Position numbers and translations under genes: made by a program
From: Candidatus Atribacteria bacterium
GTDB lineage: Bacteria > Atribacterota > Phoenicimicrobiia > Phoenicimicrobiales > Phoenicimicrobiaceae
Reading direction: 5' to 3'
NCBI GenBank assembly: GCA_011056645.1
Contig: DSEL01000150.1
Span: 1 to 35,336 of the forward strand
Length of the DNA stretch: 35,336 nucleotides
Shown: piece after piece, positions 1 through 35,336 of the stretch
Position numbering within the stretch: the stretch's first letter is position 1
Layout: every line of letters starts with the position of its first letter
The notes under the pieces: generated by a model
Databases searched by the model: none
The model's input: only the letters and a program-made list of their open reading frames with translations
Told to the model about the DNA's origin: nothing

Positions 1-2149
1 CTTCAATAGAAGACTCAATATTATATTTAGATAGAGATGATCCTTTGCCCACTTTAATAGAATAAGCAAAATCAGGTATATTTTGAAAAGTATCTTCGTC
101 TGACCAATCGTCACCTATCGCCAGAATAAAATCCCAGTCTTTTTGGGAAATCCAATAATCAGCACTTACACCTTTATTAATTCCCGTAGGTTTAATTTCA
201 ATAACCTTTTCTCCGTGAAGTACTTCAAGATTCAAGTTTGAGGTAAGATATAAAAGAGAGGATTTTAGCTCTAAGGCTCTTATTCGGCCAAAAGAGGGAT
301 CAGTTTTAATATAATGCCAGACCAGGGAATAATCTTTCTCTTCAATAAATGAACCGGGAGTTCTGTTAACATAAAGCTCAAGCAAGGGTTTGATTTGGTT
401 TTTCCATTTATTGCTTAGCGGCTTTACAGTTTTCCATTGCCCAATCTTTTCCCTTAACCAGGTGCCATGCCCGGCAACCAATCCGATATCAATATCCGCA
501 AACCATTTTTCTAAAATATCTTTTCCCCGACCGCTGACTATTACCACTTGATTTTTTTTATCCTGGATTAATTGTTGAATGATACTTAAGATTTTTTTAC
601 CGGGTTTGATCTTCTTAAATTTATAAGTAGTGGGGATTAAAGTTCCATCATAGTCTAAAAGAAATAAGCGATTTTTACTTTTTTGATAATCTTCTATAAT
701 CTTTAAACGGTTTTTGAGTGAAAAATCTTTTACAGAAAATTCTGCCTGCATACTTTTAACCTGTAAAAGACTTTCTTTGAAGTCATCCGCCCACTTTCTT
801 ACATGATAATTTTTCAATCGTTTTTGCATAACCCGGTTTCTTTTTTTCTGTATTTCTTGTGATAAATTTAGAGCATATTTTATAGACCAGGAAATCTGTT
901 CTCTATTATTAGGATTTACAATTAAAGCTTCACCCATTTCATTAGCAGCACCAGCCATTTCGCTTAAGATTAATACTCCCTTACCATTGTTTTTAGTGGC
1001 GATAAATTCTTTGGCTACTAAATTCATTCCATCCTTTAAAGGGGTTATTAGGGCAACATCAGCAAGATAGTAAAGAGCGGTCAGTTCATAAAAAGGAATA
1101 GATCTGAAAAGATACCTGATGGGAGACCAGCCAATCGTAGCGTATCTACCATTAATTTCTCCAACTAACTCATCTACCTGTTCTTTTAATCGCTGGTACT
1201 GTTTTACCCGAGCACGCGAAGGAACAACTATCATAATCAAAATTACTTTTTCCAGATATTCTGAATTCTTCTGCAGGAAATATTCATAGGCTTCCAAGCG
1301 TTTAACGATCCCTTTAGTATAATCCATCCGGTCAATAGAAAGAATGATTTTCTTCTCTCCAATCAGTTCTCCAATTTTTTTGATCTCTTTTTTGGTATCA
1401 GGATTATGAATAGAGGAAGAAAATCGCTCATAATCAATGCCCATAGGGAATGTATCTACTTTCAAAATACGGTTCTGATAGTTGAGATAACCCATATTAC
1501 TTTCATCGCCAAAAAGGCGTAATACCGAGTCTAAAAAATTTCGTACATAATCATAAGTGTGAAAACCAATAAGATCTGCACCTAAAATACCTTTGAGTAT
1601 CTTCTCGCGCCAGGGAAGTAGTCGATATATTTCCTGAGGGGGAAAAGGAATATGTAGGAAAAAACCAATAGTTAAATCAGGCCGTTTCTCTCTTAACATT
1701 TTAGGAAGTAGCATTAACTGATAATCATGCACCCAGATTATATCATCTGGCCGGACAATATTTAAAATGACTTCGCAGAAAATCCTGTTGACTCGATTGT
1801 ATTCATCCCAAAGAGAATTTTGGTAGACTGCATATTGAGTAAAAGAATGAAATAAAGGCCAGATAGTTTTATTACAAAATCCATTATAGTAGGCTTGTAT
1901 CTGTGATTGAGACAAAAAGACCGGGTAGTTATTTAATCTTTCCAGTTTAGTGATAATTTCTTTTATGCCTTTTTCGTTAATCCGGTCTTTTACTATACCC
2001 GGCCAGCCAATCCACAGGCAATCATAATTTTGATGAAAAGAAGACATGCCAGTAGCTAATCCTCCGGCGCTGGGAAGAAATTTAATCTTATCTTTGTTTT
2101 TACTGACAGTTACCGGAAGCCGGTTAGAAACAATTAATATTCGTGCCAT
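1..2149 (-). CDS. otsA-otsB: Fused trehalose-6-phosphate synthase / trehalose-6-phosphate phosphatase (3' end outside window)
   Basis: This makes trehalose-6-phosphate from a nucleotide-glucose donor and glucose-6-phosphate, then removes the phosphate to give trehalose. The reverse-strand reading starts at the ATG at 2149 ([13 protein letters not shown]) and stays open for 716 codons to the window edge. The N-terminal GT20 half shows [23 protein letters not shown], the [11 protein letters not shown] donor-binding segment and [10 protein letters not shown]. From about residue 495 a HAD phosphatase follows, with the nucleophile motif LLDYDGTL and later the [10 protein letters not shown] motif. 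Only the last few residues are missing (the visible end reads IESSIE). An AGAGGTG ribosome binding site lies 11 bases before the start. The fused order is common in bacteria and plants. It is one of two trehalose-making systems flanking the GlgE operon, so it probably supplies TreS with substrate. The donor nucleotide cannot be told from the sequence. Confidence 0.95.
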
Positions 2150-2237
2150 CTTCAATTTCACCTCTTGATTATAAAAAGCTTTTTCGAAGTTTTTGTCGTG
2201 GGAATATTACTTTTTATTTATCGATCATCTTTTTATT

Positions 2238-2266
2238 ATTATACTATATAAATCCATTATAGTAAA
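2238..2266 (-). promoter_or_regulatory. Possible promoter for otsA-otsB
   Basis: On the minus strand, TTTACT and TATAAT are separated by exactly 17 bases, about 90 bases before the otsA-otsB start. The -10 box is perfect and the -35 box matches 4 of 6. The same stretch contains an imperfect inverted repeat (ACTATA...TATAGT), so AT-richness could produce the match by chance. The rest of the 238-base spacer 2150-2387 shows no gene. Confidence 0.4.
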
Positions 2267-2387
2267 AAAATGATCTTCTATTCCAAATCTATAATTCTGG
2301 AAAATATGATCAGTTTTTAGGAAGCATAAGAAGTAAAACTGTGCGAAATCAAGTAATACAGATTAAAATCAATTGTTTACCGATTTA

Positions 2388-4109
2388 TTATAAATAAGCG
2401 TTTAATCCGTATTGAAGAACCATTCGATGGGTGTTAAAGAAGGAAGCATTTATGGCAATACTATGACGCATGATATTAATCCATTTTCCTCTATTCTGGT
2501 AATAAATTGGGATAACTGTATTGTGTAATTTATCATATAAGGAAGCTGCATCTTCCTGATCACTGCTTTTGATATCAGGTGCTGATCCAATCGCCCATCC
2601 GGTAAATCCTTCAACGCAGCCTTCGATCCACCATCCATCTAAAATACTTAAACTAGGGATGCCATTGTGTGCTGCTTTCATTCCTGAAGTACCTGATGCT
2701 TCTAGCGGTTTTTTGGGAGTATTTAACCATAAATCTACCCCCGAAACTATTCTCTTAGCTAAATCTAAATTATAATTTTCCAGGTAAACAACCTCTATTT
2801 GTCCTTTAAGCTGTTGGGAAATATGAACAATCTTTTGGATTAATTCCTTCCCCGACCAATCTTTAGGATGGGCTTTACCAGAGAATATTAGTTGGATTTT
2901 ACCAGTCTTTCTGGAAATATCTACCAACCTATTGATATCATAAAAGATTAAATCTGCCCGTTTATAAGCTGTTGCTCTCCTGGCAAAACCAATGGTTAAC
3001 ACTTCCGAATTAAATTGCACCCCTGTTTCTTGAAAAATAATATCAATAAGACATTTTTTCGCTTCCTGATGAGTTTGCCATACTTCCTCATCCGGTATAT
3101 TTAAAGCGTATCGCAAACTAAAGGGATCATTTTCCCACCCCGGAATATAACGATCAAAGAGTTTTCGAAAATGAGGACTTACCCAGGTAGCAGAATGAAC
3201 CCCATTGGTAATTGAATTAATATGGTACCCGGGAAACATCTCCTGGGAAATTACTCCATGTCTTTTGGCCACTCCATTTATATAATGGCTTAGATTAAGA
3301 GCAAGAGCAGTCATATTCAAGCTTTCTTGTCCACCGAATTCCTTTAATAAGGGTTCAGGGATAGGTTTTCCTAAAACCTTTCTCACCAAGTCATAAGAAA
3401 ATTGATCCATGCCAGCAGGTACCGGTGTATGAGTGGTGAAAATACACAAGCTTTTAACTTTCTCGACAAGACTATTATTCCACTTTTCCTCCTGATGATG
3501 ATAATAATCGAGCAGTTCCAAAGTCAACAAACTAGCATGTCCTTCATTCATATGATATTTAGAGATAGTATTAAATCCCAGCTCCCTAAGCATTCTCACT
3601 CCGCCAATTCCCAATACAATTTCCTGGGCGAGCCGGTATCTTTTGTCACCACCATACAAGTAATCAGAAAGACTACGATCATAAACACTATTTTCCGGTA
3701 AATCAGTATCCAAAAATAAGACGGGGGTGCAATAATTATCCAAACCTTTTATACAAAAAAGCCATGCCTGAATCCAAACTTTTCTATTCTCAATTTCGAT
3801 TAAAATTTTATTGGGTAATAATTGCATATAATCTTGAGGATTCCATTCTTCGGGTAATTCCACCTGAATCCCTTCTTTTTTATCAACTTCTTGATGTAGA
3901 TACCCCTTCTTATAAAGCAAGGTAACACCAACCAGGGGAACTTTTAAGTCCGCAGAAGAGCGGAGCATATCGCCGGCTAAAATCCCCAATCCTCCGCTGT
4001 AAGAAGGTATTTTGCCATCTACACATATTTCCATAGAAAAATAGGCAATTTTTTTATCTTTTTTAAACCTTTTAGGAATTTGAAAAAGGACTCCTCCCTT
4101 AGCTTCCAT
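2388..4109 (-). CDS. glgP: Alpha-glucan (glycogen/maltodextrin) phosphorylase, short GT35 form
   Basis: This releases glucose-1-phosphate from alpha-1,4-glucan ends using PLP. The pocket motif GTSGMKAAHNG carries the PLP lysine (K478), followed by LDGWWIEG. Other family motifs are KIAYFSMEI near residue 20, SYSGGLGILAGD near 36, YHMNEGHASL near 185, TTHTPVPAGMD near 225 and GFARRATAYKRADL near 374. At 573 residues it lacks the N-terminal DUF3417 domain of the roughly 850-residue bacterial and archaeal homologues. I start at the ATG at 4109 because AAAGGAG sits 5 bases before it; the reading frame also allows a TTG 15 bases upstream, but that codon overlaps the ribosome binding site. It lies upstream of otsA-otsB on the same strand and divergent from the glucan-building operon, so it probably mobilises the polymer that operon makes. 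Confidence 0.93.
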   Translation of the reverse strand: MEAKGGVLFQIPKRFKKDKKIAYFSMEICVDGKIPSYSGGLGILAGDMLRSSADLKVPLVGVTLLYKKGYLHQEVDKKEGIQVELPEEWNPQDYMQLLPNKILIEIENRKVWIQAWLFCIKGLDNYCTPVLFLDTDLPENSVYDRSLSDYLYGGDKRYRLAQEIVLGIGGVRMLRELGFNTISKYHMNEGHASLLTLELLDYYHHQEEKWNNSLVEKVKSLCIFTTHTPVPAGMDQFSYDLVRKVLGKPIPEPLLKEFGGQESLNMTALALNLSHYINGVAKRHGVISQEMFPGYHINSITNGVHSATWVSPHFRKLFDRYIPGWENDPFSLRYALNIPDEEVWQTHQEAKKCLIDIIFQETGVQFNSEVLTIGFARRATAYKRADLIFYDINRLVDISRKTGKIQLIFSGKAHPKDWSGKELIQKIVHISQQLKGQIEVVYLENYNLDLAKRIVSGVDLWLNTPKKPLEASGTSGMKAAHNGIPSLSILDGWWIEGCVEGFTGWAIGSAPDIKSSDQEDAASLYDKLHNTVIPIYYQNRGKWINIMRHSIAINASFFNTHRMVLQYGLNAYL

Positions 4110-4154
4110 AAGTGCTCCTTTCAAAGCTCGACAATGATTGATAATCTTATTTAC

Positions 4155-4172
4155 CTACAATAAAAATTGTAG
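4155..4172. promoter_or_regulatory. Perfect 7-bp inverted repeat, operator-like
   Basis: CTACAAT-AAAA-ATTGTAG is a perfect palindrome with a 4-base spacer, 46 bases upstream of the glgP start in the divergent spacer 4110-4425. Position and size suit a dimeric repressor site, but no regulator gene is in the window and the region is very AT-rich. The rest of this 316-base spacer holds the promoter at 4299 and no gene. Confidence 0.3.
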
Positions 4173-4298
4173 ATTCAACTTAACTATTTATATATAGAAC
4201 TGAAATATCTTGCCTCATTTTTTTCCGTCAATACATTTTAAAATTTAATAACTGTACCATCCTTCAGCGGTAAAAAATAAAAAAGACAATTCATTTTC

Positions 4299-4327
4299 TT
4301 GATATATGTAGTGCAAAATGATATCAT
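4299..4327 (+). promoter_or_regulatory. Predicted sigma-70-type promoter of the glucan operon
   Basis: TTGATA and TATCAT are separated by exactly 17 bases; each box matches 5 of 6 consensus positions. A start site just after 4330 would give a leader of about 90 bases before the DUF5752 gene. It is the best promoter match on the plus strand in the divergent spacer. Confidence 0.5.
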
Positions 4328-4425
4328 AAAAATAAGAGATTTGCAAATTCAATTACCCCACTAAAGTTTACACTAACGATAAAATTGTAATTGAATAGAT
4401 TAAAAAAATAGGAGGTTAGAAAAAA

Positions 4426-4710
4426 ATGGCAAAAAAATACCAGAATATCGATATTAATCAAGAAGCTCCTTCAGTACAAAACTATTTTTATTTAAACAAC
4501 GGAAAAAAGTTAAAAAATATTGCTGAATTAATGGAAAATTTACAATATATGGACCAGGGTTTATTTTCTTTTCATGTAAATGAGCAACATAATGATTTCG
4601 CCATCTGGATTCGCGATGTATTCGGGGAAAAGGAGCTAGCTCGCCGAATAAGTAAAGCCCGTTATCCTGCTAACATGTTAAAATCAATAGAAAAATATAT
4701 CCAAAGATAA
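4426..4710 (+). CDS. DUF5752 family small protein, first gene of the glucan operon
   Basis: This is a 94-residue soluble protein with no membrane segment or signal peptide. Features seen: a central FYLNNGKKLKNIAELMENL segment, a FSFHVNEQHNDFAIWIRDVFG core and a basic, helical C-terminus (ELARRISKARYP to the end). The NDFA-WI-DV core and preceding helix look like DUF5752, an uncharacterised family. This assignment is from memory, not a search. AGGAGG lies 10 bases before the ATG. Being first in the operon, 52 bases before glgE and behind the predicted promoter, it may regulate or scaffold glucan synthesis, but the sequence shows no catalytic motif and the role is unknown. Confidence 0.75.
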   Translation: MAKKYQNIDINQEAPSVQNYFYLNNGKKLKNIAELMENLQYMDQGLFSFHVNEQHNDFAIWIRDVFGEKELARRISKARYPANMLKSIEKYIQR

Positions 4711-4762
4711 GATAGAAAGGATTTTTCTTATTTATTACCTTAATAAAAATAAAAAAAACAGA

Positions 4763-6727
4763 GTGGTCATTGAAAATGTCCAACCTGAAATTGATGGTGG
4801 TTCATTTCCCATCAAAAGAATTATCGGAGAAAAAATAAAGGTCACGGCAGATATCTTTGCTGATGGTCATGATCAGATCAGAGCCTCTCTTCTATTTCGA
4901 AAAAAAGGAAAAGAAAAATGGCAGTTTTCTCCCATGAACTTTGAAGGAAATGACCGGTGGTCCGGAGATTTTACAGTCCAAGGAATAGGTATCTACGATT
5001 ACAGTATAGAAGGATGGGTCGATCCTTTAATAACCTGGCTGAATAATATCCCAAAAAGATTTCAAGCGCAGGAAAAAATAAAAGTTGACATCTTAAGTAA
5101 TATTCCTCTTTTGGAAAGATTAGCTCAACAAATAACCTTAAAAGAAAGAAAATATATAAACCAGATTATTACCAGATTAAAAGAAGAAGACAAACCCGAA
5201 AAATTAGTAGCCATTCTCCAGGATAAGACACTGTCGATTATTATTCAAGAAAATCCTTTAAAATATCATAAAATTCGCTATTGTAAAAAATTAAAGGTAA
5301 TCATTGATCGAAAGAAAGCTTTATTTAGCACCTGGTATGAGCTGTTCCCCCGTTCCTGTTCCCAAGAAAAAAACCAGCATGGCACTTTTTTAGATTGCGA
5401 AAAAATCCTGCCTGATATTGCCAAGCTGGGTTTTGATATTCTTTATTTTCCCCCTATTCACCCCATTGGAAAAACCCACCGTAAAGGGAAAAATAATAGT
5501 ATAATTGCTCAAAAAGGAGATCCGGGAAGTCCCTGGGCGATAGGAGATGAATCCGGTGGACATATGGCTATTCATCCCCAACTGGGAAATCTCAACGACT
5601 TCCATCGGTTGATAAAAAAAGCAAAAGAATATGGTATTGAAATAGCCCTGGATTTAGCTTTTCAGTGTTCCCGGGATCATCCTTATATTAAAATCCATCC
5701 GGAATGGTTCAGATGGCGAGCGGATGGGACCATTCAGTATGCTGAAAATCCTCCCAAAAAATATGAGGACATCGTACCCTTTGATTTTGAAACAGATCAC
5801 TGGCAAGAATTATGGCAAGAACTCAAGAAAATTACTTTTTACTGGATAGAACAAGGAATTAAAATCTTTCGAGTCGACAACCCTCATACTAAACCTTTTC
5901 TATTTTGGGAGTGGCTGATTGGTCAAGTTAAAGAAAAATACCCGGAGGTTATCTTTCTCGCAGAAGCTTTTACTCGACCAAAAGTAATGTATCGTCTGGC
6001 TAAAGTCGGTTTTACCCAATCTTATACTTATTTCAGCTGGAGAAATACCAAAAATGAATTAACGGAATATCTGAATGAGCTCACCAATAGCAAGATTAAA
6101 GAATACTTTCGCCCAAATTTTTGGCCAAATACGCCGGATATCCTTTCTGAATATCTGCAATCGGGAAATAGACCGGCTTTTCTTATTCGATTTATTTTAG
6201 CTGCTACCCTTTCTTCCAATTACGGGATTTATGGACCTGTCTATGAACGATTCATTAATCAGGCTATTGCCGGAAAAGAAGAATATCTTTATTCAGAAAA
6301 ATATGAAATAAAGCAGTGGAAAAATGAAGACATCAAAGAAAATACTCGTGATTTTATTTCCCGAATCAATCAAATTAGACGGGAGAATTCCGCCTTTCAG
6401 ATGACTAATAATCTCAAATTCTATCATGTAGATAATGATAATTTGATTTGTTTTGCTAAATTTAACAATGATCTGTCCAATATTATTTTAGTGGTGATTA
6501 ATTTAGATCCTCACTATACCCAGTCAGGATGGGTTCAGGTTCCGCTATCTGATATGGGTATTGAAACTGACCAGCCCTTCCTTGCCCATGACCTATTAGG
6601 AGGCGATCAATATATCTGGAAGGGCGAATACAATTATGTGGAATTAAATCCAAATACCCTTCCTGCCCATATCTTTAAAATGAAAAAAAGATTGAAGAAA
6701 GAAAGTGATTTTGATTATTTCGCATAA
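4763..6727 (+). CDS. glgE: Alpha-1,4-glucan:maltose-1-phosphate maltosyltransferase GlgE
   Basis: This extends alpha-1,4-glucan by maltosyl units from maltose-1-phosphate, releasing phosphate (GH13 subfamily 3). The N-terminal domain (about 1-110) begins with the typical VQPEIDGG...GEKIKVTADIFADGHD pattern. A helical insert follows (about 115-180), then the barrel from WYELFPRS (191). IKIFRVDNPHTKP holds the nucleophile D372 and FLAEAFTRP the acid/base E401. The length of 654 residues is normal. The GTG at 4763 is the first conventional start, but no good ribosome binding site precedes it. The frame stays open upstream, and the upstream residues NRV also resemble GlgE N-termini, so the true start may be slightly earlier, for example the ATT at 4730, 9 bases after GAAAGG. 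It is 12 bases before treS-mak, whose kinase domain makes its substrate. Confidence 0.95.
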   Translation: MVIENVQPEIDGGSFPIKRIIGEKIKVTADIFADGHDQIRASLLFRKKGKEKWQFSPMNFEGNDRWSGDFTVQGIGIYDYSIEGWVDPLITWLNNIPKRFQAQEKIKVDILSNIPLLERLAQQITLKERKYINQIITRLKEEDKPEKLVAILQDKTLSIIIQENPLKYHKIRYCKKLKVIIDRKKALFSTWYELFPRSCSQEKNQHGTFLDCEKILPDIAKLGFDILYFPPIHPIGKTHRKGKNNSIIAQKGDPGSPWAIGDESGGHMAIHPQLGNLNDFHRLIKKAKEYGIEIALDLAFQCSRDHPYIKIHPEWFRWRADGTIQYAENPPKKYEDIVPFDFETDHWQELWQELKKITFYWIEQGIKIFRVDNPHTKPFLFWEWLIGQVKEKYPEVIFLAEAFTRPKVMYRLAKVGFTQSYTYFSWRNTKNELTEYLNELTNSKIKEYFRPNFWPNTPDILSEYLQSGNRPAFLIRFILAATLSSNYGIYGPVYERFINQAIAGKEEYLYSEKYEIKQWKNEDIKENTRDFISRINQIRRENSAFQMTNNLKFYHVDNDNLICFAKFNNDLSNIILVVINLDPHYTQSGWVQVPLSDMGIETDQPFLAHDLLGGDQYIWKGEYNYVELNPNTLPAHIFKMKKRLKKESDFDYFA

Positions 6728-6739
6728 GGAGGATGCCCC

Positions 6740-9700
6740 ATGACTACCCAAGATACTTATTCGGAAACCCCTTTATGGTACAAAGATGCCATTATCTATG
6801 AACTTCACGTCAAAACTTTTTTCGATAAAAACGAAGACGGAATCGGTGATTTTCAGGGATTAACTGAAAAATTAGATTACTTATACAATTTAGGGGTTAA
6901 CACCCTCTGGCTGCTTCCTTTTTTCCCATCTCCTTTAAAGGATGATGGATATGATATTGCTGACTATTTCAATGTCCATCCCAATTACGGTAATTTACAA
7001 CATTTCAGATATTTTTTAAAGAAAGCTCATCAAAGGGAAATGAAAGTGGTCATAGAATTGGTCTTAAATCATACATCGGACCAGCATATCTGGTTTCAAA
7101 GAGCAAAAAAAGGAGGTCCAAATTCAAAATGGGGTAAGTTTTATGTCTGGAGTGAGACTCCAGATAAATACCAGGAAGCCCGAATTATTTTTAAAGATTT
7201 CGAGTCATCTAACTGGACCAGGGAACCTATATCCGGCTATTATTACTGGCATCGTTTCTATTCTCATCAACCTGATTTAAATTATGATAATCCGGAAGTC
7301 CAGCAAGCCATGTTGAAAGTAGTAGATTTTTGGATGAAAATGGGAGTTGACGGAATTCGTCTGGATGCAGTCCCCTATTTATTTGAAAGAGAAGGTACTA
7401 ATTGTGAAAATCTGCCGGAGTCATTGGAATTTTTAAAAAAATTGCGTTCCCATATGGATAAGCATTACCAAAACAGGATGATCCTGGCCGAAGCGAATCA
7501 ATGGCCAGAAGATGCCATACAATATTTTGGTCAAGGAGATGCCTGTCATATGGCTTTTCACTTCCCGCTAATGCCCCGCATGTTTATGGCTTTAAAAATG
7601 GAGGATCGATTTCCCATCATAGATATTTTAGATCAAACCCCAACAATTCCGGATAACTGCCAATGGTCTATTTTTTTAAGAAACCACGACGAGTTAACCC
7701 TGGAAATGGTCACTGATGAGGAAAGAGACTATATGTATCGAGTTTACGCTCGAGATACTACCGCTAGAATTAATTTGGGTATTCGCCGACGGTTAGCTCC
7801 CTTGTTGGATAACCATAGAAGAAAAATGGAAATCATGAATATACTTCTTTTTTCCCTGCCGGGAACCCCGACTATCTATTATGGAGACGAAATTGCCATG
7901 GGAGACAACCATTTCCTGGGAGACCGGGATGGAGTAAGGACTCCCATGCACTGGAGTCCAGATCGCAATGCCGGTTTTTCTAGAACAAATACCCAAAAAC
8001 TTTATCTCCCGGTTATTATTGATCCGGAATACCATTACGAAACTGTAAACGTGGAAAACCAGGAGAAAAATCAGACATCATTTCTTTGGTGGATGAAAAG
8101 AGTGATCGATATGCGGAAAAAATATAAGGCCTTTGGGAGAGGCAGTATTGAGTTTCTTCATCCGGAGAATTATAAAATTCTGGCTTTTATTCGTCGATAT
8201 GAAGAGGAAACTATTCTTGTAGTGATCAATCTATCCCGGTTTTCCCAGGTAGCAGAATTAGATTTAAGCCAATATACCGGTTATCGCCCGATAGAGCTTT
8301 TCAGCAGAAATCAGTTCCCAATCATTAAAGAAACCCCTTATATCTTAACCATGGGATTTCATGATTATTTCTGGTTTTCCCTCCAGAAAGAAGATGATCT
8401 GAAAATTACCCAGAAAAGGGAGAAAATCCCGATATTAAGTACCCAAACCAGTTGGCTCAACTTTTTTAAAGGTAAAACAACCCAATTGTTAGAAAATTCA
8501 ATTATCCCCTTTTTCTTAAAAGAACAACGTTGGTTTGGCAAGAAATCACAAAGAATAAGAAAAGTTAATATAACAGAAAAAATATTAGTAAAGAATGTGG
8601 ATAGTACTTCTTTGCTACTTTTTCTAAAAGTAAGCTATACTGAAGGATTGGAAGAAGAGTACCTCCTTCCTCTTTCCTATCTGGAAAAGGAAAAAGCAGA
8701 ATACTTACTACATGAAATCCCACAATGTATTTTATTCAAAGTTCATACGAGTAACCAGGATGGCATTGTCTATGATGCAGTCCATGATACCGGATTTCAT
8801 CAAACCTTGATCCAACTTATCACCAGAAGACGAACTATTAAAGGTGAACAAGGTACAATTCGAGCCTATCCCGGAAAATATTTCCGAAAATTAAGTAAAA
8901 AGGCAACGACCTTTGAAAATTCAAGATTATTGGATACTGAACAGAGTAATTCCTCAATTATTTATGAAAAGGATGTAGTCCTTAAACTATTCCGCAAACT
9001 GGACGAAGGTGTTAATCCGGATTTAGAACTGGGAAAATATTTGACCGAAGAAGCCAATTATGCCAATATACCTCCCTTCTCCGGGGCAATCGAATTTCAA
9101 AAAAATAACCACGCAGTAATTACCCTGGGAATTTTATATCCATTTATCCAAAGTGTAGGAAATGCCTGGAATTATACACAGGATGCCTTAGGACGTTACT
9201 ACGAAAGGGTTCTTTCTAAAATAGGCGAACTGGATAAAACTCCTTCTCTTCCGAATTCCCTTACTGATACACTGGAAGAAGATATTCCGGAAATCTTTCA
9301 GGAGCTAATCGGCATTCCCTATATTGAAATGATCAGCCTTCTGGGTAAAAGAACGGCAGAACTTCACCAGGCTCTGGCTCAACCCAGTGAAAATCAAGAT
9401 TTTAGACCAGAAACCTTTTCTATGCTTTATCAACGCGCTCTTTACCAATCCATCCAGACCTTGATTAAACGAACATTCCAGGGTTTAAAAAAAAGTGCCA
9501 GACAATTTCCCGAAGATCTCCAAAATGACCTGGATCGCATATTAACCAGCGAATCCCGAATATTAAAATATTGCAAGATCCTTCTTTCTAAGAAAATAAA
9601 AGGAATGAAAATCAGAATTCACGGAGATTATCATCTTGGACAAGTCCTATATACCGGAAATGATTTCTACATTATCGATTTTGAAGGCGAACCAGCCCGA

Positions 9701-10066
9701 CCACTGGGAGAAAGAAGATTAAAACGTTGTCCTTTGAAAGATGTTACCGGAATGCTCCGTTCTTTTCATTACGCTGCTTTTGCTCCCTTAATACAAAAAC
9801 ATATTCCAGGGAATTATAAAGTACTGGAACCATGGGCAAACCTATGGGCTCACTACACTGCTAAAATATTTTTAAAAGCTTATCTAAAACATTCGCAAGG
9901 AAATTCATTCTTACCCGAAACAAAAGAACAACTATCTCAACTGTTAAAAATCTACCTTCTGGAAAAAGCGGTTTATGAAATAGGTTATGAGATGAATAAC
10001 CGACCTGACTGGCTGCCGATCCCATTTAAAGGTATTTTATATGAATTAGGAGAGATAAATGAATAA
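6740..10066 (+). CDS. treS-mak: Trehalose synthase (maltose alpha-D-glucosyltransferase) fused to maltokinase
   Basis: The N-terminal half interconverts trehalose and maltose; the C-terminal half phosphorylates maltose with ATP to maltose-1-phosphate, feeding GlgE. The TreS part (about 1-555) shows [17 protein letters not shown], nucleophile D209 in [12 protein letters not shown], acid E251 in [11 protein letters not shown] and D317 in FLRNHDEL. From about residue 575 a maltokinase N-cap ([13 protein letters not shown]) begins, followed by a [15 protein letters not shown] segment and the kinase signature HGDYHLGQ near residue 960 with IIDFEGEP near 980. The 1108-residue fusion is a known arrangement, often called TreS-Pep2. 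AAGGAGG lies 7 bases before the ATG. The 3' end overlaps glgB by 8 bases, suggesting translational coupling. All key residues look intact. Confidence 0.96.
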
Positions 10067-12011
10067 ATATAAATTTCATCAAATGGAATATTTTTCCCTA
10101 TTTAGTAAAGATGATATTTATCTTTATCAAGAAGGAACACACTATCGGTTGTATGAAAAATTAGGAGCACATCAAATAAAATTCAATGAGAGAGAGGGCG
10201 TGCACTTTTCCATATGGGCTCCCAATGCCCAATCAGTTGCGGTTATCGGAGATTTTAATCAATGGCAATCCTATACTCATCCATTAAAGCAAATACATGC
10301 TGACAGTGGTATATGGGAAGGCTTTATCCCCGAAATTGAAAAAGGAATGCGCTATAAATTTCAGATAAAATCCCGGCATAAGGATTATCAAGTTGATAAA
10401 GGAGATCCTTTTGCCTTTTACTGGGAAAAACCACCTAAAACGGCATCAATCATATGGGATTTAGATTACCACTGGCAAGATCAACACTGGATGAGCCATC
10501 GAAAAAGATATAATAACTTAAAAATGCCTTTTTCGGTCTATGAAATACATTTAGGTTCCTGGCGCCAACAACTTGATTCGAGCAATTGTTCTCTGGATTA
10601 CCGAAAATTAGCTCCTATCCTGGCAGATTACGTGAAGCAAGCAGGATTTACCCATGTTGAACTACTTCCGATTATGGAACACCCCTTTTATGGCTCCTGG
10701 GGTTATCAAACCCTGGGATATTTTGCTCCAACCAGCCGTTACGGATCACCTCAAGATTTTATGTATTTTGTTGAATATCTTCATCAACAAGGAATTGGTG
10801 TCATTTTGGATTGGGTACCTTCCCATTTCCCCGGTGATGAATACGGACTGGTTTATTTTGATGGAACCCATCTCTACGAACACGCTGACCCGCAGAAAGG
10901 GTTCCACCCTGACTGGCATAGTTATATCTTTAATTACGGAAGAAACGAGGTTAAAGAGTTTTTAATCAGCAGCGCCCTTTTCTGGTTAGAAAAATACCAT
11001 ATTGACGGCCTGCGGGTAGATGCTGTTGCCTCCATGCTTTACCTGGATTATTCTCGCAAAGAAGGCGAATGGATCCCCAATCAATTCGGGGGAAGAGAAA
11101 ATCTGGAAGCGATTGATTTCATCAAGAAGTTAAATGAAGTTATTTATCAAAATTTCCCAGACGTTCAGATCATCGCCGAAGAATCTACCGCCTGGCCGAT
11201 GGTCTCCCGCCCTATCTATTTAGGTGGTCTCGGATTTGGTATGAAATGGAATATGGGCTGGATGCATGATACACTATCTTATTTTTCCCAAGACCCTATT
11301 TTCCGTAAATACCATCAACAACAACTAACTTTTAGCCTGCTTTATGCTTTTAATGAAAATTTCATCAGCTCTCTATCTCATGATGAAGTTACCCACGGAA
11401 AAAAATCTTTATTAGAAAAAATGCCCGGTGACGATTGGAAAAAATTCGCCAATTTACGCTTACTGTTCGGTTATATGTTTGCTCACCCTGGAAAAAAATT
11501 GCTTTTTATGGGTGGAGAATTTGGACAAAGAAAGGAATGGGACCATGACACCAGCCTTGATTGGCATTTACTTGACTACCCTGATCATCAAGGAATCCTT
11601 AAATGGATCAGTGATTTAAATTTTTTTTATAAGAATGAGAAGGCCCTCTTCCAACTCGATTTTGAACCCCAGGGATTTGAATGGATCGACAACCGTGATT
11701 CGGAGCATTCTGTGTTGATCTTTTTAAGAAAAGGTGAAAAGAAAGATGATCAGATACTGGTGATCTGCAATTTTGTTCCGATTCCCTGGCATCATTACCG
11801 CATTGGTGTGCCGAGTAAAGGAATTTGGGAAGAAAAATTAAATAGTGATGCCATTATTTATGGCGGGAGTGGACAGGGAAATCTCGGTACTGTACAATCA
11901 ACTCCCTTCCCTATTCACGGAAAAGATTACTCTCTTTCCCTTACCCTTCCTCCCTTAGGTATACTTTTTTTAAAAAAGAGAGGGACAATTGATAAGGAGC
12001 AAGTAAAATGA
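10059..12011 (+). CDS. glgB: 1,4-alpha-glucan branching enzyme GlgB
   Basis: This introduces alpha-1,6 branches into the glucan made by GlgE. A CBM48-like N-terminal domain (about 30-135, with [23 protein letters not shown]) precedes the GH13 barrel. VYEIHLGSW is near 160, [17 protein letters not shown] carries the nucleophile D321, [10 protein letters not shown] the acid E374, and [14 protein letters not shown] the third acid D442. [12 protein letters not shown] is a typical GlgB signature. The 650 residues match the common bacterial length, without the extra N-terminal module of the E. coli enzyme. TAGGAGAG precedes the ATG, which lies inside the end of treS-mak. The stop overlaps the next ATG (ATGA), so the three genes are probably translated in tandem. 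Confidence 0.97.
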
Positions 12012-14449
12012 ACCAAAACCAAAAAAAATATATCTGTATTCATGGTCATTTTTATCAACCGCCCCGGGAAAATCCCTGGTTAGAGGAAGTTGAGCTACAA
12101 GATTCTGCCTACCCTTTTCATGATTGGAATGAAAGAATTTCCGAAGAATGCTACAAAGGGAATAGCACTTCGCGTATTTTGGACAAACAAGGAAATATTA
12201 TTAAAATTATGAATAATTATTCCCGTATTAGTTTTAATTTTGGCCCAACTCTTCTTTCCTGGATGGAAAAACATCAACCTGAAATTTATCAAGCTGTTTT
12301 AGAGGCGGATAAAATAAGTCAGGAACGCTACCATGGTCATGGTTCTGCAATTGCCCAAATCTATAATCATATTATTATGCCGCTTGCCAATGACCGGGAT
12401 AAATATACCCAGATTTACTGGGGCATCAAAGATTTTCAGTCCCGTTTCGGCCGATTTCCCGAAGGGATGTGGTTATCGGAAACAGCGGTGGATTATCGAA
12501 CCCTGGAAATCATGGCAGAACTGGGGATTCAATTTACCATTCTTGCCCCACATCAAGCCAAAAAAATTCGTAAAATGGGGAAAGATACCCCCTGGCAAGA
12601 AGTTAAACAGACAAACCTTAATTGCAAGCAACCTTATCTGTGTCATCTCCCTTCAGGAAAATCAATTCATCTTTTTTTCTATAATGGGCCAATTTCCCAT
12701 GAGGTAAGTTTTGGAGATATTTTAAGTAATGGTGAAAAACTGGCTAATCGCTTACTCATTTCCTTTTCCCAAGATAATACTCAACCGGAACTAGTCCATA
12801 TTGCAACAGACGGTGAAACTTACGGTCACCATCATCGCTTTGGTGATATGGCTCTGGCATATTGTTTACAATATCTTGAAAAAAACAAAACAGCTGCCCT
12901 CACCAATTACGGAGAATACTTAGAATTTTACCCCCCTAATTATGAAGTGGAAATTGTAGAAAATACCTCCTGGAGTTGTACCCACGGGATTGAACGATGG
13001 CGAAATGATTGCGGCTGTAATAGCGGTATGCACACTAATTGGCATCAAAAATGGAGAAAGCCCTTGAGAGAAGCAATGGATTGGCTAAGAGATCAAACCA
13101 TTAACATCTTTGAACAAAAAGCTTCCGCCTATTTTAAAGATATATGGCAAGCAAGAAACGAATATATTTCAGTTATTTTAAATCGAAACTCAGACCATAT
13201 CGAAACTTTTTTAGGGGAATACAGTTCCCATCTGCTTAATCCAGGAGAAAAAACAAATGCACTGACCTTATTAGAGATGCAGAGAAATGCGATGCTTATG
13301 TACACCAGCTGTGGTTGGTTTTTTAACGAAATTTCCGGTATTGAGACTATCCAGATCTTAGAATATGCCGCTCGCTGTATTCAGCTTATTCAAAGATTTA
13401 CCGATCATTCTCCGGAAGAAGAATATTTAAAAATACTGGAACAGGCTCCCAGTAATATATCGCGTTACCAAAACGGAGCCAAAATTTATCAGTCATTAAT
13501 CAAGCCGATAATGGTTGACCTATTAAGAGTAGCTGCCCATTATGCCATATCTTCTCTCTTTGACGGTTATCAAAATAGTATTTTTTGTTATCAAATCACC
13601 CAAAAAAAAATAAATCGCTTGGGGAGTGGCAAATTAAAAATGGCTATCGGCGAGACAAATATCCGATCAGAAGTCACCTGGGAAGAAGATAAATTTTGTT
13701 TTGCCGTACTCTATTTAGGAGATCATAACGTCAACGGTGGAGTAAAACGCTATCAAGATGAAAAAACTTATGACGCCATGCAAAATGAAATAAGTAAAGC
13801 TCTTAATTTAGGAGATGTGACAGCTATCATTAGATTAATGGATCAGTATTTTGGTTCTAACAATTATTCATTATGGTATCTGTTTAAGGATGAGCAAAGA
13901 AAAGTAATTGGGGAAATCATGAATCTCAGCTTGGAAAAAACTAACGCTAACCTTCATCAGATCTACCTGGAAAATTACACCATGCTAAACTTCTTAAAAC
14001 AGTTAAATATTCCTATTCTTCCACCACTTTCCTTTATTACCGCCTACGAAAATAATCAAGAATTGCTGGATTTATTTTCCCGGGAAGTCATTGATCTCAC
14101 TAAATTAAAGGAATTAGTCCAGGAAGTTCAAGACTCATCCATTTCCTTTGATCATGCTACTTTAGGATACAGAATAAGTACCTGGATCAGCCAATCTTTA
14201 GGTAGTTTACAGGTGAATTTAAACAGCTTGGATAAGATTATTCAAATCATTGAGGTTCTTAATATTATAAAACCACTTACTTTACAGCTTCATCTGTGGA
14301 AAGCTCAGAATTTATTCTTTGAATTATATCAACAAGAAGAAATGAAGATAATTCAGGAAAAAGCTGCAAAAAGTGATGAAGAAAATCAAAAATGGCTATC
14401 CCAATTTAAACAATTAGGCACTATTCTTCATATTGAGATATCTTGGTAA
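12008..14449 (+). CDS. GH57 family glycoside hydrolase with DUF3536 C-terminal region
   Basis: This 813-residue protein belongs to the GH57-plus-DUF3536 family (the COG1449 type, loosely called alpha-amylase/alpha-mannosidase). GH57 motifs seen: [15 protein letters not shown] at 12-27, [16 protein letters not shown] with likely nucleophile E158, and [17 protein letters not shown] with likely acid D268. [14 protein letters not shown] and a long helical region from about 350 to the end, including [13 protein letters not shown], match the DUF3536 part as I remember it. Activity on alpha-glucans is inferred from the neighbours; debranching, branching or amylase activity are all possible, and this subfamily is poorly characterised. 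AAGGAG lies 8 bases before the ATG, which overlaps the glgB stop by 4 bases. Confidence 0.88.
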
Positions 14450-14563
14450 TGAAAATTTTGTTGATATCTTTTCAAAGTTCGTTAAATCATTTCCTGCCGG
14501 TGGAAAACAAATTAATTATTTTTCTGTAACCCTAATTTTCGGTAATAAGGATTATTGGTAAAA

Positions 14564-16072
14564 ATGGACGAAAGATACAGTGGTATTTTAATGCATATTT
14601 CTTCTTTACCATCAGAGTATGGTATCGGAGATTTGGGACCACATGCTTATAAATTCATTGATTTATTAGCTAAAAACAATCAAAGTTTTTGGCAAATTTT
14701 ACCTTTAAACCCAACTGAACAAAAATATGACAATTCCCCTTATCATTCCTTTGCTACTTTTGCCGGAAATCCCCTTTTTATCAGCCCCGAGTTACTCTAT
14801 CAAGATGGCTTTCTAAAAAAAGAGGAGACTATTAATTGTTTTTCACCTCAAAAAAAAGATATCGATTTTAAGCGAATTTATGTTCTTAAAAAAAATTTAT
14901 TTGATAAATCCTATCAGAAATTTCTCAAATTAGTGAAATATCAGGGAGAGTTTCAAGAGTTTTGCCAGCAAAATTTATTTTGGCTGGAAGATTACGCCCT
15001 TTTTCAATCACTCAAGTCCCATTTTAAAGGAAAATCATGGAGTCAGTGGCCTTCAGAAATTAAAAATAGACACCAAGCCACAATTCAAAAATTAAAGAAA
15101 GAGCTGGCACCAGAAATGGATCGGGAAAAATTTATACAATTCCTCTTTTTTCATCAATGGGATCAATTAAGAGATTACTGTCAGAAAAAAAATATTAAAA
15201 TAATCGGGGACCTACCTATTTACGTTACCTATAACAGCATGGATGTCTGGTGTCATCCTCAACTCTTTAAATTAGATCGGGATAAGCAACAAATTTATCA
15301 AGCCGGGGTCCCTCCGGATTATTTCAGCAAGACTGGGCAACTTTGGGGGAATCCAGTCTATTATTGGGAAGAACATTATAAAGAAAAATATGCCTGGTGG
15401 ATCCAGCGAATTAAACATTATCTTCAAATGTTCGATCTTTTAAGAATTGATCATTTTAGGGGATTAGTGTCTTATTGGGAAGTTCCTTCTAAGGAAAAAA
15501 CCGCTATTCTCGGTCAATGGGTAACGGTTCCCACGGAAAGTTTTTTAACGCATCTGATCAATCGATTTCCCCATGCTCCTTTTATTGCCGAAGATCTGGG
15601 TGATATTACAGAAGATGTCAGATCAATAATAAAAAAATGGCGTTTTCCGGGAATGCGGGTCTTAATTTTTGCTTTTGGGAATAATTTTCCACGCAGTATT
15701 CATCTGCCTCACCATTATGAGCCTGATTGTGTGGTTTATACCGGAACTCATGATAATAATACCATCCAAGGATGGCAATCAGAAGAATTAACCCAAAATC
15801 AGAAAAAAAATATCACGCGGTATTTAGGGAAAAAGATTAATTTTGCAGAAATTCACTGGGAATTTATTCGTATAGCCCAAGCCTCAGTGGCTTTTTTAGC
15901 TATAACCCCGGTTCAGGATGTGTTAGGATTGGGAAAAGAGGCAAGAATGAATAACCCCGCCTCTCCACAAAATAACTGGCAATGGAGAATAACACCTCAA
16001 CAAATATTAAAACTGGAACAGACTGAAATGCCAAAATTAAAAGATCTAAGCATTATTTATAATAGAAAATAA
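14564..16072 (+). CDS. malQ: 4-alpha-glucanotransferase (amylomaltase, GH77)
   Basis: This transfers glucan segments between maltodextrins, releasing glucose and making chains long enough for phosphorylase. The start region RYSGILMHISSLPSEYGIGDLG is typical of GH77. Catalytic residues, numbered from this ATG: nucleophile D296 in LLRIDHFRG, acid E343 in FIAEDLGDIT and D397 in YTGTHDNNTIQGW. IGDLPIYVTYNSMDVW and the WGNPVYYWEEH segment are also family hallmarks. The total of 502 residues is normal. The reading frame also opens at a TTG at 14555, only 4 bases after AAGG; the ATG has a 13-base gap to the same site, so the start is not settled. The 114-base gap after the GH57 gene shows no clear terminator, so it is probably the last gene of the operon. 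Confidence 0.95.
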   Translation: MDERYSGILMHISSLPSEYGIGDLGPHAYKFIDLLAKNNQSFWQILPLNPTEQKYDNSPYHSFATFAGNPLFISPELLYQDGFLKKEETINCFSPQKKDIDFKRIYVLKKNLFDKSYQKFLKLVKYQGEFQEFCQQNLFWLEDYALFQSLKSHFKGKSWSQWPSEIKNRHQATIQKLKKELAPEMDREKFIQFLFFHQWDQLRDYCQKKNIKIIGDLPIYVTYNSMDVWCHPQLFKLDRDKQQIYQAGVPPDYFSKTGQLWGNPVYYWEEHYKEKYAWWIQRIKHYLQMFDLLRIDHFRGLVSYWEVPSKEKTAILGQWVTVPTESFLTHLINRFPHAPFIAEDLGDITEDVRSIIKKWRFPGMRVLIFAFGNNFPRSIHLPHHYEPDCVVYTGTHDNNTIQGWQSEELTQNQKKNITRYLGKKINFAEIHWEFIRIAQASVAFLAITPVQDVLGLGKEARMNNPASPQNNWQWRITPQQILKLEQTEMPKLKDLSIIYNRK

Positions 16073-16092
16073 TAATGATTTTTCTAAACTTT

Positions 16093-17325
16093 TTATTTTA
16101 TACTATTAAATAAATTTAAATAATCTTTTAGCAAGCGAGTAATTAGGAAATTCTTTCGTACATATTCTTTTCCTGAAGTACCCATCTTCTTTGCGCTTTC
16201 CGGATCTTTCAAAAGATGCAGAACTCTTTCAGCACATTCAGAAATATCGCCCACCAAGAATCCTGTGCGCCGGTTATCTACTTGTAAAGGGATACCACCT
16301 ACATTAGCCGCCACCACGGGTTTCCCCTTCCATAATGCCTCGGTAATCACTAATCCGAATCCCTCTCTTAAGGATTTCTGAATAATTACATCTGAAGCTC
16401 TCTGAAAAGCATTAACCTCCAGATTACCTACTCCGTTTAAATTAGAAAGAAGATGTATATCGTAATCTTCGCCTGCATGTCGGGCAGTCTTTTCATAATA
16501 TTCCCATCCCTCGGGATCCTCATTAGTGATGGAAGCAATGAGTACCAATTGTACATCTCTTATTTCCTTCTTTACCATTCTATACATATCAATAACTCCC
16601 AAAGGATCTTTCCAGGGATCAAATCTGGAAACTTGAGTAATAATCGGCCTATTCGGATCTACTTTATAGTTTCTTACAATATTTTCAATCTCTTCCTGAT
16701 CTAAATCCCTATTCTTGGGATTTAAGGGATCTATAGCCGGAGGGATTACGGCAATATTTTTTAATTTAAGATCATCTTTTATATATTCTTTTAAAGTAAA
16801 TATAGCAGCATCGTGCTTTTCTATGAGCCGCTTGGTAAATTCCCATATTTTTTTCTGAGCATTGGTGGGATCAATATGAGACCGCCAAATCCATTTACCT
16901 TTTTTCTCTTTTCGATAATTCAATATTGCCATCGGTTGAATATCGTGAATGACTACAAAATCATATTGCCCCTCAAACAGCTTCTCGTTTAGTTGATTAT
17001 TCTTTAAAAATATTTCTTTCATTTCTTTGGTAAAGGGAATATCCATTCCCTGTAAGCCATTATGCATACTTTTAGTTACATTGAAAAAATCATCAGATCC
17101 TTTTATTAACTGCCATTCAACCTCCATCCCTACATCTTTCATTAATGGTACTAAGGTGGATAGGATCTCCGCCACGCTTCCACTTAAGGATGTGTTATTT
17201 ATATGAACTATCTTTTTCCCTTGTAAGGGTAAAGCTAATTTTTTTATGCTTTCAATTTCTTCTTTTCCGGTAATATTGATATAATCATTAATTGATTTCC
17301 TATCGGTTTTTACAATTTCTAACAT
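16093..17325 (-). CDS. treT: Trehalose glycosyltransferring synthase TreT (GT4)
   Basis: This reversibly joins nucleotide-glucose and glucose to give trehalose, as characterised in Thermococcales and some bacteria. The 410-residue product has GKKIVHINNTSLSGSVAEIL near the N-terminus (acceptor side), VVIHDIQPMA, WRSHIDP, then the GT-B donor half with ITQVSRFDPWKDP, and QKSLREGFGLVITEALWKGKPVVAANVGGIP containing the E-x7-E retaining-GT4 signature. I start at the ATG at 17325 because AGGAGG lies 6 bases before it; the frame is open a further 11 codons upstream without support. It converges on malQ with a 20-base gap and no obvious terminator. Other GT4 sucrose/trehalose-type synthases are possible but the match to TreT is good. 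Confidence 0.85.
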   Translation of the reverse strand: MLEIVKTDRKSINDYINITGKEEIESIKKLALPLQGKKIVHINNTSLSGSVAEILSTLVPLMKDVGMEVEWQLIKGSDDFFNVTKSMHNGLQGMDIPFTKEMKEIFLKNNQLNEKLFEGQYDFVVIHDIQPMAILNYRKEKKGKWIWRSHIDPTNAQKKIWEFTKRLIEKHDAAIFTLKEYIKDDLKLKNIAVIPPAIDPLNPKNRDLDQEEIENIVRNYKVDPNRPIITQVSRFDPWKDPLGVIDMYRMVKKEIRDVQLVLIASITNEDPEGWEYYEKTARHAGEDYDIHLLSNLNGVGNLEVNAFQRASDVIIQKSLREGFGLVITEALWKGKPVVAANVGGIPLQVDNRRTGFLVGDISECAERVLHLLKDPESAKKMGTSGKEYVRKNFLITRLLKDYLNLFNSIK

Positions 17326-17410
17326 ATTTTTCCTCCTTCGCCTATAGTTACAACGCACCGTCTCTCTACTCTATTAAATTCAAAACTTATTTAAACAGTA
17401 TCTGGTGTAG

Positions 17411-17480
17411 AGGTCAGATTTATCCGATCCGTGTTTTTTTAGGTAACTTTCCTGGCGGGTTCAATAAATCGAACTCCCTA
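17411..17480. repeat. Composite two-hairpin palindromic repeat, degenerate copy
   Basis: GGTCAGATTTATCCGATCC and, about 25 bases on, GGGTTCAATAAATCGAACTC each form an imperfect hairpin. Both units reappear in the same order and spacing at 25910-25976, where they are perfect palindromes. A T-run (17433-17440) follows the first hairpin in both copies. It lies between the start of treT and the end of the DNA glycosylase gene. No function is evident; a dispersed palindromic unit is the simplest reading. Confidence 0.7.
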
Positions 17481-17506
17481 CCTCTTTGGCACCATCCGCT
17501 AATCAT

Positions 17507-17583
17507 ATTCTGACTTCTGAATTCTGACTCCTAATTTCTCTCTTCTTTACTATTCACCAACGACTATTCACTATTCACTATTT
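17507..17583. repeat. Short-word tandem repeat region (7-bp words)
   Basis: It opens with variants of one 7-base word (ATTCTGACTTCTGAATTCTG, then ACTCCTAATT) and ends with ATTCACT copies (TATTCACTATTCACTATT). The last part supplies the final codons and stop of the DNA glycosylase gene. The spacer 17326-17570 contains only this, the composite repeat and the treT ribosome binding site. Confidence 0.6.
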
Positions 17584-18224
17584 AAAAAAGCAATCGGACA
17601 CTTGTTACAATCCGGATTCTTACTGGTACAGATTGTCTTTCCGAGTAAGACAATCTGCGCGTGAAATTCGTTAAATAATTCTACATCCCTGTCTATATTA
17701 TTGATGAAAAATTCCTGTATCTGGGAGTATGTAGAATCTTTCGAAATGAGCTTATGACGGGAAAATATTCTTTTTGTATAGGCATCAACTACAAAAAATG
17801 CTTTCTTCCCGGCATACAATAATATACTATCTGCTGTTTCCGGACCGATTCCATTTACCTTTAACAATTTTTCTCTTAATTCTCCATCATCACCTTCAAA
17901 CATCTTCTCGCAAGAACCATCAAAATCAGTAATGAATAAGTTTAAAAAATTTTTTAATCTTTGGGCTTTAACATTAAAATAACCGCAAGATTTAAGCAAA
18001 TGAGCTAATTCTTTCTGTTCCATATAATAAAGTTTTTTAGGTTTTAATAAATCATCTTTTCTTAAATTATTGATTACTTTTTCCACATTACTCCAGGAAG
18101 TGTTTTGAGTAAGAATTGCGCCCACCATTACCTCAAAGGGAGTAACTCCCGGCCACCAGTGTAATGGTCCAAAATAATGATATAAGCTGTTATAAATTTT
18201 TGACAAAATATACCTTTTTTGCAT
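17571..18224 (-). CDS. HhH-GPD superfamily DNA glycosylase (endonuclease III-like, COG2231 type)
   Basis: A base-excision repair glycosylase of 217 residues. A helix-hairpin-helix VNGIGPETAD (123-132) and the catalytic aspartate D147 in FFVVDAYTKRIF are clear. The lysine that makes endonuclease III a lyase is replaced by E129, as in monofunctional COG2231/MagIII-like enzymes, so simple base removal, perhaps of alkylated bases, is likely. The C-terminal iron-sulfur pattern C-x6-C-x2-C is present (C199, C206, C209), but the expected fourth cysteine five residues later is N215, and the protein ends two residues on, in codons made of the intergenic 7-bp repeat. TTAGGCAAAG precedes the ATG. Whether the cluster still forms is doubtful. 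Confidence 0.85.
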   Translation of the reverse strand: MQKRYILSKIYNSLYHYFGPLHWWPGVTPFEVMVGAILTQNTSWSNVEKVINNLRKDDLLKPKKLYYMEQKELAHLLKSCGYFNVKAQRLKNFLNLFITDFDGSCEKMFEGDDGELREKLLKVNGIGPETADSILLYAGKKAFFVVDAYTKRIFSRHKLISKDSTYSQIQEFFINNIDRDVELFNEFHAQIVLLGKTICTSKNPDCNKCPIAFLNSE

Positions 18225-18236
18225 CTTTGCCTAATT

Positions 18237-18251
18237 ATTCACCAATTCACC
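18237..18251. repeat. Short octamer repeat, two copies
   Basis: ATTCACCAATTCACC is two copies of the ATTCACCR word seen in the larger arrays at 25118 and 25843. It sits just upstream of the DNA glycosylase start, in the 65-base gap to the M42 peptidase gene. Confidence 0.45.
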
Positions 18252-18289
18252 TCTTGGCTTCTTTTTCTCACTATTATTTATTCGCTAAA

Positions 18290-19333
18290 TCAAAATTCTT
18301 CCTTGTGAACATTTTCCAAAAATTTGCAGATTAAATTGATAGAACTCTCAACATCCTCTTTGTGGCACATCTCTACCACTGAATGAATATACCTGGTAGG
18401 AATAGAAAGAGTACAGGCAGGTACTCCGGATTTACTCCTTTGTATTGCTCCCGCATCAGTGCCTCCCCCCAATAATATGTCTGTCTGGTATTTGATTTTG
18501 TTTTCATCCGCTAATTTCCTTAAGAAATCAACCAGTTTCTTATTCGAAATAGTATAAGAATCCATTAAAGATATGGCTGTTCCTCCTCCTAAAGTTGTAG
18601 CAACTTCCTCTTCTTTGGTCCCCGGGATGTCTGAGGCAATGGTAACATCAAGGGCAATACCTACATCAGGCTCAACAGCAAACGAAGAAACAGTAGCTCC
18701 TCTAACCCCTACTTCTTCCTGAACAGTTGCCACAGCATATATATCAACATAACAGTCTTTAATTCTTTTTAATGCCTCAATCATAACATATACTCCCGCT
18801 CTGTCATCTAATGCCTTAGCAGTGATTATTTTTTTATTTAATTCCATAAAATTCCTATCTAAAGTGATAAAGTCTCCCTTTTTTACTATCTTGGAAACTT
18901 CATCTTTCTTCATGCCTACATCTATAAAAAGATCTTTAATTTGGGGTAGTTTTTTTCTCTCTTCCTCGCTTAAAATATGAATAGGCCTGGTGCCTATTAC
19001 TCCCCCGATATCTTTCGCTCCATGAACCACTACTCGTTGAGCTATTAGAGTTTTAGGATCAAAACCCCCAACCGGAGCGAACCTTAAAAAACCATCTTTA
19101 TCAATAAAACTAACCATAAAGCCGATCTCATCCATATGGGCAGCAAGCATCACTTTTTTAGGAGTAGGTTTACCCGATATCTTTTTTGCTTTTTTTATCC
19201 CGATAATATTTCCTAATTTATCAATTTTTACCACATCAGTTACTTTTTCTAACTCTTCCTTAATAACCTCGCGGATCCTCTCCTCATAACCCGAGATTCC
19301 CGGTGTTTCACATAATTTTTTGAATAAATTCAA
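18290..19333 (-). CDS. M42 family metallopeptidase (glutamyl/deblocking aminopeptidase type)
   Basis: A cytosolic dinuclear-metal aminopeptidase, usually forming a dodecameric tetrahedral particle that trims peptides. Ligand and catalytic motifs in order: MLAAHMDEIGFMV (first metal histidine), AKALDDRAGV (bridging aspartate), VQEEVGVRGA (catalytic and metal glutamates), GIALDVTIASD (aspartate) and IPTRYIHSVVE (last histidine). Length 347 residues is normal. The start is TTG at 19333, supported by AGGAGG 9 bases upstream; no in-frame ATG is near. The 20-bp inverted repeat at 19357-19399 lies just before this ribosome binding site. Substrate specificity cannot be read from the sequence. Confidence 0.93.
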   Translation of the reverse strand: MNLFKKLCETPGISGYEERIREVIKEELEKVTDVVKIDKLGNIIGIKKAKKISGKPTPKKVMLAAHMDEIGFMVSFIDKDGFLRFAPVGGFDPKTLIAQRVVVHGAKDIGGVIGTRPIHILSEEERKKLPQIKDLFIDVGMKKDEVSKIVKKGDFITLDRNFMELNKKIITAKALDDRAGVYVMIEALKRIKDCYVDIYAVATVQEEVGVRGATVSSFAVEPDVGIALDVTIASDIPGTKEEEVATTLGGGTAISLMDSYTISNKKLVDFLRKLADENKIKYQTDILLGGGTDAGAIQRSKSGVPACTLSIPTRYIHSVVEMCHKEDVESSINLICKFLENVHKEEF

Positions 19334-19355
19334 TTTCTTTTTCCTCCTTTAATTC

Positions 19356-19760
19356 TTAAAAGGTAAACTTTCGTGCCAGGCACGAAAGTTTACCTTTTAG
19401 TTTTTTGACTTGGAAAATATAAGCTAGAATAAGAAAAGTAATTATTCCCAAACTATTAGCCAAGATATCTCCCAAGGAAAATGTTCTTTCCGGAATAAAA
19501 TATTGGTAAATTTCATTAAATATTCCATAAAAAACAGATAATATTAACGCCAAAAAATATGGTGTGAGTGTTAATAAAATTTTCTTATCACTTAAGGTTA
19601 GCAGGCCAAGAAGAGCATGAATACCATAAACAGTAAAGTGCATCACTTTGTCCTGGCCATAAAAATACTGCCCTATTCCAGTTTCCGGTCGGGAAGAAAA
19701 AATAAAAATCATGATTGAATAAATAATCAATAGTATCCCCAGAAATATTTTTCTTCTCAA
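19356..19760 (-). CDS. VanZ-like family membrane protein
   Basis: A 134-residue membrane protein. Hydrophobic stretches lie near residues 5-21, 44-56, 63-83 and 100-116. The VanZ signature is present: DKVMHFTVYG, then FNEIYQYFIPERTFSLGDILANSLG. VanZ gives low-level teicoplanin resistance in enterococci, but most homologues have no known role. The start is TTG at 19760, with a weak GGTGATGG site. The C-terminal tail from about residue 120 is basic and is encoded entirely within a perfect inverted repeat that also supplies the stop, so the tail is probably not ancestral. It lies 22 bases after the aminotransferase gene and may be cotranscribed. Confidence 0.82.
   Translation of the reverse strand: MRRKIFLGILLIIYSIMIFIFSSRPETGIGQYFYGQDKVMHFTVYGIHALLGLLTLSDKKILLTLTPYFLALILSVFYGIFNEIYQYFIPERTFSLGDILANSLGIITFLILAYIFQVKKLKGKLSCLARKFTF
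19357..19399. repeat. Perfect 20-bp inverted repeat with 3-base loop
   Basis: The arm TAAAAGGTAAACTTTCGTGC (19357-19376) is exactly mirrored at 19380-19399 around CAG. On the plus strand it is followed by TTTTTT, the layout of an intrinsic terminator, but no plus-strand gene is here. On the minus strand it ends the VanZ gene and lies 8 bases before the ribosome binding site of the M42 peptidase gene. It could be a mobile palindromic unit or a processing or attenuation hairpin. Confidence 0.9.
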
Positions 19761-19782
19761 ACCATCACCCGCTTCTAAATGT

Positions 19783-20937
19783 TTATTCTTTAGCGAACAA
19801 AACTTTCTCGGCAGCTCCTATCCCTGCTCCCCACCTGAAATCATAATTTATATCAGATAAAGTTTTTTCAATAATGCTTAGAGTCGCCACTACTTCGTTT
19901 TCAGAAATATTTCCCATATGTCCCAAGCGGAATATCTTACCTGCCAATACTCCTTTACCTGCGGATACTAAAACGCCGTTCTCATACAGTTTTTTTCTAA
20001 AGGATAAATCCTCAATTCCTGCAGGATACAATATAGTTGATACGGTATTTGCTCGAATTTCTTCGGCAGCTAACATGTTAAACCCTAATTCCTTTAGGCC
20101 ACTTTGAAAAGCTTCGGCAAATCTTTTATATTTTTTAAATCTCTCTTCCAAACCCTCCTCCAACATAATTTTAATCCCTTTACTAAGAGCATAAACCATA
20201 TTGATAGCATGAGTAGAAAAATATTCTCCTGCCGGATTACGCATGACCGGCAGCCACCTGTTAACATCCATATAAAAAGCAGATATTTTCCCTAAATCAT
20301 TTCTTCTTTTTAAAGCCTTTTCACTAAATACTGCATTAGTTAATCCTGGAGGAACTCCGAATGCCTTCTGGTTACCGGTAAAAAGAATATCAATACCCCA
20401 ATCATCCATTCGCTCCTCAATTCCCCCGGTAGCACATACACCATCAACAATAAATAAAGTTTCAGGAAATTGAGGTAAAATTTCTCCTACTTCTTTTAGG
20501 GGAGCACAAACTCCTGTGGAAGTGTCCACATGGGATAAAGTTATAGCGTCAAACTTCTTTTCTTTTAATTTGCGGACTATTTCTTCTACTTTAACAACTT
20601 TGCCCCATTCGGAACTTAATACCTCTACTTCTATATCATGACATTTAGCTATTTCTATAAACCTATCCCCAAAAAAACCGTTTGAAACTACCAATAAGCG
20701 GTTACCCTTTTTAAGTGAGTTAACTATTGCGACCTCCATGCCCAAAGTCCCAGTCCCAGGTATTATAAAAGGCTGCCCCTTTTTGGTCATTACCACTGTT
20801 TTTAGATCCTCAAGAGTTTCTTTTAATATTTTTACAAATGTAGGATCTAAATGGGAAACGGTATCTTTGCTCAAAGCCTCCAAAATAGATCGATCAACAG
20901 GTGTAGGTCCGGGAATCATCATTAATTTCTTTTTCAT
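19783..20937 (-). CDS. Class V aminotransferase, alanine-glyoxylate / serine-pyruvate type
   Basis: A PLP-dependent aminotransferase of 384 residues. It begins MIPGPTPVD, typical of the alanine-glyoxylate/serine-pyruvate group. GTGTLGMEVAIVN (61-73) binds the cofactor phosphate, D165 in FIVDGVCATGG contacts the pyridine nitrogen, and K191 in FTGNQKAFGVPPG is the Schiff-base lysine. The real amino donor and acceptor are unknown. Its ATG overlaps the stop of comB (ATGA), so the two are translationally coupled. That pairing raises the possibility of a sulfonated or phospho-hydroxy acid substrate, such as sulfopyruvate/cysteate, but this is inference from context only. Confidence 0.9.
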   Translation of the reverse strand: MKKKLMMIPGPTPVDRSILEALSKDTVSHLDPTFVKILKETLEDLKTVVMTKKGQPFIIPGTGTLGMEVAIVNSLKKGNRLLVVSNGFFGDRFIEIAKCHDIEVEVLSSEWGKVVKVEEIVRKLKEKKFDAITLSHVDTSTGVCAPLKEVGEILPQFPETLFIVDGVCATGGIEERMDDWGIDILFTGNQKAFGVPPGLTNAVFSEKALKRRNDLGKISAFYMDVNRWLPVMRNPAGEYFSTHAINMVYALSKGIKIMLEEGLEERFKKYKRFAEAFQSGLKELGFNMLAAEEIRANTVSTILYPAGIEDLSFRKKLYENGVLVSAGKGVLAGKIFRLGHMGNISENEVVATLSIIEKTLSDINYDFRWGAGIGAAEKVLFAKE

Positions 20938-21689
20938 GAGTATTCTTTCCTTTCATTATTAAATATTTCTAAAGATATTATCCCTTCTCTAAATATGGGG
21001 ACAATATAAAAATAATCCAATTGGGAACAGAATTTTAAATCTTCACCCAAGCCAATACTCTCTAAATACTGACCATGTTGAGATTTTCTCAATATTCCCA
21101 AAATATCATTACCAAACTTTTCATGGAGTAATAGTGCTGTTAAATTAGCATCTGATTGATAATGGGTATCAGATAAAGTATTTTTTAAAGAGTTAATTAA
21201 TATTCCGGCGCAAGCAGTATCTTCTAAAGAATATTTACCCTCCTTTCCCGCACAGATTATTAAAATATCTCTCCGATAATTTGTGCAATAATTACAGACT
21301 GCCTGTAAATTCAAAAAACTTCCGATAATTATCCTATAAGCATCTTTAACCAGCTCTAATGTTTTGACCCCATTAGTCGTAGAAAAAACAATGGTTTTAT
21401 CTTGTACTGCTTGTTTTCTATATTCTCTTGGCGAATTACCTAAATCGAATCCCTCTATCATTTTCCCGTTTCTTTCCCCGCCTAACAATACCTTCTCTTG
21501 GTTAAATTGCCGCGCTTTTTCTTTGGCCTGTTCCGGAGATAAAATAGGAATAAAACCCCTGCATCCATTAGCCAAGGCAGTTATGATCGTGCTCGATGCT
21601 CTTAAAACATCAATGACTATTACTAATTTACCTGCTAATTCTGTATTTTTTATCTCTTCCGGGGTAAGCAAAGTTTCTAAATTATTCAT
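20934..21689 (-). CDS. comB: 2-phosphosulfolactate phosphatase family protein (ComB)
   Basis: The 251-residue product matches ComB, which removes phosphate from 2-phosphosulfolactate in coenzyme M and sulfolactate synthesis. Family motifs: VIVIDVLRASSTI (23-35), LLGGERNGKMIEGFDLGNSP (68-87), FSTTNGVKTLE, and ICAGKEGKYSLEDTACAG. AAGGA lies 5 bases before the ATG. Many bacteria carry ComB without the other coenzyme M genes, and ComA (phosphosulfolactate synthase) is not in this window, so the physiological substrate here is uncertain. It lies between apgM (31 bases upstream) and the aminotransferase (4-base overlap). Confidence 0.9.
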   Translation of the reverse strand: MNNLETLLTPEEIKNTELAGKLVIVIDVLRASSTIITALANGCRGFIPILSPEQAKEKARQFNQEKVLLGGERNGKMIEGFDLGNSPREYRKQAVQDKTIVFSTTNGVKTLELVKDAYRIIIGSFLNLQAVCNYCTNYRRDILIICAGKEGKYSLEDTACAGILINSLKNTLSDTHYQSDANLTALLLHEKFGNDILGILRKSQHGQYLESIGLGEDLKFCSQLDYFYIVPIFREGIISLEIFNNERKEYS

Positions 21690-21719
21690 TTTTTCCTTAA
21701 ACCTTAATCCCTTCTTCCA

Positions 21720-22928
21720 TTAAGCTCCATATTTCTGTAATTTTAAGGCATTAGCCATCATTAAAGGAATTGCATCTACTGAGGGGAATCTTCCCAACTC
21801 TCCCTTAGCACATTCCTTTTCAGTAAATTTTTCCACTTCATCTGCCCGGATATATTTGGAAAACAACATAAAGGGATTAGGGTGCCAGCTATGTCCCTTC
21901 ATTAAAGCGGGAGTTGAATGATCACCTGTAAATACCAGAACATCCGGATTTAAATCCAGCACCATAGGGATATATTTATCCACCTCTTCAATTACTTTAA
22001 CCTTTTGCTTAAAATTTCCGTCTTCTCCATAACTGTCAGTCTTCTTTATATGAAGATAAAAGAAATCATATTTACTAAAATTATCTTGTAAGGTTTTAAA
22101 TTCATCGCCCAATGCTTCTCCTGTTTTCAATATATCCATACCCACTAATTTAGCTAATCCTTTATACATAGGGTAGGTTGCTATAGCTGCCGGGGTTAGT
22201 TTAAATAACTCCTTCATAGTAGGCAATCCGGGATGTTTGGCAAATCCCCTCAGCAATACCGTATTAGCAGGATGATGGTCTTTTAGTACTGCAGTTGCAA
22301 GTTCAATAAATTCATTTACTATTTCTGAAGATTTTTTTGCCCTGGAATCTAAAGGTTCAGCAAATTTTATTTTTTCTCCTATTTTTTGGGGATCGGCATC
22401 TGAAAGAGCATCCTCTAACCCATCTCCTCTAAATACTACCACAAAACGATGTTCTTTCCCCGGCTTAATGATTACTTTGACATCCTCTATCTGAGTAATT
22501 TTTTCTTGCATTATCTTGCACAGCTTTTCATTTAATTCTGTAGCTATTCTTCCTGCTCGACGATCAGTTATTATTCCTTCTTTATCTAAAGTAGCAAAAT
22601 TTCCTCGACAGGCTAAATCACGCGAGGTAAGTTCCATCCCTATACCCAAGGCCTCTAAAACACCTCTTCCAATCTGATATTTAATCGGGTCATAACCAAA
22701 CAGTGAAAGGTGAGCAGGACCGCTCCCCGGGGTAATACCGCACGATATTGGATCAGTTAGCCCACAGGCAGATTTAGAAGCCAATTTATCCAGATTAGGA
22801 ACAAAAGCTTTTTCTAATACTGTTTTATTATTCTCTGAAGGTAAGTCCCCAATTCCATCAGCTACTAAAAGAACAATCTTTGATTCGGTTTTAATGGCTA
22901 ATGATTTCATTATTTCTTCATTTATCAT
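21720..22928 (-). CDS. apgM: Cofactor-independent phosphoglycerate mutase, archaeal type
   Basis: This interconverts 3- and 2-phosphoglycerate in glycolysis without bisphosphoglycerate (alkaline-phosphatase superfamily). LLVADGIGDLP near residue 20 gives a metal aspartate (D24), and TPGSGPAHLSLFGYDP carries the phosphorylated serine S69. YLHIKKTDSYGEDGN, FTGDHSTPALMKGHSWHPNP (further metal ligands) and the C-terminal LGRFPSVDAIPLMMANALKL are standard for ApgM. The length of 402 residues is typical. AAGGAG lies 7 bases before the ATG. The archaeal type occurs in many anaerobic bacteria. Together with ComB and the aminotransferase it forms a run of three genes acting on three-carbon acids. Confidence 0.95.
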   Translation of the reverse strand: MINEEIMKSLAIKTESKIVLLVADGIGDLPSENNKTVLEKAFVPNLDKLASKSACGLTDPISCGITPGSGPAHLSLFGYDPIKYQIGRGVLEALGIGMELTSRDLACRGNFATLDKEGIITDRRAGRIATELNEKLCKIMQEKITQIEDVKVIIKPGKEHRFVVVFRGDGLEDALSDADPQKIGEKIKFAEPLDSRAKKSSEIVNEFIELATAVLKDHHPANTVLLRGFAKHPGLPTMKELFKLTPAAIATYPMYKGLAKLVGMDILKTGEALGDEFKTLQDNFSKYDFFYLHIKKTDSYGEDGNFKQKVKVIEEVDKYIPMVLDLNPDVLVFTGDHSTPALMKGHSWHPNPFMLFSKYIRADEVEKFTEKECAKGELGRFPSVDAIPLMMANALKLQKYGA

Positions 22929-22960
22929 GTTTTTTCTCCTTATCTTAATTTTTATTGTTT

Positions 22961-25099
22961 TTAAATATTTTTCAATCTTTCTTTTAGTGAAGTATTCCTA
23001 TGAAAGGTTTTATTGTTTTTAATAGCAATCCATAATGCCTTTTTTGTACCGACTAATATCACCATCTCTTTTGCCCGGGTAATTCCAGTATATAATAAAT
23101 TTCTTTGAAGTAGCAAATAATGTTGAGTCATGACCGGTATAATTACTATTCGATATTCACTGCCTTGACTTTTATGAACAGTAATAGCATAGGCTAATAC
23201 CAGCTCATTTAATTCAGAAAATTCATAACAAACTTTTTTGCCGTAAAAATTGACCTCCAAGATATTTTCCTCGGTATCTATATTCTTGATCCTTCCCATA
23301 TCTCCGTTAAAAACTTCTTTATCATAATTATTTTTTATTTGCATTACCTTGTCATTTATTCTAAAAGAATGATTCCCATATTTAATCTGTTTTCCTTTAT
23401 GATTTAATGCCTCTCTCAACCGATAATTTAAATTATCTGCACCCACTTCTCCTTTATACATAGGGGAAAGGACTTGAATATCATCTACCGGATCTATTTT
23501 ATATTTTGAGGGGAGACGGACAGTACATAAGTCAATTATTTTTAAAGCAGCAACCTGAGGGTCTTCTTCTTCCATAAAATAAAAATCCCGCTCTCTTTCT
23601 CCTTTAAGTACAGGGTATTTTCCCTCATTAACTCGATGGGCATTTACGATGATCAAGCTCCTTTGGTCCTGTCTAAATATTCTGGTCAATCTCACTACCG
23701 GAATAGTGTCGGAATCGATAATATCTTTTAAAGTATTTCCCGGACCAACAGAGGGCAGCTGATCTACGTCACCTATTAAAATTAAAGTGGTTCCAGGAGA
23801 AACTGCTTTTAAAAGACTGTTCATTAATAGAATATCTATCATGGAAACCTCGTCTAAAATTATGACATCGGCTTTAATGGGATTTTCAGAATTCTTGGTA
23901 AAATTTCCATTTTTGGGACTATACTCTAATAACCTATGAATAGTTTTAGCTTTTTTACCGGTTGTTTCGCTTATCTTTTTGGCCGCTCTGCCGGTAGGTG
24001 CTGCCAAAACTATTTTTAGCTTGAGTTCCTCGAAAAGCTCAATTAAACCCAGGGTAGTGGTAGTTTTTCCTGTTCCGGGACCTCCGGTCAGTACTAATAT
24101 CCGGTTCAGGAGCACTTTATTAATAGCATCTTTTTGCTCCTCAGCAAAAGAAAAACGGTACTCTTTTTCCAAATATTTTATCTTCTTTTGCACGTTGATA
24201 TTGATTAACTGCTGAGGAAATTTTAATAATTCAATTAATTTTTTACTCACTTCCAGTTCAGCAAAATAATAAAGAGGTAACCAGACCCTATCTTCTTCTA
24301 CTATGATTTCTTGGTTATTTCTCAAAACATTTAAAGCTTTTTCAAATAATGATTCTTCTACCTCTAATAACTGGCTTCCTCCTTTAATTATCTCATCATT
24401 TAAAGCATAACAATGTCCCTGATTAGCCAATTCGTTTAAAATGTATTTAATCCCTGCTTTTATTCTGGCTGGCGAGGTAGCTGCTATCCCTAAGTTTTGC
24501 GCAATCCTATCCGCAATTTTAAATCCAATTCCAGATACATCGTCCACTAATCGGTAAGGATTTTCCTTTAACTTTTCGATAGCTCTATTACCGTATGTTT
24601 TATAGATCTTAACTGCATAACCGGTAGTAATCTGATAAGATTGCAAAAAGATCATTACCCTTTTAATTTCTTTATGTTCTTCCCAGGATCTACCGATCAT
24701 CTCCACTCTTTTTTCTGCAATGCCCTCCACTTCAGTTAGTCTCCGGAGGTCATGCTCCAGAATTTCTAAGGTATTGTTGCCAAACTGTTTTATTATCCTA
24801 TCTGCTGTTGCCGGGCCGACTCCCTTAATTAATCCGGAACTTAAATATCTTTTTAAACCAAGCAAAGAAGTAGGTAAGATTAATTTATAATCACTAAAAC
24901 TAAACTGCCAGCCATACTTAGGATTATTAATCCATTCCCCTTTTAATTCACAATTTTCACCAGTATTTACCGAAGCCATCGTCCCCACGATGGTAGCTAA
25001 TTTCTCTTGCTCTTTATCAACACTTATCTTGGCTATTATATAACCGTTCTCGTCATTTCGATATACGATTTTTTCAATAGTTCCTTGTATGGTTTCCAT
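22961..25099 (-). CDS. recD2: RecD2-type ATP-dependent DNA helicase
   Basis: A superfamily 1B 5'-3' helicase not tied to RecBC. The N-terminal OB-like region (about 1-75: IEKIVYRNDENGYIIAKI) and helix-hairpin-helix repeats (LIKGVGPATADRI near 90, DVSGIGFKIADRI near 187) are typical of RecD2. Walker A is GGPGTGKTT (339-347), Walker B is ILDEVSM (D416, E417), motif III is IGDVDQLPSVGPG and motif VI is AYAITVHKSQGSEY. I place the start at the ATG at 25099 (METIQGTIEK) because AAGGAG lies 5 bases before it; the frame extends 8 codons further up without support. Product 712 residues, all motifs intact. A role in repair or mismatch-linked processing is inferred from family members. Confidence 0.95.
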   Translation of the reverse strand: METIQGTIEKIVYRNDENGYIIAKISVDKEQEKLATIVGTMASVNTGENCELKGEWINNPKYGWQFSFSDYKLILPTSLLGLKRYLSSGLIKGVGPATADRIIKQFGNNTLEILEHDLRRLTEVEGIAEKRVEMIGRSWEEHKEIKRVMIFLQSYQITTGYAVKIYKTYGNRAIEKLKENPYRLVDDVSGIGFKIADRIAQNLGIAATSPARIKAGIKYILNELANQGHCYALNDEIIKGGSQLLEVEESLFEKALNVLRNNQEIIVEEDRVWLPLYYFAELEVSKKLIELLKFPQQLININVQKKIKYLEKEYRFSFAEEQKDAINKVLLNRILVLTGGPGTGKTTTTLGLIELFEELKLKIVLAAPTGRAAKKISETTGKKAKTIHRLLEYSPKNGNFTKNSENPIKADVIILDEVSMIDILLMNSLLKAVSPGTTLILIGDVDQLPSVGPGNTLKDIIDSDTIPVVRLTRIFRQDQRSLIIVNAHRVNEGKYPVLKGERERDFYFMEEEDPQVAALKIIDLCTVRLPSKYKIDPVDDIQVLSPMYKGEVGADNLNYRLREALNHKGKQIKYGNHSFRINDKVMQIKNNYDKEVFNGDMGRIKNIDTEENILEVNFYGKKVCYEFSELNELVLAYAITVHKSQGSEYRIVIIPVMTQHYLLLQRNLLYTGITRAKEMVILVGTKKALWIAIKNNKTFHRNTSLKERLKNI

Positions 25100-25117
25100 C
25101 TGTTCTCCTTCGGAAAA

Positions 25118-25165
25118 ATTCACCGGTTCTCCGATTCATCAATTCACCGATTCCCCAATTGACCA
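25118..25165. repeat. Octamer array, six in-register variants
   Basis: Six consecutive 8-base words follow one another without gaps: ATTCACCG, GTTCTCCG, ATTCATCA, ATTCACCG, ATTCCCCA, ATTGACCA, then ATT. The array fills the gap between the recD2 start and the yjbQ gene and runs into yjbQ, supplying its stop codon and last codons. Confidence 0.75.
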
Positions 25166-25554
25166 ATTATTTTTATAAAAAAATGTCTTGTCCGAGGACC
25201 ATCAAACTCACAAAAACATATTCCCTGCCAGGTTCCCAGAAGAAGATTATTATTTTTCACGGGCACATTTACCGAAGAGCCGATAATACTTGCTTTAATA
25301 TGAGCAGCAGAGTTTCCTTCCAAATGAGTGTAGTTATCTTTAAAAGGTATGACCTTATTTAGCTCCCGAACTATATCCTGCTTAACACTGGGATCAGTAT
25401 TTTCATTAATAGTAATTCCGGCGGTGGTATGAGGGATAAAAACACAACACAATCCTTCTGTAATTTTACTTTCACTTATAGCATCTTGGACTTGAGTGGT
25501 TATATCTAAAATTTGTGTTTGAGCGCTGGTTTGAATGGTAATTTCTTTTAACAT
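25144..25554 (-). CDS. yjbQ: YjbQ / UPF0047 family protein (secondary thiamine-phosphate synthase enzyme)
   Basis: A small, single-domain protein of 136 residues. The conserved set is present: CVFIPHTTAGITINENTDP (metal/phosphate histidine), HLEGNSAAHIKASIIG, and GTWQGICFCEFDGPR. E. coli YjbQ has weak thiamine-phosphate synthase activity; the main role is unknown. The usual family C-terminus ends close to FIKIIG; here the extra residues QLGNR and the stop are encoded by the 8-bp repeat array. GAGAGAGG precedes the ATG. It sits between the DUF2007 gene and recD2 on the same strand, and no functional link is apparent. Confidence 0.92.
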   Translation of the reverse strand: MLKEITIQTSAQTQILDITTQVQDAISESKITEGLCCVFIPHTTAGITINENTDPSVKQDIVRELNKVIPFKDNYTHLEGNSAAHIKASIIGSSVNVPVKNNNLLLGTWQGICFCEFDGPRTRHFFIKIIGQLGNR

Positions 25555-25583
25555 AATTACCTCTCTCTCAATTAGTTGGTTAC

Positions 25584-25829
25584 CTAAATGTTTTTATTAA
25601 TAATCTCTCTGCTTTTCTTTAAATCTTTTTCAGAGACCAAAATACTTACTTCTGCTAATCCATCCATGGTAAAAGGATAAACTGAGCGGGTAATATCTGA
25701 TTGCAGGATACATCTAATATTAAAACTCGCTAACAAACTCTCAATAGCCAGGGCTTCATCTTCACGAGGGACCCGGCACAGTTCAACAATTTTTATATCT
25801 TGATCTTTATTTTCACTATTTTTAGACAA
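25584..25829 (-). CDS. DUF2007 domain small protein
   Basis: An 81-residue protein. VELCRVPREDEALAIESLLASF, then CILQSD, SVYPFTMDGLAEVSILV and a final KKSREII helix match the DUF2007 pattern (putative signal-transducing, PII-like fold), best known as a ferredoxin-like domain of unknown role. The start is TTG at 25829, supported by GGAGG 7 bases upstream; there is no in-frame ATG. An octamer array begins immediately upstream of this ribosome binding site. It precedes yjbQ by 29 bases and is probably cotranscribed. Confidence 0.82.
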   Translation of the reverse strand: MSKNSENKDQDIKIVELCRVPREDEALAIESLLASFNIRCILQSDITRSVYPFTMDGLAEVSILVSEKDLKKSREIINKNI

Positions 25830-25842
25830 TATACTTCCTCCA

Positions 25843-25882
25843 ATTCATCAATTCACCGATTCACCAATTGACCAATTGACCA
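25843..25882. repeat. Octamer array, five in-register variants
   Basis: ATTCATCA, ATTCACCG, ATTCACCA, ATTGACCA and ATTGACCA are contiguous. The first three words of the array at 25118 recur here almost in the same order. It abuts the ribosome binding site of the DUF2007 gene. Confidence 0.75.
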
Positions 25883-25909
25883 ATTAAATTAGTCGTTATT
25901 GAATATTTG

Positions 25910-25976
25910 TACGGGTCGGATTTATCCGACCCGTATTATTTTTTAATTCTCTGACGGGTTCGATGAATCGAACCCC
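25910..25976. repeat. Composite two-hairpin palindromic repeat, intact copy
   Basis: The first palindrome is TACGGGTCGGAT-TT-ATCCGACCCGTA (25910-25935, perfect 12-bp arms), followed by an AT-rich spacer with a T-run. The second is GGGTTCGAT-GA-ATCGAACCC (25956-25975, perfect 9-bp arms). Both units occur degenerately at 17411-17480. It lies between larC and the DUF2007 gene, an operon boundary, but the orientation of the T-run does not suit a terminator for the minus-strand larC. Confidence 0.8.
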
Positions 25977-26013
25977 TTATTACTGTATTTTCCTATCCGC
26001 TAAACGCTCTATA

Positions 26014-27213
26014 CTACCCGCTAACTTGTAATTTATCATAAGCAATCTTCTTTGCTTCATCATATACTTCTTTAAGTGGAATCTGCTGCTGTTTTGCAAT
26101 CTTCTTACAATCTATATATTCGGGAGCAATATTTTTTATTTTTCCTTTAAATATACCGACCTTAACTCTAATTTTACCATGTTTTGTGTCGGCAATAAAA
26201 TCCTGTTGAGTCAGCTTCATTCTTTTTATTTCTCTCATCCTTACCCCCAGGGTAGTGGATTCTGAAAATAATACTTCTAATATTTCCTTAAGATCTTGTT
26301 CATAAACAAGAATACTAAGCATATGAGCGGGACGATTCTTTTTCATCTGGATAGGAGTCAAAAATACATCTAACGCTCCTTGAGAAAATAATTGATCCAT
26401 AATATAATCATAAAATTCCGGATTCATATCATCAATATTAGTTTCTATCAATACAGCTTCATCGCTAACATAACTATCTTTCAATTGCTCGTCTTTTAAC
26501 CTTTTCTTCCCTATGCTTATTCTTAAAAGATTAGGGATATTAAACTCTTTCTCTCCTGCCCCATATCCTATCCTTTCTATTTCCATCAAAGGTCTTTCTC
26601 CAAAACTTTTTGCAAGACTGCTAATAATTGCTGCCCCTGTTGGGGTAATCATTTCACTTTCGATACCTCCGCCGTAAGTTGGTATATTCTTTAGCAATTC
26701 TAAGGTAGCCGGAGCAGGAACCGGGATAATTCCATGAGCGCATTCTACAAAACCCTTTCCCAAAGGTAAAGCCGACGAATATATTTCTTCTATTCCTAAG
26801 ATTTTTATCCCTATTACCGTAGAAGTAATATCAATAATGCTATCCAATCCTCCAATTTCATGAAAATGAATTTCATCCATGTCTTTCTGGTGAATTTTAG
26901 ATTCAACTTGGGCTATATTAAAAAATATCCTTATAACCTCTTTTTTAATCTCTTCATCTAATTTACTCTTTTTTAGGATAGTTAAAATATCTTTAAACCT
27001 TCTCTCCACTCCTTCTTCTTTTATCTTTACCTTAAATTGAGTGGCTGAAATTCCTTTTTTTGCTACTTTGTCCGCTTCTAACTGATAACCGGTAAGACCT
27101 ATTTTTTTTAATTCCGTCTCTAATGTTTCTATCTTTAATCCTGCATCAAGTAAGGCACCAACAGTCATATCCCCACTAATACCGGAAAAACAATCAAAAT
27201 AAGCAATCTTCAT
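26014..27213 (-). CDS. larC: LarC, nickel insertion enzyme for the nickel-pincer nucleotide cofactor
   Basis: This catalyses CTP-dependent nickel insertion into pyridinium-3,5-bisthiocarboxylic acid mononucleotide, the last step of the lactate racemase cofactor pathway. MKIAYFDCFSGISGDMTVGALLDAG is the family N-terminus (DUF111); HQKDMDEIHFHEIGGLDSI supplies histidine-rich ligands; ETNIDDMNPEFYDYIMDQL and TTLGVRMREI lie in the C-terminal half. The gene is one continuous 399-codon frame, whereas Lactobacillus plantarum makes LarC by a programmed frameshift between larC1 and larC2. GAGGTGAAGGA lies right before the ATG, which overlaps the larB stop by 4 bases. Confidence 0.95.
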   Translation of the reverse strand: MKIAYFDCFSGISGDMTVGALLDAGLKIETLETELKKIGLTGYQLEADKVAKKGISATQFKVKIKEEGVERRFKDILTILKKSKLDEEIKKEVIRIFFNIAQVESKIHQKDMDEIHFHEIGGLDSIIDITSTVIGIKILGIEEIYSSALPLGKGFVECAHGIIPVPAPATLELLKNIPTYGGGIESEMITPTGAAIISSLAKSFGERPLMEIERIGYGAGEKEFNIPNLLRISIGKKRLKDEQLKDSYVSDEAVLIETNIDDMNPEFYDYIMDQLFSQGALDVFLTPIQMKKNRPAHMLSILVYEQDLKEILEVLFSESTTLGVRMREIKRMKLTQQDFIADTKHGKIRVKVGIFKGKIKNIAPEYIDCKKIAKQQQIPLKEVYDEAKKIAYDKLQVSG

Positions 27214-27968
27214 TCCTTCACCTCGCTTAATTGATTAATTAAACTTGCCATATATCCGGCACCAAATCCGTTATCAATATTGACTACCGCTAAACCTGGA
27301 GCACAACTATTCAGCATAGTCAATAAAGCAGAGAATCCCTGAAAATTAGCCCCGTAACCTACGCTGGTGGGGACAGCAATGATAGGCTTATCTACTAATC
27401 CTCCTACTACGCTGGGGAGAGCTCCCTCCATTCCCGCTACTACTATTAAAACGTTGGCGGTTAGTAATTTTTTTGAATTGGTTAAAAGTCGATGGAGACC
27501 TGCTACTCCCACATCGTAAAGGCGTTCCACTCTATTACCCATCAACTCAGCAATAACTGCTGCTTCTTCGGCTACCGGAATATCGGTAGTACCACCGCTA
27601 ACTACTAAAATAAACTTAGAACAAGCTTTCTTCTTTTCTTCTACTGCTATAATCCTGGCCTCTTTAAAGTAGGTTACTTCCGGTATAATCTTTTTGATTT
27701 CCTGATATATTTCAGGAGTTGCCCGGGTGGCAACAATTTTATCCCCACTTTCTTTTATTCGTTCGATAATCTTAATTATCTGTTCTATGGTTTTACCCTG
27801 ACAAAAAATGACTTCCGGAAAACCTTTTCTTAATTCCCTCTGGTTATCTATTTTGGCAAAACCCAGATCATCATAAGGGAAATGTTTTAGCTTTTCTAAT
27901 ACTTCTTCTATTTCTATTTGACCGGATTTAAATTGTTGTAATATTTTTTTTATCTCTTCTTTTTGCAT
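27210..27968 (-). CDS. larB: LarB, nicotinic acid adenine dinucleotide carboxylase/hydrolase
   Basis: This starts nickel-pincer cofactor synthesis by carboxylating the NaAD pyridinium ring and cleaving it to the mononucleotide. It is a 252-residue, PurE-like protein. FPEVIFCQGKT (near 50), VATRATPE, VVSGGTTDIPVAEEAA (about 123-138), DVGVAGLHR, VVAGMEGALPSVVGGLVDKP and AVPTSVGYGAN (about 199-209) match the family. The N-terminal helical part (1-45, DDLGFAKIDNQRELRKG) is normal for LarB. AGGA lies 7 bases before the ATG. It is 3 bases after larE and overlaps larC, giving a tight larE-larB-larC operon. Confidence 0.95.
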   Translation of the reverse strand: MQKEEIKKILQQFKSGQIEIEEVLEKLKHFPYDDLGFAKIDNQRELRKGFPEVIFCQGKTIEQIIKIIERIKESGDKIVATRATPEIYQEIKKIIPEVTYFKEARIIAVEEKKKACSKFILVVSGGTTDIPVAEEAAVIAELMGNRVERLYDVGVAGLHRLLTNSKKLLTANVLIVVAGMEGALPSVVGGLVDKPIIAVPTSVGYGANFQGFSALLTMLNSCAPGLAVVNIDNGFGAGYMASLINQLSEVKE

Positions 27969-27971
27969 TAT

Positions 27972-28826
27972 TCAATCCTCAACTTTCTGCTCTAATTCTT
28001 CATTCATACTCCCACTTCGATATCCTTGCAAATCAAGGGTAATATAGCTAAATCCTAATTTTTTTAATTTAAAAATTATTCTTTCTTTCAAATCTTTTTC
28101 CAGAAATAAAAGTAGATCTTTTTCCCCTACTTCGATCTTTGCCAACTTATTATAATACCTTACCCTTACCTGTTCAAATCCCAAATGATGAATAAAAATC
28201 TCTGCCTGGTCAATCCTCTTCAGTTTTTCTAAAGTTATCTTATCTCCGTAAGGAATCCGGGTAGCCAGACAGGAGTTAGAAGGTTTGTTCCAGGTAGGCA
28301 AATTCATTTCTTTAGAAAGAAGGCGGATGTCCTCTTTGGTAAGAAGAGCTTCCCGCAGAGGGCTTCTTACCTTAAATTCCCTTACTGCCTTCATTCCCGG
28401 GCGATAATCGCTAAGGTCATCATAGTTAGAGCCATCTGCCACAAAATCTAAATGAAATCCTTTAGCCCTTTCAATCATTCGCTTAAATATTTCTTTTTTG
28501 CATATATAACATCGCTCTTGGGGATTACTTGCAAATTCTTTATTCGACAAGATATCAACATCAATAAATAGATGCTTCACTTTAAATTTTTGCGCCATTG
28601 CTTTAGCGTCAGCAGTCTCGCTAAGATGATGAATTTTTGATTTTACCGTTGCCGCAATAACGCTATCGCCTAATTCCTCTCGGGCTACTTTTAACAAAAA
28701 AGTACTATCCACTCCTCCCGAATAAGCAATCAAAACACTTCCCATTTCAGATAATATTTTTCGTAAATTGTGTAATTTCTCTCCTCTAATATTCAATTCC
28801 TTTTCTCGCTTGCACTCCTTTTTCAT
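27972..28826 (-). CDS. larE: LarE, ATP-dependent sulfur insertase of the nickel-pincer cofactor pathway
   Basis: This adenylates and sulfurises the two carboxylates of the LarB product. The PP-loop is AYSGGVDSTFLLK (34-46). Cysteines occur in NPQERCYICKKE (C106, C109) and NKPSNSCLATRIPYG (C186). C186 matches the sacrificial cysteine of L. plantarum LarE; three cysteines could instead hold an iron-sulfur cluster as described for some LarE proteins, which cannot be decided here. The ATG at 28826 has no ribosome binding site and lies 41 bases inside cobO. The likelier start is a little downstream (for example TTG at 28796), since LarE proteins usually have about 25-30 residues before the PP-loop. 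Function confident, start uncertain. Confidence 0.9.
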   Translation of the reverse strand: MKKECKREKELNIRGEKLHNLRKILSEMGSVLIAYSGGVDSTFLLKVAREELGDSVIAATVKSKIHHLSETADAKAMAQKFKVKHLFIDVDILSNKEFASNPQERCYICKKEIFKRMIERAKGFHLDFVADGSNYDDLSDYRPGMKAVREFKVRSPLREALLTKEDIRLLSKEMNLPTWNKPSNSCLATRIPYGDKITLEKLKRIDQAEIFIHHLGFEQVRVRYYNKLAKIEVGEKDLLLFLEKDLKERIIFKLKKLGFSYITLDLQGYRSGSMNEELEQKVED

Positions 28827-29304
28827 AAGGATGTTTAATCACTTTCATTTCGCTTACCAAATCAGCAATCTCTATTATCTCTGCAGGAGCCCTTCTTCCG
28901 GTAATCACTATTTCGACCTCCTCGGGTTTTTCCTTTATTTTTTTTACTACTTCTTTTAAGTCTAATAATTCATAATAGAGAGCCATATTCAGTTCGTCAA
29001 ATATTACTATATCGTAATTACCGCTTTGCATCCCGCCTACCCCAAAAGAAAAAGCTTTCTCTGCTTCCTCATAATCTATTTTTTTGGCTTTTCCTCTATA
29101 TATAAATTCTTTGGTACCAAAAGTTTCTAAAGTAATATTGGGAATTAATTTGACTGAGTGAAGTTCTCCGTAATCCCATTTTTTCATAAATTGGACTATT
29201 AATACTTTCATATCTCTACCCGCTGCCCTAAGAGCTAAGCCTAAGGCGGCAGTAGTCTTGCCCTTCCCATCACCGGTATATACTTCGATCAAACCTTTAA
29301 CCAT
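28786..29304 (-). CDS. cobO: Cob(I)yrinic acid a,c-diamide adenosyltransferase (CobO/BtuR)
   Basis: This transfers the adenosyl group of ATP to the cobalt of corrinoids, making adenosylcobalamin precursors. The P-loop YTGDGKGKTTAALGLALRA (9-27) is diagnostic, followed by VLIVQFMKKWDYGE, IVIFDELNMALYYELLD, VITGRRAPAEIIEIADLVSEM and the C-terminal HPYEKGVQARKGIEY. Length 172 residues is normal. AGGAGG lies 12 bases before the ATG, a long but usable gap. The gene diverges from the cobalamin-riboswitch-controlled importer genes and heads the Lar genes. The placement suggests it adenosylates corrinoid brought in by BtuFCD. No cobalamin riboswitch is seen on its own side. Confidence 0.95.
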   Translation of the reverse strand: MVKGLIEVYTGDGKGKTTAALGLALRAAGRDMKVLIVQFMKKWDYGELHSVKLIPNITLETFGTKEFIYRGKAKKIDYEEAEKAFSFGVGGMQSGNYDIVIFDELNMALYYELLDLKEVVKKIKEKPEEVEIVITGRRAPAEIIEIADLVSEMKVIKHPYEKGVQARKGIEY

Positions 29305-29474
29305 CTAACCAACTAACCTCCTGTCTTTATAATTCCAGAGCAATTAAAATTATTATATCAAAATAATTAACAAAAAACACACCTTTTAAGAAAGTATCGA
29401 ATATATAGTATTGAGCATCGGGTGAAGAAAGAGAAAGAAAAGATAAAAACAATATAAACTATAACTGCAAAATA

Positions 29475-29503
29475 TTGTAATTTTTCAACTAATGTATTAT
29501 AAT
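29475..29503 (+). promoter_or_regulatory. btuF: Predicted promoter of the btuFCD transcript
   Basis: TTGTAA and TATAAT are separated by exactly 17 bases, with the -10 box perfect. A start near 29510 would place the whole cobalamin riboswitch (from 29541) in the leader, as required. The stretch 29305-29474 upstream shows no gene. Confidence 0.5.
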
Positions 29504-29540
29504 TACCTTGATTGAAAATTGAAAATAGAATATTTAAAGA

Positions 29541-29700
29541 TAAGCAGATTAAGGGAAGAGTGGTGAAAATCCACCGCAGTCCCGCTACTGTAATGAGGAA
29601 CGAAAGCTGTAATAGGCCACTGTTAAACACTTACAAAAAGTGATAAATGGGAAGGCACAGCAATTAGATTAACCTCTAAGCCAGGAGACCTGTCTGCTTA
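29541..29700 (+). promoter_or_regulatory. Cobalamin riboswitch
   Basis: Conserved blocks are in the right order: GGGAAGAGTGGTGAAAATCC from 29553, then CCGCAGTCCCGCTACTGTAA from 29574, and the B12 box AAGCCAGGAGACCTGTCT ending at 29695. The ends TAAGCAGA (29541-29548) and TCTGCTTA (29693-29700) are perfectly complementary and close the P1 helix. It binds adenosylcobalamin or a related corrinoid and normally represses when bound. Downstream ACTTCTTCGTGGAAAAGGGGG (to about 29733) is also typical of the element's 3' side. I see no clear terminator hairpin before btuF. Confidence 0.95.
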
Positions 29701-29780
29701 GGAAAATAAATCACTTCTTCGTGGAAAAGGGGGTGTTATTTTTATTTATAATATATACAATTAACAAATTAACTCTTTTC

Positions 29781-29827
29781 TTATTGCTTATTGCTTATTA
29801 CTTAACTTATTACTCATTACTCATTAC
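29781..29827. repeat. Heptamer array in the btuF leader
   Basis: TTATTGC twice, TTATTAC, a 5-base TTAAC, TTATTAC, then TCATTAC twice, end to end. It lies between the cobalamin riboswitch and the btuF ribosome binding site, in transcribed leader. It is related in style, not sequence, to the octamer arrays on the minus-strand block. Confidence 0.65.
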
Positions 29828-29860
29828 TGTATTCTAACTATTTAACCCTGGAGGTAAATT

Positions 29861-30781
29861 ATGAAATTATCACAAAAATTATTCCTGATATTTGCTTCTT
29901 TAGTATTTTTCTTAAATCTTTTTTTATTAATGGGTTCGTCAGCGACCATTAATTACCCTATAACTATCATTGACGACACCGGCACTGAAGTTACCATTCC
30001 CCGGGAACCTCAGCGCATTATTTCCACTGCCCCCAGTAATACCGAAATATTATTTGATTTAGGACTTCAGGAAAAAATTGTAGGAATAACTAACTATTGC
30101 AATTTCCCGGAAGAAACTAAAAATATTGAAAAAATCGGAGAAATATCTCCCTTGAATTTTGAAAAAATTATTTCTTTAAATCCGGATCTTATCTTGGCTT
30201 ATGCCGGATTCCAGTTAAAAGAAATCCCTCGCTTGCGAGAACTGGGTTTAACTACCATAGTTCTTGAACCTTTAACACTTGAAGACACTTTTAACAGTAT
30301 AAAAATGATAGCCAGGGTTTGTGGAATATCGGAAAAAGGTTCTTCATTGGTAGACCATCTATCCCAAAGAGTCCATATTATTCAATCTAAAGTTTCAACA
30401 ATTCCTTTTTCTGATCGTCCTAAAATATTTGTGGGAAGTACTTCGGAAACCATCTTTACCCCGGGGGCAGGTACACTGTTTCATGAACTGATCACTTTGG
30501 CCGGAGGGCAAAATATAGCCTCTGACCTTGCTTTTTGGAAACAAGTTAACCCGGAGTATGTTGCTCAGGCAGAACCGGATATCATTATTATCCCAGTAGG
30601 AGTAATGAACCAGGGAGACGAATCAAAAATTAAAAACAATATATCTCAACGTTCCGGCTGGTCTAATATACCAGCGATAAAAAAACAAAAGATCTTTGTA
30701 GTAAACGAAGACCTTTTTTACCGCGCTGTACCCAGGCTGGTAGAAGGACTCGAATTACTATATCGAATATTCTATGAATAA
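29861..30781 (+). CDS. btuF: Cobalamin ABC transporter substrate-binding protein
   Basis: A secreted corrinoid-binding protein of 306 residues. The N-terminus is a signal peptide (KLSQKLFLIFASLVFFLNLFLL, then MGSSA) without a lipobox cysteine. The helical-backbone metal-receptor fold is shown by ITIIDDTGTEVTIPREPQRIIS, APSNTEILFDLGLQEKIVGIT, EKIGEISPLNFEKIISLNPDL and the C-terminal VNEDLFYRAVPRLVEGLELL. Such proteins bind B12 or iron chelates. Here the cobalamin riboswitch in the leader and cobO nearby point to B12. GGAGG lies 6 bases before the ATG. The 3' end overlaps btuC by 8 bases. Confidence 0.9.
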   Translation: MKLSQKLFLIFASLVFFLNLFLLMGSSATINYPITIIDDTGTEVTIPREPQRIISTAPSNTEILFDLGLQEKIVGITNYCNFPEETKNIEKIGEISPLNFEKIISLNPDLILAYAGFQLKEIPRLRELGLTTIVLEPLTLEDTFNSIKMIARVCGISEKGSSLVDHLSQRVHIIQSKVSTIPFSDRPKIFVGSTSETIFTPGAGTLFHELITLAGGQNIASDLAFWKQVNPEYVAQAEPDIIIIPVGVMNQGDESKIKNNISQRSGWSNIPAIKKQKIFVVNEDLFYRAVPRLVEGLELLYRIFYE

Positions 30782-31808
30782 ACAATCAAGAGAAATTTAC
30801 GGCTATACCAACTGGCGAAAAAAATTAATATTTTTGTTTCTGATAGGAAACTTAAGCATCCTGGGAGTCAGTCTAATCTGTCTTAACTTCGGGGTGGTAT
30901 CTATTCACCCTAAATATATTATTTCTCTCCTTTTAAATGGTACCCAAGATAAAACTACAAATCTGATTATCTGGCAGCTAAGAGCACCCCGAATCGCTTT
31001 AGGAATAATCACCGGTGCCGCTTTATCTACCGTGGGAGGGGCTTTCCAGGGCATTTTAAGAAACCCTCTGGCTGATCCCTATATTTTAGGAGTATCCGCT
31101 GGTGCCGCTTTGGGTGCATGTATCGGTATTGCCTTACAGCATGCTACCGGTTATCTCTTTGCATCTTACCTTCCTCTATTTGCTTTTATCGGAGCTATGT
31201 TCTCTCTTTACCTGGTATATAAATCATCTAAAATCAGTTATTCTGCCAATTCTACCGGACTGCTTCTTGCCGGGGTAGCTATCACCTTCCTCTTTTCTGC
31301 GCTGATAACTATTCTTCTGGCTATTTCACGAAAAGAAATACAAACTATGGTGTTCTGGCTTATGGGAGACTTATCTACCGCTAACTGGGAAAAAACAAGC
31401 ATCATTGTTCTTCCGGTAATATCTGGCTGTCTGCTCTTGTTCTTTTCTTCCCTGGATTTAAATGCCTTATCTTTAGGAGAAGAAGAAGCTCTTCATTTAG
31501 GAATTAATACCGGTAAACTAAGAATTCGTATCTTTCTGATTGGTTCCATCATTATTGCTTCCGTAGTATCCTTTACCGGTCTTATAGGTTTTGTAGGATT
31601 GGTTATTCCCCATATTGCCCGGCTTTTAGTGGGACCAGACCATCGAATTATGTTGCCTGCGTCGGCCTTTCTGGGAGGAATTTTTCTTATTTTATGTGAT
31701 GTATTAGCTCGAACTGTCATAGCGCCGACTGAAATACCTATCGGAGCAATCACCGCTATTGTAGGCGCCCCTTTATTTATTTATCTTTTAAGGAGGAAAA
31801 ATAAATAA
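30774..31808 (+). CDS. btuC: Cobalamin ABC transporter permease (FecCD family)
   Basis: An inner-membrane permease of 344 residues with about ten hydrophobic segments. FecCD hallmarks: LRAPRIALGIITGAALSTVGGAFQGILRNPLADPYILGVSAGAALGA (about 68-115), a FWLMGDLSTANW loop, EEEALHLGINTGKLR (ATPase-coupling region) and the C-terminal FTGLIGFVGLVIPHIARLLVGPDHR. It pairs with the BtuD ATPase to import the ligand bound by BtuF. Its ATG lies inside the last codons of btuF, so translation is probably coupled. Nothing is truncated. Confidence 0.94.
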   Translation: MNKQSREIYGYTNWRKKLIFLFLIGNLSILGVSLICLNFGVVSIHPKYIISLLLNGTQDKTTNLIIWQLRAPRIALGIITGAALSTVGGAFQGILRNPLADPYILGVSAGAALGACIGIALQHATGYLFASYLPLFAFIGAMFSLYLVYKSSKISYSANSTGLLLAGVAITFLFSALITILLAISRKEIQTMVFWLMGDLSTANWEKTSIIVLPVISGCLLLFFSSLDLNALSLGEEEALHLGINTGKLRIRIFLIGSIIIASVVSFTGLIGFVGLVIPHIARLLVGPDHRIMLPASAFLGGIFLILCDVLARTVIAPTEIPIGAITAIVGAPLFIYLLRRKNK

Positions 31809-31809
31809 T

Positions 31810-32595
31810 ATGGCTGACAATAACTTTATTTTAACTTTAAAAGGAGTCCACTTCTCTTACCATGATAATCGGGAAATATTATCAAATATAAACTTTTGTC
31901 TACCAAAAGGAGAGTTGTTAGGAATAATCGGGCCGAACGGTTCCGGAAAAACGACTCTTTTAAAGATTATCTCAGGAATATTAAGACCAAAAAAAGGAGA
32001 AATTTCTCTCCTCAACCAAAATCTTAATAAACTTCCTATTGAACAAATTGCCAAATTCATCTCGGTAGTTCCTCAAGATACCTGGGTTACTTTTAATTTC
32101 AAAGCAAAAGAAGTCATATTTATGGGAAGACTTCCCTATATTTCCCGATTAAGAGGAGAAACCCTTGAAGATTATCAAATATCTCGAGAAGCTATGCAAA
32201 AAACCCATTCTTTATCCCTTGCTGAAAACAATATTCAAGAAATAAGTGGAGGAGAAAGACAAAGGATTTTTATGGCAAAAGCCCTGGCACAAACTCCACA
32301 GCTTCTACTTTTAGATGAATTCACTTCTCACTTAGATTTAAACTATAAATATGAGATGTCAAATCTCTTAAAAAAAGCCCTCAAAGAGGAAGAATTAACC
32401 ATTATATCTGTCTTTCATGATCTAAATTTAGCCAGTATCCTTTCTCACCGTCTTATTCTTTTGAATGAAGGCAAAATAGAAAAGATAGGCACCCCTCAAG
32501 AAGTATTAAACGAAGAAAATTTACGTAAAGTATACGGAGTAAACCCCATATTGATTGATCATCCTGACCTCAAAGTGCCCCAGGTGATCATGTAA
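31810..32595 (+). CDS. btuD: Cobalamin ABC transporter ATP-binding protein
   Basis: The ATPase of the importer, 261 residues. Walker A is GPNGSGKTTLLK (about 40-51), the Q-loop is VVPQDTW, the ABC signature is EISGGERQRIFMAKAL, Walker B is LLLLDEFTSHLD and the switch histidine is in SVFHDLNLA. The C-terminal GTPQEVLNEENLRKVYGV is common in FecE/BtuD-type proteins. The ATG follows the btuC stop by one base; AGGAGG lies 13 bases upstream. It ends the riboswitch-controlled operon, with no clear terminator in the 129 bases that follow. Confidence 0.95.
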   Translation: MADNNFILTLKGVHFSYHDNREILSNINFCLPKGELLGIIGPNGSGKTTLLKIISGILRPKKGEISLLNQNLNKLPIEQIAKFISVVPQDTWVTFNFKAKEVIFMGRLPYISRLRGETLEDYQISREAMQKTHSLSLAENNIQEISGGERQRIFMAKALAQTPQLLLLDEFTSHLDLNYKYEMSNLLKKALKEEELTIISVFHDLNLASILSHRLILLNEGKIEKIGTPQEVLNEENLRKVYGVNPILIDHPDLKVPQVIM

Positions 32596-32614
32596 GTTAA
32601 GCAGGAATTTCAAA

Positions 32615-32644
32615 TTTCAAAAAGTATGTCGAATGTGTTATAAT
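32615..32644 (+). promoter_or_regulatory. Possible promoter before the 28-residue peptide gene
   Basis: A perfect TATAAT at 32639-32644 with TTTCAA 18 bases upstream (weak -35). It lies between btuD and the small membrane peptide gene, giving it a possible transcript of its own. Confidence 0.4.
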
Positions 32645-32724
32645 AAGTAAAATTAAACAAATATTTTTATAAGGTAATCAAAAAAGTAAAAGTTGATAAA
32701 TCGATAGAAAGGAGGTGAAATAAC

Positions 32725-32811
32725 ATGACAAGCACCTGGTATTGGATTATAGGAATTGCTATTGTAGTGATAGTAATATATCTAATATGGGGCAGGAAGA
32801 AAAAAGCTTAA
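32725..32811 (+). CDS. 28-residue single-span membrane peptide
   Basis: The frame reads MTSTWYWIIGIAIVVIVIYL, then IWGRKKKA and stop. Residues about 5-22 form one hydrophobic helix, followed by a basic tail that predicts the C-terminus stays in the cytoplasm. A textbook GAAAGGAGGTG site lies 7 bases before the ATG and a TATAAT lies 80 bases upstream, which is why I accept such a short gene. I recognise no family. It sits between the B12 importer and the c-di-GMP riboswitch/HD-GYP gene. It could be a small membrane-protein partner or a type I-toxin-like peptide; no antisense RNA is visible by eye. Confidence 0.6.
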   Translation: MTSTWYWIIGIAIVVIVIYLIWGRKKKA

Positions 32812-32966
32812 AAGTGAGTTCCTTCCTTGACATCTTGATGCATCCAACAAGCCAAAGTGTTTTTTTTAAAAAATAGATACAAAAAATTTATAAAATGATG
32901 TCTAAATTCAGTGTATATAGGGAATAAATAATGTGATGGAGTTTTTTAACTGAATAGCTGCTTTAT

Positions 32967-33058
32967 AAGGTTGAAAAAGGCAAACTACCTGAAAAGGTAG
33001 GACGCAAAGTTATGGGTCTTCGGTATTTTAATACCATGACCGCCAAACTACCAACTTT
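32967..33058 (+). promoter_or_regulatory. c-di-GMP-I (GEMM-I) riboswitch
   Basis: The aptamer core is plain: GGCAAAC, then hairpin CTACCT-GAAA-AGGTAG with a GNRA tetraloop (32985-33000), then GGACGCAAAG (32999-33009). A second hairpin follows, with nested stems GGTC/GACC and GGTATT/AATACC (33016-33040). AAGGTTG (32967-32973) can pair with CAACTTT (33052-33058) to close P1. The same 3' strand can instead pair with AAAGTT (33006-33011), and a T-run follows, so a transcriptional switch is likely. It lies 65 bases before the HD-GYP gene. The rest of 32812-33122 shows no gene. Confidence 0.93.
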
Positions 33059-33122
33059 TTTTATTTTGGAGAAAACTTATTTGCCCAAAAACTCGTTACA
33101 TTAATTTATAATATCTAATAAA

Positions 33123-34913
33123 TTGCCCTACGAGAGTTTTATAAAAAGAGGTGGTAGCGAAATTTTAAAATTAATCCCCAACCTTAAATTAGAAGATTTT
33201 GAAAAAACAAAAACAAAATTAATTATTATTTTTACTTACAGGTGTATTGTTTTACCCCTTTTTTTAATTACAACTTTAATTCTGAATTATTTTTTCCATA
33301 TTCGCATTTACCACGAACTTTACATTCTAATTTTAAGCTGGTTTATATTAAGTTACCTATCTCGATACATTTTAAAGAAAAGAACAATTTGCCTTTCCGC
33401 CTTAAAAAAAATAGATTTCGTCCATTATATTATCGGCTTATTATTTATGACTGGGTTCTTTTACTACACCGGGGGCATTCTATGGATTGGAGCTATTTTT
33501 TTTGTATTCCCCATTCTTTATGTAAGCCTTTTATCTGACCCCAAAGAAGGATTAATTATTACCTTGATGGCTATTACTTTTTTTAGCTTGGTAGTTTTTC
33601 TGGAATATTTGGGTTATCTTCCACACAAAGAAATCATTAAATTTAATCCTTATCTTTATAAAGATTTCCGTTATCTTGCGGGCACGGTTTTGACGACAAG
33701 TTTAGTATTTATATTAATTTTTTTTGCAAGTAAAGATTTTTCCCAAATATTAAAACAGAAAAATGATGAATTAGTAAAAACCCAGAAAGAATTAGAAGAA
33801 TTGAGTAATAAATTAGAAGATAAAGTAAAATTACAAACCAGCGAACTAAAACTATCAAAAGATCGACTATCTGTGCTTTACCAAATATCTCGAACGATCA
33901 GCTCTACCTTACAAATCGATGATATTTTAAAAACCATTTTAAGTTTTTCTATCAAAATAAGCGGAGCAGGCAGAGGTTCGGTTATGCTTTTAGACAAAAA
34001 GAAAGGTATCTTCTTTATTAAAATTCCCCATAATAAGAAGGAAAAAAATATTGATAAAATTACTTTTGCCGAAAATGAAAACACTATCGGTTGGGTAGTT
34101 AAGCATAAAAGATTCTTATATATCGAAGACTTAGAAAATGATAAAAAATTTTCAAAAATAAAACTGATTCGCCGGCGAATAAAACAGCTTTTAATAATCC
34201 CTATTATTATAGAAGATAAAGTGATAGGGATTATAAATTTAGAAAACACTTCCCTTAAATCCGATACCATCGATTTATTAAGGTCTTTTTCTGAGGGAGC
34301 AGCTGTTGCTATTAATAATGCCAACTTATATCAGAAAATTCAAGATAGTTATTTTGAAATAGTAAAGGCATTAGCTCAGGCGATAGAAGCAAAAGACCCC
34401 TATACTCACGGTCATTCGGAAAGAGTTATGGAATATTCGATAGAAATTGCCCAAAAATTGGAACTACCAAAAGAAGAGATAGACTTGTTAAAGTATGCAG
34501 CAATGTTGCATGACATCGGGAAAATTGGAGTGAAAGGAATTATTTTAAATAAATCTATGGCTTTAACTGTTATGGAATATGATGAAATCAAGAAACATCC
34601 CCTTATTGGTGAGGGGATTATAAAACCCATAGAATTATTACAACCGATCAGACCATTAATCAAACACCATCATGAATGGTACAATGGTAAAGGTTATCCT
34701 GATAGATTATCCGGAGAAAATATTCCTTTAGGTGCCCGTATCCTGGCAGTAGTTGACGCCTATGATGCCATGAAATCCGATCGCCCCTATCGTAAAGCTT
34801 TAACTGAAGAAACCACTATCCAGGAGCTTAAAAGAGGGAGCGGCGCTCAGTTTGAACCTAAAATAGTAGCACTATTTTTAGAAATATTAAAAATGAAAAT
34901 TCAAGAAGAATGA
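33123..34913 (+). CDS. Membrane GAF-HD-GYP protein, probable c-di-GMP phosphodiesterase
   Basis: A 596-residue signalling protein. Six hydrophobic helices span about 33-58, 65-84, 98-116, 118-137, 142-162 and 185-202; a coiled coil follows (about 207-247), then a GAF domain (about 250-400) and an HD-GYP domain (about 405-590). Catalytic motifs: THGHSERV (428-435), HDIGKIG (463-469), KHPLIGEGI, HHHEWYNGKGYPD (515-527, with N where many have D) and ILAVVDAYDAM. HD-GYP domains hydrolyse c-di-GMP. The upstream c-di-GMP riboswitch supports this. The start is taken as TTG at 33123; no ribosome binding site is seen. The frame is open from 33105, so the start is uncertain. Confidence 0.9.
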   Translation: MPYESFIKRGGSEILKLIPNLKLEDFEKTKTKLIIIFTYRCIVLPLFLITTLILNYFFHIRIYHELYILILSWFILSYLSRYILKKRTICLSALKKIDFVHYIIGLLFMTGFFYYTGGILWIGAIFFVFPILYVSLLSDPKEGLIITLMAITFFSLVVFLEYLGYLPHKEIIKFNPYLYKDFRYLAGTVLTTSLVFILIFFASKDFSQILKQKNDELVKTQKELEELSNKLEDKVKLQTSELKLSKDRLSVLYQISRTISSTLQIDDILKTILSFSIKISGAGRGSVMLLDKKKGIFFIKIPHNKKEKNIDKITFAENENTIGWVVKHKRFLYIEDLENDKKFSKIKLIRRRIKQLLIIPIIIEDKVIGIINLENTSLKSDTIDLLRSFSEGAAVAINNANLYQKIQDSYFEIVKALAQAIEAKDPYTHGHSERVMEYSIEIAQKLELPKEEIDLLKYAAMLHDIGKIGVKGIILNKSMALTVMEYDEIKKHPLIGEGIIKPIELLQPIRPLIKHHHEWYNGKGYPDRLSGENIPLGARILAVVDAYDAMKSDRPYRKALTEETTIQELKRGSGAQFEPKIVALFLEILKMKIQEE

Positions 34914-35002
34914 TACTGAAATAAAACTTGGGGTTGAGCTTTATAACTTCATATTTTTATCACTTCCCAACCTTGATTTGACTATAGATTATTTTTCTGA
35001 TT

Positions 35003-35336
35003 CTAATCAAATTCGTCTATTTTAAATTCAAATCCTTTTTCTCTAAATAGTTTAAGGCAAATATCTACTACTTCTGGGTCGTAGAGAATACCTTTGTTTT
35101 TAGAGATTTCTTCCAAAGCTACATCTATCCCTAATGCTGGTCGGTAAGGACGGTTAGAGGATATGGCTTCAACAACATCAGCTATTCCTATAATTTTAGC
35201 TTCCAGGATAATCTCATCACCTTTCAGATTATTAGGATATCCTGAACCATCTAATCTTTCATGATGTTGAAGAATAATTTGAGCTACAGGATGGTAAAAA
35301 TCTATGGATTTTAAAATATCATATCCCATTTTAGGA
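35003..35336 (-). CDS. HD-GYP domain protein, C-terminal part (5' end outside window)
   Basis: The visible 111 codons are the C-terminal part of an HD-GYP domain: PKMGYDILKSI, IILQHHERLDGSGYPNNLKG (with the canonical D in DGSGYP), EAKIIGIADVVEAISSNRPYRPALG and a closing helix to KIDEFD. The frame runs off the window edge, so the internal ATG at 35329 is not the real start. It converges on the riboswitch-controlled HD-GYP gene with an 89-base gap without a clear terminator. Probably another c-di-GMP phosphodiesterase; sensor domains upstream are unknown. Confidence 0.88.
   Translation of the reverse strand, partial: PKMGYDILKSIDFYHPVAQIILQHHERLDGSGYPNNLKGDEIILEAKIIGIADVVEAISSNRPYRPALGIDVALEEISKNKGILYDPEVVDICLKLFREKGFEFKIDEFD

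Follow-up and report, generated by a model that had tools for sequence, protein, structure and literature searches.

A c-di-GMP-I riboswitch, probably a translational ON switch, before an HD-GYP phosphodiesterase gene in Candidatus Atribacteria

One review places GEMM riboswitches before genes for cyclases and phosphodiesterases (PMC3971182), and another calls self-limiting loops of the kind considered here rare. Vc2 is described as a translational OFF switch (PMC9262584). pilM of Geobacter, which responds to cGAMP, and Bc4 of Bacillus thuringiensis, which responds to c-di-GMP, are GEMM-I ON switches (PMC9262584, PMC4759541). No report on riboswitches in Atribacteria was found in the literature searched. 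We analyzed a 35,336-nt stretch of Candidatus Atribacteria DNA (contig DSEL01000150.1, positions 1-35,336; the window), whose coordinates are given on the forward (+) strand unless marked (-). The genome to which it belongs (G000) has 13 GEMM-I aptamers, 8 GGDEF matches and 14 HD-GYP matches. EAL matches are absent from this genome, which makes the HD-GYP proteins its only recognised c-di-GMP phosphodiesterases. By inspection, its remaining aptamers lie upstream of predicted lipoprotein, secreted-protein and type IV pilin genes. The family comparison set comprised 72 GEMM-I aptamers from 14 genomes. The reading that we favor, with some reserve, is that the c-di-GMP-I riboswitch in the window switches on translation of an HD-GYP phosphodiesterase, closing a negative-feedback loop that is probably under kinetic control.

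The aptamer lies at 32969-33055. The initial annotation had named it GEMM-I and proposed a covariance-model search, and cmscan gave a full-length match to RF01051 (model positions 1-87 of 87; 82.8 bits, where the gathering score is 35; E = 4.8e-15). Its P1 could also be verified as drawn there, with 7 bp between AAGGTTG (32967-32973) and CAACTTT (33052-33058), as could the T-run after the P1 3' strand, a U7 run (33056-33062) that is invariant in four orthologs. In the alignment to the model the ligand-contact positions match: G20 is G32979 (RF01051 model position 11), A47 is A33006 in GACGCAAAG and C92 is C33051. The numbering map is based on PMC6274999 and on the numbering of Vc2. Position 20 in the cGAMP riboswitch structure is the last base of J1/2, directly before P2 (PMC6274999), and a cGAMP riboswitch was made c-di-GMP selective by an A20G change (PMC6456294). 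Since position 20, the ligand-specificity base, is a G here, c-di-GMP is the expected ligand; cGAMP, whose GEMM-Ib class needs A20, was considered and rejected on account of the same base. The GNRA tetraloop of P2 is present as GAAA. The P3 receptor, which is common but not universal, reads CUUCG...CAUG as against CUAAG...UAUG; [CU]UAA occurs in 66 of the 72 family aptamers and is absent from three of the four HD-GYP leaders. This degenerate receptor counts against our favored explanation. We speculate that it could make a weaker aptamer, and hence raise the c-di-GMP threshold of the HD-GYP brake.

The open reading frame at 33123-34913 carries GAF (PF13185/PF01590) and HD_5 (PF13487, 124 bits) domains, in agreement with the GAF/HD-GYP gene annotated initially. 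The gene itself probably occupies 33162-34913 and encodes, by inspection, a hydrophobic N-terminus before GAF and HD-GYP. The nearest solved structure is PDB 4mcw (phmmer, GAF and HD-GYP parts, E = 1.2e-44). In the alignment to it the HD-GYP domain (34368-34865) has all the HD, K, H, HH and D metal/catalytic positions as well as the GYP motif, within HDIGK, KKHP, HHE, GYP and VVDAYD. With its catalytic residues intact, the predicted HD-GYP phosphodiesterase should degrade c-di-GMP, with some uncertainty about substrate choice because one relative (5z7c) is a cGAMP phosphodiesterase. Among named genomes, the top match comes from Candidatus Atribacteria RBG_19FT_COMBO_35_14; it is 82% identical and has the same aptamer upstream. 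A search of 50 genomes of the phylum gave no orthologs of the N-terminal and GAF part outside the genus. Four orthologs have a readable leader, namely the window, G005:C27, G007:C41 and G011:C234; the gene in G011 appears broken or misassembled further in.

Other features of the window lie around this gene. A second HD-GYP gene (35003-35335, (-)) is convergent with the first and is truncated by the contig end. Between an ABC transporter gene and the riboswitch there is a short frame (32725-32808) for a 27-residue hydrophobic peptide (MTSTWYWIIGIAIVVIVIYLIWGRKKKA-like), preceded by a strong AGGAGGTG Shine-Dalgarno; the peptide has no Pfam matches. Further upstream, a cobalamin riboswitch (29529-29711, 92.3 bits) precedes a transporter-like gene set (29861-32595). 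It looks ordinary, and locus L041 has one too.

The initial annotation put the aptamer 65 bases before the gene. The open frame runs from TTG 33123, which is probably not the start; AUU 33162 is likelier. As a start, TTG 33123 was rejected: it is TTA in the three orthologs, and in G011 an in-frame TAG follows three codons on, at the position of window 33132. No ATG, GTG or TTG start is conserved across the four orthologs; all of them have AGGUGG with AUU or AUC 7 nt further on. On these grounds AUU 33162, about 106 nt past the aptamer, is our best guess and the likely start. This codon is unusual, which also counts against the favored explanation. The probable Shine-Dalgarno is GAGGTG (33148-33153); AGGTGG is kept in the four orthologs, and where it is displaced by 3 nt the likely start moves with it.

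The aptamer 3' end has a conserved partner around this Shine-Dalgarno. The switching strand CUACCAACUUUUUUUAU (33048-33064) comprises the ligand-pairing C, the P1 3' strand and the U-run, and it pairs with the capture strand AUAAAAAGAGGUGGUAG (33141-33157), which contains the Shine-Dalgarno and lies about 85-100 nt downstream of the P1 3' strand and U-run. Sixteen of 17 pairs are possible in each of the four orthologs, and the helix, with the RBS buried, is the minimum-energy fold in all four. It also appears in the RNAalifold consensus, together with an adjoining hairpin (33089-33139; AAACTC, 33089-33094, with GAGTTT, 33134-33139; RNAalifold columns 132-138/182-188) that is stacked on it. Shuffled sequences averaged -6.2 to -8.7 kcal/mol, compared with -16.5 to -18.3 for the duplex (p 0 to 0.003); the four orthologs are related, so these results are not independent. 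Runs rich in A and in U pair easily in AT-rich DNA, but the shuffles and a set of 121 control gene starts with a Shine-Dalgarno from family DNA argue against such an origin: none of the controls was as strong (best -12.8, window -15.8). The capture strands of the window and G005 differ at four positions, of which two keep the pair, one gains and one loses it. With four orthologs of one genus and few substitutions, the covariation support is thin.

Occupying the P1 3' strand, the ligand-pairing C33051 and GAGGUG, the helix cannot coexist with the bound aptamer. A helix that contains the RBS, excludes the bound aptamer and is kept in the orthologs is therefore predicted, as expected for RBS sequestration, and the initial idea of mutually exclusive helices is supported, though with this downstream strand as the partner. 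In ensembles constrained to P1, the Shine-Dalgarno has an unpaired probability of 0.2-0.8 in the window and near 0 in G005 and G011; this incomplete exposure of the RBS in the window, and its lack in the two orthologs, counts against the ON model. In other GEMM leaders of the family, the same helix search mostly gave nothing better than shuffles, and the remaining strong cases were terminator hairpins in which the aptamer 3' end is captured. In L034, L077, L078 (G011:C96, G009:C113, G010:C375) and L024 (G008:C318) the partner of the aptamer 3' end lies directly before a U-run, and these leaders are classical ON terminators. The relatives also include further RBS-burying designs of ON logic, with AAUCGCC pairing to AGGAGGCGAUU.

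The following sequence of events may be envisaged. As the transcript grows, the aptamer with P1 would form first, leaving a window of time for c-di-GMP to bind. In growing-transcript folding, the P1 fold is at the energy minimum, or within about 4 kcal/mol of it, until about 90-105 nt past the aptamer, and beyond that length it trails by 6-14 kcal/mol, depending on ortholog and length. With the capture strand present, pairing of the switching strand to it is favored by about 7-11 kcal/mol. Binding of c-di-GMP during this interval would lock P1, leave the RBS free and allow the enzyme to be made. Otherwise 33048-33064 would pair with 33141-33157, so that P1 and the C33051 pairing are lost and the RBS is buried. 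The enzyme, once made, would lower c-di-GMP, giving an ON switch with negative feedback, which was the sign suggested initially and is probably the likelier one. We infer ligand binding, RBS opening and enzyme activity as steps of this scheme. By our estimate, micromolar ligand could hardly repay the P1 deficit at equilibrium, so control is probably kinetic, and this need for kinetic trapping is held against the favored explanation. For two related GEMM-I RNAs, the ligand complex has a half-life in the range of 25-190 s (PMC9262584).

The initial annotation had proposed another competitor of P1: without ligand, AAAGTT (33006-33011) would pair with 33053-33058 and transcription would end at the U-run, so that ligand turns the gene on by preventing termination. 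The six consecutive pairs exist as written, and a helix of this type is complete in 32 of the 47 family leaders, out of 72 aptamers, that have a U-run next to P1. Shuffled partners, however, already give 29.0 +/- 1.8 complete helices (p about 0.09), so no significant covariation was seen. The folding comparison advised by that annotation, with the transcript ending at the U-run, has the P1 fold as minimum (-26.3 kcal/mol), and forcing the alternative costs 5.6 kcal/mol. Among 13 relatives that allowed the comparison, such a helix never outdid P1, and G008:C318 and G004:C87:1239, whose P1 strands are altered, keep P1 and break the other helix. The match is largely automatic, since AAAG is invariant in the aptamer and the usual P1 5' strand, AAAGTTG, resembles that region; the AAAGUU/AACUUU helix is best taken as a side effect of the resemblance of AAAGUUG to the invariant CAAAG. 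We regard transcriptional control of this form as very unlikely. Conservation instead points to the downstream RBS strand as the partner of the P1 3' strand and U-run, which makes a translational switch likelier.

That P1 is the minimum fold of a transcript ending at the U-run would also suit the opposite sign, in which ligand-stabilised P1 and the abutting U7 form a terminator, high c-di-GMP silences the gene and feedback is positive. The U-run abuts P1 here and in the 47 family leaders. Yet P1 would be an atypical terminator, a 7-bp A/U-rich stem closing a branched domain of about 80 nt, and a scan of the + strand found no intrinsic terminator downstream of the aptamer, though one is present in a few relatives. 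Given the conserved RBS-burying helix, the gene would moreover be off in both states. Some relatives have, beyond a U-run next to P1, a true terminator in which the aptamer 3' end is captured, so a P1 terminator would be redundant there. Transcriptional silencing by ligand thus seems unlikely. Partial termination at the U-run might instead be combined with RBS burial. The U-run is kept even where relatives have no downstream capture strand, and for Bc1, a GEMM-I riboswitch of Bacillus thuringiensis, dual control of transcription and translation has been described (PMC11218506). The scan gave no direct evidence of termination at this locus, and we hold such dual control to be quite improbable. 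The translational ON switch remains our preferred reading.

Upstream of the aptamer there is a promoter-like element, GTCTAAA-N13-GGGAAT (32900-32925), that is shared with other GEMM-I leaders and present in three of the four orthologs. It resembles sigma-B-type promoters. It occurs four times in the 2.25-Mb window genome, each time just upstream of a GEMM-I aptamer; a pattern search of the genome placed the other copies, all on the (-) strand, at G000:C89:1739-1764, C145:3535-3560 and C164:2260-2285. The 14 genomes contain 27 occurrences, 24 of them beside a GEMM-I aptamer, against 9 for the reversed pattern as control, and a slightly looser pattern matched 26 of 70 GEMM leaders and 1 of 532 control windows. 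L092 4682-6132 (G000:C145) holds two DUF6982 genes and a tandem pair of genes for SigB/F/G-like sigma factors. Both sigma genes score below the family's cut-off; they adjoin a type IV pilin locus with tandem GEMM, one of the loci with the promoter-like element, and their products are candidate readers of this element. It is conceivable, if rather doubtful, that these sigma factors and the c-di-GMP-I riboswitches jointly gate a surface/pilus regulon in this Atribacteria clade, one carrying the HD-GYP ON switch as a brake, whose weakened receptor would let it open at higher c-di-GMP than its sister riboswitches.

Other leaders of the family have different designs. Conserved tandem GEMM pairs occur at G000:C89:1400-1638(-), G001:C6:39763-40014, G007:C1:4755-4976 and G010:C349:1212-1433(-). 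The first aptamer of each pair has a U-run next to P1, and the P3 3' strand of the second (AAUCGCC/AUCGCC) is complementary to GGCGAUU at the Shine-Dalgarno. The cGAMP-type A20 is found in seven relatives. Five orthologous-looking A20 aptamers (G000:C201:4034-4122(-), G005:C10:3814-3902, G007:C34:2409-2497, G010:C39:2542-2630 and G013:C29:20570-20657(-)) have a Shine-Dalgarno directly after the aptamer (GAAGGAGA/GAAGGAGG) and a small secreted protein downstream, and may be cGAMP-type switches of opposite sign.

The locus offers a concrete self-limiting loop in an uncultured phylum, with sensor, enzyme and competing helix conserved in four species; if true, the ordinary metabolite-feedback logic of riboswitches would here be applied to a second messenger. 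A separate case was observed in L050, from an uncultured Firmicutes: a GEMM-I aptamer (1481-1568) is followed by an intervening frame and then by an HD-GYP/GAF/GGDEF frame (2413-4764). The HD-GYP protein of the window has the GAF-then-HD-GYP order of PmGH (PDB 4mcw/4mdz/4me4), to which its residues 248-589 could be aligned, but it has an additional hydrophobic N-terminus and DPYTHGH where PmGH has DPETQNH. The aptamer and the RBS logic are of known kinds, while the target is uncommon and the expression platform is specific to this locus. With Vc2, the type example of RF01051, the riboswitch shares the full aptamer, the ligand-contact bases and the GAAA tetraloop of P2. Vc2 is translational, as the riboswitch in the window probably is too. 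The latter differs in having a c-di-GMP phosphodiesterase as its predicted target, in its likely ON sign and in the strand that would bury the RBS, which is the aptamer 3' end with the U-run. As in pilM and Bc4, a downstream strand is predicted to capture the aptamer 3' end, that is, the ligand-pairing C and the P1 3' strand, when ligand is absent. pilM senses cGAMP through A20, while the aptamer in the window has G20. In pilM and Bc4 the captured fold is a transcription terminator, its hairpin lying directly before a U-run; in the window the capture strand holds the RBS and is followed by CGAAAUUUUAAAA, not by a U-run.
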